A DNA stretch of 62,950 bases from Campylobacter sp. (GTDB taxonomy: Bacteria; Campylobacterota; Campylobacteria; Campylobacterales; Campylobacteraceae): positions 1 through 62,950 of the forward strand of contig JAGBJQ010000096.1 in NCBI GenBank assembly GCA_017934385.1. The letters are read 5' to 3'. A program made the position numbers and the translations under genes. Position 1 is the stretch's first letter; every line of letters starts with the position of its first letter. Below, in pieces: positions 1-62,950 of the stretch. The notes under the pieces are model-generated. The model was not told the origin of the DNA, searched no databases, and was given only the letters and a program-made list of their open reading frames with translations.

Positions 1-110
1 AGCGTCTCCTAAAAAGCGCACCCTCCCCCTTACAGAGAATTTCACGGCGCAGGTTAAATTCAAAAAATAATTCAATGCTAAATTTAGGTTGAATTTTGCT
101 TTAAATTTTA

Positions 111-226
111 CTGGATTGCTTCGCTCGTTACACTCGCTCGCAATGACAGCAAATTTAGCGCAAGGAATTTTAAATTCGTAGATTGCCACGAATTTTGCTA
201 ACGCAAAATTCTCGCAATGACAAATT
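111..226. repeat. Dispersed GGATTGC...GCAATGAC repeat, two units
   Basis: Two tandem units lie at 113-147 and 178-221. Each begins GGATTGC or AGATTGC and ends GCAATGAC, so the ends are near-inverted (ATTGC/GCAAT). The second unit has an inner palindrome, GAATTTTGC / GCAAAATTC. The connecting stretch (about 148-177) recurs almost unchanged near 28684-28713, so the repeated module is larger than a single unit. The rest of 1-295 holds no gene I can support, and the upstream partners expected for the iron operon are not in the window. Confidence 0.8.
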
Positions 227-295
227 AGACAAAATTTAAATTTTAAATTTGCATTTATTCAAACAGCTCTAAAATTTCACATTTAGGTTGCAGTT

Positions 296-1678
296 TTGTC
301 GATATTTTTTTACCATTTTGTTTTGGCATTTTTGCCACTATTTATCGTCGCCGCGCACTTTGGCAAAAAAGATTTTGCATTTGCCTTTTTTGGAGCGTGG
401 CTAGGAGGGGCCTGTTTTAGCGCGCTAAATCATAGTCTAATCGCGCAAGAGGGCAAAATTTTCTTTGATATTTTGGCTTTGATTGCGCTATTTTTACTGC
501 CGTTTTGCGCTAAATTTTGCCTTTCGAAAATAGCCAAATTTTGCATTTTTGCCCTTGGCGTTTGCGCCTGTTTTGAGTATTTTTTAATCAGCGCAAATTT
601 TAAAATTTTTAGCACCGAACTCCTTGATAGCGGGGCGATTCTCAATCTTTTTATGGTAATTTTGGCTCTTTCGTGCCTAGCTTTATTTTACCTGCTTTAT
701 AGCGAAATTTTAAAAAATCGTGCGCGCGCAAATTTTGTCGCCCTTGCCCTAACCTGCGCCCTCTTATTCATCGCTAAGCTCGGATTTGTGGGGCTAGGGA
801 TTAGGCAGGGCGGATACTTCGCAAATTACGCATCGCTAAAATTTATAAATTCGAGCGAATTTCTAAGCATAATCGCCAAAATCATCTACCACAACAACCA
901 GCATTTAATATTGATTTTGTGCGCAATCGCCCTATTTATGGGGATTTTCTACCTAAATTTAGCCCCCAAAAAACTAGCGCGAGATGAAAATATCATCGCT
1001 TGGCGCATAAACAAAAGCGCAAGGTTTAAAATTTGGCGCAATTTCCTCTGCACACTCGCACTTTGTGCCCTATTTTGCGCTATTAGCCTCTATTATTTGC
1101 TAGTAGCTTCTCGCCCGCCTACGATTGATACGCCTACGCTCGTAGAGCCCGTAAATGGCGAGTTTGTCTTTGACGCTAGGGCCTTGCAAGATGGGCGCCT
1201 TCACAGATACGCCTATATCAGCGACGACGGGCATAAAATCCGCTTTTTTTTGCTAAATAAATTTAGCACTCATCTCTCGCCGGTTGCGGTGTTTGACGCG
1301 TGCTCGATTTGCGGAGATATGGGCTATGTCAAAAAAAAGGGCGAGCTAATCTGCATAGCGTGCAATGTGCGAATTTTCTTGCCAAGTGTGGGTAAAATGG
1401 GCGGCTGCAACCCAATCCCTATGAAATTTGACTTTGACGGCGAGCGCGTGAAAATCGCGCTTAGCGAAATTTTAAGCGGGGCAAGCTATTTTAGCGAAAT
1501 CGTCGAAAAACAGGTCATCGACCCTGTCTCGCGCGCACAAATTTCGAATTCATCGAAATTTAGCTATTTGTATTATGGCAGGATTTATTTTTTCGAAAAT
1601 GAAAAAAACGAAGAAATTTTCACTCAAAATCCGCAAAATTTCGTCGATGAAAACGGCACATTAAAGGAGCTTAAATAA
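296..1678 (+). CDS. Membrane protein with DUF2318 cysteine domain, iron uptake operon
   Basis: 460 residues. The N-terminal 270 residues are strongly hydrophobic, with roughly seven to eight membrane segments. A soluble C-terminal domain follows, carrying C336-x2-C339, C353-x2-C356 and C371, the pattern of the DUF2318 putative Fe-S or metal domain. It resembles C. jejuni Cj1660, part of the P19/FTR1 iron system. The TTG start at 296 is forced: an in-frame TAG lies four codons upstream and no other start codon lies between. The stop overlaps the next ATG by one base, and an AAAGGAG precedes that ATG. P19 and the FTR1 permease, which normally sit just upstream, are absent from the 295 bases before this gene. 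The exact biochemical role is not known to me. Confidence 0.8.
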   Translation: MSIFFYHFVLAFLPLFIVAAHFGKKDFAFAFFGAWLGGACFSALNHSLIAQEGKIFFDILALIALFLLPFCAKFCLSKIAKFCIFALGVCACFEYFLISANFKIFSTELLDSGAILNLFMVILALSCLALFYLLYSEILKNRARANFVALALTCALLFIAKLGFVGLGIRQGGYFANYASLKFINSSEFLSIIAKIIYHNNQHLILILCAIALFMGIFYLNLAPKKLARDENIIAWRINKSARFKIWRNFLCTLALCALFCAISLYYLLVASRPPTIDTPTLVEPVNGEFVFDARALQDGRLHRYAYISDDGHKIRFFLLNKFSTHLSPVAVFDACSICGDMGYVKKKGELICIACNVRIFLPSVGKMGGCNPIPMKFDFDGERVKIALSEILSGASYFSEIVEKQVIDPVSRAQISNSSKFSYLYYGRIYFFENEKNEEIFTQNPQNFVDENGTLKELK

Positions 1679-2922
1679 TGTTTTTTAGAATTTTAAAAGC
1701 TTCGATTTTTGGGGCTAAGGAGTCGAAATTTTTAGCGTTTTTGACGATTTTTTTATCTGTTGGCTTAATCGCTTGCATGCTAAATATCACTCTTAAAATC
1801 GGCGACAAACTAGCAAGTGAGCTTGGAAGATATGGCGCAAATATCGTGGTTTTACCAAGATCTGCTAACCTAAATATCGAAATTGCAGGGCGCGATTTTT
1901 CGCCACTTGCAAACGATGATTTTTTGGCTGAAAGCGATTTGGTGAAAATCAAAGAGATTTTTTGGCGCAACAATATCACAAGCTACGCGCCGTTTTTATC
2001 CGAGCAAATCGATGAATTCGAGGTCGTTGGGACATACTTCGACAGACCCGCAGGAGTGAGTGATGAGCCTGATTTTAGGGTCGGGGTAAGGCACCTTTAT
2101 CCATTTTGGCGCGTTAGTGGCGAGTGGGCAAAGGACGGCGCAAATGATGAAGTCCTCGCAGGCGAAAAGCTGGGTTTAAAAATCGGCGATGAGATTGATC
2201 TAGGCATTTATACTGTGCGTGTGGTGGGGATTTTGCACGATGCAGAGGAATACAGCGGTAAAATCATCGCGAATTTGGGCTTTGTGCAAAAGCTCACTCA
2301 CCGCGAGGGTCAAATCGCCAAAGCAGAAGTATCCGCAATGACAATCCCAGAAGATGATTTATCGGTAAAAGCTAGGCGCAATTTAGACAGCCTAGACGCC
2401 GTCGAGCACGATACTTGGTATTGCTCAGCCTATGTTAGCTCCATAGCATACCAAATCGCCGAGGATTTCCCAAACGCAAGCGCCAAAGCAGTCCTTAGCG
2501 TGAGCGAAGCCCAGAGCGGAATCACCAAAAAAATCCAAGGCCTAATGGGCGTGGTGAGTATCCTCTCGCTCATCATTTCTAGCATTTGCATTGCAAGTTT
2601 GCTTAGCAACGAAACCTTCAAGCGCAAAAAGGAAATCGGGCTTTTAAAGGCGCTTGGGGCAAGCGGTTTGGCTATATATTTGCAATTCATCGCCGAAACC
2701 CTCGTCGTGTGCCTTTTCGCTTCGATTTTAGGAGCGCTTGTGGGATACTTAGCAAGCCAAATTATCGCTCAGCAAATCTTTGGCTCATTTTTGGGCTTTG
2801 CTCTGCTAGTTTTGCCACTAAGCATTGCATTTGGGTTTGTAATCTGTCTAATCGGCTCGATTTTGCCACTTCGTAGCGCGCTAAAACTGCCACCAGCGGA
2901 GGTTTTATATGGTAGAAAATAA
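1678..2922 (+). CDS. FtsX/MacB-type ABC permease, iron operon (first of two)
   Basis: 414 residues. The architecture is MacB-like: a membrane helix near residues 18-38, a periplasmic domain to about 285, then three C-terminal helices. The stretch near residue 325 ending KKEIGLLKALGA is the FtsX-family cytoplasmic loop that contacts the ATPase. It corresponds to Cj1661 of the C. jejuni P19 locus. It starts one base inside the preceding stop and overlaps the next gene by 14 bases, so translation is probably coupled. MacB-type permeases usually drive periplasmic work rather than import across the inner membrane; a role in iron handling is inferred from context. Confidence 0.85.
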   Translation: MFFRILKASIFGAKESKFLAFLTIFLSVGLIACMLNITLKIGDKLASELGRYGANIVVLPRSANLNIEIAGRDFSPLANDDFLAESDLVKIKEIFWRNNITSYAPFLSEQIDEFEVVGTYFDRPAGVSDEPDFRVGVRHLYPFWRVSGEWAKDGANDEVLAGEKLGLKIGDEIDLGIYTVRVVGILHDAEEYSGKIIANLGFVQKLTHREGQIAKAEVSAMTIPEDDLSVKARRNLDSLDAVEHDTWYCSAYVSSIAYQIAEDFPNASAKAVLSVSEAQSGITKKIQGLMGVVSILSLIISSICIASLLSNETFKRKKEIGLLKALGASGLAIYLQFIAETLVVCLFASILGALVGYLASQIIAQQIFGSFLGFALLVLPLSIAFGFVICLIGSILPLRSALKLPPAEVLYGRK

Positions 2923-4045
2923 TAAATTTTATCGCACGATAGTCTTAAAAAGCATTTTTGCCAACTCTTTGCGCTCGTTTGTGATTTTTGTCGCAATCGC
3001 CCTTGGCTCGGCAGTTTGCGCGGCGTTTGTGAATATCTGGGCAGATATCGACAAAAAAGTCGCAGGAGAATTAAACTCTTATGGGGCGAATTTGATAATC
3101 TCGCCAACCCTAGCGCAAAATTTTCGCATTAGCCAAGATGAGCTAAGGGCAAAATTTGAAAAAATTCCAAATCTCAAAGCGCACAATAGCTATTTATTTA
3201 AAAGTGCGAATTTAGGGGTAAATTCGGCTGTTGTAATGGGCGTGGAATTTTCAAATTTAGCAAAAACAATGCCATATTTGGGGCTCAAAGAGGGCGAGCT
3301 AATCAGAGTGGATTTCGACGATAAAAACGCCCTAATCGGCGAGGATTTAGCCAAAATTTTAGGCGTGAAGCTAGGCGATGAAATCGGCATTTCTCCGCAC
3401 AACGCAAATGCAAATTTCACTCACAAAGTCCGCATAAAGGGCATTGTTTTTGACGGCGGCAAGGAAGATAGCTTGCTTTTAATCTCACTAAATTTGGCGC
3501 AAAATATCTTTAATGCCAAAGGCGAAATCAACTACGCCGAAGCGATTGTAGATAGCGATTTTAAGGGTCTTAGCGAAATTTCACAAAATTTGAGCGATGA
3601 GAAAATGAGCTTTAATGTCGTGGGCAAAGTATCCAAAACACAAGGCATAATCCTAGATAAAATCAAGCTTTTAATGCTACTAAGCGGTTTTACGATTTTA
3701 GCCATAACCTCGATTTGCATAAATACAAGCCTTAGCCAGGTCCTACTCTCTCGCATTAAAGAATTCGCCCTGCTTCGCGCAATCGGCGCAAACAGGGCCA
3801 ATATCTTTCACATAATTTTGGGCGAAATTTTGCTTTTGTGCGTTAGCGGGGCAGTATTTGGCGCGATAATCGGGTATTTTTTAGCCATAATTTTAGGTCA
3901 AATTTTATTTTCTAGCGGAGTGGATTTTAGATTTATAGGGCTTGTAATGGCGGTGATTTTATCGCTGATTTTCGCGCTTAGTGCGAGTTATTATCCCATA
4001 AAACGGGCGCTAAATCCAAATTTGGCAAATTTATTAAAGGAATAA
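2909..4045 (+). CDS. FtsX/MacB-type ABC permease, iron operon (second of two)
   Basis: 378 residues with the same layout as its upstream neighbour: one N-terminal helix (about 15-37), a periplasmic domain, and three C-terminal helices. The ATPase-contact loop reads IKEFALLRAIGA. It corresponds to Cj1662. The two permeases are paralogous and probably form a heterodimer served by the ATPase that follows. A GGAGG at 2898-2902 supports the ATG at 2909. The stop is one base before the ATPase start. Confidence 0.85.
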   Translation: MVENNKFYRTIVLKSIFANSLRSFVIFVAIALGSAVCAAFVNIWADIDKKVAGELNSYGANLIISPTLAQNFRISQDELRAKFEKIPNLKAHNSYLFKSANLGVNSAVVMGVEFSNLAKTMPYLGLKEGELIRVDFDDKNALIGEDLAKILGVKLGDEIGISPHNANANFTHKVRIKGIVFDGGKEDSLLLISLNLAQNIFNAKGEINYAEAIVDSDFKGLSEISQNLSDEKMSFNVVGKVSKTQGIILDKIKLLMLLSGFTILAITSICINTSLSQVLLSRIKEFALLRAIGANRANIFHIILGEILLLCVSGAVFGAIIGYFLAIILGQILFSSGVDFRFIGLVMAVILSLIFALSASYYPIKRALNPNLANLLKE

Positions 4046-4046
4046 T

Positions 4047-4715
4047 ATGGAAATTTTAAAATTTAATGGTATTTGTAAATATTTCGGCGATGTAAAGGCG
4101 CTCGATGACATTAGCTTTGGCGTGAAAAAGGGCGAGTGGGTGAGCATAATGGGGCCAAGCGGGAGTGGCAAAAGCACGCTTGTAAATATCCTATCCCTAA
4201 TGGATAGCCCCACAAAGGGCGAGTATTTGCTAGGCGGAGAGGATGCTAGCTCGCTAAATGAAGCGCAAATTTTAGAATTTCGTCGCAAAAAAATCGGCCT
4301 AGTTTTTCAGCAATTCCACCTCATACCATACCTAAACGCCATTGAAAATGTCATGCTAAATCAATACTACCACTCCTGCGTCGATGAGAAAAGCGCAAAA
4401 ATGGCGCTCGAAAGGGTCGGCCTAGCGCACAGACTGGCGCATAAACCAAGCCAGCTAAGTGGTGGCGAACAGCAGCGGCTTTGTATCGCGCGCGCCCTAA
4501 TCAACGAGCCTGATATCATCATCGCCGATGAGCCTACGGGCAATCTAGACGAGGCGAACGAGGCTGTTATTTTGGAGCTTTTTAAGGGACTGCGCGCCGA
4601 AGGAAAGAGCCTCATACTCGTTACGCACAACGAAGAATTAGGCAAATACGCCGATAAAATCGTGCGTTTAAGGCACGGAAAATTAGATAAAATCGAGGTT
4701 TTAAATGAAATTTAA
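4047..4715 (+). CDS. ABC transporter ATP-binding protein, LolD/MacB class, iron operon
   Basis: 222 residues, typical of stand-alone LolD-type ATPases. Walker A is GPSGSGKST (about residues 32-40), the signature is LSGGEQQR, and Walker B is IIIADEPTGNLD, followed by a switch histidine in THNEE. It should energise the two FtsX-type permeases encoded just upstream; the C. jejuni counterpart is Cj1663. The last 11 bases overlap the start of the thioredoxin-like lipoprotein gene. Confidence 0.9.
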   Translation: MEILKFNGICKYFGDVKALDDISFGVKKGEWVSIMGPSGSGKSTLVNILSLMDSPTKGEYLLGGEDASSLNEAQILEFRRKKIGLVFQQFHLIPYLNAIENVMLNQYYHSCVDEKSAKMALERVGLAHRLAHKPSQLSGGEQQRLCIARALINEPDIIIADEPTGNLDEANEAVILELFKGLRAEGKSLILVTHNEELGKYADKIVRLRHGKLDKIEVLNEI

Positions 4716-5187
4716 AATTTTAAAATTTGCGTTAGCCCTAGCGTGCGCTTTAATGCTTGGTGCATGCGATGGCGAAAAACGCCATTTAGCCCTAAATGGC
4801 GAGAGTATCGCGACGAAATTTGACCCTAAAACCCGCTCTTTTAGCGTGAGCGGAAACGACAAACCTGTGATTTTGTTTTTTTTCACGGCTTCGTGCGGGG
4901 CATGTGGGGCGCAAACCCCTATCCTAAATGAAATTCACGCCTCGCAAAAAGCCCTTGTAATCGGCGTTTTAGGCGGTGGTGGCGAGCTAGAAATGGATCT
5001 TAAAACCGCGCGCGAAAAAGGGGTAAAATTCCCTACACTTAGCGCGCCAGCCTCTGTGAAATACCTATCAAATGTCGCTGGTGGGATATTTGGCACGCCA
5101 ACCTCGCTGATATATGACAAAAACGGCAAAATGGTAAAAAAACTAATCGGTCTGTATCCAAAAAGTGCGTTTGAAAATGAAATTTAA
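4705..5187 (+). CDS. TlpA-like thioredoxin-fold lipoprotein, iron operon
   Basis: 160 residues. A lipoprotein signal ends in the lipobox LGAC, giving a lipid-modified Cys21. The thioredoxin-like domain has the redox motif CGAC in FFFTASCGACGAQTP, and the conserved cis-proline region reads FGTPTS. It resembles Cj1664/Cj1665 of C. jejuni, where two such proteins follow the ATPase; only one is present here. Likely role: periplasmic thiol/disulfide or redox chemistry supporting the cysteine-rich DUF2318 protein. This is inferred from the operon. Confidence 0.85.
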   Translation: MKFKILKFALALACALMLGACDGEKRHLALNGESIATKFDPKTRSFSVSGNDKPVILFFFTASCGACGAQTPILNEIHASQKALVIGVLGGGGELEMDLKTAREKGVKFPTLSAPASVKYLSNVAGGIFGTPTSLIYDKNGKMVKKLIGLYPKSAFENEI

Positions 5188-5262
5188 AAATTTAGCCTAA
5201 ATTCAGTAATTATTTAAATTTTTCCACTAGAATTGGTAACTTTTTTATTTGAGGATAAGAAA

Positions 5263-5949
5263 ATGACAAACCGCATACTAATCGCGATTTTCGCCCTATT
5301 TAGCGCACTTTGCGCCGAGCCGTATAGCGCGTATTCAAACGACGCTATAATGAAAAAAAATCCTAATGGTGGTGCCAACCTCGACATCGCCAAACTCTAC
5401 GAATACTCCGACGCGCTGTGCAAACACGCCTGCGAGTATCCGCTGAAATTTGACAGCGAGGACGAAGCCGAGCAAGGATACAACGACTCCATGCTCATGG
5501 CGAGCGTTTTTGAATACATAAACAAAGAGATCATCACCGATAAAATCGACGCCAAAGACCGCACGCAATTTGATATGAAATTCGCCCAAATTTATGTATC
5601 CCAACACAATTTTGATGTGCTAGGTGCGAAGGAAAAAGCCGACGCGATTTATGAGAGAATACTAGCGCGCGATAGCCAAAACGCTGAGGTTTTAACGACT
5701 TATGGCGAGTTTTTGCTAAATTCCACTCGCACAGACAAGGCAAAAGAAATTTTATCTCGCGCCACAACTCTTGGCGCAAAACGCCCGTATTTGGCACTTG
5801 CGGCAATCGAGCTAATGAATCAAAACAACGCCAAAGGGATTGAGTATTTGGAGATTTACTGCGCCGAGTTTAAAGACGACGAAAAGGCCAAAACCACGCT
5901 CGAAGGGCTAAAATCAGGCGATATCATAATCGAAAAAATTGAGCGATAA
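5263..5949 (+). CDS. Exported tetratricopeptide-repeat protein
   Basis: 228 residues from the ATG at 5263. I prefer this start to a TTG at 5233 because it has a GAGGA Shine-Dalgarno about eight bases upstream and begins directly with a signal peptide (cleavage probably after ALCA). The mature part is helical. About residues 130-205 contain TPR-like pairs (AEVLTTYGEFLLNSTRTDKA, then PYLALAAIELMNQ). No enzymatic motif is visible. It lies 75 bases after the iron operon and may have its own promoter. Function unknown; TPR proteins usually act as protein-protein scaffolds. Confidence 0.7.
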   Translation: MTNRILIAIFALFSALCAEPYSAYSNDAIMKKNPNGGANLDIAKLYEYSDALCKHACEYPLKFDSEDEAEQGYNDSMLMASVFEYINKEIITDKIDAKDRTQFDMKFAQIYVSQHNFDVLGAKEKADAIYERILARDSQNAEVLTTYGEFLLNSTRTDKAKEILSRATTLGAKRPYLALAAIELMNQNNAKGIEYLEIYCAEFKDDEKAKTTLEGLKSGDIIIEKIER

Positions 5950-6034
5950 TTTTGGGCTAAATTTGCGAAATTTGGCGAATTTTAAAATTTCTCAAATTTG
6001 CAAATTTTAGCCAAATTTAGCCAAATTTCACGCG

Positions 6035-7186
6035 CTAAATTTTAGAATTTATCGCGCGAGCCACGCAAAGAGCGCTAGCAAAGGCAAAATGCAGATTATA
6101 TCCTCCAAGCATTCCAGATGCATCTATGCACTCGCCCGCAAAATACAGCCTGGGGATTTTTTTGCTTTCACAATCTGCGCCTAGCTCGTCCGTGCAAACG
6201 CCACCCGCGCTAATTTCGGCCTTTTCGAAGCCAAAAGTGCCAGCAGGCGCGAACTCGTAAGAGAAAATTCGCGCGATTTTTTCCAACTCACTTTCGCTAT
6301 ATTTTGAGAAAATTTTATCCTGCAAATTTTGCGAGCGCAAAAACTCCAAAACAAAGCGTTTTGGTAAAAACGGCAAACTCGAAAGCTGTTTTTTCCCGCC
6401 ATTTAGGGCCTTTTCTAGGCTTTGCATATTGTGATTTGGGGCGAAATTTAGAGTAATTTTGCCACTTCTCCAAAACAGCGACGCATTTAAAATCGCAGGC
6501 CCACTAATGCCTCTGTGCGTAAATAACGCCTCGCCTGTGATCTCGCGCCCTGCGAGCTTTGCGCGCACGCCTAGGCTCACGCCGCTTAGATTTTTGAACC
6601 AAAACTCGCTCTTTTGCACGCAAAGCCCCACAAGGGCTGGTCGAAATTTCTCGCACTTTATGCCAAAACTCACCGCAAAGCTTAGCGCGCTATCACTTGC
6701 ACCAAGCGCCCTAAAACTAGGCCCGCCAGTGGCGATTATGAGATTTTTGGCGCAAAATTTCTCGCCTTTGTCGCTAAGCACATTAAAAATTTCACCACTC
6801 TTTGAAATTTCGCAAATTTCGCAATTTGTGCGAATTTCGCAGGTTTTTTGCGCCATAGATAGTAGTTTTTGTAATACTGCGCGCGAGTGGTTTTTGCAAA
6901 AATACTGAGCGTTTTTTTCTAGCGAAAATTCCAAAGGCGCAAACACGCTCAAAAGCTCATCTACGCTTAGCCGGCGCAGTATTTGCGAGATAAAATTTTC
7001 ATCTCCTAAATAATTTTTCGCGCTTATATTTGCATTTGTGATATTGCATCGCCCACCACCGCTGGCTAAGATTTTGCGCCCTGCTAAGGCGTTTTTCTCC
7101 ACAATCAAAACGCTTTTTGCGCGTAAATTTATCGCGCTAAAAAGCCCAGCCGCACCCGCGCCCACAATAATCGCATCGTAAATCAA
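6035..7186 (-). CDS. HI0933/BaiN-family FAD-dependent oxidoreductase
   Basis: 383 residues. The N-terminal Rossmann motif is GAGAAG (about 9-14), followed by the family hallmark GGGRCN ITN near residue 43. A C-terminal FAD-contact segment reads YFAGECIDASGMLGGYN. This is the HI0933 (YhiN/BaiN) flavoprotein family, whose substrate in Campylobacter is not established. Start is TTG at 7186 with AGGAGA a few bases upstream. It is convergent with the TPR gene. The 85-base gap is an AT-rich run of AAATTT motifs with imperfect inverted symmetry that may end both transcripts. Confidence 0.85.
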   Translation of the reverse strand: MIYDAIIVGAGAAGLFSAINLRAKSVLIVEKNALAGRKILASGGGRCNITNANISAKNYLGDENFISQILRRLSVDELLSVFAPLEFSLEKNAQYFCKNHSRAVLQKLLSMAQKTCEIRTNCEICEISKSGEIFNVLSDKGEKFCAKNLIIATGGPSFRALGASDSALSFAVSFGIKCEKFRPALVGLCVQKSEFWFKNLSGVSLGVRAKLAGREITGEALFTHRGISGPAILNASLFWRSGKITLNFAPNHNMQSLEKALNGGKKQLSSLPFLPKRFVLEFLRSQNLQDKIFSKYSESELEKIARIFSYEFAPAGTFGFEKAEISAGGVCTDELGADCESKKIPRLYFAGECIDASGMLGGYNLHFAFASALCVARAINSKI

Positions 7187-7309
7187 AATTTCTCCTATTT
7201 TTGGCGCATTTTACTAAAATTTGCAAAATTGGGCAATAAATTTGGAGAATTTGTCTAATCAAAATTTCAAAATTTCGCTAATATAAACCAAAAATTTCAA
7301 AGGGAAAAA

Positions 7310-8413
7310 ATGATTTTAAAATCGATTTTTTGGTTTTTTGCTACGGTTTTGTTTTTGGGCGCGCTCGTGCTTTGCTTCGTGAAATTTCACCCTGTTTTTG
7401 GCGGAGTGCCAGATGAGATTTCTATGGCGAAAATCCGCGCCAGCAAGGCTTACAATGGCAAAACTTTCGAAAACGCCCAGCCTACGGTGCTAGCGACCAG
7501 CGATGAAATGCCAAGCATGCTAAGCTGGCTTTATGATATGATTTTTACCCCCGAGGGCAAAAACCCCTCCCGCGCGCTTCCTAGCGTGAAATTCGAACCT
7601 AGCGCCCTCAAAAACGGCGATTTTGTCTGGTTTGGGCATTCGAGTGTGCTATTTCGCATAAATGATTTAAATATCATCACCGACCCTGTATTTTACCGCG
7701 CCTCGCCCATTTTCGTGGGTGGTGCGCCATTTGCGTATGAGATAACGCCTAGGATTTCGGACCTGCCAGAGGGGCTATGCGTGGTAATCAGCCACGATCA
7801 CTACGATCACCTTGATATGCGCGCTATCAGAGAGATTGACGCCAAAGCAGAGCGCTATATCGTGCCTCTTGGCGTGCGCGCCCACCTGCTTCGCTGGGGC
7901 GTGCAGGACGAGAAAATCACGGAGCTAGATTTAGAAGAGAGCGCAAGCGTAAATGGCGTGAGTTTCACGCTCGAACGCGCTAGGCATTTTAGCGGTAGAT
8001 TTCACAGAAATACCACGCTGTGGGGCTCGTATGCGATTATCGCTGATGAGGCTAGGATTTTTTACGGGGGCGATAGCGGAGATGGCGAGCATTTCGCACA
8101 AATCGCGCAAAAATACGGACACTTTGATATCGCCATGCTAGAAAACGGCGCCTACAACCGCGCCTGGGCGCAGATCCACTCCATGCCAGAGCAAAGCGCG
8201 AAAAACGCCAGCATGCTTGGTGCGCGCGCGATTTTGCCGATACACTGGGCGAAATTTGATTTGGCGTATCACAAATGGAGCGAGCCAATGGAGAGATTAG
8301 TGCGCGCTAGTAAGGAAGCTGGGGCGAAATACACTATCGCAACGCCACTTGTGGGAGAGGTTTTCAACCTCTCAAATTTACCGCAAAACAGATGGTGGGA
8401 AGGTGTGGAATAG
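7310..8413 (+). CDS. Membrane-anchored MBL-fold hydrolase, UlaG/NAPE-PLD-like
   Basis: 367 residues. An N-terminal hydrophobic helix (about 5-25) is followed by a metallo-beta-lactamase domain. The metal motif is SHDHYDHLD near residue 161. A further ligand region is YGGDSGDG, and a late histidine lies in LPIHWAKFDLAYH. The domain opens with VWFGHSSVLF, as in the NAPE-PLD/UlaG branch, whose known members hydrolyse phosphodiester or lactone bonds; the substrate here is unknown. The AAAGGGAAAAA ribosome site supports the ATG. Monocistronic, convergent with the AT-rich gene that follows. Confidence 0.85.
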   Translation: MILKSIFWFFATVLFLGALVLCFVKFHPVFGGVPDEISMAKIRASKAYNGKTFENAQPTVLATSDEMPSMLSWLYDMIFTPEGKNPSRALPSVKFEPSALKNGDFVWFGHSSVLFRINDLNIITDPVFYRASPIFVGGAPFAYEITPRISDLPEGLCVVISHDHYDHLDMRAIREIDAKAERYIVPLGVRAHLLRWGVQDEKITELDLEESASVNGVSFTLERARHFSGRFHRNTTLWGSYAIIADEARIFYGGDSGDGEHFAQIAQKYGHFDIAMLENGAYNRAWAQIHSMPEQSAKNASMLGARAILPIHWAKFDLAYHKWSEPMERLVRASKEAGAKYTIATPLVGEVFNLSNLPQNRWWEGVE

Positions 8414-8489
8414 CTGGGGGTTGGGGTTAGTGCTGATTTTGTTAGCGTTTTTTGCGTATTTTAAAAAGGATAATTCACAGAAATTGTAA
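8403..8489 (+). CDS. Possible 28-residue membrane peptide overlapping the MBL gene end
   Basis: A short reading frame begins with GTG at 8403, inside the last codons of the MBL gene but in another frame, and runs to TAA at 8487-8489. It would encode a 28-residue peptide with one hydrophobic segment (GLGLVLILLAFFAYF) followed by KKDNSQKL, a plausible single-helix membrane peptide with a positive-inside flank. A GGAAGG lies directly upstream but too close for a good ribosome site. It could equally be a chance frame. Confidence 0.25.
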   Translation: MWNSWGLGLVLILLAFFAYFKKDNSQKL

Positions 8490-8503
8490 ATTTGAGTAAA
8501 AAT

Positions 8504-8533
8504 CGTAGGGTAGGCATACTTGCCCACCCTACG
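8504..8533. repeat. GC-rich hairpin, GTAGGGTGGGCA-type palindrome
   Basis: CGTAGGGTAGGCA pairs with TGCCCACCCTACG across a TACT loop, a 13-bp stem with a single G-T pair. It is GC-rich against an AT-rich background and is not followed by a T-run on either strand. It sits between two convergent genes. The form resembles REP-like palindromes common between bacterial genes. Confidence 0.7.
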
Positions 8534-8546
8534 GATACTATGATAC

Positions 8547-9098
8547 TCAACTTTTTAGATATTTACTTATATTTCTCCACTCATTTTTTCGTTTTTCTTT
8601 GTTTCCATTATTAGCACCACTTGAACTATTTATAGCAATAACTATCTTATTGCCTAAAACGATTTCTTGTTTTTTGATAGCTTTTTTAAATTCATTATAT
8701 GTTGTTGTTTTACCATTTAGCACGATTACATCAGCCTTTTTGATTAAATCTTGCAATTCTTTATTATATACTATGCTTTCGCGAATTATTCCGCGATCAC
8801 TTGAATTTGTCGTATTTTCACAACTTTCTATAATATCTGAAATGCCAATATTGAAATTCTCTAATTTTGCAATAATATCTTTTTTTATACTATCTTTTTT
8901 TTGAGAATTTTTTATATATTCATCTCTTTTAGAAGTAAAAAAACCATTTTTCAAACACATTTCGTCAATCAATTCCCAAAATTTATTTTTTTTATCCATA
9001 TAATAAAAACCGCAATCCATTGAAGTTTTTCCAACGCAAGTTCCTAAAAACAACACTTTTCCAAAAATAGGTTCAAAGCCCTTTAATATAATTGTCAT
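8547..9098 (-). CDS. Uracil-DNA-glycosylase-superfamily protein (MUG/hypoxanthine-type)
   Basis: 183 residues. Four UDG-superfamily signatures are visible in order: LFLGTCVGK near residue 16; a GFYYMDKKNKFW segment near 30 (compare the YYGHPQNRFW of deoxyinosine glycosylases); GISDIIESC near 80; and VIVLNGK followed by the second active-site motif SSSGAN near 160. Members excise uracil or hypoxanthine from DNA. No classic GINPG or GQDPY motif is present, so the subfamily and activity are uncertain. The start has GGAGATAAAAAT before ATG. Base composition is much more AT-rich and lysine/asparagine-rich than the neighbours, which suggests acquisition by transfer. Confidence 0.65.
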   Translation of the reverse strand: MTIILKGFEPIFGKVLFLGTCVGKTSMDCGFYYMDKKNKFWELIDEMCLKNGFFTSKRDEYIKNSQKKDSIKKDIIAKLENFNIGISDIIESCENTTNSSDRGIIRESIVYNKELQDLIKKADVIVLNGKTTTYNEFKKAIKKQEIVLGNKIVIAINSSSGANNGNKEKRKNEWRNISKYLKS

Positions 9099-9169
9099 AT
9101 TTTTATCTCCAATAAATTAAAATTCATGTCATTGTAACGAAAAAAAACGCAAGGTAAAAGTGCCAAAAT

Positions 9170-10063
9170 TCACAAAACCTTATAAAATCCGTCTTTTAGG
9201 GTGATTTTTCCTAAATTTAGCAAATTTGCTAAATTTACCTTTGAGAGTTCGCTAAATTTAGCTTCTACATCGCTTAGGCTTTGGGGACGGCGAACTAGCA
9301 TTGATAGGATTTCATCTTCGCTAAAATCAAGCTTTTCGCTATCATATTTTGGTTTTGCGACTATATTTACGCTTTGATTTTTCAAAAATTTGCTTAAAAA
9401 TTCTAGCCTCTCGTAGCTTACTGGCTTAGCGTTTTTAAACGCAGGCGGACGATCAATCGTGCCTAAATCAATGCGAGCGGGATTTATTTTTTCAAGCACC
9501 GAATTTAGAGCCTCAAATTCGCTGACAGTATCATTAAGACCTGCGACAACCAAAATTTCAATAACTAATTCGCCCCTAAATTCAGAGCTAAATTTAATCA
9601 AATTTGAGATAATTTCGTCCAAATTTATACTACTATGCGGATTATCTATTTTTTTAAAAGTTTCACTAACCACGCTATCAAGGGAAAATTTGCAAATATC
9701 GCATTTCAAAAACGCTTCGCGGTTTTGAGAAATTCTGCTTGAATTTGATAAAACTAGCAGCTTTTGCGGTAGTTTTAAGGCCTTAATTTTGCTTACAAGT
9801 TCGCCAAATTTAGGGTGAAGACTAGGTTCGCCATTAGCCGTAAGCGTGATGACTTGGGTATTTTTAAACTTAGCCAAAGCCGTTTTTAGCTCATCAAGCA
9901 CGGGCGAAATCTCGCAAATCTCGCTCATCTGCGAAATAGGCTTTTTCGCTTTTAACTCGCAATATGCGCAGTTAAAGTTGCATTGCTTCGAATTTGGACT
10001 TAAATCAATCCCAAGGCTCTGCCCAAAACGGCGTGAGCTTACGGGACCAAAAATATATTTCAT
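9170..10063 (-). CDS. Radical SAM protein of the COG0731 type
   Basis: 297 residues. The radical SAM cluster motif is CNFNCAYCE (about residues 28-36; Cys at 28, 32 and 35). A GEP-type SAM motif is seen in [13 protein letters not shown]. The opening [18 protein letters not shown] is characteristic of this family. The C-terminal 60 residues look like a small helical, winged-helix-like extension ([21 protein letters not shown]). The substrate is not known. The ATG overlaps the hemE stop as ATGA, so the two genes are translationally coupled. Confidence 0.85.
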
Positions 10064-11085
10064 TTTCCCACGCTCATTTCATGCACTAAATTTATGAAAT
10101 ATTTCGCATTTTCCACAGGAATATCAGGCAAAATTCCATGCCCCAAATTAAAAATGTGTGGGCGATTTTTCATAACTTCCAAAATCTGCGAAACGCCCTG
10201 TTTTATGGCTCCTTTATCATAAAGGCGGGTTGGCTCCATATTTCCTTGAAGTGTGTATTTTTGTCCGAGTTTTTTCGCAGCCAAATCAATCGGAGTGCTC
10301 CAATCCACGCCGAAAACATCGAAATTACCGCTAATCTTATCCAAATATCCGCTAATGCCCTTTGGAAAGACAATAATCGGCACTTGCGGGAATTTCGCCT
10401 TTAAATAGTCGCAAATTTCTAAAATATACTTCCAGCTAAACTCGAAAAACGCGCTTTCTTCTAATGCACTCGCCCAGCTATCAAAAATCTGCACGGCATT
10501 TACGCCGTTTTTGATTTGATTTTCAAGGTAAAGTTTGGTCGTCTCCGTAACGGCGTGCAAAATCTCGTGCAAAAGCTCAGGGTTAGAATACGCCATTTTT
10601 TTGCAAATCGCATAGGTCTTTGTCGTGCCGCCTTCGATCATATATGTCGCCACCGTCCAAGGCGAACCACAAAAGCCAATCAACGCCTTATCATCGCTTA
10701 AATTCTGCCTAGTTAGTGCAACCGTATCATAGACATATTGTAAATTTTTCACGGCTTTTTCGGGGCTTAAAGCCTTTAAATCTTCTAAGCTTTTCAAAGG
10801 GTTTTTAAATTTTGGACCCTCGCCTGCAACAAATTCCAAATCAAGCCCCATTTCAAGCGGAACAACCAAAATATCGCTAAATAAAATCGCCGCATCGACG
10901 CCTAAAATCTCCACAGGCTGGATCGTAACCTCACTAGCCTTGCGAAAGTCCTTGCAAAGCTCCAAAAACCCGCCCACGCTTTTTCGCACTGCCATGTACT
11001 GGGGCAAATAACGCCCAGCTTGTCTCATCATCCACACAGGCGTATAAGGTGTCGGTTTTTTCAAACATGCGTCGATAAAAATCAT
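10060..11085 (-). CDS. hemE: Uroporphyrinogen decarboxylase
   Basis: 341 residues if started at the second ATG (11085). That start is better spaced from AAGGAG (five bases) than the ATG at 11088 (two bases). The enzyme decarboxylates four acetate side chains of uroporphyrinogen III to give coproporphyrinogen III in heme synthesis. The family hallmark [15 protein letters not shown] lies near the N-terminus, FCGSPWT near 140, and the C-terminal [14 protein letters not shown] motif is intact. Heme supply fits with the five-heme NrfA encoded elsewhere in the window. Confidence 0.96.
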
Positions 11086-11134
11086 CATTGCTCCTTAAAT
11101 AGGCTAAATTTAGTGAAATTTGCAAAATTTAAAA

Positions 11135-11157
11135 TGGGCGCCTTAAATTTGCGCCCA
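11135..11157 (-). terminator. Terminator after asd
   Basis: TGGGCGC (11135-11141) pairs with GCGCCCA (11151-11157) around a nine-base loop. On the minus strand, just past the asd stop, the hairpin is followed by TTTTAAATTTT, as expected for an intrinsic terminator. hemE has its own ribosome site downstream, so termination may be partial. Confidence 0.6.
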
Positions 11158-11162
11158 AAAGT

Positions 11163-12194
11163 TTATTTATTTTCTTGAAGTTCAATCCAATCAAGCGCGA
11201 TTCTAACGGCATTTGTCGCTGCTCCGACGCGGATTTGATCGGCACTACACCAAAGGTGGAGAATTTTATCATCATAAATATCGCGGCGAATTCTACCTAC
11301 AAAAGTTTCGTTCGTATCGGTCGCCACGATTGGCATAGGGTATTTTTTCTCGCTTGGATCATCGTAAAGCACGACGCTTTTTGCGTTTGCTAAAATTTCG
11401 CGCACCTTTTCAAGCGTGAAATCTTGTTTAAATTTAATCGTAATTGCTTCGCTATGGCTTCTCATGACAGGCACGCGCACGCAAGTGGCGGCTACTGGGA
11501 AGTTTTTGTGTAGGATTTTTTGCGTTTCATTTACCATTTTTAACTCTTCTTTGGTAAAGCCATTTTCGTTAAAAACATCGATATGCGGGATTACATTCAT
11601 TGCGATTTGGTGAGGAAAAACTTTTGGCTCACACTCATCAAGTTTGAAAGCGAAGAATTGTTGAAGTTGCTCGACTAGCTCGCTCATACCCTCTTTACCT
11701 GCGCCACTTGTGGCTTGGTATGTGCTCACATCTACGCGCTCGATATCAAAAGCGTCGTTTAGTGGTTTTAGGATTTGCACCATTTGGATAGTTGAGCAGT
11801 TTGGATTGGCGATGATTCCTGTTTGCTCCCATAGCTCGATATCGCCAGGATTGCACTCAGGCACCACGGGAGGGACATCATCTTGCATTCTAAAATGGCT
11901 TGTATTGTCGATTACCACTGCGCCACTAGCTGCTGCAAGCGGTGCGAAATGCGCCGAAATACTGCCACCTGCGCTAAAAAACGCGATATCAATCTCGTTT
12001 TCTTCAAAAGTAGTCTCAGTAAGCTCTTTTACCACATACTCTTTGCCCTCAAATTCTACGACCTCACCAGCCGAGCGCGCGCTAGCTAGTGGCAAAATAT
12101 CTGCTACTGGGAAATTTAACTCAGACAAAACTCTAAGTATCTCTTCGCCAACAGCGCCTGTTGCGCCAACGATTGCGATGTTATATCTATTCAT
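11163..12194 (-). CDS. asd: Aspartate-semialdehyde dehydrogenase
   Basis: 343 residues from ATG at 12194; a GTG one codon upstream (12197) is an alternative. It makes aspartate semialdehyde from aspartyl phosphate, the branch point to lysine/diaminopimelate, threonine and methionine. The NADP-binding start is [10 protein letters not shown], the catalytic cysteine lies in NPNCSTIQ (about residue 132), and a later conserved segment reads VPVMRSHSE. The ATG overlaps the gyrA stop region by eight bases, and its AAGGAGAAG ribosome site lies inside gyrA, so the two genes are coupled, as in C. jejuni where asd lies close to gyrA. Confidence 0.96.
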
Positions 12195-14838
12195 CACCTT
12201 CTCCTTGTATGATTTGATTTTCGCTATTTTCTAAATTTAGGCTCTCGCCACCATTTTCTTCGCTTATTTCGCCCTCATCATCGCTTTCTGCTTTCGGGCA
12301 AGTAGCAATGCTAACCACATCATCGCCCTCGACATTTACCACGATGACGCCACTTGTGTTGCGTCCGGCCTTGCGTATGCTTTGGATATCTGTGCGAATC
12401 ATCTTGCCACTTGTGGTTAGTGCCATGAGATCCATTTCCTCATCGACCATTACTACGCCCACCAAATCACCGGTGCGGTTTGTGAGCTTCATGCAAATTA
12501 CGCCCTTGCCACCGCGGTTTGTGAGGCGATATTCGCTAGCTGTGGTACGTTTGCCAATACCTTTTTGGCTCACGCTTAAAATTTCTAAATTATCATTTAA
12601 AATAAATGTCGCTCCAATCACCTCATCGCCAGCTTCTTTAAATTTAAGCCCTCTCACACCTCTGGCTACGCGTCCCATTTGGCGGACCTTGCCGAGTTTA
12701 AATTTAACGCACATACCCTTTTTAGTAGCGATGAAAATCATATTTTCGTTGATTTCGCTGCTGTTTTCATCTAAAATTTCGCTCTCAACTTCTTCGATTT
12801 CTTGCGAAATTTCTAAATTTTGTCCATTTTCATCATCGCTCTCAATCGGTGCGCTCTCGCCTGCCTCATTTGGCACAATTAGCGCGGTTACTAGCGCGTC
12901 ATCATCGTCTAGACTGATAGCCCTTACGCCAAGTGAGCGGATATTCGAAAACGCGCTTAAATTTGTGCGTTTTACGATACCATTTTTGGTGAAAAATACT
13001 AGCGATTTGCTATCTGAAAAATCGGTAGTTGGGATTATCGCCATGATTTTTTCATCGCCTACGAGTTTGATTAAATTTACAATCGCCTTGCCTTTAGCTG
13101 TGCGTGAGCCCTCTGGGATCTTATAGACTTTGAGCCAGTAAAGCTGTCCGCGGTCTGTAACAAACATAAGCGTATCGTGGGTGTTGCTAGTGAAGAAATT
13201 TTCGATGAAATCATCATCGTATGTGGTTACAGCTACCCTGCCCTTGCCACCTCTTTTTTGCTTCTCGTAGGTTTTGCTTGGCACGCGTTTGATATAACCT
13301 CTATGCGTGATAGTTACGACCATATTTTCGTTTGGTATAAGATCCTCGATATCGATATCATCGTAGTCATCGACGATTTCTGTAATGCGCGGGCATTTAA
13401 ATTTATCTTTGATTTCAAGTAGTTCGTCCTTGATGATTTGCTCGATTAAATTTTCGGATTTTAGGATATTTTCAAGGCGTGAAATTTCAACCAAAAGCTC
13501 TTTTAGCTCGTTTTCGATTTTTTCGCGCTCTAAGCCAGTTAGCTTGCTTAGCCTCATATCCAAAATCGCGTTTGATTGAAGCTCGCTTAGGCCAAATTTA
13601 GCCATTAAATTTTCCCTAGCTATCGCAGTGTCGGCTGAATTTCTAATGATTTCGATCACTTCATCAATATTATCAAGCGCGATTTTAAGACCCTCTAAAA
13701 TGTGCGCCCTAGCGCGCGCCTTTTGAAGCTCGAAAATAGTGCGTCTAATAACGACGGTTTTTCTGTGATTTAAGAAAAGTTTAAGTAGCTCGATTAGTGA
13801 GAATACCTTTGGCTCTTTGCCGTCAATTGCGAGCATAATTACGCCAAAAGTGCCCTCCATAGTGGTTTGTTTGAAAAGATTATTTAGCACGATATCGCTC
13901 ATAGCGTCGCGTTTGAGCTCGATTACGACGCGAATTCCCTCGAAATCGCTCTCATCGCGCACTTCGCTAATGCCCTCGATTTGTTTGTCTTTGACCAAAT
14001 CCGCGATTTGCTCGATAAGGCGGGCTTTGTTTGTCTGATATGGAAGCTCGTCGATGACAATGACATCTTTGTTGGCCTTTTTTTCGATATGCGTTTTGGC
14101 TCTGAGTTTGACCCTGCCACGCCCAGTGCGATAAGCATCAATTATGCCTTTTTTACCAAAAATAAGTCCGCCAGTTGGGAAATCTGGACCTTTGATGTAT
14201 TGCATGACCTCTTCAAGGCTAGCGTTTTTATTGTCGATTAAAAGCAAAAGCCCATCTACAAGCTCATCAAGGCTATGTGGCGGGATATTTGTCGCCATAC
14301 CCACAGCGATACCGCTCGATCCGTTTAAAAGCAAATTTGGCACGCGCGCAGGAAGCACATCGGGCTCGCTTAGGCTCTCATCGTAGTTTGGTATGAAATC
14401 GACCGTCTCTTTGTCTAAATCTTTCAAAAGCTCTTCGGCTAGTGGCGTCATTCTAGCCTCTGTATAACGCATAGCAGCTGCGCCATCTCCGTCAATCGAG
14501 CCGAAGTTTCCCTGACCATCGACGGTTGGAATTCTCATAGAAAAGCTTTGTGCCATACGCACTAGCGCATCATACACCGCTATATCGCCGTGTGGGTGGT
14601 ATTTACCGATGACATCGCCTACAATACGCGCTGATTTTTTATATGGTTGGCGAGAGCTAACTCCAAGGTCGTTCATAGCGTATAAAATTCGCCTATGCAC
14701 GGGCTTCAAGCCGTCTCTGGCATCAGGTAAAGCTCGCCCTATGATAACGCTCATCGAATAGTCTAAATAGCTTGTTTTTATTGATTCTTCAACATCTATG
14801 TCTATGATTTCTTGTGTGTCAAAAATACTTTCTTGCAT
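12187..14838 (-). CDS. gyrA: DNA gyrase subunit A, with Ile at position 86
   Basis: 883 residues, slightly longer than C. jejuni GyrA (about 863). Gyrase A cuts and rejoins DNA during negative supercoiling; the catalytic tyrosine lies in [11 protein letters not shown] (about residue 126). In the quinolone-resistance region the sequence is [10 protein letters not shown], giving Ile86 (codon ATA, 14581-14583) where quinolone-susceptible Campylobacter usually has Thr86; Asp90 is retained. The C-terminal pinwheel domain has a GyrA-box-like QKRGGKG. An acidic insert of about 44 residues (657-700) and an acidic tail are visible. The start ATG is preceded by AAGGA. Confidence 0.98.
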
Positions 14839-14917
14839 ATCTTTCCTTATTGCAAATTTAAACTTTTGATTTTAGCAAAAAAACCTTTTGAGTAACCTAA
14901 AATTCGCGTAAATTTGC

Positions 14918-15529
14918 TTAAATTTGTGCATTTGCCAAAACTATGCCAAAAACCACTCTAAATCCAGCCTTTTTTAAAACCTCCCTAGCCTCCAACATAC
15001 TAAGCCCGGTTGTAACGATATCATCGACTAAAATCACGGGAAATTTTGGCTCTTTTGTAATTTTATAATCGCGCCTGTGTTTTAGGCGAAATTCCAAAGA
15101 CTGACCTGCGTATTTGACCTTGTTTTGGGCTTTAATCACGCCATAAGCTGGCGTGATTTCGCGCGATTTTAGCGCGCGGGCTAAAACGGCAGTATGCGAA
15201 AAACCTGAGCTGATATCATCATCTAGCGGGACGGCTTGAAATTTGAAATTTGGGATTTCGCGCGTGATATTTGGCAAATTCTCATCTAAAAACGCCTTAA
15301 ATTCATTTGGAAATTTCGCCAGGCTAAATTTAGCCAAGCGCGATAAAACCGCACTTCCATGCAAATGGTGCTTGGAGAGGATTAAATTTTTAACCTCTGA
15401 GTATCCGTAATAATAAAATACCACAAAATCCTCCACCACACGCGCATTTAGGCGGTTTTGCGAGAGGGTGCGCGCACAAGAGGCGCAAAAAAGGCGCAGG
15501 GAAAATGCGCCACAATTAATGCAACGCAT
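14918..15529 (-). CDS. ComF-family phosphoribosyltransferase-like protein
   Basis: 203 residues. An N-terminal zinc ribbon has C3-x2-C6 and C15-x2-C18. The C-terminal PRPP-binding loop is VILVDDIVTTG (about residues 165-175). ComF proteins are linked to DNA uptake and transformation, but Campylobacter members are often annotated only as phosphoribosyltransferase-like. It starts eight bases after the lipoprotein gene and lies upstream of gyrA, close to the C. jejuni order. The 79-base gap to gyrA shows nothing notable. Confidence 0.85.
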   Translation of the reverse strand: MRCINCGAFSLRLFCASCARTLSQNRLNARVVEDFVVFYYYGYSEVKNLILSKHHLHGSAVLSRLAKFSLAKFPNEFKAFLDENLPNITREIPNFKFQAVPLDDDISSGFSHTAVLARALKSREITPAYGVIKAQNKVKYAGQSLEFRLKHRRDYKITKEPKFPVILVDDIVTTGLSMLEAREVLKKAGFRVVFGIVLANAQI

Positions 15530-15536
15530 TTAAAAT

Positions 15537-16082
15537 TTAGAGCGAAGAGACGATTTGATCAGCTGATTTTTTGATGATATCTCTTAGCATACTTTCGACG
15601 AAAGGCTCCATTGTGCGGGCATTGCGAAGGGCTGCAAACTCGCTTTGATCTTGGGCGACGCGCTTGGTAATCGTTCTGGTGCCATTTACGATAGTGATGA
15701 AAACTTCGGCTTTTGCGCTCATATTTTGTTTAGAATACCCCTCGATTGCTGCATTTAGGGTTTTGATATCCACGCTTATGTTGGCCCCACCTGCGCCTAT
15801 GGCTACGCCACGCGCGCCAAGCTCGGTTTTAAGGGCATTTTCAAACCACGAGCTCAAATCTGTTTTAAGCAAAACCTCGTCAATTAAATTTCCGCTATTA
15901 TCGTTGATTGTGCCGATGATTAGTGTATTTTGGCGAGAGTCTTTGATATTTAGCTCGCCAGAGCTTTTGGTTTTTGCCTGTGGCGCAGCAGCAGAAATAT
16001 ATGGACTAAGCCCCAAAACAGGCGTATTGCTCGAACACCCTGCGATTAAAAGTGCAAAGATTGCGACAAAAATTGATTTCAT
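15537..16082 (-). CDS. YajG-like outer-membrane lipoprotein
   Basis: 181 residues. A lipoprotein signal peptide ends LIAGC, giving Cys16. The mature part has the YajG pattern: LIIGTINDNSGN near the start, a helix WFENALKTEL, a glycine-rich strand, and a C-terminal helix ending SADQIVSSL. Function of this family is unclear. It is divergent from dnaX across a 97-base AT-rich gap that must hold promoters in both directions. Confidence 0.75.
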   Translation of the reverse strand: MKSIFVAIFALLIAGCSSNTPVLGLSPYISAAAPQAKTKSSGELNIKDSRQNTLIIGTINDNSGNLIDEVLLKTDLSSWFENALKTELGARGVAIGAGGANISVDIKTLNAAIEGYSKQNMSAKAEVFITIVNGTRTITKRVAQDQSEFAALRNARTMEPFVESMLRDIIKKSADQIVSSL

Positions 16083-16179
16083 TTTGATCCTTTTTTGAAA
16101 AATTTGGCGTAATATAGCGATAAATTTTAAATTTATAGTTTTTTTTGTATTATTAAAGGTTTTAAATCAAGGAGAAATT

Positions 16180-17931
16180 TTGCAAGCACTCGCACTAAAA
16201 TACAGACCCAAAAACTTCGACGCCCTAATCGGACAAAACGCAATCGCAAGCTCCCTAGCGCACGCACTCGATGGCGCAAGACTAGGACATGCGTATCTTT
16301 TTAGCGGACTTAGAGGCTCTGGCAAGACCTCGACCGCGCGTATTTTCGCCAAAGCCCTGCTTTGCGATCACGGACCCACTTCGAAGCCTTGCGAGAGTTG
16401 CGATAACTGTATCATGGCAAACGAGGGTCGCCATATCGATATCATCGAAATGGACGCTGCAAGCCACCGCAAAATCGACGATATCAGGGAGCTAATCGAA
16501 CAGACAAAATATTCCCCGGCTAGTGCGAGATTTAAAATTTTTATCATTGACGAGGTTCACATGCTTACCAAAGAGGCTTCAAACGCCCTTTTAAAGACGC
16601 TTGAAGAACCGCCTGCGTATGTGAAATTTATCCTAGCTACCACAGACCCGCTCAAACTACCAGCAACCGTGCTTTCACGCACGCAACACTTCCGCTTCAA
16701 ACCAATCGCCCAATTAGCGATTATTTCGCACCTTGAAGCGATTTTGCAAAACGAGGGTATTTCTTACGAAAACGGCGCTCTCAAAATCCTAGCTAGAAGC
16801 GGTTCTGGCTCGCTCAGGGATACTCTCACGCTTTTAGATCAAGCCATAATTTATAGCGAAGAAAATGTCACGCAAACCGCGGTAGCCGATATGCTGGGGT
16901 TACTAGATCCCGCCAAAATCAATGAAATTTTAGAAATCGTTTTGCGCCAAGACCGCGTGGGCGCTATCGAAATCGTCAAAGAGATCGAAAACTACAACGC
17001 CGAGACCATAATCGACGAGATGATTGCAAATTTAAAAGAGAAATTTTTGCGAAATGATACCAAATTTAGCATGCTAATTTATGAGCGATTTTTCCGAATT
17101 TTAGCCGGCGCAAAAAGCATGCTAGGCGTGAGTTCGGATAATACTTACTCACTTTTGATGATGATATTTTTGATGATGGAAGCTGTGAATTTGCAAGAAA
17201 TCGACGAGTTAATCGAAATTTCAAAATCCATTGAGGGTAGCGGTGCAAGCGGGGCGAATTTGGGCGCTGCGCCAAATTTTGCTACGCCAAAAAGCGCGCA
17301 GGTAAATGCAAATTTCAGCACACCACGAAATGCGCCAAATTTTACGCAAAATTCAGCGCAAAATCCAGCCCCTGCGCAAAGCAAAACTAGCCAAAATTTA
17401 AACGATTTAGAGCAAAAAGTAGCGCAAAAAACAGGCGCAGATACGCTAAATGCGAATTCGGCGTATGATAAATTTCTTTCGAATTTATACGATAGAAGCT
17501 ACGAGCTAGGCGAGAAATTTGATAATTGCATTGAATTTGTCAAATTTGAAAACTCCACTTTGTATCTGATTTCGCGCGCTAAAAATGAGGACAAAGAGTA
17601 TTTGCGCGCCGCGTCAAAGGCGATAAATAGCGTTTTGAAAATGACTTTTGGCGAAAATGCTAAAATTTCAATCACCCAAAATGCCCCACTTCGCGAGGCG
17701 GAGCCAAAGCCGAATTTGGCAACCCCGCCAAAGGATTTACCCAAGCTAAATTTGCTAAATCAGACAAATTTGAGCAATTACGAAATCAGCACCGAAGTAG
17801 CCAAGCCTGATATGCAAAAAACTAAAAACGAGCTTGCCAAGCTTGCAAGCGAGGCTGTGAGCAAGGAAGAAATTTTAAAAACCGAGCTTGCAAATCTTTT
17901 TGGCGAACCGAGTAAAATCGTAGAAAATTAG
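16180..17931 (+). CDS. dnaX: DNA polymerase III subunit gamma/tau
   Basis: 583 residues. This is the clamp-loader ATPase. It opens LALKYRPKNFDALIGQ, with Walker A GLRGSGKTS (about 43-51), a four-cysteine zinc site (CDHGPTSKPCESCDNC), the IIDEVHML Walker B, and the SRTQHF sensor segment. Domain III ends near residue 350. A low-complexity Ala/Asn/Pro/Gln linker (about 355-415) precedes a C-terminal domain. TTG at 16180 is preceded by AAGGAG five bases upstream. No obvious slippery A-run for a programmed gamma frameshift was noticed. Confidence 0.95.
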   Translation: MQALALKYRPKNFDALIGQNAIASSLAHALDGARLGHAYLFSGLRGSGKTSTARIFAKALLCDHGPTSKPCESCDNCIMANEGRHIDIIEMDAASHRKIDDIRELIEQTKYSPASARFKIFIIDEVHMLTKEASNALLKTLEEPPAYVKFILATTDPLKLPATVLSRTQHFRFKPIAQLAIISHLEAILQNEGISYENGALKILARSGSGSLRDTLTLLDQAIIYSEENVTQTAVADMLGLLDPAKINEILEIVLRQDRVGAIEIVKEIENYNAETIIDEMIANLKEKFLRNDTKFSMLIYERFFRILAGAKSMLGVSSDNTYSLLMMIFLMMEAVNLQEIDELIEISKSIEGSGASGANLGAAPNFATPKSAQVNANFSTPRNAPNFTQNSAQNPAPAQSKTSQNLNDLEQKVAQKTGADTLNANSAYDKFLSNLYDRSYELGEKFDNCIEFVKFENSTLYLISRAKNEDKEYLRAASKAINSVLKMTFGENAKISITQNAPLREAEPKPNLATPPKDLPKLNLLNQTNLSNYEISTEVAKPDMQKTKNELAKLASEAVSKEEILKTELANLFGEPSKIVEN

Positions 17932-17953
17932 CTTAAATTTATCAGCTTTGGTG

Positions 17954-17959
17954 TAAAAT
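17954..17959 (+). promoter_or_regulatory. -10 box for prs
   Basis: TAAAAT directly preceded by TG, ending 29 bases before the prs ATG. Campylobacter sigma-70 promoters often lack a clear -35 box, and none is visible here. Confidence 0.45.
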
Positions 17960-17988
17960 TAGAGCTCATCTTATCACAAAGGCAAAAT

Positions 17989-18918
17989 ATGCGTGGCTAT
18001 AAAATCGTATCAGGAAGCGCCAATCCTGACTTCGCAAAAAAAATCTCAAAATACCTATCCCTGCCACTTAGCGAGTGTTCTATCAAGACATTTAGCGACG
18101 GCGAGATTAGCGTGCAAATCGGCGAAAGTGTGCGCGGCAAGGATGTTTTCGTCATACAACCGACCTGCGCTCCAGCTAACTCAAATTTAATGGAGCTTTT
18201 AATCCTAAGCGACGCGCTAAAAAGATCAAGCGCTAGATCAATCACAGCCGTGGTGCCGTATTTCGGATACGCTAGACAGGACCGCAAGGCAGCCCCAAGA
18301 GTGCCAATCAGCGCCAAACTCGTCGCAAATATGATGCAAACAGCGGGCATTGATAGAGTGGTAACAATGGATCTGCACGCTGGACAAATTCAGGGATTTT
18401 TCGATATTCCGGTAGATAATCTATATGGCTCTTTGGCGTTTTTGGACTATTTCAAAAACAAAAATTTAAAAAACCCTATCATCGCTAGCCCAGATGTCGG
18501 CGGTGTGGCGCGCGCAAGATCCTTTGCTAAAAAGTTAAATTTGGATATGGTTATTGTAGATAAGCGTCGTGAAGAAGCCAATAAAAGCGAAGTTATGAAT
18601 ATCATCGGCGATGTAAATGGCAAAGATGTGATTTTAATCGACGATATGATTGATACAGCTGGCACTATCGTCAAAGCCGCTGCTGCGTTTAAAGAAAGGG
18701 GCGCGACTAGCGTTATGGCGTTTTGCACACACGCGGTTTTAAGCGGTCCAGCTTATGAAAGGCTAAATGAGGGCGCACTAGATGAGCTAATCGTCACAGA
18801 TACGATTCCGTTGCGCCAAGAGTGCGATAAAATCAAAGTCATCTCGGTAACATCGCTATTTGGCGAGGTTATCCGTCGCGTATATCACGACGAGAGTGTA
18901 AATAGCCTTTTTGGTTAA
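17989..18918 (+). CDS. prs: Ribose-phosphate pyrophosphokinase (PRPP synthase)
   Basis: 309 residues, the usual class I length. It makes PRPP from ribose 5-phosphate and ATP for purine, pyrimidine, histidine and tryptophan synthesis. Visible motifs: FSDGEISV near residue 37; YARQDRK near 96; the PRPP loop VILIDDMIDTAGT near 216-228; and the metal-site MDLHAGQIQGFFD near 126. AAAGGCAAAAT precedes the ATG. It is likely transcribed alone; a large hairpin follows. Confidence 0.97.
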   Translation: MRGYKIVSGSANPDFAKKISKYLSLPLSECSIKTFSDGEISVQIGESVRGKDVFVIQPTCAPANSNLMELLILSDALKRSSARSITAVVPYFGYARQDRKAAPRVPISAKLVANMMQTAGIDRVVTMDLHAGQIQGFFDIPVDNLYGSLAFLDYFKNKNLKNPIIASPDVGGVARARSFAKKLNLDMVIVDKRREEANKSEVMNIIGDVNGKDVILIDDMIDTAGTIVKAAAAFKERGATSVMAFCTHAVLSGPAYERLNEGALDELIVTDTIPLRQECDKIKVISVTSLFGEVIRRVYHDESVNSLFG

Positions 18919-18953
18919 AATTTATACTAAAATTCTTCAAATTTACCACATTT

Positions 18954-18984
18954 GCCGTGAAATTTTATTTTAAAATTTCACGGC
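18954..18984 (+). terminator. Perfect 14-bp hairpin after prs
   Basis: GCCGTGAAATTTTA (18954-18967) pairs exactly with TAAAATTTCACGGC (18971-18984) around TTT. No long T-run follows, so it may be a weak terminator or an mRNA 3-prime stabiliser. Confidence 0.5.
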
Positions 18985-19040
18985 AGAATTACTCCTAATA
19001 TCTTTTTAAAAAACTAAAATTTCATTTATAGGAGTATATA

Positions 19041-19414
19041 ATGAAAAAGTTTTTACTTTTATCACTTGGTTGCGTATGTGCATTTTGCGCTTCATTGCAA
19101 GAAATTCAATCAAGAAGCTTGTCTCTGACCAAGCAGACGGCTATATGCAGACAGATGTAACAGCCGCCGCTGTCGCGCTAAATAACCCTGAGTTGCTAGA
19201 AACTGGCGTCAAAAGCGTGGGCGAGATAGATTATATCTGCATAGGCGCACAAAAGGGCAACGATAAGCTTATAAATTTCGCAAATGCCGCTATCATCGAG
19301 CTAACTCAGGCAGAATTTTTCCAAAACGCATATACTGATACTTTCGAGAAATTTTACAAAGGCAGTATTGATAAAAAATACCTTCTACTAGACGATTTCC
19401 TTAGCCATTTTTAG
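19041..19414 (+). pseudogene. Decayed amino-acid ABC transporter solute-binding protein
   Basis: An ATG with GGAG upstream opens a normal signal peptide (MKKFLLLSLGCVCAFCASLQ) that runs into a stop after 39 codons. A different frame then carries, from about 19118 to the stop at 19412-19414, the C-terminal lobe of a family-3 solute-binding protein (ADGYMQTDVTAAAVALNN; then INFANAAIIELTQAEFF). Intact members have about 250 residues; here only about 24 N-terminal and 95 C-terminal residues remain. An internal deletion of roughly 130 codons with a frame change, joined near 19110-19118, explains this. Two hairpins after the stop suggest the original terminator remains. Confidence 0.8.
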
Positions 19415-19427
19415 GCTAAATTCTACT

Positions 19428-19453
19428 TTATAAGCCCGAATTTGGGCTTATAA
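19428..19453 (+). terminator. Terminator after solute-binding-protein pseudogene
   Basis: TTATAAGCCC (19428-19437) pairs exactly with GGGCTTATAA (19444-19453), loop GAATTT. A smaller hairpin, TTAGCC / GGCTAA, lies at 19401-19419 over the stop codon. Confidence 0.55.
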
Positions 19454-19520
19454 ATTTAATTCACAGAAAAATTCATCGAAATTTTAAATTTATAAATTTA
19501 GAAATTCTTTGGAAATTTTT

Positions 19521-19680
19521 CTGGATTGCTTCGATTTTCTTGCGAAAATCTCGCAATGACACGAAATTTGCATTTTGGTTATTTTTGCTCGTAGATTGCC
19601 ACGAATTTTGCTGACGCAAAATTCTCGCAATGACAAATTAAACAAATTTTACCCTCGCAAAATTCTCACATGACAAATTA
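19521..19680. repeat. Dispersed GGATTGC...GCAATGAC repeat, two units plus a fragment
   Basis: Full units lie at 19523-19560 and 19591-19634, with a decayed fragment near 19650-19673. The first has inner palindrome GATTTTC / GAAAATC, the second GAATTTTGC / GCAAAATTC. Same family as 111-226 and 28296-28755. The surrounding spacer 19415-19718 holds no gene I can support. Confidence 0.8.
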
Positions 19681-19718
19681 GGCGAAATCCGGGGCAATAT
19701 TCGCCAAAAAGCCAAATT

Positions 19719-21509
19719 TTAATCAATCTTCAAAACGCTTAAAAACGCCTCGCTAGGCAAATTTACCTTGCCGATAGCCTTCATGCGCTTTTTGCCCTCT
19801 TTTTGCTTTTCGAGCAGCTTACGCTTGCGCGTGATATCGCCGCCGTAGCACTTGGCGGTTACATTTTTGCCCATAGCGCGGACATTTTCGCGGGCGATGA
19901 TTTTGTTGCCGATACTAGCCTGAATCGCCACTTCAAAAAGCTGACGCGGGACGATTTCCTTCATCGCCTTTACCAGATCCCTGCCCTTAGACTGCGCCTT
20001 TTCTACCGGCACGATGATAGAGAGCGCATCGACAGCCTCGCCAGCGACGCGAATATCGAGTTTGACCAAATTTCCGCGCCTATAATCGCTAGGCTCATAA
20101 TCAAAACTCGCATAGCCTTTGGTGCAGGATTTGAGCTTGTCGTAAAAATCCATAATAATCTCATTTGTCGGCACATCGTATTCAAGCAAAACACGCTCTG
20201 GTGTGATATAATCCATTTTGGTCTGCACGCCACGGCGAGAATTTAAAAGCGTGATTAAATTTCCCAAAAATTCACTCGGCGTAATGATTGTAGCGCGCAC
20301 ATAAGGCTCTTCGATATGATCTATATAGTTTGGCTCAGGCAGTTCGCTAGGGCTGTGGATTCGCTTGATAGAGCCGTCTGTGAGATAGACCTCATAAGTA
20401 ACAGTCGGCGCAGTAGCGATTAGATCGAGGTTAAACTCGCGCTCCAAACGCTCTTTGACAACCTCCATGTGCAAAAGTCCCAAAAACCCCACACGAAAGC
20501 CAAATCCAAGCGCAAGCGAGGTCTCAGGCTCGTAGCTAAGTGAGCTATCATTTAGGCTGAGCTTATCTAGCGCGTCGCGAAGCTCTTCGAATTTATCGGT
20601 TTCGACGGGGTAAATTCCAGCAAACACAAAAGGCTTTGCCTTTTCAAAGCCACCGATTGGCTGGGAGGCTTGGTTGCGATAGAGCGTAATCGTATCGCCG
20701 ACTTGCACATCGCTGACATTTTTTAGCCCCATTACTACGATACCGACCTCGCCACTTCGCACGGCGTTTGTTTTAATCGGCGCAAGAGGGTTTGGATACA
20801 TGAGCCCTAGCACCTCGTGGCGACCGCCAGTGCCCATGACATAGACCTCATCGCCTTTTTTGACAACTCCGTCATAAATGCGCACAAGGGCGAGTGCACC
20901 AAGATAGTTATCAAACCAGCTATCATAAATAAGTGCTTTTAATGGCTTGTTTTCATCGGTTTTAGGGGCTGGGATTTTCGTGATAATCGCCTCTAATAGC
21001 TCTTTTATGCCCTGCCCAGTCTTCGCGCTTACTTCGATTGCCTCGGAACAATCAAGTCCGATTATATGCTCGATCTCGTCCTTGACGCGCGCAGGATCAG
21101 CCGAGGGAAGGTCGATTTTGTTTAGCACAGGGATAATTTCTAGGTTGTGTTCGAGTGCGATATAGACATTTGCGATAGTTTGAGCCTGCACGCCCTGGCT
21201 GGCATCGACGATAAGTATCGCCCCCTCGCAGCTAGCCAGACTTCTGCTCACTTCGTAGCTAAAATCCACATGGCCTGGGGTGTCGATGAGATTTAGGACA
21301 TATTTTTCGCCGCCAAGCTCGTATTCTAGACGCACGGATTGGGCCTTGATAGTGATACCACGCTCTTTTTCGATATCCATAGTGTCCATGATTTGCGAGC
21401 TCATTTGACGATCTTCGACCGCCTTACACTCGCTGATTAGTCTGTCTGCAAGGGTGCTTTTGCCGTGGTCTATGTGGGCAATAATGCTGAAATTTCGTAT
21501 ATTTTTCAA
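19719..21509 (-). CDS. lepA: Elongation factor 4 (LepA), ribosome-associated GTPase
   Basis: 596 residues, the normal LepA length. G1 is AHIDHGKST (about 11-19), G3 DTPGHVDF, G4 NKID, and the effector region has [13 protein letters not shown]. The LepA-specific C-terminal domain ends with basic [26 protein letters not shown]. It back-translocates or remodels stalled ribosomes. It is oriented with the giant gene upstream of it, but a terminator separates the two. The coding strand is leftward. Confidence 0.97.
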
Positions 21510-21561
21510 ATGTCTTCCTAATTTAAATTTTACTATTTTTTTAAATTTGATTAAATTTAAA

Positions 21562-21587
21562 AAAGCCTAGCACCAAGGCTAGGCTTT
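21562..21587 (-). terminator. Terminator for the 2163-residue protein gene
   Basis: AAAGCCTAG (21562-21570) pairs exactly with CTAGGCTTT (21579-21587), loop CACCAAGG. On the minus strand the stem is followed by TTTAAATTTAATC, just past the stop of the giant gene. Confidence 0.75.
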
Positions 21588-21608
21588 AAATTTTAACTGG
21601 CGTGAAAG

Positions 21609-24600
21609 TTACCAACTGATACGCCTATTGCGGTAGGTTCTTCCCGCACTTTCATTTGTGCCACCAGTTGAAGCACTTGCATCGCTTTCTCCTACAAAGT
21701 TACCGACATCATCTGCCTTACCTTTGATAGTACCTTCACCCATCCAAGAACCAGCAGGGTTAAATCTTACCTCAATAGGATTATAATATTGAGGCACACC
21801 AGAAGCTGCATAAGAAGAAGCGTAATCATTTCTTCCTACTCCATCTTCCTCATACACCCTAGTTCTATCATGTGCAGGGGTATAGATAAGCCAAGGATTT
21901 GTAAGTATCCTGATAGTAGAAGCTGCGCGATTTCCAGAATTTATAGTAATAGTCTGAACTCCATTTGCAAAACCAGCTCCATCATTTGGATCAGCCGCCG
22001 TAGCCACTCTTACGCCTGCATTTGTAGATTTGTATCTAGAAACAAATCTATTGGCAATATTTGTACCTGTTGCGAGAGTATTTATAACCCAACCATTACT
22101 TTTATTAGTATTAATGAGCGCACCAGGATTAAGGATTCCAAAAACATTTGCCGCAGGGACAAGATATTCTAAACCAGTTCTTGATGCAGGCATAGCAAAA
22201 CAATCATTTAAATTAGCTTTACCACAATATAAATACTCATTGATAGCAATTGAGATTGGTGCGCCAGTTACACCTTCATATACATTTTCACCATCGCTTA
22301 CATCGTAAGATTTACCATAGACAAAATATGCGTATGTTCCGATATTGTCAGCGAAATTTGTATATGGTGTTCCATCGCTATACGCTGCATCATTAAGACT
22401 ATTTATATTATTTATGACAGTTGCTTTATCTGCACCTTTTGCAATCCTTGTTATATATTGATCAAAGTTTTCATTGAATATTTCAACTCCTGAACCCATT
22501 TCCACTTTTGAGCCTGCAATTTCAGACGCTGTATAAGGAATAATTTTCAAATCTTTATCAAATTTCGCCGGTTGAATTTTTCCGTTTCCTCCATCAAGAG
22601 CCACACGAGAAAAACCAAAATCACTAGCATAGATTAAAACTGGCAAACTAGGATTTTTCTGCATTCTGTCAAAGTTAAAATAAACGATTGCATTTGGAGT
22701 TTTACCCTCTTTAAATCCACGAGCCATCAAGGCAAAATTTGCTATTTTAGGATTCATTTGGCTATCTGTATCTAGTCTGTGGATAAATCCACTATTCAAA
22801 CTCGCATCGGTATAATAACTAATAGCTTGGTTTAAAGGTATAGGAAGCTGCCATTGATTAACTCCGCTAGTCATCTCTTCCCTAACGCCGCCGGCAGTCA
22901 TTTCTTTAACATTATACTTATAACATCTACTATCATAATTTGCACTAGCAACGCACTCGCCGGTAGTAAGGAAGGAGGTTCCGCGAGGGATTTGAAATGA
23001 CATTGTTTTTAAATCAGGGTATGGTTGATAATCTCGTTGGGTTGTAATATTACTAGCAACAACACCAGTTGCACAACGACCGTCGCTAGCACCAGTAGCA
23101 CTAGCACAATCATAACCAAATGTCACATCTACATCCATATCACTTGCAAATCCACAAACTTGTTGTGAAGTACCATTAGAATTTGTCGCCATTCTTCCAT
23201 CATACAATGTAGCCACTATATCCTTATAAACGCTATCATCTAAATAAGCAACGGCATTAAATTTCAACATAGCCAATTGATCTAGTTGATTTGTTACGGC
23301 TTTATTATTCGCTGGATCAACATAATTTGTGCCATCTCCAAGCACATCAATAAACAAATTATTCTCTATATCCACGGAGTTAAAATATGTAAAAGCAGCA
23401 ACTGAGGCGCCTGTTACATTGTTGTCAAAACTAGTAACGAGCGTAGCATTTGCATCATATCCAGCAACAGTTCCAGTGCCTGTAACCCAAGATAGACCGT
23501 ATGTTCCATTATCCAAGCTAGTCATAGAAATTCCAATTTTTTTTGGTTGATATCTAAGCACTAGTCCCAATGCTTTTTCTGCGTCTTTATCGCTAGCTTG
23601 TTTTATACCGACATCACAACCGATTCTACCCCTATCATCATGGACATTGCTAGTAGAGTTGATTACACATTTTGTTCCCCAATACTTATCTCGCATATCC
23701 TGGCTCTTAGGTGCAGGTTGTTCCCTAGAATCAAAGGTTTGATCTGCATAATCATCTGTCCATGAGTTGTCATAGATATTTACCATTACATCGCCGACAT
23801 TATAGTAGTTAAAAATTTCGCCCTTTGGATTATCTTTATTTTTATCGGCATACAATGTCGAAGTATATAAAGCAGCTGGGCGTTTATCTTTTTTATTTGC
23901 CTCTAAAAGACCTTGTGCTCTAAGTTCATTTGCATTATATCTTTTGAGTTTGGCTGCACCATCTGTAACATTGATATTTTTCACACTAAAATCAGCTATC
24001 ATACTTATGGCGTCTTTATCCCAAACCCTATCATATTTTGCATCAAAATCCTTGCCATTTATCAAACAGTTTTCGATTTTAGTAACTTTACCAAATTCGA
24101 CATTTTTAGAATCGCCTTTTGAGAGTTTAGATATAGCATTGCTATCCAACTCATATTTACCTTCGCCATATTTATATACTAATCCAGCATAAGGCACAGG
24201 CACATTTGCACAAGTTCCAACTGTAGATTTAAGTCCATCTTGATCTGCCAAGTCCTTTTCTATATAATAAGATTGTCCAGATATATTTTCACGGCAAGCA
24301 CCAGAAATAAATGGTTTTAGGTAAGTTGCAGTTTCTCTATATGCCAAATACGCAGTATCTTTATCTACATCCAAAGAAGCATTTGTATAACTATCTCTTT
24401 GGCTAAATCTAAGTTTGCTTAAATCTCCACCTAAAATACCATAATAGTTTGGCACAGAATTGCCTTTATAACTCTTTGCATAAAATACCTTGCTTAGCAC
24501 ATCGATATTTGATTTATAATCTCCACCTACACGCAAGTCATTTTTATTTCTTTCATCCAATGCCTCGGTGATATCATCGCTAGCAGCAGGATTTACCAAT

Positions 24601-27600
24601 TTCGCATATTTATCAGTAGCACTCATATCTGCTTCGAAATACGCAGGTCTGACTACGAAGTTATCACTATCACAAATATGGAAAGACCCGTCAGCCGACA
24701 TCTCTGTTCCGAAATACGACTGAGCGGTTTCGATCTCAGATAAAATCTTAGCCAAATCCGCATTAAAGGCTTCTCTTTCATCTTTAAATTCATCATTGCC
24801 CGATGTATCATTTAACCACGCAAGCTCTAATTCGCGTTTTTTAGATTCTTCTAGCTCTATTTTATATCTGCTTACCCCATATTGTTCAAGTAGATTAGTT
24901 ACAGATTGTGGCAAATTCATTTTTTTGTTTATATATTTTTCATATAAACGCTCTGTTTGCAATCTGATATAATACTGTGTTACATTTTCGATAGCGACAG
25001 GTTCGCCATCGACATACTCATATAAAACAGTGCTATTGACATCAAGAGCCAAATTTTCCAAATTTATCGGTCTAGTCGCAACGAAATTTTCCAGTCCTCT
25101 TGGATAGTAACTAAACATAAATGTTACACCCTTAAAGGCGTCTTCTATCTCCACCTCATCGATAGGAACGATTAGTTTCTCATCTGTTTGTTTCTCTTGG
25201 AATTTCGTATTATGATCAACTCCTCGCACACCGTTGAATTTAAACGGAAGCTTTGTTTTGTTATCGATATAGTAGCAACTACCCTTATCGCTAGCTCTAA
25301 TTGCAGATAAGAAAATCGGACCTTCTAGGTCAAATTTTTTCAAGCTACCATCAGCAAGAGGATAGTCGATTCCCATTCTACCATTTGCCAACTCTTTTGT
25401 TTTTATAGGATAACAACTACCGTCTGCACGCTTAGCAAAGATATTACTAAACGCATCGCACAAATCTACACTAGAATTCTTTTTATTCCAATCAGAGCAA
25501 TCCGTATTATTATTTATCAAATTATCAGTAGGGCATGGGAACAAATCATTAATATCAGGTCTAAATACCATATTTACCTTAAATGGTAACTCTGCAACCT
25601 GAGTATATAACCTATCATCTTGTTGATTTGTTTTATCTGTATCTTTTAAATCTTCAAAATTTTGATTTACGATTTTAAGACCATTTAAAAACGCAATTTC
25701 TACATCTTGGGCAGTTTCGCCCTTACACATTGACAGTTGAGCCTCTGGCAAAGTGATTAAATCATTTGAATCAGCCAATCTCATCTTATAAGTTGCTCTA
25801 TAACTCATAGGACTATATTTAAATGTGTTACCAACAGTAGCATTAAATTCCAAATATGCAGACTGTCCTATATTAAGTCTTCCACCGCCATTTGGACTAT
25901 CGCTTCCGACACTTCCAGCATCTTTTCCTAAATAAAACCTCGGAGAATTATTAATAAGTCTCATAAAAGTCCTATCTTTATACAAATCCGGGGTTGCGCT
26001 ACTTGCTCTTTGTATCGGATCAGAATACGCACCAGCCATATTATCTGCAAGATATACATAATTCGCACTATTTAATTGATCAAAATTTAGTGAAGTATTA
26101 TCTACACCAGACGAATTTGGCTGATATGTGTTATAAGCACCTCTGTTTAGTTGCACTTCCAAATCATACGCATCTTCACCATTTGTATCGTAATTACGAA
26201 TCTCGGTTCTGTAATATAGCGTTTCGCCTGCTACTACGCTATCTACTGGATCTACATTCTCTGGTTTAGCTTTTTTAGCACCATTTACCTCATAAAAACC
26301 AAGCCAACCAGCTGTATCATAAAATCTTTGAACATAACAAAGTTTAGGAATATACATATCGATTGAAATTCCAATAAATGGTATAAAAGCACGGTTTGTC
26401 ACATGTTCAGTCATTGGAGTCATTGTTATTCTTGCAGAAAGTTGGCTTTGAGAATTACTAAGTTTATCAGAAATATCAAATTCATCTTTATCATAAGCTT
26501 GATGATAGCCACTTTCGCCTTTTAGTTCATATTCTCCATCATCATCTAATTCCAACCAAGTTTTTGAACCGTTAAACATAGATTTTGTATTATATTTATT
26601 GTTTGGTAATTTATTATTGCTAAAACTAGCTTTATCTTTTGCTACAAATATACCTTCTGTTGGTTGAATATAGTTACCCCTGTTAGCACCAAAGCTTCCA
26701 ATTATAAATTTTCCTTGAACATCTCCTGATTTTGGAGTATAAAAACCTTTTAAATCATAATCAACACTAATAGCACACTGTTCTATGGTTTTTGTTATAC
26801 CCTGATTTGCAAAATCTGCTGGGATAGAAGGTTCTAGCGCTAAATATCCATCGTAAATAGTAACATTTTTTGGTTTGAAAACCAACTGTATATACTCATC
26901 TGGATCACCAGTTATACCTGCTTTTTTAGCCTCTGCAAAATTATTTTCCTTCAATTTATCTTGACTATCCATAGTTTTATCATAAACCAAAACTACATAC
27001 CAACCGCCAAAAGGAAGACGATATGTAGTATTTGATATGATATAAGCATCATCAGGATTTTTTAGAACTGTTGCGGCACTTCTTGACCATACCATATTAC
27101 CGCCGTATTTTCCGTTTTGATAGTTCGGATTGTCTTTGGTGGCAGTTATATCGCCTACTGCTATGTTGATTTCCGTATCATAGTCTTTAAAATTTTCTTT
27201 TATCTTATCTGTAATATCAGCAGAGCAAGTATAGTTCATATTATATCTTGGATTTGCGGCGTTTGAGGTTCTCCTAGATGAGTTAAAGGCAAAATTACCT
27301 TGACAATTTTCTCTTTTGATAGGATAGACACTGCCACTTCCTACTTTTAATTTTACATCGTGATAACCTGCTATTTCCTTTATTTCAAGGACTTTTGGTA
27401 GTCTTTTACAAGTAACACCTTTTTTAGCGGCTTCTGCATTATCATTCGCATCACAATTTGAATTACCAAGAGTAATATTGCTCATTTTGCCGTGACTAAA
27501 TATATGACCAAACCAATATAATCTTGCAAAAACAATATCATCTTTGGTTACACCTTTTGGAAGCCTGATTTTATCTTTTGAACTATTGAAAGCCCCGCTT

Positions 27601-28100
27601 ATACCACCGTTGTTAATGTAGCCACCTGGCCAAGTAGGATCATCAGTGATAATATCGCCAGGCATAGTTTGGATAACAGATTCTCCTGCCGTAACCATAT
27701 CGCCAAATACAAAAGTACCTTCTCCACCAAATCTATGGCTTAGGGAATTTTGTTGATCATATACATTAGTAAGGCTTATATTACTAAATTCAATTAATTG
27801 TTTTTTGCCGTTTTCATCATACCATTTATTGGGTGAACCGTCAGGATTAGTTGGTCTAAGACCGCCAAAAACACCTACATTGTTCGTCCCGGTGCCACCG
27901 TATGTTATAATACCTAAGTGTTCACCAAGCGGATCGGATGGAATTTTTCCGTCATTTGGAATCTCATCAGCCCTAGGAGTAGCTGGGCTAATCTTTAAAT
28001 TGTGACCATCAGCCGAACTGTCTGCATAAACAGAAATTGTCAGTCCAAACAAAATAAATATAGCAGATAATGCTCTGCTTAATACCTTTTCTTTTTTCAT
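21609..28100 (-). CDS. Very large exported protein, 2163 residues, DUF11-like surface protein
   Basis: It opens with a signal peptide (MKKEKVLSRALSAIFILFGL, cleavage probably after SVYA). About residues 130-420 contain a beta-rich module seen in DUF11-type secreted proteins: DIVFARLYWFG, a cysteine-bearing body, then GGWYVVLVYDK and NVTIYDGYLAL. Around 600-760 a DUF11-like segment follows (VAGETLYYRTEIRNY). The remainder is Asp/Asn/Tyr-rich with many paired cysteines. I see no membrane anchor, RTX repeat or autotransporter barrel; the end is RNRRISW. The start has a strong GGAGGT. Base composition is more AT-rich than neighbours. Function unknown; a surface or secreted role is inferred. Confidence 0.8.
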   Translation of the reverse strand: MKKEKVLSRALSAIFILFGLTISVYADSSADGHNLKISPATPRADEIPNDGKIPSDPLGEHLGIITYGGTGTNNVGVFGGLRPTNPDGSPNKWYDENGKKQLIEFSNISLTNVYDQQNSLSHRFGGEGTFVFGDMVTAGESVIQTMPGDIITDDPTWPGGYINNGGISGAFNSSKDKIRLPKGVTKDDIVFARLYWFGHIFSHGKMSNITLGNSNCDANDNAEAAKKGVTCKRLPKVLEIKEIAGYHDVKLKVGSGSVYPIKRENCQGNFAFNSSRRTSNAANPRYNMNYTCSADITDKIKENFKDYDTEINIAVGDITATKDNPNYQNGKYGGNMVWSRSAATVLKNPDDAYIISNTTYRLPFGGWYVVLVYDKTMDSQDKLKENNFAEAKKAGITGDPDEYIQLVFKPKNVTIYDGYLALEPSIPADFANQGITKTIEQCAISVDYDLKGFYTPKSGDVQGKFIIGSFGANRGNYIQPTEGIFVAKDKASFSNNKLPNNKYNTKSMFNGSKTWLELDDDGEYELKGESGYHQAYDKDEFDISDKLSNSQSQLSARITMTPMTEHVTNRAFIPFIGISIDMYIPKLCYVQRFYDTAGWLGFYEVNGAKKAKPENVDPVDSVVAGETLYYRTEIRNYDTNGEDAYDLEVQLNRGAYNTYQPNSSGVDNTSLNFDQLNSANYVYLADNMAGAYSDPIQRASSATPDLYKDRTFMRLINNSPRFYLGKDAGSVGSDSPNGGGRLNIGQSAYLEFNATVGNTFKYSPMSYRATYKMRLADSNDLITLPEAQLSMCKGETAQDVEIAFLNGLKIVNQNFEDLKDTDKTNQQDDRLYTQVAELPFKVNMVFRPDINDLFPCPTDNLINNNTDCSDWNKKNSSVDLCDAFSNIFAKRADGSCYPIKTKELANGRMGIDYPLADGSLKKFDLEGPIFLSAIRASDKGSCYYIDNKTKLPFKFNGVRGVDHNTKFQEKQTDEKLIVPIDEVEIEDAFKGVTFMFSYYPRGLENFVATRPINLENLALDVNSTVLYEYVDGEPVAIENVTQYYIRLQTERLYEKYINKKMNLPQSVTNLLEQYGVSRYKIELEESKKRELELAWLNDTSGNDEFKDEREAFNADLAKILSEIETAQSYFGTEMSADGSFHICDSDNFVVRPAYFEADMSATDKYAKLVNPAASDDITEALDERNKNDLRVGGDYKSNIDVLSKVFYAKSYKGNSVPNYYGILGGDLSKLRFSQRDSYTNASLDVDKDTAYLAYRETATYLKPFISGACRENISGQSYYIEKDLADQDGLKSTVGTCANVPVPYAGLVYKYGEGKYELDSNAISKLSKGDSKNVEFGKVTKIENCLINGKDFDAKYDRVWDKDAISMIADFSVKNINVTDGAAKLKRYNANELRAQGLLEANKKDKRPAALYTSTLYADKNKDNPKGEIFNYYNVGDVMVNIYDNSWTDDYADQTFDSREQPAPKSQDMRDKYWGTKCVINSTSNVHDDRGRIGCDVGIKQASDKDAEKALGLVLRYQPKKIGISMTSLDNGTYGLSWVTGTGTVAGYDANATLVTSFDNNVTGASVAAFTYFNSVDIENNLFIDVLGDGTNYVDPANNKAVTNQLDQLAMLKFNAVAYLDDSVYKDIVATLYDGRMATNSNGTSQQVCGFASDMDVDVTFGYDCASATGASDGRCATGVVASNITTQRDYQPYPDLKTMSFQIPRGTSFLTTGECVASANYDSRCYKYNVKEMTAGGVREEMTSGVNQWQLPIPLNQAISYYTDASLNSGFIHRLDTDSQMNPKIANFALMARGFKEGKTPNAIVYFNFDRMQKNPSLPVLIYASDFGFSRVALDGGNGKIQPAKFDKDLKIIPYTASEIAGSKVEMGSGVEIFNENFDQYITRIAKGADKATVINNINSLNDAAYSDGTPYTNFADNIGTYAYFVYGKSYDVSDGENVYEGVTGAPISIAINEYLYCGKANLNDCFAMPASRTGLEYLVPAANVFGILNPGALINTNKSNGWVINTLATGTNIANRFVSRYKSTNAGVRVATAADPNDGAGFANGVQTITINSGNRAASTIRILTNPWLIYTPAHDRTRVYEEDGVGRNDYASSYAASGVPQYYNPIEVRFNPAGSWMGEGTIKGKADDVGNFVGESDASASTGGTNESAGRTYRNRRISW

Positions 28101-28295
28101 AACATGACCTCCATCATTTTATGTGTAAAAATTTTCTCTATTTTATTACTAAATCGCTTAAAATAAATATAAATTTAACCTTTAAAAATATGAATAATAT
28201 TAAGGCATTTAGCGGATTTTTTATTTTTGTTATTTGGGCGAATTTATTTGCGCGCGAATTTGCAAACCAAAAAATGCAAATTTAGCGCAAGGAAT

Positions 28296-28755
28296 TTTAA
28301 AGTCGTAGATTGCTTTGCTCGTTACACTCGCTCGCAATGACAAATTAAGAGTTAAAAAAATTTCTCTGGATTGCTTCGTCGCTTTGCTCCTCGCAATGAC
28401 AATAGCGAGCGAAATTTGTCTAATCTGTCATTGCGAGAATTTGCGAGCGTGAAATTTGTCTAATCTGTCATTGCGAGGCAACGCAGTTGCCGAAGCAATC
28501 TACGAGCATAAACTACCAGACGCTGTAATTCGTGTCATTGCGAGACGGCAACGCCAGGGGAGCAATCCAGTAAAATTTAGGGAAAATTTCAAAAATTTTA
28601 TGAATTTTAAATTCCAATAAATTTTTCTGTGAATTAAAATTTGTTTGAATTTCCCTGGATTGCTTCGCTACGCTCGCAATGACAGCAAATTTGGCGCAAG
28701 GAATTTTAAAGTCGTAGATTGCCACGCTCGTTTCACTCGCTCACAATGACAAAAT
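28296..28755. repeat. Cluster of dispersed ATTGC/GCAAT repeat units in both orientations
   Basis: Units on the plus strand lie at 28305-28341, 28368-28400, 28657-28683 and 28714-28750. Inverted units lie at 28467-28503 and 28534-28570, with a half unit at 28427-28437. Two have inner inverted symmetry (GGCAAC / GTTGCC in one, GGC / GCC in the other). They fill most of the 746-base gap between the giant gene and serS. A 70-codon frame here is only repeat sequence. The rest of 28101-28846 holds the upstream region of the giant gene and nothing else I can name. Confidence 0.85.
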
Positions 28756-28846
28756 AAAGTAAATTTTACTTCGCTTACAATGACGATAAGATTTCGGCGC
28801 AGTATTTCAGGGTGACAGATTATGCGTCATTGCGAAAAGCCAAAAC

Positions 28847-30100
28847 CTACATATATTTTTCTAAAACTTTTGGGATTTCGATAGTGCCGTCGGCGCGTTG
28901 GTAGTTTTCCATCACAGCTATCAGCGTTCGCCCCACCGCCAAAGATGAGCCATTTAGCGTATGCACGAGAGCATTTTTCTTATTTTCATCTTTATAGCGA
29001 ATTTTCGCGCGTCTTGCCTGAAAATCACGACAATTTGAAATCGAGCTAATCTCTCTATATTTATTTTGTCCCGGAAGCCAGACTTCAAGGTCGATTGTCT
29101 TTGCCGCACTAAATCCCAAATCCCCGCTACAAAGCACCATGTGGCGGTGCGGTAAGCCCAAAGAAGCTAGCAAATCACTAGCACAATTTACCATTTCATC
29201 TAGCATTTTTGCGCTATCTTCTGGGCGTGTAATCGCCACAAGCTCTACCTTTTCGAACTGATGCTGACGAATCATGCCCCTAGTATCGCGCCCTGCGCTA
29301 CCGGCTTCTTTGCGGAAACAATGGCTGTAACTCGTAAGCTTTATCGGTAAATTCGCACTTTCAATAATCTCATCGTTGAATAAATTTGTCGCCGTAACTT
29401 CGCTAGTAGGTATGAGATACAGATTTAGCTCGTCATCATCGACCTTGTAAAGATCGTCTTTGAATTTCGGTAGCTGTCCCGTGCCATAAAGTATCTCATC
29501 ACGCACCAAAAACGGCATATTTACAAGCTCAAAACCACGGCTATTGTTAAAATCTATCATATAATTTATCAGCGCCATATTTAGCTTCGCACCAAGCCCA
29601 CGAAGTGCGGTAAAACGGCTACCGCTAAGCTTTACACCACGCTCGAAATCTAGCCAACCAAGGCTTTCGCCAAGTTCAAAATGCTCTTTTGGCGTAAAGT
29701 CAAATTGCCTTGGTTCTAGCACGGTTTTTACGCAGACATTTTCGTTTTCATCTGCACCAAACGGGACATCATCATCGATGATATTTGGCACGACGGCTGC
29801 GATAGTATTTAGCTTTTCTTCGCACTCGCTGACCACTGCGCTGAGTTCTGCGATTTTTGCTTTGTTGGCGTCAAGCTCGGCTTTTAGAGCTTTGGCGTCG
29901 CCACCATTTCGCGCGATGACGCCCATTTCTTTGCTTTTGGCGTTTTGCACGGCTTGCAAATTTTCCAAATTTGTCTTTTTTTCTTTTAACTCATTATAAG
30001 CGTCAAGTAGGCTTTTTAGCGTGTCTGCGGGAACTTTTTTGGCGATTAGTTTTTTATTAAATTCGTCAAAATTTGTTTCGATTAGTCGTAAATTTATCAT
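28847..30100 (-). CDS. serS: Seryl-tRNA synthetase
   Basis: 417 residues. The N-terminal coiled-coil arm spans about 28-100 ([17 protein letters not shown] and on). The class II catalytic core follows: motif 2 is [21 protein letters not shown] and motif 3 contains [19 protein letters not shown]. It charges tRNA-Ser and tRNA-Sec. The start ATG has GGAGAAAGAT-like ribosome binding upstream on the minus strand. Divergent from nikK. Confidence 0.97.
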
Positions 30101-30227
30101 ATCTTTCTCCGTGAAATAAAAATTTTTGGATTTTAGCGAAATTTTACTTTAAAAATATAAAGTGGGCAAATTTAAGCGAAATTTTATAATATCTAAAAAT
30201 TTTTAGTGTTATTTTAAGCAAAATTCT

Positions 30228-30237
30228 GTAATATTAC
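30228..30237 (+). promoter_or_regulatory. Palindromic GTAATATTAC at the presumed nik promoter
   Basis: A perfect 10-bp palindrome 29 bases before the nikK ATG. It contains TAATAT, usable as a -10 box and preceded by TG. A symmetrical site over the -10 is where a metal-responsive repressor could act, but I cannot assign the regulator. Confidence 0.35.
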
Positions 30238-30266
30238 GAAACTAAAATTTTTCACAAGGAGCGAAT

Positions 30267-31022
30267 ATGAAATTTAAAATTTTATCTCTTCTAACCTGCG
30301 CCGCAACAGCGTCATTTGCGCACTTTGGCGTGATTTTAGCTGACAGCGACATCGTCGAAGATGATGCGAAAAACAAGCTAAATTTAGTTTATGAATTCAC
30401 TCACCCTTTCGAACAAAATCGTATGAATTTAGAAATTCCAAATGTGGCTGAAATTTGGGTAAATGGCGAGAAAAAGCCGTTTTTGGATAGCTTAAAAGCA
30501 CAAAAAGATGGCGAAAACGGCTACTACACGGCTGAATTTGAGGTAAAAGAACCGGGCGTTTATCAATTTTACTTCGATCCTAAGCCATATTTCGAACCAG
30601 CTGAGGAAAAATTTATCCGCCACCAGACAAAAACTATAATCGACGCTTACGGATACGGCGAGGGCTGGGACGAGCCAGTGGGGCTAAAAGCCGAAATCGT
30701 GCCACTTACGCGCCCATTTGGGCTGTATGCGGGCAACTCATTTTGCGGGACAGTATTATACAAAAATGCCCCAGCCAAGGGCGTAGAAGTCGAGATCGAG
30801 CACTATAACAAATCAGGTCTGAAAGCCCCTAGCGAGGACCATATCACGCAGGTTGTAAAGACTAATGCAAACGGGGAATTTTGCTTTACGATGCCTCTAT
30901 CTGGGCATTGGGGCTTTGCGGCGTTAATAGATGATGACGAAAAAGTCGCGCACGAGGGCAAAGAGTATGGCGTCGAGCTTGGCGCGGTGCTTTGGGTGCA
31001 AACCAAAGACTACGAAAAATAG
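30267..31022 (+). CDS. nikK: Nickel transport periplasmic protein, DUF4198 family
   Basis: 251 residues. Signal peptide through about ATASFA, then a mature N-terminus beginning HFGV, whose histidine is likely a metal ligand. Conserved family stretches include EFTHPFEQNRM, the histidine pair region FIRHQTKT, and GHWGFA near the C-terminus. In NikKMLQO systems this protein handles periplasmic nickel for the membrane core. It leads the operon; nikM starts 142 bases later after an AT-rich spacer. AAGGAG supports the ATG. Confidence 0.85.
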   Translation: MKFKILSLLTCAATASFAHFGVILADSDIVEDDAKNKLNLVYEFTHPFEQNRMNLEIPNVAEIWVNGEKKPFLDSLKAQKDGENGYYTAEFEVKEPGVYQFYFDPKPYFEPAEEKFIRHQTKTIIDAYGYGEGWDEPVGLKAEIVPLTRPFGLYAGNSFCGTVLYKNAPAKGVEVEIEHYNKSGLKAPSEDHITQVVKTNANGEFCFTMPLSGHWGFAALIDDDEKVAHEGKEYGVELGAVLWVQTKDYEK

Positions 31023-31164
31023 GGATTTGCGCGTGAAATTCAGCGTAAAATTTGGGCAAAATTTAGTATGAATTTAAGTGAGAAATTCGGCGCAAATTTT
31101 GCCTATAAATTTAGCTCAAATTTGAGCGAAATTTCATTTAAAATTACGAAATTTAGGACATTAA

Positions 31165-31755
31165 ATGCACATTAGCGAAGGCGTTTTACCAAGCGAAATT
31201 TTAATCTCAGGCTGGGCGATAAGTGCGCCCGTGGTGGCGTATCTCGCATACCGCTTAAAAGTAGAGAAAATCCCGCAAGTAGCGTGTATGAGCGCGATTT
31301 TTTTCATCGCTTCGTTTATCCATTTGCCAGTGGGCGCAAGCTCTGTGCATTTGATTTTGGGCGGATTAATCGGCGCGGTATTGGGGCGCGACGCGATTTT
31401 AGCGATATTTGTGGGACTCATGCTTCAAGGGGTTTTCTTTGGCTTTGGCGGGATTACGATTTTGGGCGTAAATACCGCAATCATCGGCTTTCCAGCCGTT
31501 TTGGGCGCAGTGTTTGTGCGTGTGTGGAAAAATGCCAAAATGCCCACCGCATCGGCGTTTTTCCTAGCAGGAGCGGTGCCGATACTCATCTCGACGCTAC
31601 TTTTGGATTTAATCCTTTTTGCTAGTGGCAAGGAATTTTACACAATCATCACGCTAATCTCGCTAGAATCGGCGGTTTTGGCGGTTTTGGAGGGGATCAT
31701 CGCGCTGTTTGCGCTGAAATTTATCGTGCGGGTAAAAAAGGAAATTTTGCTATGA
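31165..31755 (+). CDS. nikM: Nickel ECF transporter substrate-binding membrane subunit
   Basis: 196 residues. The N-terminus MHISEGVLP fixes the start, because the free amino group, His2 and nearby residues bind the metal in NikM/CbiM proteins. About five to six membrane helices follow. A conserved SSVHLILGGLIGAVLG segment with a histidine near residue 54 is present. The preceding TTTAGGACATTAA gives an AGGA ribosome site. It overlaps nikL by four bases. Confidence 0.9.
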   Translation: MHISEGVLPSEILISGWAISAPVVAYLAYRLKVEKIPQVACMSAIFFIASFIHLPVGASSVHLILGGLIGAVLGRDAILAIFVGLMLQGVFFGFGGITILGVNTAIIGFPAVLGAVFVRVWKNAKMPTASAFFLAGAVPILISTLLLDLILFASGKEFYTIITLISLESAVLAVLEGIIALFALKFIVRVKKEILL

Positions 31756-32228
31756 AAAGGCTCATTTTTGCGCTGTTTGCGTTAGCTTTGGCGAATACTG
31801 CCCCGGCTCACTCGCTCAAAGTTTTTGCTAGCCAAGACGGGGAAAATGTGCGTATAAAAAGCTTTTTTTATGGCAATTCGCCCTGCCAAAACTGCGATGT
31901 GAAAATCAGCCAAAACGGCGCAGTATTACTAGAATCAAAAACCGATAAAACTGGCGTTTTAAGCCTAAATTTGGGCGCTGGGGAATACGAAATCGAAATT
32001 TACGGCGGCGCAGGTCATGCGAAAAAAATAAATTTTAAAGTAGAAAATTTAGGTGGAAATTCGCAAAATTTGCAAAGCCAAAATTTAGATCAAAATTCAA
32101 GCGAAATTTTGCAAAATTCGCTTGAACCAAAAAATTTATCAAACCAAAATTTATTAAATTTTGCGCTTAGTTTGGCTATAATTTTCGCGATTTTTGGCGC
32201 ACTCTACGCCATAAAAAAACGCAAATAA
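31752..32228 (+). CDS. nikL: Nickel transporter accessory subunit, single-span
   Basis: 158 residues. N-terminal signal or anchor (about 1-18), a small beta domain with CQNC (residues about 43-46), an Asn/Gln/Leu-rich linker (about 95-130), and a C-terminal helix (about 133-152) ending YAIKKRK. This matches NikL, the partner that bridges NikM in NikMLQO systems. Its ATGA overlap with nikM implies translational coupling. Confidence 0.8.
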   Translation: MKRLIFALFALALANTAPAHSLKVFASQDGENVRIKSFFYGNSPCQNCDVKISQNGAVLLESKTDKTGVLSLNLGAGEYEIEIYGGAGHAKKINFKVENLGGNSQNLQSQNLDQNSSEILQNSLEPKNLSNQNLLNFALSLAIIFAIFGALYAIKKRK

Positions 32229-32288
32229 GGATCAAAAATCAAAACTTTTAACCCCTGCCAAAACGCCGCAATTAGCCTACTTTGCTTT

Positions 32289-32903
32289 GTGATTTATAGC
32301 TTTTTTGTCGCACTTGGGGGCAAAATTTATCTTAGCTATTTTTTGCCAGTTTTGGCTCTTTTGGCACTAAATTTCGCCGATTTTAAAGAGATTTTTAAAA
32401 AACTTGCGATTTTAAATATTTTTGTATTTTTTATGATACTAAGCGCGCTAATAGCGCAAAATTCGCACTTTGCACTGCTTGTATTTTTTCGAGCAAATTT
32501 GATTATGCTTTTTGCGATTTTGATTTTTTGGAAGCGGGACGAGTATTTTTTGGCACGCGGGGTGCGAAATTTAGGGCTTGGGGATAAAATTTCATCGATT
32601 TTTTATTTTTGCGTGAAATTTATCGCGTTTTTGCGCGCGGAGTTAGAACGCCAAAAAACCGTGCTTTTGGTGCGTGGATTTAGGGCGAAAAGTTCGATTT
32701 TTAGCTACAAAACCTACGCAAACTGCGTCGCGCTACTGATTTTAGGGGCGTTAGGTAGGGCAGAAAATCTGCAAAACGCCCTGATTACGCGCGGATTTAG
32801 CGGGAAATTTTTCTTCGCCAAAGAGAAATTTGGCACACTTGAAATCGGATTTTTATTTTTTGTATTAATTTGCCTTTTTGTAAGGCTTGGAGAGATGATT
32901 TGA
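32289..32903 (+). CDS. nikQ: Nickel ECF transporter T component, start uncertain
   Basis: 204 residues from GTG at 32289. This is the CbiQ/EcfT-type subunit coupling NikM to the ATPase: several N-terminal helices and a cytoplasmic coupling helix with the alanine-arginine motif VRGFRAKS near 129. GTG 32289 lacks a ribosome site. The frame stays open and family-like upstream to the nikL stop (…FNPCQNAAISLLCF). A TAAGGA at 32226-32231 sits seven bases before an in-frame ATC at 32238, where ATG would be expected. The true start is probably that near-cognate codon, giving 221 residues. The stop overlaps the nikO start. Confidence 0.8.
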   Translation: MIYSFFVALGGKIYLSYFLPVLALLALNFADFKEIFKKLAILNIFVFFMILSALIAQNSHFALLVFFRANLIMLFAILIFWKRDEYFLARGVRNLGLGDKISSIFYFCVKFIAFLRAELERQKTVLLVRGFRAKSSIFSYKTYANCVALLILGALGRAENLQNALITRGFSGKFFFAKEKFGTLEIGFLFFVLICLFVRLGEMI

Positions 32904-33730
32904 GCTGTTCGGTAAAACTTAGAAATTTAAGCGCGAAAATGGGCGAGAGAAGCCTTTTTTCTGGGCTAAATTTAGATGTCGCGCACAAGGAAAAAATCGT
33001 AATCTTGGGCGAAAATGGTCGCGGAAAAACCACACTTTTAGAGATTTTATGCGGGTTAAGGGCGCCTAGTGGCGGAGAGATCGAGATTTTTCACGAAAAA
33101 ATTTCTAGCGTCAAAGAGTTTGCGAAATTTCGTCAAAATATCGGGTTTTTGTTTCAAAACTCCGACGAGCAATTCATCTGCGCCAATGTCTTTGACGATG
33201 TCGCATTTGGGCTTAGAGCGCGAAACGAAGCGATAAAAAAGGGGCAAAACGGGGGCGCAAAAAAGGCTAAAATTTTAAAATTTTTCCGTAAAAATTCGGG
33301 CGAAAATTTAGAGCAAAATTCCAGCGAAAATTCTAGTGAAATTTTCACCACGCCGCACAATCACCACATAAAACCGCGAAAAATTTTAAGCGAAGACGAG
33401 ATAAAAATCCAAGTTGATGAGATTTTGCAGCGCTTTGGAATCTCGCATTTAAGGGACGCCGTGCCGTATCATCTAAGTGGTGGCGAGAAAAAACTCGTCG
33501 CACTTGCTGGGGTGATCGTGTGCGAGCCTGAGATAGTTTTGCTCGATGAGCCCACGACCGGGCTTGATTTTGCTATGCAATCGCGCGTCGCAAAAATCCT
33601 CAAAAACCTCGATCTTAGCGAGATTATCGTAAGCCATGATGAGAAATTTATAGGTGCCGTGGCGGATAAAATTTACACATTGGGCGAAAACGGATTATTT
33701 AGCGCAAATGGCGAGCCTTGCGGGATTTGA
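32900..33730 (+). CDS. nikO: Nickel ECF transporter ATPase with histidine-bearing insert
   Basis: 276 residues from TTG at 32900, overlapping the nikQ TGA and preceded by GGAGAG. A TTG at 32870 in the same frame is less likely. Walker A GENGRGKTT, Q-loop FLFQNSDEQF, signature LSGGEKK, Walker B VLLDEPTTGLD and switch histidine VSHDE are intact. Between the DDVAFG segment and the signature there is about 50 extra residues (about 112-161), Lys/Asn/Ser-rich, with HNHH, absent from usual CbiO/NikO proteins. The last 22 bases run antisense into a tRNA-Glu gene. Confidence 0.88.
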   Translation: MSCSVKLRNLSAKMGERSLFSGLNLDVAHKEKIVILGENGRGKTTLLEILCGLRAPSGGEIEIFHEKISSVKEFAKFRQNIGFLFQNSDEQFICANVFDDVAFGLRARNEAIKKGQNGGAKKAKILKFFRKNSGENLEQNSSENSSEIFTTPHNHHIKPRKILSEDEIKIQVDEILQRFGISHLRDAVPYHLSGGEKKLVALAGVIVCEPEIVLLDEPTTGLDFAMQSRVAKILKNLDLSEIIVSHDEKFIGAVADKIYTLGENGLFSANGEPCGI

Positions 33731-33785
33731 ACCACGCGTTTCTACACTGAGAATGTAGCGTCCTGGGCCGCTAGACGAAAAGCTC
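33709..33785 (-). tRNA. tRNA-Glu, anticodon CUC, with bulged T-stem
   Basis: Read on the minus strand: acceptor GAGCTTT / AAGGCTC (one wobble), D-arm GTC...GAC, anticodon stem CTACA / TGTAG with loop TTCTCAG giving anticodon CTC, discriminator G and encoded CCA. The variable region is AAAC, then the T-stem reads GCG-T-GG against CCCGC: five pairs with one extra T bulged. D-arm features match tRNA-Glu. The 3-prime end overlaps the nikO coding end on the opposite strand. Confidence 0.75.
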
Positions 33786-33885
33786 AAAAGTGCGAATTAT
33801 ACTATTTTTTTGCTAAATTTTGCTTTTACTCTAAATAAAATTAAAAATTTCGGCAAATTTAAAGGCGAAATTTGCCGAAATTTAG

Positions 33886-34347
33886 CTATTTGCTGTGTAG
33901 TTGCGTCTCTATAATCTCTTTTTTGCAAGTTTGCAAATCTACCCTATAAAGAAACGCCGTGTAAATTGGCGCATAGGTATATCCATTGAAAACAGTCCCA
34001 TTTTCTTTTAAACCATATTTGAAACATAAAGTCTCTCCTACTTTTGCCACGATTGTTTCGCCCCACTCAGGGATACCAACATAAATTTTTGTTTGTATAT
34101 TTGCAGGAATTTCGACTTTTGCATACGCCCCGTTGCTTATCGTGCCGATTTCTTTCGCGCCATCTCCATTATCATAGTAAGCCGTAGTGCGCACCAACGC
34201 CCCCATGGCACTCGTTTGTCTATAAACATAAACTATGGCATTATTATTTTGGGGTTCGACAAAATGCTCAAATTTCGCGCCTTTGGCACCACAACCACTC
34301 AAAAAAATCGCAAAAAATATAGAAAATAAACAAATTTTCTTAAACAT
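33886..34347 (-). CDS. Lipoprotein of DUF2846 type
   Basis: 153 residues. The lipoprotein signal ends LSGCG, giving Cys19. The domain begins AIVYVYRQTSAMGALV and contains GAYAKVEIPANIQTKI, the pattern of DUF2846 proteins, small beta-sandwich lipoproteins of unknown function. Start ATG has AAGGATTTAA upstream. It stands alone, followed by AT-rich spacer. Confidence 0.65.
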   Translation of the reverse strand: MFKKICLFSIFFAIFLSGCGAKGAKFEHFVEPQNNNAIVYVYRQTSAMGALVRTTAYYDNGDGAKEIGTISNGAYAKVEIPANIQTKIYVGIPEWGETIVAKVGETLCFKYGLKENGTVFNGYTYAPIYTAFLYRVDLQTCKKEIIETQLHSK

Positions 34348-34419
34348 TTAAATCCTTTATCATAAAATTATTCGCAAAATTTTAAAAACTCAAAACATTA
34401 TCGCTAATTAGGACCAAAT

Positions 34420-34746
34420 TTACACCAGCTTCAACGCTATCACGCTAAAAATTATCAAAAATAAAAATCCGTATTGTTTGGGGGCTAGTTTTTCAGCGTT
34501 TAGCACTACGCCAACGCCCAAAGCCCCAATCGTGCCAATCCCCGTCCAAATCGCATACGCTACGCTCATATCAAAAACTCTCATCGCAAAGCTTAAAAAA
34601 GAGAGCGAAATCCCAAAAGAAATCGCCATACAAACGACGATAGCAAATTTTCGCATAAATTTCGTTTGCTTCACCCAAAGCGTAGTCAAAAAGACGCCCA
34701 AAACTTCAAAAAGTCCGGCAATCAAAAGTGCCAAAAAATGTATCAT
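34420..34746 (-). CDS. Small multidrug resistance transporter, second subunit of a pair
   Basis: 108 residues, four membrane helices. Helix 1 has the essential glutamate in LIAGLFEVLGV (Glu14). Helix 3 contains AYAIWTGIGTIGA, the classic SMR signature. It overlaps the other SMR gene as ATGA. Adjacent unequal SMR genes usually form a heterodimer (as EbrAB or YkkCD). The pair corresponds to Cj0309c-Cj0310c of C. jejuni. Substrate could be cationic drugs or guanidinium-type compounds. Confidence 0.88.
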   Translation of the reverse strand: MIHFLALLIAGLFEVLGVFLTTLWVKQTKFMRKFAIVVCMAISFGISLSFLSFAMRVFDMSVAYAIWTGIGTIGALGVGVVLNAEKLAPKQYGFLFLIIFSVIALKLV

Positions 34747-35078
34747 AAATGCTCTTTGCCACTATTTTTAAGCCCAATAACGCCGATTATCAGTAAGATT
34801 ACGAAAAAAATTCGCAAAAAATTTATCTCTTCGCCATTATGCAGTGCATGAGTGATTTCGGCAATGACAATCAAAGCCGTGCCAAGCCCCACAAATAGCG
34901 TGTAGCAAATGCTTGCTGGAAGTAGTTTGAAAGCTTGCATTAAAAGAAAAAAGCAACCAACTACGCAAAGTATAGTTAAAGTCCAGCCTAGCGGAGTCCC
35001 AGCATGTTTTAACCCATACGCCCAACCGCACTCCAAACAAGCACAAAACGCAACTAGAAAAAAAGCAAATTTAGACAT
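34743..35078 (-). CDS. Small multidrug resistance transporter, first subunit of a pair
   Basis: 111 residues from ATG at 35078; a TTG two codons upstream is possible but no better. Four helices. Helix 1 carries the conserved glutamate in CLECGWAYGLKH, close to the ECxWA motif of the SugE/YkkC branch. Helix 3 has ICYTLFVGLGTA. It lies 13 bases after kdsA and may be transcribed with it. The asymmetry between the two proteins supports a heterodimer. Confidence 0.85.
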   Translation of the reverse strand: MSKFAFFLVAFCACLECGWAYGLKHAGTPLGWTLTILCVVGCFFLLMQAFKLLPASICYTLFVGLGTALIVIAEITHALHNGEEINFLRIFFVILLIIGVIGLKNSGKEHL

Positions 35079-35097
35079 AAACAATCCAAAAACAAAT

Positions 35098-35901
35098 TTA
35101 ATCTAAATTCAAAGCCTTTTTAATCGCTAAAATTTCATTAATATTTTTTTCTAATTCGTCCAAATTTAGCATATTTGGCCCATCGCACAAGGCTTCGCAC
35201 GGATTTAGGTGCGTTTCGTAGAAAAACCCATCGACCCCCACGCTAGCAGCCGCGCGCGCTAGATATGGCACAAATCTCGCGTCTCCGCCACTTGTCGCAC
35301 CATTTGCACTTGGCATTTGCACGCTGTGTGTCGCGTCGAAAATCACAGGCGCAAACTCACGCATTATCGGGAAACTTCGCATATCAACGACGAGATTTCC
35401 GTATCCAAAGGTGCTTCCCCTCTCACACAGCCACACGCCGTTTTCTTTGGCGGCTGCGTAACCTGAGCTTTTTACGCCACGCGTTTCAAGGACTTTTTTC
35501 ACGCTGTGATTCATCGCCTGCGGTGCGAGAAACTGCCCTTTTTTGATATTTACCACGGCTTTTGTTTTAGCAGCAGCTACAAGCAAATCGGTTTGGCGGC
35601 ACAAAAACGCCGGGATTTGTAACGCATCAGCGACCTCCGCCACAGGCGCAGCTTGGGTGCTCTCGTGAATATCTGTTAAAATTTTAAAACCAAATTTTTC
35701 TTTTACTTCGGCTAGTATTTCGCAGCCCTTTTTAAGCCCCGGACCGCGGAAGCTTGCGATACTCGTGCGGTTTGCCTTATCAAAACTGCTTTTAAAATAA
35801 AAATCAATCCCGTCCATTTCGTGAAATTTGCGAAGCTTCTCAGCCACCGCGAAAATTAGCTCTTTGCTTTCGATGACGCAAGGTCCTGCGATTAAAATCA
35901 T
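35098..35901 (-). CDS. kdsA: 3-deoxy-8-phosphooctulonate synthase
   Basis: 267 residues. It condenses phosphoenolpyruvate with arabinose 5-phosphate to make Kdo 8-phosphate for lipid A-core assembly. Motifs: [10 protein letters not shown] at the N-terminus, [23 protein letters not shown], and [11 protein letters not shown] with [18 protein letters not shown] near the end. A cysteine in AGPCV is as in metal-dependent KdsA enzymes. Start has AAAGGAT upstream. Confidence 0.97.
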
Positions 35902-35958
35902 TTTCTATCCTTTGTTTAAATTTCGGCTATTTTAACCAAATTTAATTAATAATTAATC

Positions 35959-36546
35959 TTAATACGGCTTGCCAAACATCTTCTCGTAATGCTCGTAAAA
36001 TCGCTTGTAGTAGGGGTTAGAGTAGCGTTTGCGCATACCGTAATTATAGCACTCGATTGTGTCTTTTATATTTTTGTTTTTGGCGTTCCAGCATTTGCGC
36101 AGGATTTTGGCGCATTTTGTGAGATTATAAACGGGGTTAAAGATATAATCAATCTCGCTTTTGTCGAAATTTACGGCATTTAGCTGCCCAAGTCCCACAT
36201 CGATAGGAAAGCCGTCCTCGTAGAGTTCTTTTGCGATTTGGATTGCGTAGGCTTCGTTTATGGGGTGGATCGCCACGACCCATTTGGAGCGATTTAGGCT
36301 GTAATTGCTAGTGCGGATTCGCGCATTTGGACTGCTTAGGGTGGCGAAATAATCGGCGTTTGCTTTATTTGTGAGAAATGAAATCGCAAAGGGGTTAAAA
36401 TCGCTTTCGATTTTTACGATTGTGTATAAAATTTCGGGTTTGACGCCCTCGTTTGTGGCGACATACGCGATGGAATTTGTAATATCTGCGTGCGAATACC
36501 CAAACAATCGCAATGAAAAAAATAAAATCAGTATAAAATTTCTCAT
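35959..36546 (-). CDS. Periplasmic lytic transglycosylase (SLT/VirB1-like)
   Basis: 195 residues. Signal peptide (about 1-17). The SLT catalytic glutamate lies in ILYTIVKIESDFNPFAIS (about residue 47). Later conserved segments are VGLGQLNAVNF and NPVYNLTKCAKILR, followed by DTIECYNYG. It cleaves peptidoglycan glycan strands, usually to open space for envelope machines. No secretion system is adjacent, so its role is probably general or flagellar. Confidence 0.85.
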   Translation of the reverse strand: MRNFILILFFSLRLFGYSHADITNSIAYVATNEGVKPEILYTIVKIESDFNPFAISFLTNKANADYFATLSSPNARIRTSNYSLNRSKWVVAIHPINEAYAIQIAKELYEDGFPIDVGLGQLNAVNFDKSEIDYIFNPVYNLTKCAKILRKCWNAKNKNIKDTIECYNYGMRKRYSNPYYKRFYEHYEKMFGKPY

Positions 36547-36637
36547 AACTCTTTCTTGTTAAATTTAGCTTTGCGTGAGTATAGCAAAAAATTCGATTTT
36601 TTGCTCCAATTTAAGCGAAATTTAATATCAATCGATA

Positions 36638-36643
36638 TATAAT
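36638..36643 (+). promoter_or_regulatory. -10 box for the Val-Asp-Lys tRNA cluster
   Basis: TATAAT in GATATATAATCAC, 21 bases before the first tRNA base, a good distance for a start site near 36650. Confidence 0.6.
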
Positions 36644-36664
36644 CACATTTCATTTTTAATAAAT

Positions 36665-36740
36665 GGTCGCTTAGCTCAGTTGGTAGAGCGCCACCCTTAC
36701 AAGGTGGATGTCATAAGTTCGAGTCTTATAGCGACCACCA
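36665..36740 (+). tRNA. tRNA-Val, anticodon UAC
   Basis: Acceptor GGTCGCT / AGCGACC, D-arm GCTC...GAGC, anticodon stem CCACC / GGTGG with loop CTTACAA (anticodon TAC), TTCGAGT T-loop and encoded CCA. First of three tRNAs in tandem. Confidence 0.96.
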
Positions 36741-36745
36741 CTTGT

Positions 36746-36822
36746 GCGATGGTAGTTCAGCTGGTTAGAATGCCGCCCTGTCAAGGCGGAGGTCGTGGGT
36801 TCGAGCCCCATCCATCGCGCCA
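36746..36822 (+). tRNA. tRNA-Asp, anticodon GUC
   Basis: Acceptor GCGATGG / CCATCGC, discriminator G, anticodon stem CCGCC / GGCGG with loop CTGTCAA (anticodon GTC), TTCGAGC T-loop and encoded CCA. Five bases after tRNA-Val. Confidence 0.96.
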
Positions 36823-36839
36823 CTTACTTTACAATCCGT

Positions 36840-36915
36840 GTCTTGCTAGCTCAGTCGGTAGAGCATCTCACTTTTAATGAGGGGGCCGTTGGTTCGAATC
36901 CAACGCAGGACACCA
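36840..36915 (+). tRNA. tRNA-Lys, anticodon UUU
   Basis: Acceptor GTCTTGC / GCAGGAC with one wobble, D-arm GCTC...GAGC, anticodon loop CTTTTAA (anticodon TTT), TTCGAAT T-loop, encoded CCA. Last of the cluster. Confidence 0.96.
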
Positions 36916-36986
36916 CTTTTTTATCCACATAATTTTTAACCCTTAAAGTGTTTGGCTTAAAACCTATATAAATTTTATTTTTCTTT

Positions 36987-36995
36987 TGATATAAT
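36987..36995 (+). promoter_or_regulatory. Extended -10 promoter for the HlyD/ABC export operon
   Basis: TG-A-TATAAT, a full extended -10 element, 27 bases before the HlyD-family ATG and followed by CGCC. Confidence 0.65.
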
Positions 36996-37022
36996 CGCCA
37001 GATTTCAATTTTTGGGTATTTT

Positions 37023-37949
37023 ATGAAAAATTTCTTTTTACTAATTTTCTTTTTTTCGTTTGCAAACTCGCAAGAGCTACTAAATGGCTACATAGAGGCT
37101 GAATTTACCTATATTTCGCCGTATAATTCTGGGATTTTAGATGAAATTTATGTCCAAAAAGGGCAAGAAATTTCGCCAGAAGATAAACTTTTTTGCGTAG
37201 ATAAGGGTCTTGGCGAAGCAAATGTCAAAATCGCCCAAAACGAAGTAAATAAGGCAAAATCAAACTACGAAAATTTAATCAAAGGCAAAAGACAAAGCGA
37301 AATCTCTGCCCTAAATGCCCAGTTAAATTCCGCTAAAATCGCACTCGAAAACGCACAAAAAGAGTTTTTTAGAGCGCAAAAACTTTTCAAATCAAACACC
37401 ATAAGCAAATCCGAATTCGACCAAAAATCTGCGAATTTCAACACTGCAAAGGCCAAAGTCGCGGAATTCGAGGCAGTGTTACAAACAGCTAACCTTGGCG
37501 CAAGGGACGATGAAATCGAAATCGCAAAAACAAATATCGCCATTGCCGAGCAAAATTTAGAAAAAACAAAATTAATCTTTGCCAAAAACACAGCCGTCTC
37601 GCAACACAGCGGTCAAATTTACGATATTTATTTCAAAAAAGGCGAATTTGTCGGCCCAAACAGCCCGGTTTTATCGATTTTAGAACCGCAAAATATCAAA
37701 GTCAGATTTTTTGTGCCACAAAAAATCCTTGCGAAGCTCAAAATCGGCGATGAAATCGGAGTTTCGTGCGACGGCTGTGAGGGCGAAAAACCAGCTGTAA
37801 TCTCGTATATCTCGCCAAGCGCCGAATTTACTCCGCCCGTGATTTACAGCGTCGCAAGCAGAGAAAAAATGGTCTTTATGCTCGAAGCAACCTTTGCGCC
37901 AAACACCGAATTTAAGCCGGGTTTGGGCGTTAGCGTGAGAATAAAATGA
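37023..37949 (+). CDS. HlyD-family periplasmic adaptor (membrane fusion protein)
   Basis: 308 residues. N-terminal signal or anchor (about 1-17). A biotinyl/lipoyl-like half domain (ISPYNSGILDEIYVQKGQEI) precedes a long helical hairpin coiled coil (about 65-185). The second lipoyl half (HSGQIYDIYFKKGEFV) and a beta-barrel domain follow. It links the downstream ABC exporter to an outer-membrane channel. The layout matches YbhG-type adaptors. The stop overlaps the ATPase ATG by four bases. Confidence 0.88.
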   Translation: MKNFFLLIFFFSFANSQELLNGYIEAEFTYISPYNSGILDEIYVQKGQEISPEDKLFCVDKGLGEANVKIAQNEVNKAKSNYENLIKGKRQSEISALNAQLNSAKIALENAQKEFFRAQKLFKSNTISKSEFDQKSANFNTAKAKVAEFEAVLQTANLGARDDEIEIAKTNIAIAEQNLEKTKLIFAKNTAVSQHSGQIYDIYFKKGEFVGPNSPVLSILEPQNIKVRFFVPQKILAKLKIGDEIGVSCDGCEGEKPAVISYISPSAEFTPPVIYSVASREKMVFMLEATFAPNTEFKPGLGVSVRIK

Positions 37950-38860
37950 GCGAATTTGCAATCGATGTTAGCGAGCTAAGAAAAAGTTTCGGCGGCAAAG
38001 AGGTCATAAAAAATATCTCGCTTCAAGTCCCGCGTGGCAAAATTTACGGATTTTTAGGCCCCAACGGCAGCGGCAAAACCACGACAATCAGGCTAATTTG
38101 CGGACTTTTGACCCCAGATAGCGCAAAAGGTCAGGTTTTAGGATACGATGTTTTGACCCAAAGCGATAAAATCCGCGAAAAAGTCGGCTACATGACCCAA
38201 AAATTCAGCTTTTGGGAAGATTTGACGATAAGGGAAAATTTAGAATTCGTAGCCCAAATTTATCAAATCCCAAATTCGAAAACAATCATCGACGAAACAC
38301 TTGCAAACTTAGGCCTTATAGATAGACAAAATCAGCTAAGCAGGGGACTTTCTGGCGGTTGGAAACAAAGACTTGCGCTTAGTGCTTGCATACTGCACAA
38401 GCCTGAAATTTTGTTGCTTGATGAGCCCACGGCAGGCGTCGATCCAAAGGCTAGGCGCGAGTTTTGGGACGAGCTTGGCAGGCTCAGGGACGAGGGAATT
38501 ACTACGCTTGTGAGCACGCACTATATGGACGAGGCTGAGCGTTGCGATGAGTTGGTCTATATCGCAAATGGCAAAATCGTCGTCAAGGGCACGCCAAAAA
38601 GCGTCGCTAGGCAAACTGGGCTTTTTTCGTTTATACTTGGCGGAATAAATTTGGCAAATTTGGCGCAAATTTTACAAAACATGGACGAAATCACCACCAC
38701 AGCGATGTTTGGAGAGAGTTTGCGAATTTGTGGCGAAGATGAGCAAAGCCTAGAAAAAATCCTGCAAACCTATAAATTTAAACACGAACTTTCGTGGCAA
38801 AAAAGCGAGGTTTTGCTAGAAGATGCCTTCGTGTATTATCTAAAAAAGGCGCTTAAATGA
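37946..38860 (+). CDS. ABC-2 exporter ATP-binding protein
   Basis: 304 residues with a single nucleotide-binding domain. Walker A GPNGSGKTT, Q-loop MTQKFSFWEDLT, signature LSGGWKQRL, Walker B LLLDEPTAGVD, switch STHYMDEAERC. The C-terminal 80 residues are a regulatory extension as in YbhF/CcmA-like ATPases. ATGA overlaps on both sides tie it to the adaptor and the permease. Confidence 0.92.
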   Translation: MSEFAIDVSELRKSFGGKEVIKNISLQVPRGKIYGFLGPNGSGKTTTIRLICGLLTPDSAKGQVLGYDVLTQSDKIREKVGYMTQKFSFWEDLTIRENLEFVAQIYQIPNSKTIIDETLANLGLIDRQNQLSRGLSGGWKQRLALSACILHKPEILLLDEPTAGVDPKARREFWDELGRLRDEGITTLVSTHYMDEAERCDELVYIANGKIVVKGTPKSVARQTGLFSFILGGINLANLAQILQNMDEITTTAMFGESLRICGEDEQSLEKILQTYKFKHELSWQKSEVLLEDAFVYYLKKALK

Positions 38861-39981
38861 GGCTAGCGCGCGTAAAAGCCCTCGTCAAAAAAGAGCTAAT
38901 TCAGCTAAGGCGCGATAAAACCACATTTGGCATGGTCGTGGCGATTCCGATAATTTGGCTTTTGATGTTTGGTTACGCCATAAATATGGACCCCAAAAAC
39001 CTGCCCATGGCGCTTAATTGCAGGGACAATTCGCCGCTTAGCAGAAGCATTGTAAGTGGGCTTGAAAATTCGGGCTATTTTAGGATAGTCGCCGAAATCT
39101 CAGATGACAAAACCGGCGAAAAGCTCCTAAAACAGGGAAAAGTTTTGTTCGTGCTAAATATAGGCGAAAATTTTACCAAAGGTATAATCCGCGCTGAAAA
39201 TCCTAAAATTTTGCTTCAAGCAGACGCTAGCGATCCAGTGGCTGTATCGTCGGCTATAAGCGCGATTTCTGGGGTCAGCCAAAGCGTGATAAATAAAGAA
39301 TTTAAAGGAAATCTGGCTCATCTGCGCACCAAAAATCCGCCATTTGAAATTCTGCTTCACCGAAATTTCAACCCAGAGGGATTTACGAGATACAACATAA
39401 TCCCTGGGCTAATCGGCATGGTTTTGATTTTTACCGGCGTTATGATGACGGCACTATCGCTGACGAGGGAGTGCGAGCTAGGCACAATGGAAAATCTGCT
39501 CTCCATGCCAGTAACCCCGCTCGAAGTGATGATTGGCAAAATCACGCCGTTTGTTTTCATCGGCATTGTGCAAACCTCTCTCATAATCATAATGGCGAAA
39601 TTTCTCTTTGAAGTGCCTATTTTAGGCTCTTTGGCACTGCTTTTTTTCTGTTCGTTTATTTTCATTGTTTGCAATTTGGCATTAGGATTTTTGATATCGA
39701 CAATCGCCAAAAACCAGACCCAAGCCCTGCAAATGTCGGTTTTCGTAATGCTTCCATCAATGCTATTAAGCGGGTTTATGTTCCCATTTTTAGGCATGCC
39801 AAGCTGGGCGCAGTTTTTGGGACAGTGTTTCCCACTGACATATTTTTTGCGAATTTGTCGCGCGATAATGCTAAAAAACGCGCAATTTGCCGATGTTTTG
39901 CCAAACCTTGCCCCGCTTTGCCTAATCGTGCTTGTAATCACCGCCCTGACGCTAAAAGCCTACAAAAACACATTGGACTGA
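38857..39981 (+). CDS. ABC-2 type exporter permease
   Basis: 374 residues. One N-terminal helix (about 26-43), a large periplasmic domain, then five to six helices from about residue 178. The ABC-2 signature region (FTGVMMTALSLTRECELGTMENLLSMPVTPLEVMIGK) is clear. Matches YbhS/YbhR-type permeases. E. coli-type systems have two such permeases; only one is encoded here, so a homodimer is likely. Substrate unknown. Confidence 0.9.
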   Translation: MRLARVKALVKKELIQLRRDKTTFGMVVAIPIIWLLMFGYAINMDPKNLPMALNCRDNSPLSRSIVSGLENSGYFRIVAEISDDKTGEKLLKQGKVLFVLNIGENFTKGIIRAENPKILLQADASDPVAVSSAISAISGVSQSVINKEFKGNLAHLRTKNPPFEILLHRNFNPEGFTRYNIIPGLIGMVLIFTGVMMTALSLTRECELGTMENLLSMPVTPLEVMIGKITPFVFIGIVQTSLIIIMAKFLFEVPILGSLALLFFCSFIFIVCNLALGFLISTIAKNQTQALQMSVFVMLPSMLLSGFMFPFLGMPSWAQFLGQCFPLTYFLRICRAIMLKNAQFADVLPNLAPLCLIVLVITALTLKAYKNTLD

Positions 39982-40050
39982 GAAATTTAAGCATTTTTTG
40001 ATAAAATATATCGTTATTGAAATTTAGAAAATCCCGTAAAAAGGATATTT

Positions 40051-40848
40051 ATGCAAAATAAAATCGCAAATACGCTATTTATTCCATTAATCGCAAGAAT
40101 TCATGCAAGTAAAAATTTCAAGCAGTATTTTTACGATGAGACGGCGATGAAATTTGAAGATAAAATCCCACAAAAATTCCTAAAAATTTCGTCCGAATAC
40201 GAGTCTTTGGCTTCTGCTGCAAGATACTATGAAACCGACATTATGATAAAAGATTTTATTGTCACACACGGCGTTTGCAATGTCGTAAATTTGGGCTGCG
40301 GCTTGGAGACTTTGGCATTTCGTTTTAGTAAAAATGAGGCGAAATTTTACGGCGTTGATTTGGCAGAAGTTATCGAATTTAGGCAAAATTTACTCCCACA
40401 AAATGATAATGAAACTCTGATTTCATGCGATTTGTTTGATATGAAATGGACAGAAATTTTAGATAAAAGCTTGCCTACGATTTTTGTCGCAAACGGCGTT
40501 TTTATGTATTTTAGCGAAAAAGAAATACTAAATTTAATCGCAAATTTAAAGGCAAATTTTAAAAATTCCGAACTCATTTTTGACGCTACGACAAAATTTG
40601 GCATAAGATGCGCGAATTTTTATGTTGGGCGTTTTGGCAAAGATATGGCTAAAATGGAGTTTTGCGTGCAAAACAGCGACGAATTTGCCAACAAGTGCGA
40701 GTGTGAAATTTTAAGCAAAACGCCGTTTTTCACCACTGCACGAAAAATGTTAAAAAATAAAACAAAACTCTCCACTCGCCTTACAATGGCGTTTGTGGAT
40801 AAATTCGACCTAGCGTTTATTTTGAGATTAAATTTGCGAAAAAAATAA
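40051..40848 (+). CDS. Class I SAM-dependent methyltransferase, LCMT/Tcmp-like
   Basis: 265 residues. The SAM motif VVNLGCGLETLAFRF is near residue 78, with an acidic motif II in YGVDLAEVIEFRQ. The opening (LIARIHASKNFKQYFYDETAM) and ASAARYYETD resemble leucine-carboxymethyltransferase-like and polyketide-type O-methyltransferases. Substrate unknown. AAAGGATATTT precedes the ATG. It follows the exporter by 69 bases, which could mean a linked substrate, but this is speculative. Confidence 0.8.
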   Translation: MQNKIANTLFIPLIARIHASKNFKQYFYDETAMKFEDKIPQKFLKISSEYESLASAARYYETDIMIKDFIVTHGVCNVVNLGCGLETLAFRFSKNEAKFYGVDLAEVIEFRQNLLPQNDNETLISCDLFDMKWTEILDKSLPTIFVANGVFMYFSEKEILNLIANLKANFKNSELIFDATTKFGIRCANFYVGRFGKDMAKMEFCVQNSDEFANKCECEILSKTPFFTTARKMLKNKTKLSTRLTMAFVDKFDLAFILRLNLRKK

Positions 40849-40851
40849 AAA

Positions 40852-40870
40852 GACGGGCAAAACGCCCGTC
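40852..40870 (-). terminator. Terminator for guaA, possibly bidirectional
   Basis: GACGGGC pairs exactly with GCCCGTC around AAAAC. On the minus strand it is followed by TTTTTATTTTTTT, immediately past the guaA stop. It may also end the convergent methyltransferase transcript. Confidence 0.85.
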
Positions 40871-40880
40871 AAATTAAAAA

Positions 40881-42416
40881 TTACTCCCACTCGATGGTTG
40901 CAGGTGGTTTGGACGAAATGTCATAAACTACTCTATTTATGCCTTCTACTTCGTTTATAATTCGGCGAGAGCAGTTTTCTAGCAGGTCATAAGGGAGACG
41001 CGAAAAACTAGCCGTCATGCCATCACTCGCATCTACTACGCGGATACAAACTGCATTTTCATAAGTGCGGTTATCGCCCATGACGCCGACACTTCGCACA
41101 TTTAATAACACGCAAAATGCCTGCCAAGTTTTATCATACCAACCGCTTGATTTTAGCTCTTCTCTTAAAATCACATCTGCTTTGCGAAGTAGCTCTAAAT
41201 TTGGCGTATTTACTTCGCCCATAATGCGAATCGCAAGTCCTGGTCCCGGAAACGGATGGCGAAAAACAACATCTCTTGAAAGCCCAAGTTCAAGCCCTAG
41301 TTGCCTAACTTCGTCTTTGAAAATTTCACGCAATGGCTCGATTAGTTCAAATTTCATCCACTCAGGAAGTCCGCCTACATTGTGATGGCTTTTTATCGTT
41401 TTACTTGCTCCGCTTGGCGAGCTTTCGATCACATCGGTATAAAGTGTGCCTTGTGCTAGATATTTTACATTTTCGAATTTTTTAGCTTCTCTATCAAAAA
41501 CTTCTATAAAAGTCTCGCCGATAATTTTGCGTTTAAGCTCAGGCTCGGTTACACCTTTTAAACGGCTTAGGAAAAGTTCGCTTGCATCGACGCTTATTAA
41601 ATTTACGCCAAGTTTGAGTTTAAACATTTCTTCGACTTGTTTTGCTTCATTTGTGCGAAGTAGTCCGTTATCTACAAATACGACGATTAAATTTTCAGGC
41701 ACAGCGTGAGCAAGGAGTGCTGCCACAACTGAGCTATCCACGCCGCCGCTTACGGCACAAAGGACTTTATCATTTCCAACTTTTGCTTTGATTTTTGCGA
41801 TTTGATCTTTTGCGAAGCTTCCCATATTCCAAGTGCTACTTAACCCGCAAATCTCTTTTGCAAAATTCTTTAAAATTTGATCTCCAAACTCGCTGTGTTG
41901 CACCTCTGGGTGGAATTGCAATGCGTAAATTTTCTTCGCGTCATTGCCAAACACGCACCACTCGCTCTCGTCCGAACACGCCAAAACCTCGAAATCCTCT
42001 GGCAGGCTAGCGACCTTGTCCGAGTGGCTCATCCACACGGTCGAATTATCATTTACGCCGTTAAAAAGCTTGTTTGAACGAAGTAGTTTTAGGCTTGCTT
42101 TGCCAAATTCTTTTTTCGCTGCTGGCACGACAGAGGCGCCGAAATGCTGCGCGATTAGCTGCATTCCGTAGCAAATCCCAAGTATCGGCAAGCCCAAATC
42201 AAAAATTTTCTCATCACAAAAATAAGCGTCCTTTGCATACACGCTCGCTGGCCCACCGCTTAAAATCAAGCCTTTTGGGTTTTTTGCCACAATCTGCTCG
42301 ATTGAGGCGTCAAATGGTATAAGCTCTGTATAAACACCTTGTTCGCGAAGCCTACGCGCGATAAGTTGCGTGTATTGCGAACCAAAATCCAAAACTAAAA
42401 TGTCAGCTGTTTGCAT
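40881..42416 (-). CDS. guaA: GMP synthase (glutamine-hydrolysing)
   Basis: 511 residues. N-terminal class I glutamine amidotransferase: catalytic cysteine in GICYGMQ (about residue 83) and the His-Glu pair in [12 protein letters not shown]-pyrophosphatase P-loop is VSGGVDSSV (about 219). The C-terminal dimerisation domain ends PPATIEWE. It converts XMP to GMP. GAAGGGAAAAT-type ribosome site before ATG. A small lipoprotein frame lies 46 bases upstream on the same strand. Confidence 0.97.
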
Positions 42417-42462
42417 ATTTTCCCTTCATTAAAATTTCACTGATTATAACTAAATTTAGCCA

Positions 42463-42564
42463 TTATTTGGTTACTTTGCTCGAATTTGAATCCACGCTGT
42501 AAAATGGATCGGCTTTGTATCCGCACCCACTAAGCAAACCTAAAATAAAAAATGCTAAAATCAA
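42463..42564 (-). CDS. Small lipoprotein, 33 residues (YifL/LptM-like)
   Basis: TTG at 42564 opens a 33-residue frame: a hydrophobic signal (ILAFFILGLLSGC), a lipobox cysteine, then GYKADPFY and a short polar tail ending at TAA 42463-42465. GCGxKxDPxY after the lipobox is the pattern of YifL/LptM-type small lipoproteins, which assist LptD assembly in enterics. The ribosome site is weak. The start is three bases from the divergent DUF721 gene. Too short for standard gene finding; conservation would decide it. Confidence 0.5.
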   Translation of the reverse strand: MILAFFILGLLSGCGYKADPFYSVDSNSSKVTK

Positions 42565-42567
42565 CTT

Positions 42568-43056
42568 ATGGAAACTAAAAGTATTAAACAAATCATTACA
42601 CATGTGAAAAATAGTCCTTTATACGCCAAATTTCGTGCCAGAGAGAGTTTTATTAAAATTTTGCCCAAAAACTGGCAAAAAATCATAGCCTTTATCTACA
42701 CCAAAAATGACATTTTGATGATAGCTGTGAAGCACCCAGCAGGACTTCAAGAGCTAAAACGAGATAGTAGTATAAAACTGATAAAAGATATATTAAAAAT
42801 CTTTGCCAGCGTGCATAAATTTGGCGAATTTCGCCCTGATATGGATGTGAAAATTTTCGTCGCTACCAAAACAATGAGTAAAAAGCACAAGCAAGAACTC
42901 GCCCAAAAAAAGGCAAGTAGTAGCGATGTGCGCGTGGCAGAAAAATCACAAGGCAAATTTACAAACAGTATAAAAGATGAAAAAATTCATAAAATTTTTG
43001 AAGAAATAAGAGAGATTATCATTGCTAATCGACGAAATCAAATCCCTACCCGCTAA
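42568..43056 (+). CDS. DUF721 (DciA-like) protein
   Basis: 162 residues. The N-terminal 100 residues resemble DUF721: a helix, LPKNWQKIIAFIYTKNDILMIAVKHPAGLQEL, then a helical stretch, a KH-like fold seen in DciA replicative-helicase loaders. The C-terminal half is lysine-rich. The counterpart is Cj1247c, also between guaA and uvrC. Its ribosome site is poor and its end overlaps uvrC by 35 bases in another frame. A helicase-loading role is only an inference. Confidence 0.65.
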   Translation: METKSIKQIITHVKNSPLYAKFRARESFIKILPKNWQKIIAFIYTKNDILMIAVKHPAGLQELKRDSSIKLIKDILKIFASVHKFGEFRPDMDVKIFVATKTMSKKHKQELAQKKASSSDVRVAEKSQGKFTNSIKDEKIHKIFEEIREIIIANRRNQIPTR

Positions 43057-44827
43057 TCCCGGCATTTATCAGTATTTCGGCGCAGACGGGAAATTGCTCT
43101 ATGTGGGCAAGGCAAAGGTGCTAAAAAACCGCGTAAAAAGCTATTTTAGCTTCACTCCCACACTCGCTCCAAGCCCGCGCCTTGGCGCTCGAATCGCCAA
43201 AATGATAAGCGAAGCTGTGCATTTAGAATACATCATCACCCCAAGCGAGAGCGACGCGCTGATTTTGGAAAATTCCTTTATCAAACAGCTCAAACCCAAG
43301 TATAATATCCTTTTGCGCGACGATAAAACATACCCTTATATCTATATAAATTTAAACGACGAATTTCCGCGCTTTGAAATCACGCGCAAGGTGATAAAGG
43401 GGGCGAATATTCGCTATTTTGGTCCGTATTTTCACGGCGCGAAGGAAATTTTAGAGACGCTTTATATGAAATTTCCGCTCGTGCAGAAAAAAAACTGTAT
43501 CAAAGACAAAAAAGCCTGCCTGTTTGCTCAGATTGGCCGCTGCAAAGCCCCGTGCGAGGGCAAAATTTTAGAGAGCGAATATAAAAAAATAGTTGAAGAG
43601 GCGTTAAATTCGCTCAAAAATCCGCAAAAAATGGTGCCGTATCTAAGCTCGCTAATGCTTAAATTTGCCGAAAATGAAAATTTTGAAGAAGCTGCCAGCA
43701 TGCGCGATAAAATCGAAATTTTAAAGCAAATGAATATCAAAGTCGAGGTGGATTTAGCAAGGCTAGATGATTTTGAAGTATTTGCGATCGCTGGGGAGGC
43801 AAATTTGATTTGCGCTGTGCATTTTAGCGTGAGAGAGGGCAAAATTTCAGCCTCGAACTATCACATTTCTCACCTAAAAAACGCAAACGATGATGACGCG
43901 AAAAACGGCTACAAACAGCTCATTTTAAGCGCGTTTCCAGGGGGTTCGCCCGTAGCGTGCTCTAAAATTTATTGCTACGCTGAATTTGACGATAAGGCGC
44001 TTGTGAGCGAAATTTTAGCCAGCAGGCATGGCAGAAATTTTAGCATTATCGTCCCAAAAATCGGCGAAAAACGCAAAATTTGCGAAATTGCCTACCAAAA
44101 CTGCCAAATAAACATAAAAAAATATCTCAAAACGCATGATTATGGATTTTTAGCAGAATTGAAAGATTATTTTGGCTTGCAAAATTTGCCAGTTAATATC
44201 GAAATTTTTGATAACTCTCATATGTTCGGAAGTGCGCCAGTAGGGGCAATGGTCTGCTATAAAGAGGGTGAGTTTTTCAAAGAAAATTATCGCCACAAAC
44301 ACCTAAGCTCAAACAACGACTACGACCAAATGAAGGAATATCTCACCTCGCGTGCGCTTAAATTTGACGAGCTTGGCGCGCCTGATTTATGGGTGATTGA
44401 TGGCGGCGAGGCGTTATTAAATTTAGCTTGCGACATTATTTCGAGCGTGGGAGCAAATGTCGATGTAATCGCGATTTCAAAGGAAAAATTGGGCGCCAAA
44501 GCTCACCGTGCCAAGGGATCGGCAAAGGATAAAATTTGCACAAATAATGGAATTTTTGCACTCCAACCAAACGATAAAAAATTACAATTTTTCCAAAAAT
44601 TAAGGGACGAGGCACACAGATTTGCGATCTCATTTCATCAAAAAACAAAACGCAAAAATGACTTAAATAGCTCAAAACTCCTAAATTTGGGGCTAACGCA
44701 AGGCAAAATCAAAAAACTTTTAGATTTTTACGGAAGTTTCGAAAATATATATTTGGCAAATTTTGATGAAATAAAAAGCTTAATCGGACAAAATTTTGCT
44801 GAAAAATTGTTCAAATTCCGCCCATAA
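43022..44827 (+). CDS. uvrC: UvrABC system protein C
   Basis: 601 residues. N-terminal GIY-YIG nuclease (PGIYQYF…LLYVGKAK, residues 12-29), a UVR motif near 200-235 (FEEAASMRDKIEILKQM), then the RNase H-like second nuclease with IEIFDNSHMFG and VIDGGEALL. The C-terminal HhH is GLTQGKIKKLLDFYGSF. It makes both incisions in nucleotide excision repair. TTG start at 43022 follows GAGAGA; overlap with the previous gene implies coupling. Confidence 0.95.
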   Translation: MLIDEIKSLPANPGIYQYFGADGKLLYVGKAKVLKNRVKSYFSFTPTLAPSPRLGARIAKMISEAVHLEYIITPSESDALILENSFIKQLKPKYNILLRDDKTYPYIYINLNDEFPRFEITRKVIKGANIRYFGPYFHGAKEILETLYMKFPLVQKKNCIKDKKACLFAQIGRCKAPCEGKILESEYKKIVEEALNSLKNPQKMVPYLSSLMLKFAENENFEEAASMRDKIEILKQMNIKVEVDLARLDDFEVFAIAGEANLICAVHFSVREGKISASNYHISHLKNANDDDAKNGYKQLILSAFPGGSPVACSKIYCYAEFDDKALVSEILASRHGRNFSIIVPKIGEKRKICEIAYQNCQINIKKYLKTHDYGFLAELKDYFGLQNLPVNIEIFDNSHMFGSAPVGAMVCYKEGEFFKENYRHKHLSSNNDYDQMKEYLTSRALKFDELGAPDLWVIDGGEALLNLACDIISSVGANVDVIAISKEKLGAKAHRAKGSAKDKICTNNGIFALQPNDKKLQFFQKLRDEAHRFAISFHQKTKRKNDLNSSKLLNLGLTQGKIKKLLDFYGSFENIYLANFDEIKSLIGQNFAEKLFKFRP

Positions 44828-44974
44828 AATAGGCAAACAAAGCTACCTTTAAAGATTTTTAGAGTAAAATCCGAGACTAAATCTTTGAAATATAGTTTTC
44901 ATTTTTCTTTGTAAAGCTTATTTTGAGGTTGAAATTTCACTTTTTTGCATTTTGCAAAATACGAAGGATGTTTT

Positions 44975-47900
44975 ATGAGACTAAATACTTCTAGCGCTCT
45001 TAAAATGGTTGCGTGGGTTCCACTTTTAATCATTTTTGTCGTTGCGTCTTGGTATTTGTATGATGCTGCGAGGTTGTATAAAATCAACGAAAACCTCAAG
45101 CATAAAGTCGATATCTCAGCTGCTTTGTATCAATTCTATGAAGAATTTGCCAAAGAGCGTGGTATCACGGCGGCGTATCTAGGTAGCGGTAACAATGTCG
45201 GTCTTGGCTCTGTTCTTAAAACACAACGCGCCAAAACTGATAAAGCATGGCAAGATTTCCTTGACTATCACGCTCAAACACACGAACTAGACAATCCTAT
45301 CCACCAGCTTTTCATCGAGCACTCAGAGGCACAATCTGCTGCGATTAATCAAATTACAAATTTGATTGGCAGACTTCCTGAGGTTAGAAAAAGCATTGAC
45401 AATCGTGACAAAGTATTCGTCGAAGTCTTCGATGAATATTACGATAAGTTTGACGAGCAATTGGATGCCTTCCGTGATACTATCAACGAAAACTTGTATT
45501 CAGCCGATGTTGGTACTCTATCGCTTACTCTTGTAAATATGTATGATACGATCACTGGAACAGCTGCGGTTCGCGATGTCAGTATCGAATACATCATCTC
45601 AGGTAGCCCACTTCCTAGGGAAGAGATTGATCACTGGAAAGAGCACGCATGGCAATCAGAAATGCCTGACCTAGTCATCGCTACTCACTATGCTGCTACT
45701 GGTGAAGATATCGGTATTAAAAGCGAGCTAGAAGAATACTTCGCTAAACCTGAAAATGAGCAAATCGTCGAAAATGCACAAAATGCGATGAGAACGATTG
45801 AGTCTCAATTAGCAACTGGCGAGTATGATATTCCATTTAATGAGTGGTTTAGTATCCAATCTAAAAAATATGCAATGCTAAATGAAGCTGTTAAAATGGC
45901 TTCTAACGCACTACACGAGCGTGTTGATACTCACTCAGCGCAACAACTTCGAACATTGATTTTCGCTACCGCTGCGTTCTTGCTATCACTTATCCTAGTT
46001 GGTTTCTCAATCGCCGTCGTTAGACGCATTAACAGAAACATCAACGACCTTGGAAGGGTTCTTGGTAGAGTTGGTGAGCTTTCTAACAACAACGAGCAAT
46101 TCGATATCAACACAGCTGATGGTATCGACAAAGCCTACTCACTTATCGAGGACGCGATCGACTTCATTGCCTTGCAAAAAGCAGAAGCCGAGGATGCCAA
46201 CAAAGCGAAATCTATCTTCCTTGCGAATATGTCACACGAGATCAGAACTCCGCTTAATGGTATTATCGGATTTACAGAGTTGCTCAAAAACACAGATTTG
46301 GACGAAGAAAAACGCGATTATGTCGATACAATCGAAAAATCATCTGAAAACCTTCTAACCATTATTAATAACATTCTTGATGTTTCTAAAATCGAAAGCA
46401 ATAAAGTTGAGATTGAGGATATTTTATTCAACCCAATTCAAGATTTCGAAAGTGCTGTTGAGATCTACGCTGCAAAAGCTGCTGAGAAAAACATCGATAT
46501 CTTGCTTTACATTGACCCTACATTGGTTCATCACCTATACGGCGATATTACTAAGATTAAAGAAGTTCTTATCAACCTTATGTCAAATGCCGTTAAATTT
46601 ACACCAGAGCAAGGTAGCATTACTGTTAATATCGTCAGAGAAGAAGAGAAAAATCCTGGCGAAGCTATCGTAACATTTAGCGTCGAAGATACAGGTATTG
46701 GTATCTCTGAGGATAAACTAGCAAATGTATTTAACGCCTTCTCACAAGCTGATTCTACAATCACTAGAAAATACGGCGGAACCGGTCTTGGTCTAACCAT
46801 TTCATCTAAATATGTTGCGATGATGGGTGGTAAGTTACAAGTTAAATCAACAGTTGGTAAAGGAACGAAATTCTTCTTTACTCTACCACTTAAAGAGACT
46901 CAAAAATCAGACGCAGAAGAGATGTTTGCTCATATCAGCGGCTTAAATTTCGCACTTCTAGCAGATCCTAACGATGTAATGTATAGCGATGTCGTTAAGA
47001 GATATATAAATAATCTAGGTGCAAAAATTTCAGTCTTTAATTCAAGCGCACAACTTCGCTCTGCACAAAACAACAACTCTTTTGACGCGTTGATTACTAG
47101 ATTTAAAAACTATGGCGATGTAAGCAATACTACGATTTTACCTACAATCCTAACTCTAAAACCAAAAGAGTTACAAAGTATTAGCATTACAAACCCTAGA
47201 ATTTTCACTCTATCTGAGCCAGTAAACTTATCAAAACTAGGCAAAACAATAGACAAAATTCTAAAATCTGGTTCATTAAAAGCTAGACCAGCAACAGCGG
47301 CGGCGGCGGCGCCAGTAGTAGAAGAGCCTAGCCTATCTGCTATCGCTGATGAATCACCAATTATCCCAGATATCACTCTTGATGAATCACCAATCGTCGA
47401 GGAAAGCCCTATCGTAGAAACTCCGATAGTTGCAGAAGAGATGATTATGGACGAGGCTCCACTAGCCGTAGAAGAGCCAAAACCATCTAGCTCATCAGCA
47501 GATGAATTGCGTGCTATTTTACAAAATAGACACAGAGGCACAGCTAGCGAAGCAAGCTTCGTATCTACACCAGAGCCTGCAATCTCAGAACCAGTTGTAG
47601 AACCTAGCGTGGTAGTTGAGCCTGAAATTCCAGAGATTAGAACTGATATTTCTGATATCACTCTTGATATCCCTGAAACACCAAATGTCGAGGTAAAAAT
47701 CCCTGAGATTACAATTGAAGAGCCAGTTGTGGCACCAGTTGTAGAACCAGAAAGCCAAGAGATTGAAATTTCAGATATCGAAGCTCAAATCAGCGAGCCA
47801 GAAGTAGCAATTCAAACTCCTGAGATCAAAGTAGAAGCTCCAAGCGTAGAAGTTAGCGCTCCTGTGGTAGAACCTGAGCCAGTAGTCGAGCCAGTTGCTG

Positions 47901-49045
47901 CGGTTGTAGAACCAGTAGTAGAGCAAGTAGTCGAGCCAGTCGTAGAAAAAGTAGTCGAGCCAGTGGTAGAAACAGTCGCTCCTGCCACAGCAGCTACTAC
48001 ACAAAGAGTAATCGAAGAAATCATCGAAGTTCCTGTTACAATCTACGAAGAAGTTCAACAAGAAGAGACAATTATGGTCGAAGAGGAAGTTGAAGTCGAA
48101 GAGGAAGTTGAAGTTCCTGCTGAGCACAATCCAAACGATGACAATGTTCCTATGGTTAATCGCAAATACGCTGCTAAAATTCTAATCGCAGAAGATAATG
48201 AAATTAACCAAAAACTTATGAAGCACACATTAAACAGCTTCGAAATGGATTTAACGATCGTAGAAAACGGCTTGCTAGCACTAGAAGCTAGAAAATCAGG
48301 CGAAGAGTATGATTTGATTTTTATGGATATTTCAATGCCTGTAATGGACGGTATCGAAGCAACAAAACAAATCAAACAATACGAAGCAGATAACAATCTA
48401 CGCCATATCCCAATCGTAGCCGTTACAGCTAACGCGCTAAAAGGCGATAGAGAGAAATTTATGGCAGCTGGTTTAGATGAGTATTGTACAAAACCGATCA
48501 AAAAAGATATTTTGGCCAATATGCTTAATGAGTTTATCGGTGACAAACGCTCTGACGCGGCTCCTGCTGGCGGCACAGTCAAACAAATAGTCAAAAAACT
48601 TGTAAAACGCCAAGTTCCAAAAACTATTCTAAAAACCGTGAAAGTGCCTAAAACGATAATGAAACAAGTTCCTAAGAAAACTATCGTTAATGAGCCAGTA
48701 GCACAAGCTGTCAAAGCAAAAGATGTCTTGATTTGTAAAGCAAATGTCATGGAAAGCAAAATTTTCGCAAGCATTTTGAAACACCAATACAAAGATGTTG
48801 ATATGGCCGCAAATTTTGAGCAACTAATTTCTATGGCAACTAACGATAGCTACAAATTGGTATTGATAGATAAAAAACTAGCTGGTATCGATTTCGCTGC
48901 CCTAGAAAATCTACACCAAAAAGCGCCAAATACAAATCTAGTATTGTTCTCTAACGACAACGACGAGAACCCTGCATTTAGCGAAGTTGTTACTTACAAT
49001 ATCACTAAATCTGGCCTAGAAAAACTTGCGCAAAAATATATATAA
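44975..49045 (+). CDS. Hybrid sensor histidine kinase with long linker and extra receiver domains
   Basis: 1356 residues from ATG 44975 (AAGGATG upstream); an earlier TTG at 44945 is less likely. Helix 1 is 11-31, and a mostly helical periplasmic domain (45-320) resembles nitrate/nitrite-sensing NIT domains. Helix 2 is 328-349. Then HisKA (phospho-His421 in [10 protein letters not shown]), HATPase (N538 region, DTGIGIS 572-578, GGTGLGL 601), a degenerate receiver (655-765) without the aspartate, and a Val/Pro/Glu linker (770-1050). A full receiver follows (E1073, D1074, D1118, T1151, K1173), then a basic segment (1202-1238) and a second degenerate receiver ending 1356. Likely phosphorelay through the intact receiver. 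Confidence 0.9.
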
Positions 49046-49055
49046 GGGATAGTTG

Positions 49056-49436
49056 ATGAAAGAATTAAAAGTTTTGATGATTGATGATGACCTTATAAAT
49101 TTGAAACTATTAGAAGTTATGATAAAAAAATATGGTAAATTTACCACAATCCTCCAAGCCAAAAATGGCTTGGACGGATTGGCTGTATTAGAGGCAGAGC
49201 CAGTGGATTTAGTCCTACTTGACATTGTTATGCCTGTAATGAACGGCTTAGAATTTTTAGATAACTTGCATTCTAGGGAGCATATCGCACATATTCCTGT
49301 AATAGTTTTGACCACAGATGAAACTGCAAAAAGAGAGGCTTTAAATAAAGGTGCGTATGACTTTATGACTAAGCCAATCGATTATTCAGATTTACAACGC
49401 AAGCTAGATGATGTTATGAACATAATCGGTGATTAA
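49056..49436 (+). CDS. Receiver-only response regulator
   Basis: 126 residues from ATG 49056, with AAGGGA seven bases upstream; a TTG one codon earlier is possible. CheY-like receiver: DDD pocket in MIDDDLIN, phospho-Asp in LVLLDIVMPV (about 53), Thr in VLTTDE and Lys in TKPIDY. No output domain. Ten bases after the hybrid kinase, so it probably takes phosphate from that kinase or signals onward by protein contact. Confidence 0.92.
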   Translation: MKELKVLMIDDDLINLKLLEVMIKKYGKFTTILQAKNGLDGLAVLEAEPVDLVLLDIVMPVMNGLEFLDNLHSREHIAHIPVIVLTTDETAKREALNKGAYDFMTKPIDYSDLQRKLDDVMNIIGD

Positions 49437-49449
49437 TTTCACCGATTTT

Positions 49450-49526
49450 GTCCTTGTAGCTCAGCTGGATAGAGCGCAAAATTCCTAATTTTGAGGCCGT
49501 GAGTTCGAATCTCGCCAGGGACACCA
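49450..49526 (+). tRNA. tRNA-Arg, anticodon CCU
   Basis: Acceptor GTCCTTG / CAGGGAC with one wobble, D-arm GCTC...GAGC, anticodon stem CAAAA / TTTTG with loop TTCCTAA (anticodon CCT), TTCGAAT T-loop, encoded CCA. It reads AGG codons. Confidence 0.93.
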
Positions 49527-49585
49527 CCTATTGAATTTCAAATAAAATTTATTAAAATTTAACCCCTTTATAAAGCACAAAACGC

Positions 49586-49591
49586 TATAAT
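49586..49591 (+). promoter_or_regulatory. -10 box for nadD-rsfS
   Basis: TATAAT followed by CGCGCC, 37 bases before the nadD GTG start. Confidence 0.55.
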
Positions 49592-49628
49592 CGCGCCAAA
49601 ATTTTAAGGCAAAATTTTAAGGATAATA

Positions 49629-50216
49629 GTGAAAATCGCACTTTTTGGCGGGAGTTTCGATCCGCCTCATGCCGGACACGACGCGATAGTAAAAGAGGCT
49701 CTAAGCACAAATTTAGCCGATTTGCTAGTGATTATGCCGACTTTTATAAATCCGTTTAAGTCCGAATTCACAGCCCCTCCGAGCCTACGCCTAAAATGGT
49801 GTCAAAGCCTTTGGAGAGAGTGCAAAAAAGTCCTTATTAGCGATTACGAAATCTCGCAAAACCGCAAGGTTGCGACCATTGAAAGCGTGAAATTTTTAAA
49901 GCAAAAATTTAACCCTAGCCAAATTTACCTCATCATCGGCGCAGATAATCTCGCCGAACTTGAAAAATGGCAAAATTTCAAGCAGTTGCGAGATTTGGTT
50001 TGCTTCGTGATCGCCACTAGAGAGGGCGCTAGTATCCCCACAAAATGGGCAAATTTGCCAAAAATTGATATTAATGTTAAAATCTCATCTTCATCTTTTC
50101 GCGAAAATTTAACTGGCGAAATTCCAGCGCAAATCAAAGATGAAGTCATAAATTTTTATAAAGGAAAAAAATGCAAGAAGCAAGACAAAGAGCCGAAAAA
50201 ATCGCACATCTCCTAA
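49629..50216 (+). CDS. nadD: Nicotinate-nucleotide adenylyltransferase
   Basis: 195 residues from GTG 49629, with AAGGA upstream. Nucleotidyltransferase fold opens ALFGGSFDPPHAGHD (GSFDPPHxGH signature, residues 6-15). The second motif ISSSSFRENL near 155 corresponds to the ISSTxxR motif. It makes deamido-NAD from nicotinate mononucleotide. Its end overlaps rsfS by 46 bases in another frame. Confidence 0.93.
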   Translation: MKIALFGGSFDPPHAGHDAIVKEALSTNLADLLVIMPTFINPFKSEFTAPPSLRLKWCQSLWRECKKVLISDYEISQNRKVATIESVKFLKQKFNPSQIYLIIGADNLAELEKWQNFKQLRDLVCFVIATREGASIPTKWANLPKIDINVKISSSSFRENLTGEIPAQIKDEVINFYKGKKCKKQDKEPKKSHIS

Positions 50217-50506
50217 GCGAAAAAAAGGCCGAAAATCCCCAAATCATCGACATGAGCGAGAAAGAATACATAGCTAAATTTGTAGTCATCGCCACGACCT
50301 TTACCGGTCGTCACGCATACTCGCTGATTGAAGAGATGAAAACCACTCTCAAACCAGCTGGCGAGGAATTTTTGGCGATTGAAGAAGGCGATGATTGGAG
50401 TGTGGTTGATTTGGGCGATATAATCGTGCATCTTATGAGCGATACATACCGCGCCAAATACGATATCGAGGACTTTTTAGCAAAACTTAAAAAAGAAGAG
50501 TTCTAA
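50171..50506 (+). CDS. rsfS: Ribosomal silencing factor RsfS
   Basis: 111 residues. The DUF143 core is clear: EKEYIAKFVVIATTFTGRHAYSLIEEM and the highly conserved GDDWSVVDLGDIIVHLMSDTYRAKYDIEDF stretch. It binds uL14 and blocks subunit joining in slow growth. AAAGGAAAAAA precedes ATG. Neighbourhood with nadD is typical. The last base is shared with the next ATG. Confidence 0.95.
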   Translation: MQEARQRAEKIAHLLSEKKAENPQIIDMSEKEYIAKFVVIATTFTGRHAYSLIEEMKTTLKPAGEEFLAIEEGDDWSVVDLGDIIVHLMSDTYRAKYDIEDFLAKLKKEEF

Positions 50507-51873
50507 TGGAGCGTCAAACTTGGAGTAACAAACTCACCTATATCCTAACTGTCGCAGGGGCAACAATCGGCTTTGGCTGCACCTGGCGTTTCCCGTATTT
50601 AGTCGGCGAAAACGGCGGTGGGGCGTATGTTTTTGTATTTTGCGTAGCGATGATTGCGCTTGGAATTCCAATGATTTTGGTCGAAAATGTCATCGGACGC
50701 AGGGCGCTAAAAAATTCAGTTGATGCCTTTGGTGTGCCAAAACTTAATGGCGAGAAAATCTCGCAAAAATGGAAAATCGTAGGCATTATGGGGCTAATTG
50801 GCGCGTTTGGAATTTTGGCTTATTATATGGTGCTTGGCGGCTGGGTTCTGACATACATTATCAACATAATCAATGGAAATTTCAATCTCTCCGCCCCGAT
50901 AACAGACCCAAAATTTACGGAAAATTTCTACAACGCAAATATCGAAAACAACCCACTTTGGATTGGAATTTACACATTTATTTTTGTGGCAATTAACTGG
51001 TATATCCTAAAAAAGGGCATAATCGACGGTATCGAAAAATTTGTCAAATTTTTAATGCCTGCACTTTTTTTGTGTTTTATGGCAGTCATTGTTACGAATT
51101 TGACCCTGCCTAGCGCGACAGCGGGCGTGGGATTTTACCTTAGCATTGATTTTGCCAAAATCACGCCAAAGCTTCTAATCGATGTGCTAGGGCAGGTATT
51201 TTTCGCCCTATCTTTGGGATTTGGCGTTATGATTACCCTTTCTAGCTTTTTAGACAAGGAAGAAAATTTAATCCAAACCGCCACACTCACAGCCGTGATA
51301 AACACGATAATTGCGGTGCTTGCGGGATTTATGATTTTCCCTGCGCTCTTTTCTGTGGGCTTAGAGCCTACAAAAGGCACGAGGCTAGTGTTCGAATCCC
51401 TACCTATCGCGTTTTCGTATATGCCATTTGGCAATCTAATCGGCGTCGTGTTTTTATCAATACTGCTCATCGCAGCGCTTACCACATCGCTTACGATTTA
51501 TCAGGTTTTGATAAATTATGTCGAGGAAAAATTCAACCTCACCACCATAAAATCCACAAATATCGTGCTTTTAGCCATTTTTGTGCTAGGAAATATCCCT
51601 TGCATACTTTCAAGCAATATCTTGGGCGATGTGCAAATTCTCTCTCGCTCAATATTTGACGCGTTTGACTTTGTAAGTGCAAATATTTTCTTTGTCTTGA
51701 CAGCCTTGATGTGTAGCCTTTATGTGGGCTGGGTGCTAGGCGATGACGCCGTGCATGAGCTCACGAACGGTGGCAAACAAGGCGCAGGTTTAGCCAAAAT
51801 TTGGCTAGTATATGTGCGATTTGTGCTACCACTAATCATAGCGGTCGTCTTTGTGTATGGAATTTTTGGGTAA
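50506..51873 (+). CDS. Sodium-dependent transporter, NSS/SNF family
   Basis: 455 residues, about eleven to twelve helices in the LeuT fold. The N-terminal sodium-site signature GATIGFGCTWRFPYLVGENGGGAY (about 18-41) corresponds to G-AIGLGN-WRFPY. Bacterial members move amino acids with sodium; specific substrate unknown. It overlaps rsfS by one base, so is cotranscribed with nadD-rsfS. Five bases before the LysE gene. Confidence 0.9.
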   Translation: MERQTWSNKLTYILTVAGATIGFGCTWRFPYLVGENGGGAYVFVFCVAMIALGIPMILVENVIGRRALKNSVDAFGVPKLNGEKISQKWKIVGIMGLIGAFGILAYYMVLGGWVLTYIINIINGNFNLSAPITDPKFTENFYNANIENNPLWIGIYTFIFVAINWYILKKGIIDGIEKFVKFLMPALFLCFMAVIVTNLTLPSATAGVGFYLSIDFAKITPKLLIDVLGQVFFALSLGFGVMITLSSFLDKEENLIQTATLTAVINTIIAVLAGFMIFPALFSVGLEPTKGTRLVFESLPIAFSYMPFGNLIGVVFLSILLIAALTTSLTIYQVLINYVEEKFNLTTIKSTNIVLLAIFVLGNIPCILSSNILGDVQILSRSIFDAFDFVSANIFFVLTALMCSLYVGWVLGDDAVHELTNGGKQGAGLAKIWLVYVRFVLPLIIAVVFVYGIFG

Positions 51874-51878
51874 AATTT

Positions 51879-52460
51879 ATGATTTTATTTTTTCTTACAA
51901 TGTTTCCGATTTCGCTAATGCCGGGCATTAATATGATTTATGCGCTAAATTTAGGCATGTCGCATGGATACGCACACTCGCTTCCTGCGCTCATAGCCCA
52001 AACTATCGGCATTGCGCTCGTTTCACTTGCTTGCATTTTAGGCATTGCTGGGCTTTTGATAACGCACCCAAGCGCACTTTTTGCAATCAAGGTTTTGGGT
52101 GGAATTTACATTTTATACCTTGGAATTTCGCTTTTTAGAAGCAACGGCAAATTCGAAGAAAAAGAGCAAAAAATAGAGAAAAATTTATTCGCACAAGGCT
52201 TTGTTATCGCTACGACAAATCCCAAAGCATGGATATTTTTCGCCGCGATTTATCCTAAATTTATCGATGCTAACCAAATTTTGGGTTATTATAATTTCGG
52301 CTTAATCGGCGTAATGTGTCTAAGCGAAATTATCGCGCTTAGCGTGTATTCACTCGGTGGAACGATTTTGAAAAATTTGCTTAAAACGCATTTGCGATAT
52401 TTAGAGATTTTTTGCGCGATTTTAATGTGCATAATCGGAATTTTGATGATTTTTAGATGA
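51879..52460 (+). CDS. LysE-family exporter
   Basis: 193 residues, six helices. Starts at ATG 51879; a longer in-frame extension into the NSS gene is a shadow. The family motif is seen near the start as LMPGINMIYALNLG with a GxxxG-like LPALIAQTIGIALVSLACILG. Helix 4 region ATTNPKAWIFFAAIYPKFI. Likely exports amino acids or related metabolites. Confidence 0.85.
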   Translation: MILFFLTMFPISLMPGINMIYALNLGMSHGYAHSLPALIAQTIGIALVSLACILGIAGLLITHPSALFAIKVLGGIYILYLGISLFRSNGKFEEKEQKIEKNLFAQGFVIATTNPKAWIFFAAIYPKFIDANQILGYYNFGLIGVMCLSEIIALSVYSLGGTILKNLLKTHLRYLEIFCAILMCIIGILMIFR

Positions 52461-52474
52461 TTTAAGGAGGGAAA

Positions 52475-53746
52475 ATGGCAGAGAGGTATGAAGGCTACAA
52501 TTTTAGGCTAAAAGATTCACTTTTAGGTGTGCAGTTTCTGTTCGTGGCATTTGGCGCGCTAGTTCTTGTGCCGATTTTGACAGGACTTGATACTAATGTT
52601 GCACTTTTTACTGCTGGAATTGGAACTTTGGTTTTTCAAATTTGCACCAGAAAACAGGTTGTGCCGATATTTTTGGCTAGTTCGTTTGCGTTTATCACAC
52701 CGATAACTTTCAGCGTATCGCAATGGGGCGTAAGTGCGACAATGGGTGGCTTAATGGCGGCAGGTTTGCTCTATGTCGCACTTAGCTTTGTGGTTAGATA
52801 CAAAGGCGACGGCTTCATACACAAGCTCTTACCCCCAGTCGTCGTGGGTCCTGTAATCATCGCAATCGGCCTAATCCTAAGCCCGACAGCCGTGAATATG
52901 GCTATGGCAAAGGATATCGACGCGATCCCGCAAACCACCGCGCTTATCATCGCTTTTATCTCGCTAATCGCCACGATAATCGCCATAATGTTTGGCAAGG
53001 GTATCATCAGGCTGATACCAATTTTATCTGGTATTTTCGTGGGATACATCGCCTCGCTATGCTTTGGGATTGTGGATTTCTCGCCAATTAGCAATGCAAA
53101 GTGGTTTTCCGTGCCAAATTTCAGCGCACCAAGCTTTAATCTAAACGCGATTTTATACATGCTTCCAATCGCCATAGCCCCTACAATCGAGCATATCGGC
53201 GATATTTTGACGATTAGTAATGTCACAAAGGAAAATTTCTTAAAAAACCCAGGACTTAAAAGCACGCTTTTGGGCGATGGCTTGGCGACCACGGCGGCTG
53301 CGTGTTTTGGTGGTCCGCCAAATACCACTTATAGCGAAGTTACGGGCGCTGTGCGCTTAACCAAAGCCTTCAACCCAGCCATTATGACATGGACAGCCAT
53401 AACTGCGATTTTGCTTGCATTTGTGGGCAAACTAGGCGCATTTATCGCCACAATCCCGGTGCCTGTCATCGGCGGAATTATGATTTTGCTCTTTGGAATC
53501 ATCGCTTCTGTGGGCATGGAATCTATGATAAAAGCCAAAGTAGATTTAGCAAATCCTCGCAATATGGTGATTATCTCACTTATTTTAGTCGTTTCAATCG
53601 GCGGGTTGGTGCTGGATTTTGGTTTTGCTAAATTTAGCGGAATTGGCCTTGGAGCGATTGTGGGCGTGGTTTTAAATCTAGTCCTACCAAAGGTCGATAA
53701 AATCGAAGAAATGGATTTTGAACAATTAAAAGACGACGATGAATAA
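52475..53746 (+). CDS. Uracil/xanthine permease (NCS2 family)
   Basis: 423 residues with about fourteen helices, the UraA fold. Conserved pieces: LGVQFLFVAFGALVLVPIL, LASSFAFITPI, PPVVVGPVIIAIGL, APTIEHIGDI (the catalytic Glu-His region) and GGPPNTTYSE. It carries uracil or a related pyrimidine with protons. AAGGAGGG gives a strong ribosome site. Hairpin after the stop. Confidence 0.92.
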   Translation: MAERYEGYNFRLKDSLLGVQFLFVAFGALVLVPILTGLDTNVALFTAGIGTLVFQICTRKQVVPIFLASSFAFITPITFSVSQWGVSATMGGLMAAGLLYVALSFVVRYKGDGFIHKLLPPVVVGPVIIAIGLILSPTAVNMAMAKDIDAIPQTTALIIAFISLIATIIAIMFGKGIIRLIPILSGIFVGYIASLCFGIVDFSPISNAKWFSVPNFSAPSFNLNAILYMLPIAIAPTIEHIGDILTISNVTKENFLKNPGLKSTLLGDGLATTAAACFGGPPNTTYSEVTGAVRLTKAFNPAIMTWTAITAILLAFVGKLGAFIATIPVPVIGGIMILLFGIIASVGMESMIKAKVDLANPRNMVIISLILVVSIGGLVLDFGFAKFSGIGLGAIVGVVLNLVLPKVDKIEEMDFEQLKDDDE

Positions 53747-53752
53747 TCTCTA

Positions 53753-53789
53753 AATTTAAAGATAAATTTGAAAAATTTATCTTTAAATT
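53753..53789 (+). terminator. Perfect 17-bp AT-rich hairpin after the permease
   Basis: AATTTAAAGATAAATTT (53753-53769) pairs exactly with AAATTTATCTTTAAATT (53773-53789) around GAA. No T-run follows, so termination is uncertain. Confidence 0.45.
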
Positions 53790-53854
53790 CTTCAAATTCA
53801 AATAAAACAAATTTTATAATAAATTATAAATATGTAACATTTTAAGCAAATTTA

Positions 53855-53868
53855 TTGATTTAAATCAA
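53855..53868 (+). promoter_or_regulatory. FNR-type operator upstream of nrfHA
   Basis: TTGATTTAAATCAA, an exact match to TTGAT-N4-ATCAA. Its centre (53861.5) lies 40.5 bases before the start site predicted from the TAAAAT -10, the class II activator position. A CRP/FNR-family oxygen or nitrogen-oxide regulator is the expected ligand. Confidence 0.8.
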
Positions 53869-53889
53869 CAAATTTTTACTAAATCGTGC

Positions 53890-53895
53890 TAAAAT
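53890..53895 (+). promoter_or_regulatory. -10 box of the nrfHA promoter
   Basis: TAAAAT in GTGCTAAAATATC; predicted start site near 53902. No -35 consensus, which fits an activator-dependent promoter. Confidence 0.55.
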
Positions 53896-53929
53896 ATCAA
53901 CTTAACAAATTTTAAATGAAAGGAGTGCT

Positions 53930-54430
53930 TTGATTACTAACAAATCATCACAGAAAAAGCCTTTTTCTGTAGCCGGCCTCATTCTTTCAGCCTTGATAGG
54001 CTTAGTGTTTGGCTTCGGTGTTTTTACATTTGTCTATGCAGACGGCCTAGTGCATCTTAGCAAAGATCCAATCGCCTGTAAAAAATGCCATGTCATGAAC
54101 CAAGTCTATGAGAGCTGGGAAAAAGGTGGTCACCAGCATGTCGCTACTTGTGGTGATTGCCACTTGCCACACGACTTTGTCGGCAAATGGCTAATGAAAG
54201 CAGAAAGCGGTCTTCACCATGGCTATGCTTTTACTTTCAAGGACAACCCGGTAGCTTTTTCAGCTAGCCCTAAGAGCAAAGCAATCGTGCAACAAAACTG
54301 CATCGAGTGCCATAAAGAGTATGCTGAACCAGCGATTCACGCTAAACAGGCAGGTGGCTCAGATGTCCAAAACGAAGCCCTTAGTTGCGTATCTTGTCAT
54401 AGACAAGCCGGACACGCCCATAATTATTAA
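53930..54430 (+). CDS. nrfH: Cytochrome c nitrite reductase small subunit, NapC/NirT type
   Basis: 166 residues from TTG 53930 with AAAGGAG upstream. One N-terminal helix (about 14-37) and four CxxCH heme sites: CKKCH (50-54), CGDCH (about 79), CIECH (about 122), CVSCH (about 156). It passes electrons from menaquinol to NrfA. 22 bases before nrfA. Confidence 0.95.
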   Translation: MITNKSSQKKPFSVAGLILSALIGLVFGFGVFTFVYADGLVHLSKDPIACKKCHVMNQVYESWEKGGHQHVATCGDCHLPHDFVGKWLMKAESGLHHGYAFTFKDNPVAFSASPKSKAIVQQNCIECHKEYAEPAIHAKQAGGSDVQNEALSCVSCHRQAGHAHNY

Positions 54431-54452
54431 AATTTAAATTAGGAGTACCATA

Positions 54453-56132
54453 ATGAAAAAACTTTTTGCTACCGTTTTTGTCATCGCGGCACTTGCAGGT
54501 GCTGGCGTCCTTGCGCTTTTCGCTGACATTAACAGTAAAAAAAATGAGGATAGAGAATATCCACTAATGCTTACTAAGAACGACGATACTGTTCCAAATA
54601 TCAAAGAGTGGGGTAAAAATTTCCCAAGCCATCTTGATATGACTTTGAAAATGAAAGACATAAATTTTGAGACCGATTGGGCTGGTTCATTACCATACTC
54701 AAAACTTCGCCGCTTCCCAGCTGCTAGCGTATTTTGGAAGGGCTATGCGTTTGCGGTAGATTATAATCGCCCTAGACTTCACTACTATTCACAAATAGAT
54801 CAAATGGAGACCAAACGCAATAACAAAGAGTATCTAAATTCTCACGGATTGCCTAAATTTAATGGCCAACCAGGATATTGTATGAACTGCCATAGTGGTC
54901 ATATTATGGCTATGATGAGCGACCCAGATTACAAAGAATTACACGATCCGGCTACTCGCCCAGAGTCATTTAACCAACCAATGGGTTATTTCGACAACGA
55001 CAAAGAAAATGGCGTATTCAAAAAAGAAGCATGGACAAAAATGAACTCTATCCCATACTTCGATGTTGTTAAAATGATTACTAAAAAACACGGCGAAGAT
55101 CCTCACGGCGGCGCTCAACTAGGTTCAGCCTGTGCAGATTGCCACCACCCAGATGATATGAGCTTACGCGTAACTCGCCCAGGATTTGTAAATGCAATGG
55201 TTGAGCGCGGTTATGAAGCAGATCCTAAATCAGGTATCAAAGGCACAAGAGTCGAGATGAGAAACTATGTTTGTATGCAATGCCATGTCGAATACTATCC
55301 AGGCATGAACTCTACACTAGTTTTCCCATGGGCTAAATGGAAAAAAGACGAGCCTTTCAAAATCGAGAATTTCGATGAATACTACGATGAGAAAGCTGCA
55401 AATGGTCAGTTCAAATTCGACTACAAACACAAACTAACTGACGCTCCAATCGTAAAAATGCAACACCCAGAAGCAGAGCTATACTCTACAAGTATCCACG
55501 CTAGAAGCGGTGTAACATGCGTAGATTGCCACATGCCATACAAACGCGAAGGTGCTAAGAAAATCACAAATCACACTATCCAAACACCTTATGCTGACAT
55601 CACTGGTGCTTGCAAAACTTGCCACATGCAAAGCGAGCAAGAGCTAAAAGATAGAATTTCATTTATCCAAAATCGCTATGCGTTCGAGCTTAGAAAATGC
55701 GAAAACAACCTAATGGCATTTATCCAAGATGTCGTTACAGCACGCGAAGAGCTAGCTAAACACGAGCAATTCTCAGGTCTAGATGCTGACGCCCAAAAAG
55801 CAGCTATCAGCGAGGCACTAAAAGATGTTCTAGCTTACCACAGAAAAGCTCACATCCGCTGGGACTTCGGATTTAGCGAGAACAGCTACGGATTCCACGC
55901 TCCACAAGAAGCAAGCAGAATCGTAGGTCAATGCCAAACTATCGCAAGAGAGGGTCAAGCAGCACTTGTTAATGCCCTAGCTCCATACGGTATCACAATC
56001 GCTCTACGCCAAAACGCAGACGAGATCCCTGAGCCAGAAGTTATCACATCTCACAACTACCCAACAGCGATTGATCCTTCTGATAGACTCAAAAAACTTG
56101 ACGAGGATATCAAAAATATGAATTTCAAATAA
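54453..56132 (+). CDS. nrfA: Ammonia-forming cytochrome c nitrite reductase
   Basis: 559 residues. Signal or anchor (about 1-24). Five heme sites: CMNCH (143-147), CADCH (about 228), CMQCH (about 276), CVDCH (about 356), CKTCH (about 387). The first, which holds the active-site heme, is CxxCH rather than the CxxCK of enteric NrfA. Catalytic Arg, Tyr and His regions appear conserved (YVCMQCHVEYY, KMQHPEAELY). It reduces nitrite to ammonium in the periplasm. TTAGGAG supports the ATG. Confidence 0.96.
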   Translation: MKKLFATVFVIAALAGAGVLALFADINSKKNEDREYPLMLTKNDDTVPNIKEWGKNFPSHLDMTLKMKDINFETDWAGSLPYSKLRRFPAASVFWKGYAFAVDYNRPRLHYYSQIDQMETKRNNKEYLNSHGLPKFNGQPGYCMNCHSGHIMAMMSDPDYKELHDPATRPESFNQPMGYFDNDKENGVFKKEAWTKMNSIPYFDVVKMITKKHGEDPHGGAQLGSACADCHHPDDMSLRVTRPGFVNAMVERGYEADPKSGIKGTRVEMRNYVCMQCHVEYYPGMNSTLVFPWAKWKKDEPFKIENFDEYYDEKAANGQFKFDYKHKLTDAPIVKMQHPEAELYSTSIHARSGVTCVDCHMPYKREGAKKITNHTIQTPYADITGACKTCHMQSEQELKDRISFIQNRYAFELRKCENNLMAFIQDVVTAREELAKHEQFSGLDADAQKAAISEALKDVLAYHRKAHIRWDFGFSENSYGFHAPQEASRIVGQCQTIAREGQAALVNALAPYGITIALRQNADEIPEPEVITSHNYPTAIDPSDRLKKLDEDIKNMNFK

Positions 56133-56155
56133 TCTTTAATTGATTGAAATTCAGC

Positions 56156-56183
56156 TGCCCCGAGCAATCGGGGCATTTTTTTT
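56156..56183 (+). terminator. Intrinsic terminator of nrfHA
   Basis: TGCCCCGA pairs exactly with TCGGGGCA around a GCAA tetraloop, followed by eight T residues. Textbook intrinsic terminator. Confidence 0.95.
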
Positions 56184-56239
56184 GTCCTAAAATTTTAAAA
56201 TTTAACCTTCACAAAAGCACTATTTAACGCTAAATTTTG

Positions 56240-56245
56240 TATAAT
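56240..56245 (+). promoter_or_regulatory. -10 box for trpBA
   Basis: TATAAT preceded by TTG and followed by CGCC, 28 bases before the trpB ATG. No leader peptide or attenuator is visible in this short leader. Confidence 0.6.
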
Positions 56246-56273
56246 CGCCAAATTTTATTTTTGAAGGACGCTT

Positions 56274-57455
56274 ATGAACGCAAAGGCATATTTTGGCGCA
56301 TTTGGAGGGCAGTTTGTCCCAGAAACTGCGATGTTTGCGCTAGAAGAGTTAGAGGAAGCTTACAATAAAATTTCAAAAACCAAAGAATTTCAAGACGAGC
56401 TAGCAGATTTGCTGAAAAACTACGCCGGTCGCCCTAGCCCGCTTTACCACGCTACGCGCCTTAGCGAGCATTACGGGCATGAGATTTATCTCAAACGCGA
56501 GGATCTAAACCACACTGGCGCACACAAAATCAACAACGCCCTAGCCCAAGCATTGCTCGCCAAAAAAATGGGCAAAAAAAAGGTCATAGCAGAAACCGGC
56601 GCAGGTCAGCACGGCGTGGCGACTGCGACAGCTGCGGCACTTTTGGGCTTGGAGTGCGATGTGTATATGGGCGAAACAGATGCCGCTAGACAGCAGTTAA
56701 ACGCATTTCGCATGAAGCTACTTGGCGCAAATTTAGTCACCATTTCAGACGGCTTAAAAACATTAAAAGAGGCCACCACAGCGGCAATTCAAGCATGGGT
56801 AAATGAGATTGAAAGCGTATTTTATGTCATAGGCTCAGCCGTAGGTCCGCACCCATACCCTGCTATGGTGCGCGATTTCCAGCGCATTATCGGCGACGAA
56901 GCCAAAGCACAAGCCACAGAACTTGGCATAAAGCCTGATTTTATCATCGCCTGCGTGGGTGGCGGAAGCAACGCGATTGGAATTTTCACTGCGTTTTTAG
57001 ACGATGAGAGCGTAAATTTAATCGGTGTCGAAGCCGCAGGACTTGGCGTGGATACCCCTTATCACGCTGCTACTATCACAAAGGGCAAACCCGGCATAAT
57101 CCACGGCATGAAAACTATCGTTTTACAAAACAAATACGGCATGATTGACCCGGTCCATAGCATTTCAGCAGGTCTTGATTATCCAGGTGTGGGCCCACAG
57201 CACGCGCATTTGCACGATATCGCTCGCGCCAAATACGCCGCCGTCACAGACGATGAGTGCATAAACGCGCTTAAACTTTGCTCGCGTTTAGAGGGCATTA
57301 TCCCTGCGATTGAGAGCTCGCACGCCCTGGCCTATCTCGAAAAACTCTGCCCAAATTTGAAAGAGAAAAAAACCATAATCGTAAATGTCAGCGGACGCGG
57401 TGATAAGGATATGAACACCGTAATGAATTATCAAAAAGGAACAATCTATGGATAA
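56274..57455 (+). CDS. trpB: Tryptophan synthase beta chain
   Basis: 393 residues. PLP enzyme joining indole and serine. The PLP lysine lies in [13 protein letters not shown] (about residue 84), the glycine-rich phosphate loop is [10 protein letters not shown], and [14 protein letters not shown] is intact. GAAGGA precedes ATG. Overlaps trpA by eight bases. Other trp genes are not in this window. Confidence 0.98.
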
Positions 57456-58194
57456 AATAGCAAGCGCATTTAAGGGCAAAAAGCCAAATATCGGCTACAT
57501 CGTCGCAGGATACCCAAGCGTGGCGCACACGAAGGAATTTTTATCAAATTTAGACGCTGGCGCGCTTGATTTGCTAGAAATCGGCATACCATACTCAGAC
57601 CCAATCGCCGATGGCAAAGATATTTTTAACGCTAGTTTTAGCGCCGTGCAAAATGGCGTTACCACAGACACGGTGTTTGAAATTTTGGGCGAAGTAAAGA
57701 CGCAAAAACCGCTAGTTTTTTTGGTGTATTACAACCTGATTTTCGCTTACGGCGTGGAAAAATTCATCGAAAAATCCGCGCAGTGCGGGATTAGCGGATT
57801 TATAATCCCTGATTTGCCATTTGAGGAAAACGAGGAAGTATTCGCTCTGTGCCAAAAATTTAACCTAGCCCTAATCCCGCTAATTAGCGTTACTAGCGAG
57901 CATAGAGCCACGCGCCTTTTAAGCAGGGCGAGTGGATTTATCTACGGCGTGGGCGCAATCGGCGTAACTGGCACGAAGCAAACTCCGCTAGATAGGCTAA
58001 AAAACATGGTCGCCGACCTGCATAAAATGAGCGATTTGCCAGTGGCTATTGGCTTTGGAATTCGCACCAAAGAAAATGTTTCAGAAATCAAATCCTTTGC
58101 CGACGGCGCGATAATCGGCACTGCGATTGTGAATTTGTGCGCGAAATTTAGCGGAGCCGAGCTACAAAAACAAATCGCAAATTTATTTGAATAA
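57448..58194 (+). CDS. trpA: Tryptophan synthase alpha chain
   Basis: 248 residues. TIM-barrel enzyme releasing indole. Catalytic Glu and Asp are present in [14 protein letters not shown] (about 45-58); the later [10 protein letters not shown] and [10 protein letters not shown] segments are conserved. Start overlaps trpB. It is 12 bases before the AMIN-like gene, so that gene is likely cotranscribed. Confidence 0.96.
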
Positions 58195-58206
58195 AGAAAG
58201 AAAAAA

Positions 58207-59313
58207 ATGAGAAAACTACTTTTAATCTTACTTGCAAATTTCGCCCTCGGGGCAAATTTATTACAATACGAAATTTTCAACAACGACGATAGCGTCGATA
58301 TCGTGCTATCTTTCGACTCGTCGTATGAGCCAGATATCACGCGCACGATCGACGGGCAGTCTATGAGCCTAGTGCTAAAAAATCTAGGCAGCGAAGAGAA
58401 ATACAACGAAATGCGCACCAACCAAAAGGTTTTGCGCGGATTTACTATCGCGCCTAAGGGCAACAATGTCGAAATCAACTTCCCCACAGAGGCGAATTTA
58501 ATCGCAAATGCGATTTCGCAAGACGCGAAATTAAAGCTCTCGATTAATATCAAAAACCCAAATTTCGACCAAAGCCAAATGAGCGTTTCGCCTAGCCAAA
58601 GCGAAGCCGAGCAAGAAAAGCCAAGCTCAAATTCTGGCCTTGGCTGGATACTGCCCGGCATTGTCATTTTGCTACTAATTGGCGCAGTAATGGTGCTCGT
58701 GCGCAAATTTAAGGGATTTAAAGGGCGCAAAAGCATAGATGATACCTGGGAGCAGTTTAACTCATCTGTGCTAGAACGCCAAAGTAGCGACGAGAGCGAG
58801 GATACAAGCGCGCAAGGTGGTGAGCGTAGCTATGAAGCGCGGGCAAATTTCGACGATGAAATCAGCGACGAAGTAGCCCAAAACATATCCTTCACCCAAG
58901 AGAGCGAAAAATCGTGGCAAGAACTAGCCCAAAGCGACGAAATAGAGGAAGTCATGGCGGAGGAATACGAACCGCATGGCGATAAATTTAACGATGAAAT
59001 GCAAGATGAAATAGAAGAAAAATTTGAGGAATTCCCACAAAACAGCGCTTCTCAAAATACTGCGCCGAAAAATACTGCCCCGCAAAGCTCGTTTAGCTCA
59101 GAGCTTAAAGAGCGCTTGGAGGCTAAAAGCGATAAAATTTCGGCCTTTGAAAGCGTTTTGCGAAATGAAATCAAAGAGAGCGTGAGCGCAAGCCCTAGCG
59201 ATATCGGCGTCGAGTTTGTCAAAGAAATCGACGAAAGTAGCACCGCTGTGGTATTGAAATTTAACGGCAAAAAACACCTTGTCGTGCTCAAAAACTCAAA
59301 TATCATCGAATAA
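58207..59313 (+). CDS. Membrane protein with AMIN-like periplasmic domain
   Basis: 368 residues. Signal peptide (about 1-16), a beta-rich domain (about 18-118) resembling AMIN/secretin-associated folds (DSVDIVLSFDSSYEPDI, KVLRGFTI, VEINF), a helix at 145-166 and a long acidic cytoplasmic region (175-300). A C-terminal helical segment (304-345) and a small strand pair (TAVVLKFNGKKHLVVLKN) follow. The counterpart is probably Cj0350, next to trpA in C. jejuni. Function unknown. GAAAGAAAAAA gives a moderate ribosome site. Confidence 0.7.
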   Translation: MRKLLLILLANFALGANLLQYEIFNNDDSVDIVLSFDSSYEPDITRTIDGQSMSLVLKNLGSEEKYNEMRTNQKVLRGFTIAPKGNNVEINFPTEANLIANAISQDAKLKLSINIKNPNFDQSQMSVSPSQSEAEQEKPSSNSGLGWILPGIVILLLIGAVMVLVRKFKGFKGRKSIDDTWEQFNSSVLERQSSDESEDTSAQGGERSYEARANFDDEISDEVAQNISFTQESEKSWQELAQSDEIEEVMAEEYEPHGDKFNDEMQDEIEEKFEEFPQNSASQNTAPKNTAPQSSFSSELKERLEAKSDKISAFESVLRNEIKESVSASPSDIGVEFVKEIDESSTAVVLKFNGKKHLVVLKNSNIIE

Positions 59314-59325
59314 TTCTAAATTCTA

Positions 59326-59355
59326 GGCGAAATTTAGCCAAATTTCGCCTTTTTT
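59326..59355 (+). terminator. Terminator after the AMIN-like gene
   Basis: GGCGAAATTT pairs exactly with AAATTTCGCC around AGCC, followed by six T residues. Confidence 0.85.
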
Positions 59356-59509
59356 ATATTTTTTATCAACTCATATTGTAGTTTTTATGCTTTTTCAAAT
59401 TCTACATAATTTTAGAGTTTGTCACAAATTTGGAGAAGTCATATATTTTGTATCGTAAAAATTATATATTTTTTGCATTTTTTACTACGCACAAATTTTT
59501 TCAATAATT

Positions 59510-60049
59510 TTATTTATTTAATTTTGCTATTTTTTTATATATTGAATATTCAAAAAATAAATTAGCGTAAATCAAAATAATCACATAGATATGTATGAAA
59601 AAAACAAAAAAGTAAAATAAAAAAGTAATTGATTCTAGGCTCTTCATTATAAATTCTATATCTGAAACAATAGCTAAAAAAGCAAAATAAAAATTTGGGA
59701 CAAATATAAGCAAAATCGCAAAAACGCTGACCAAACAATCATCATTATCACTCAATTTGTAAAAAACATAATAGGTTTTGTATATAAAAATACCGCCAAA
59801 TAGGTAACCTAAAAAAATAATAATATTAATCAGCAAACTATCATCAGATAAAAAATTACGAAAATGCAAACAAGTCGCCAACATAATAATCAAAACTCCA
59901 ATGAAATATAAAATCCAAGAATTTTTGTTTTTTGCAGTTTTTGACATTATGTAAAATTGCTTTATTTTGATTAAAAGCACAGAAAATAAAGCAAAATAAA
60001 CCAAACCTAAATTTGTAAAGATTGTATCCGGGTGAGAATCTATACACAA
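59510..60049 (-). CDS. AT-rich multi-span membrane protein, unknown function
   Basis: 179 residues from TTG 60049. About five hydrophobic helices (LGLVYFALFSVLLIKI; ILYFIGVLIIMLATCL; a third ending FGGIFIY; CLVSVFAILLIFVPNFYFAF; and a last FFVFFIHIYVIILIYANLFF). No recognisable domain. The frame stays open upstream to a TGA at 60107-60109 and encodes one more hydrophobic stretch, but no ATG or good ribosome site is seen, so the 5-prime end may be decayed. Composition is far more AT-rich than flanking genes. Confidence 0.5.
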   Translation of the reverse strand: MCIDSHPDTIFTNLGLVYFALFSVLLIKIKQFYIMSKTAKNKNSWILYFIGVLIIMLATCLHFRNFLSDDSLLINIIIFLGYLFGGIFIYKTYYVFYKLSDNDDCLVSVFAILLIFVPNFYFAFLAIVSDIEFIMKSLESITFLFYFFVFFIHIYVIILIYANLFFEYSIYKKIAKLNK

Positions 60050-60153
60050 AAGACAAACGCTGACTATAAGTAATTGAATATGTATATATCTCTTATATTT
60101 TTTAAATCAGTTTTTATTAAGTGCATTGTTTAAATTCTTTATATTTTTCTATA

Positions 60154-62061
60154 TTATTCTAAATTCTGCTTCTTTTTCACAGCTTCGTAAATCTCATCTA
60201 CGCTGGTTAAATTCTGCTCGATAAATTTTTGCGCGCTTTGGCGGGTTTTGCGCCCGAAAATCCCGTCTTGCTTGGCTCCGACAGCCTTTTGGATAAAGAT
60301 GATTTTCTCTTTTTGACTGATATTTGCACTATCGTTTGCGTCGCGGATTATCACGACGCTGTAATTACCCTCGTCCTTTATCGCCACGGGCGCGCTCGCA
60401 GTATTTTCAGAGCCAAATTTCGCGCACAGCTGGCTGGCTAAATTTTCAAATTTACCCGCAAGCGCGATTTTTGGGACGCTGTTTTTAGCCGCTAGTGCCC
60501 CATACACGCCACCAGCTAGCACAAAAGCAGCCAAAATTTTCGCAAATTTCACAAACGCAGGGCGATTTCGCAGGCTTCTGCGATATTCGCTTGGGATTTC
60601 ACGCTGTTTTATCAGCGTCCAAACGCTACTTAGCCCCCACAGCACCGCACCGCACACGCTAGCAGCCAGAGCGAAAACACACAACACGCCCAAAATCCCC
60701 ACTAGCGCGCTTTTACCAAACGCCCCCGCCATAAATCCACACGCCCCAAGTGCGCCTAGCACCCACACTATCGCGCCTAGCACCCCCCACACAACGCGCG
60801 AGTGCGTAGGCGAGACCCTATCTAGACAGCTCCTTATCATCGCGCTCATATTTCGCGCCATTTCATCGCCGATGAAGCCCTCGCATGAGCGTTTTACGAT
60901 ATTTGTAGCCTCGTCCTCGCTAGGATTTGGCGCGCTAGCGATTTTTTTCATCGCGCTATCAAGCACGGGCTGGGCAGAGTATTTCTCGAAAAATCCATAA
61001 GCCTGACGCGCACTCATACCGCCTTGGGATTGAATTTTGACCAAATTTATGGCATCATCGGCGAATAAATCATCGAAAATTTTAGGCTTTATAAAGATGC
61101 TAAGCGGATTGCCAAAGCCCACCAAAACATAATTTTTATCAAAAATTTCAAACCTTAGCTCGACCACCTTGCATTTGCCGATATATTCGGCCTCGCACGC
61201 ACTTTCGCTAAGCTCTTCCCCGCTTTGGGTAAAGGCGATTTTGCTAGCAATAAATTCTAAATTTTGCGCGCACAAATACGCCAAAAATTCATCATTATAA
61301 GCGATTTGGCGCAGTCCGATTCTAGCGCTTGCATTTGCATTTGCACAAACGCTTCTAGTGCGGATAAAAAAGCCATTTCCCGCGCATACTTCGCAATCGC
61401 TCCAACCAGCCCCGTCGCAGACTTTGCACTTCAATTTCCCCGTGCCAGCGCATTTTTGGCACTCTTCATAGCCCGCACCACCGCATTTTTGGCAGGTTTG
61501 CATGCCCTCGACCAGGTTGGTAGAGCCGTCGCTTTGCTCCTTAATGTATGTAGCTGGGATCTGACCTGCGCCTGCGCAGACAAAGCACGGTTGTTTGCCA
61601 GCACCCTCGCATGCTGGGCAATCTTGCGTGCCTGAACCTGCGCATTTTTTGCAGGCAATTTTGCCCTCTTGGGCGCATTTTTCGCAACCCTCATAGACGC
61701 TAAATGGGCTAAACGAATAATACCTTTGCTGTGCTTGCGCGCTCGCGATTGCCGAATTTGCGCCCTCTCTTAGCGAACTAAGCAAAATTTCATGTAGTTT
61801 TTGGCTGTTTTTGGCCTCGCTCATACACTCGCTTGCATGCGCTTCAAACCCCGCTCTATCCTTGCCAAAATGGATTGAGGCGTTTTCTCCACCGGCTACG
61901 ACCTCATCGCTAAATTCGCCGTCAAATTCCCATTGAATGGAAATTTTGACCTCGCTAGGGAAAAAGTCCCCCCTAGCATTGCGCAAATCGCTAGCCTTGG
62001 CAGAGTTTTTGTCGATTAAATTTCGTAATTTTTGTATCAGTGCTTCGTATATTTCGTCCAT
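60154..62061 (-). CDS. Membrane protein with eight-module CxxC zinc array and C-terminal peptidoglycan-binding motif
   Basis: 635 residues. Residues 126-226 carry eight CxxCxxxG modules in two sets of four (Cys at 126, 137, 148, 159 and 190, 201, 212, 223), each exactly 11 residues apart, as in the DnaJ zinc domain but doubled and without a J domain. Three helices follow (about 423-446, 452-480, 502-524). The end (582-616) has DGIFGRKTRQSAQKF, matching the PG_binding_1 repeat. With three spans the zinc array should be cytoplasmic and the C-terminus periplasmic. Start is ATG 62061 and the gene is divergent from the PAS gene. I know no named function. Confidence 0.8.
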   Translation of the reverse strand: MDEIYEALIQKLRNLIDKNSAKASDLRNARGDFFPSEVKISIQWEFDGEFSDEVVAGGENASIHFGKDRAGFEAHASECMSEAKNSQKLHEILLSSLREGANSAIASAQAQQRYYSFSPFSVYEGCEKCAQEGKIACKKCAGSGTQDCPACEGAGKQPCFVCAGAGQIPATYIKEQSDGSTNLVEGMQTCQKCGGAGYEECQKCAGTGKLKCKVCDGAGWSDCEVCAGNGFFIRTRSVCANANASARIGLRQIAYNDEFLAYLCAQNLEFIASKIAFTQSGEELSESACEAEYIGKCKVVELRFEIFDKNYVLVGFGNPLSIFIKPKIFDDLFADDAINLVKIQSQGGMSARQAYGFFEKYSAQPVLDSAMKKIASAPNPSEDEATNIVKRSCEGFIGDEMARNMSAMIRSCLDRVSPTHSRVVWGVLGAIVWVLGALGACGFMAGAFGKSALVGILGVLCVFALAASVCGAVLWGLSSVWTLIKQREIPSEYRRSLRNRPAFVKFAKILAAFVLAGGVYGALAAKNSVPKIALAGKFENLASQLCAKFGSENTASAPVAIKDEGNYSVVIIRDANDSANISQKEKIIFIQKAVGAKQDGIFGRKTRQSAQKFIEQNLTSVDEIYEAVKKKQNLE

Positions 62062-62177
62062 TTCATCGCCTCAAATTTAATCCCTAATTATAATCAAATT
62101 TTGCTTTATTATTTTTCAAATTTCGCCCACCAAGGCGTAACTAGAATAAAAATTTTGTTTTATAAGCAAATTTAAAT

Positions 62178-62183
62178 TATAAT
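62178..62183 (+). promoter_or_regulatory. -10 box for the PAS protein gene
   Basis: TATAAT followed by CGC, 28 bases before the ATG at 62212. Confidence 0.55.
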
Positions 62184-62211
62184 CGCTTTATAAAAAAGGA
62201 AAACGGACAAA

Positions 62212-62790
62212 ATGAAAAAACCAACCCCCATAAACGAAGAAATTCGCCTAGAACCAGATCGCTACATCGTATCCAAAACCGATACCAAAGGCTTTATCAC
62301 CTTTGCCAATACTTATTTTTGCTATATTTGCGGATACAGCGCCGATGAGCTTCTAGGCTCGCCACACTCGATTATACGCCACCCAGACATGCCACGCCTC
62401 GCCTTTAAAATGATGTGGGACGAGATAAATCAAGGGCACGATTTTATCGCGCTGGTTAAAAATTTAGCCAAAGACGGGCGGTATTATTGGGTGATGACAG
62501 AGTTTCGCCCATACCGCGATCCCCTAAGTGGCGAGATTTACGAGCATACCGCATACCGCAAGGCTCCGCCTCGCTCTGCGATTGAGACAATCGCGCCGAT
62601 TTACGCCAAGCTTTTGGAGGCTGAAAAAACAGGCGGGATTAAGGCTAGCAAGAAAATTTTGGACGAGCTTTTAGCTAGCAAGGGCAAAACTTACAAAGAG
62701 TGGATTTTGGAGCTGACACTACGCAAAGATACATTTACCGATAATTTTTTCCGCACGATGAGAAATATCTTTAACCGCGGCGAAATTTGA
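62212..62790 (+). CDS. PAS-domain energy-taxis-type protein (CetB/Aer-like)
   Basis: 192 residues. One PAS domain (about 18-125) with the Aer/CetB-type core: TDTKGFITFANTYFCYICGYS, SIIRHPDMPRLAFKMMWD and GRYYWVMTEFRP. These form the FAD-binding PAS of C. jejuni CetB and E. coli Aer. A helical tail (130-190) has no signalling or HAMP domain. It would sense redox state and pass it to a CetA-like partner not in this window. AAAAGGAAAAC precedes the ATG. Confidence 0.85.
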   Translation: MKKPTPINEEIRLEPDRYIVSKTDTKGFITFANTYFCYICGYSADELLGSPHSIIRHPDMPRLAFKMMWDEINQGHDFIALVKNLAKDGRYYWVMTEFRPYRDPLSGEIYEHTAYRKAPPRSAIETIAPIYAKLLEAEKTGGIKASKKILDELLASKGKTYKEWILELTLRKDTFTDNFFRTMRNIFNRGEI

Positions 62791-62875
62791 AATTTTGCAT
62801 TATTCATTGTCGTTGTAAGGAACAATAGCGACAAGGCAATCTAAAACGGCGAAGCCGTAACGAAAAATAAAACCA

Positions 62876-62912
62876 GCTAAATTTTAAAAAGCAACGCTTT
62901 TTAAAATTTAGC
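62876..62912. repeat. Perfect 17-bp inverted repeat near the window end
   Basis: GCTAAATTTTAAAAAGC (62876-62892) pairs exactly with GCTTTTTAAAATTTAGC (62896-62912) around AAC. No T-run follows. A smaller hairpin, ACGGC / GCCGT, lies near 62846-62858, and 62806-62843 looks like a decayed GTCATTGCGAG-type unit. It may end the PAS transcript or be a palindromic repeat. No gene is visible in 62791-62950. Confidence 0.65.
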
Positions 62913-62950
62913 CACTTCTAAGATTTTACAGGGGTGGGGGTTGGTAAGGG

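Follow-up and report, generated by a model that had tools for sequence, protein, structure and literature searches.

A Campylobacter membrane protein joining a DnaJ-type zinc array, probably a single four-rung finger, to a peptidoglycan-binding-like tail

The window, which is the whole 62,950-nucleotide stretch of Campylobacter sp. DNA analysed here, carries on its minus strand a gene for a protein of 635 amino acids with eight CxxCxxxG modules, three membrane helices and a peptidoglycan (PG)-binding-like end, as a sequence-only reading of this DNA had described (Table 1). A GAGG Shine-Dalgarno sequence (62069-62072) lies 7 nt upstream of the ATG. In a conspecific genome we found an orthologue 96% identical to the window protein, and the dN/dS ratio between the two genes was 0.14 overall and 0.03 in the N-terminal domain, the highest values falling in the array spacer and the periplasmic linker (0.35 in the linker). 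The presence of this copy and the purifying selection indicated by dN/dS show that the gene is real and maintained, rather than a chance reading frame. The window protein is a genuine, uncharacterised bacterial membrane protein. Its anatomy is well supported by sequence, as regards the gene itself, its modules and helices, the family relationship of the tail and the kept domain order.

Table 1. Features of the window gene and its product, in positions of the window.
Feature	Residues	Position	Strand	Basis or remark
Whole coding sequence	1-635	60154..62061	(-)	635 aa; from the ATG at 62061 to the end of the stop codon at 60154
N-terminal alpha/beta domain	1-124	61690..62061	(-)	AF2 pLDDT about 75-96; no Pfam match
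Outgoing zinc modules 1-4 (CEKC, CKKC, CPAC, CFVC)	126-166	61564..61686	(-)	Motif scan
Spacer, predicted hairpin tip (strands 167-175 and 181-189)	163-189	61495..61575	(-)	AF2
Returning zinc modules 5-8 (CQKC, CQKC, CKVC, CEVC)	190-230	61372..61494	(-)	Motif scan
Beta/alpha domain after the array	231-345	61027..61371	(-)	AF2 model; no Pfam match
Helical region ahead of the membrane	346-420	60802..61026	(-)	AF2 model
Membrane helix 1	423-441	60739..60795	(-)	Hydropathy
Membrane helix 2; the basic loop after it (KQREIPSEYRRSLRNRPAFVKFAK) is presumed cytoplasmic	452-470	60652..60708	(-)	Hydropathy
Membrane helix 3	506-524	60490..60546	(-)	Hydropathy
Flexible linker, predicted periplasmic	528-577	60331..60480	(-)	AF2 pLDDT below 50
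PG_binding_1/3-like tail, motif DGIFGRKT	581-635	60157..60321	(-)	Profile comparisons

Comparison of the neighbourhoods of the relatives revealed no partner gene conserved across the family and, since the neighbours are not conserved, they suggest no partner. In the window, the neighbours include a gene for a divergent PAS protein; the C. showae group has a YcxB-like gene and one for a repeat protein of 111 aa, and the L037 locus has fabI-tpiA and fliQ-murB; these names were assigned by eye, except for the genes tested against Pfam. The gene is located amid ordinary chromosomal genes, e.g. trpBA or fabI-tpiA, in the window, the conspecific genome and the genomes of Helicobacteraceae-like relatives (f13). 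The 111-aa protein (L034:10952-11287), encoded directly 3' of the C. showae-group homologue, consists of (N)TFEFDGxxLKPKxGANSS repeats and has no Pfam match. Directly downstream of the homologue of a second species of the genus (G006) lies a gene for a Sel1-repeat protein with a signal peptide (L033:10962-11594); Vibrio SflA also has a Sel1-like periplasmic domain. Two further genes of the window, both on the minus strand, attracted our attention. One (59510-60056) encodes a small membrane protein inside a dip to 28% GC, and there may be a frameshift in this copy near 60000-60060, because the N-terminus of its conspecific counterpart (L032:8500-8880) differs. The other (21609-28100, in a stretch of about 35% GC) encodes a secreted-looking protein of 2163 aa, which has a signal peptide and matched no Pfam family.

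The loop between helices 2 and 3 is basic, and that between helices 1 and 2 is short and less basic, in the window protein as well as in its homologues from Campylobacteraceae. By the positive-inside rule, the N-terminus and the zinc array are predicted to be cytoplasmic and the tail periplasmic, in agreement with the topology proposed in the sequence-only reading, and the PG-binding-like domain follows the third helix in two phyla. The N-terminal domain is shared with the G326 relative (hhalign E 5e-7) and gave a weak profile match to the Azospirillum and Methylorubrum proteins (E 6e-4). With the array masked, the beta/alpha domain was homologous to that of Azospirillum and Methylorubrum (E 3.2e-6; reversed control 0.35), and it matched the Helicobacteraceae-like relatives after their array (E 2e-4). 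The comparison without the array set a profile of Campylobacteraceae and G326 against one of Azospirillum and Methylorubrum, and since both alignments are small, these deepest links of the family are probable, not certain.

The modules start at residues 126, 137, 148, 159, 190, 201, 212 and 223, giving a spacing of 11,11,11,31,11,11,11 with 27 residues between C162 and C190; the reported 11-residue period, two sets of four modules and 27-residue spacer were thus confirmed. In 20,000 shuffles of the window protein, the maximum was three CxxCxxxG modules, as compared with the eight observed, and all 16 array cysteines are kept in all Campylobacteraceae homologues. The Pfam domain DnaJ_CXXCXGXG (PF00684), which the sequence-only reading had suggested searching for, does match the window protein (29.1 bits, E 1.2e-6), yet below its cut-off of 32.7 bits, whereas the Helicobacteraceae-like relative L013 narrowly exceeds it (32.8 bits). 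The Pfam DnaJ zinc domain is a finger with two modules out and two back. In the window protein its best alignment crosses the spacer (residues 148-208, modules 3-6), and in both this protein and L013 all 65 positions of the domain align to modules 3-6.

Structure prediction, proposed earlier as a check on the array, also favoured a single finger. AlphaFold2 (AF2), run on residues 1-420 with a 12-sequence alignment (pLDDT 87.8; plasmid-derived homologues were left out), placed array strands at 134-136, 145-147, 156-158 and 167-175, followed by 181-189, 198-200, 209-211 and 220-222, in exact mirror symmetry around residue 178 with a pLDDT of about 90. Module spacing is likewise mirror-symmetric in nearly all relatives (11,11,11,22,11,11,11; 11,11,20,11,11; 11,10,20,11,11; 10,11,31,11,11). 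Symmetric or nearly symmetric spacings also occur in arrays that are unrelated or unplaced, namely those of Halobiforma (11,11,15,12,15,11,11), of a huge phage (11x4,16,11x4) and of Halobaculum (an almost palindromic row of 18 modules). Each of these arrays is weak evidence when taken singly (permutation p 0.01-0.2). Exceptions to the mirror rule are the huge-phage array L062 and the CxxxxC-variant arrays L061, L017 and Azospirillum, unless non-standard modules are counted. A two-rung counterpart is the plastid protein ZnJ6, with a module spacing of 11,32,11 and modelled zinc sites at 164/167+218/221 and 175/178+207/210, which pair modules 1+4 and 2+3 (PMC7865324). On the strength of the mirror spacing, the DnaJ profile across the spacer, the AF2 symmetry and the two-rung ZnJ6, we consider that the array is probably one out-and-back DnaJ-type finger with four predicted zinc rungs, as compared with two in DnaJ. 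The mirror pattern supports a DnaJ-like kind of pairing, in which the eight modules would predict four zinc sites, with modules 1+8, 2+7, 3+6 and 4+5 as the putative pairs; occupancy of these sites by zinc is presumed from the likeness to DnaJ.

The array had originally been described as doubled, a description better replaced by that of one DnaJ-type hairpin stretched from two to four rungs. Two tandem DnaJ-type zinc domains, each closing on itself (1+4 and 2+3; 5+8 and 6+7), would likewise be expected to give the spacing of the window array, and the 10-residue tight turn about which the Halobaculum array is mirrored speaks for such an arrangement as well. However, self-closing sets should have a turn at 145-147 and 209-211, the centre of each set, where AF2 predicts strands and a mirror about residue 178; moreover, the Pfam domain fits best over the spacer, and the relatives with 3+3 modules and the Halobiforma array are palindromic rather than duplicated. 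Module i is no more similar to module i+4 than average, and a tandem duplication of a four-module block is accordingly disfavoured by the module similarities as well as by the strand pattern. We therefore regard tandem domains as improbable.

Long arrays were also seen elsewhere. Membrane-type proteins encoded on Halobaculum plasmids (L030:4671-7115, L063 and L064) contain 18 CxxC modules each in a nearly palindromic spacing (7+2 / 2+7), which suggests a putative zinc ladder of nine rungs. Huge uncultured phages (L060, L061 and L062) encode proteins with 9-14 CxxC modules each, at several places per phage genome, and the L060 array is perfectly palindromic (5+5).

Scored alone, the last 53 residues of the window protein reached 13.0 bits for PG_binding_1 and 12.9 bits for PG_binding_3, both under the curated Pfam cut-offs. 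Small membrane proteins with a homologous tail, which matches endolysin profiles, were found in the conspecific and related genomes; such a solo tail scores 26.2 bits for PG_binding_3, above the cut-off of 24.6, and aligns with the window tail at an hhalign E of 5.8e-15. A profile of all tails matched the PG_binding_3-type regions of PDB entries 2nr7 and 7dnp (E about 1e-3; 7e-4 for 2nr7), and the isolated Azospirillum tail exceeds the PG_binding_1 cut-off (23.6 bits vs 23). The homology to a tail that passes PG_binding_3, together with the endolysin and PDB profile matches, indicates that the window tail is related to peptidoglycan-binding domains. Thus, the family relationship behind the earlier label of a PG_binding_1-like end stood, while the label itself falls short of the curated threshold. 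By analogy with these domains, the tail may bind the cell wall. The solo-tail protein has a single helix with a charged N-terminus, and its tail is likewise predicted to lie outside because of the N-in charge on that helix. At two loci (L008:998-1698 and L006:1486-2375), a gene for a zinc-ribbon membrane protein of cytoplasmic type immediately precedes that for a small membrane protein with the same PG-binding-like tail, so that zinc module, membrane part and wall tail are divided between two proteins; two other genomes (L003 and L004) have the solo tail and lack the zinc-ribbon gene.

The window belongs to a member of the Campylobacteraceae, a family that also includes a genus with C. showae-like genomes. 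The complete set of domains in this order, with the tail, recurs in G006 (879 aa), a second species of the genus, in C. showae CC57C and in four sister-genus genomes, so that the architecture search across Campylobacterota proposed in the sequence-only reading recovered the same order in other species. In seven records of plasmids of the soil bacterium Azospirillum, the N-terminal domain, zinc array, beta/alpha domain and three helices are followed by a PG_binding_1 domain and an extra C-terminal domain; the array is shorter and degenerate, with four standard CxxC modules and CxxxxC and C-x-H variants elsewhere, as read by eye. The Helicobacteraceae-like relatives (L013, L014 and L017), the G326 relative (L048) and a protein of a Methylorubrum megaplasmid (L028) are without the tail, so that the family can do without anchoring to the wall. 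The relatives outside Campylobacterota come from plasmid records (Azospirillum and Methylorubrum). A full-length match was obtained in only about ten of 397 Campylobacterota genomes, and the gene is therefore an accessory one. A scan of genome contigs with the single protein found no relatives, a scan with a six-sequence alignment found C. showae as the sole match, and viral contigs contained no relatives. The G326 relative (contig C35), the only one of the f16 family, has contig neighbours unlike those of the rest of its taxonomic order and may lie on a foreign or contaminating contig; another relative (L049/L054, G261) is interrupted by an internal stop, has short open frames and seems to be in decay.

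No family covering the window protein was found in Pfam, NCBIfam or PADLOC, and no description of it among 5.4 million open papers; this bears out the earlier remark that no described family with this order was known. Neither Pfam nor NCBIfam matched a J domain (HPD motif) in the window protein, and a PDB sequence search with it gave no match. Foldseek searches of the PDB produced weak matches for model 1, the best being the zinc region of DNAJA2 (E 0.037), and no convincing match for model 2, with no confident match for the whole model; against viral models, most matches were to short zinc proteins of the DnaJ type and extended over about 50 columns. To judge from these searches, the architecture is a new one, built from known kinds of domain.

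We propose, with a probability of roughly 0.4, that a J-less cytoplasmic zinc arm, tethered to the wall across the inner membrane, holds or scaffolds a client or partner. The cytoplasmic half would consist of the alpha/beta domain, the four-rung DnaJ-type finger and the beta/alpha domain, and the finger with its two flanking domains would hold or scaffold the client or partner, like the DnaJ zinc domain and the membrane-bound J-less plastid proteins. The three helices and the flexible linker would carry the peptidoglycan-binding-type domain into the periplasm, where, at chosen sites of the envelope, it would attach the arm to the cell wall. Client holding is suggested by analogy: the DnaJ zinc domain has holdase and oxidoreductase activity (PMC8262869), and ZnJ6 has holdase and oxidising activity (PMC7865324). 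The recurrence of the domain order in separate lineages (G006, C. showae with its congeners, and the distant Azospirillum) argues for the proposal, as do the homology outside the array, the purifying selection, the charge pattern of the loops and the signs of a ladder. Against it stand the score of the window tail below the Pfam cut-offs, the tail-less relatives, the absence of conserved neighbours, the lack of a confident Foldseek match in the PDB for the whole model and the holding of citrate synthase by ZnJ6, which is independent of its zinc fingers (PMC7865324). More tentatively, the protein might hold or assemble clients at fixed wall sites, or in response to the state of the wall, by means of a four-rung arm belonging to a modular series of 2, 3, 4, 5 and perhaps 9 rungs lengthened from the DnaJ finger. 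The earlier suggestion that the protein reports on, or braces, the envelope is a guess.

Alternatively, the tail may bind another envelope protein rather than peptidoglycan, the whole being an assembly factor for a membrane complex. This would accord with the sub-threshold tail, with the Sel1-repeat protein encoded just downstream in G006 and with SflA, a membrane DnaJ-family protein that acts on envelope machines via a periplasmic protein-binding domain (PMC7226244). However, the homology of the tail to a PG_binding_3-positive one and the independent occurrence of a PG_binding_1 domain in the corresponding position of the Azospirillum protein render it rather doubtful. We consider it unlikely that the protein is a transmembrane sensor whose array cysteines respond to oxidative or zinc stress by losing zinc or forming disulphides, the change being passed to or from the wall-bound tail. 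Although the conservation of the 16 cysteines and the redox activities of the DnaJ zinc cysteines and ZnJ6 would fit, the protein has no output domain, no regulator adjoins the gene in relatives, tail-less relatives persist, and rung number and spacer length vary among relatives, as would be expected of a scaffold more than of a tuned switch. That the gene is a mobile or defence-related accessory one, as the patchy distribution and the plasmid-borne relatives might suggest, is very improbable in view of the lack of a PADLOC match in the window protein, the ordinary chromosomal neighbours and the purifying selection.

If the wall-anchored arm exists as proposed, it would represent a mechanical or spatial link between a chaperone-type domain and the bacterial cell wall, an arrangement of which we know no description. 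If the ladder is correct, many unannotated CxxCxGxG arrays could be read by a simple rule, in which the module count, with a fold placed at the midpoint of the spacing palindrome, predicts the number of zinc ions.

Among known systems, type I DnaJ (Hsp40; PF00684) resembles the window protein in its CxxCxGxG modules, in the end-to-end alignment of its domain over modules 3-6 and in its out-and-back finger, a probable feature of the window array, but the window protein has four predicted rungs instead of two, a regular 11-residue period, membrane helices, a predicted periplasmic tail and no J domain. The J-domain-less plastid proteins of the DnaJE1 type (ZnJ6, BSD2, OR and PSA2) share with it the CxxCxGxG modules, the 11-residue period and the long central spacer. 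Like them, the window protein has such modules without a J or G/F domain, eight as compared with the four of that group; the sequence likeness seen is confined to the modules. ZnJ6, a J-less thylakoid-membrane protein of the Chlamydomonas plastid, differs in having two rungs, one reported membrane helix and no wall-binding domain (PMC7865324). Vibrio SflA, with a DnaJ domain inside and a Sel1-like domain outside, is comparable as an inner-membrane protein combining a DnaJ-family domain inside with a ligand-type domain outside (PMC7226244); it differs in its J domain in place of a zinc array, its one helix, its Sel1/TPR-type periplasmic domain and its opposite order. Finally, proteins with PG_binding_1 or PG_binding_3 domains (endolysins; PDB 2nr7 and 7dnp) have the tail motif IQ..(8-12)..DG.FG.KT...A in common with the window protein, in which the tail is joined not to a lytic domain but to membrane helices and a predicted cytoplasmic zinc finger.
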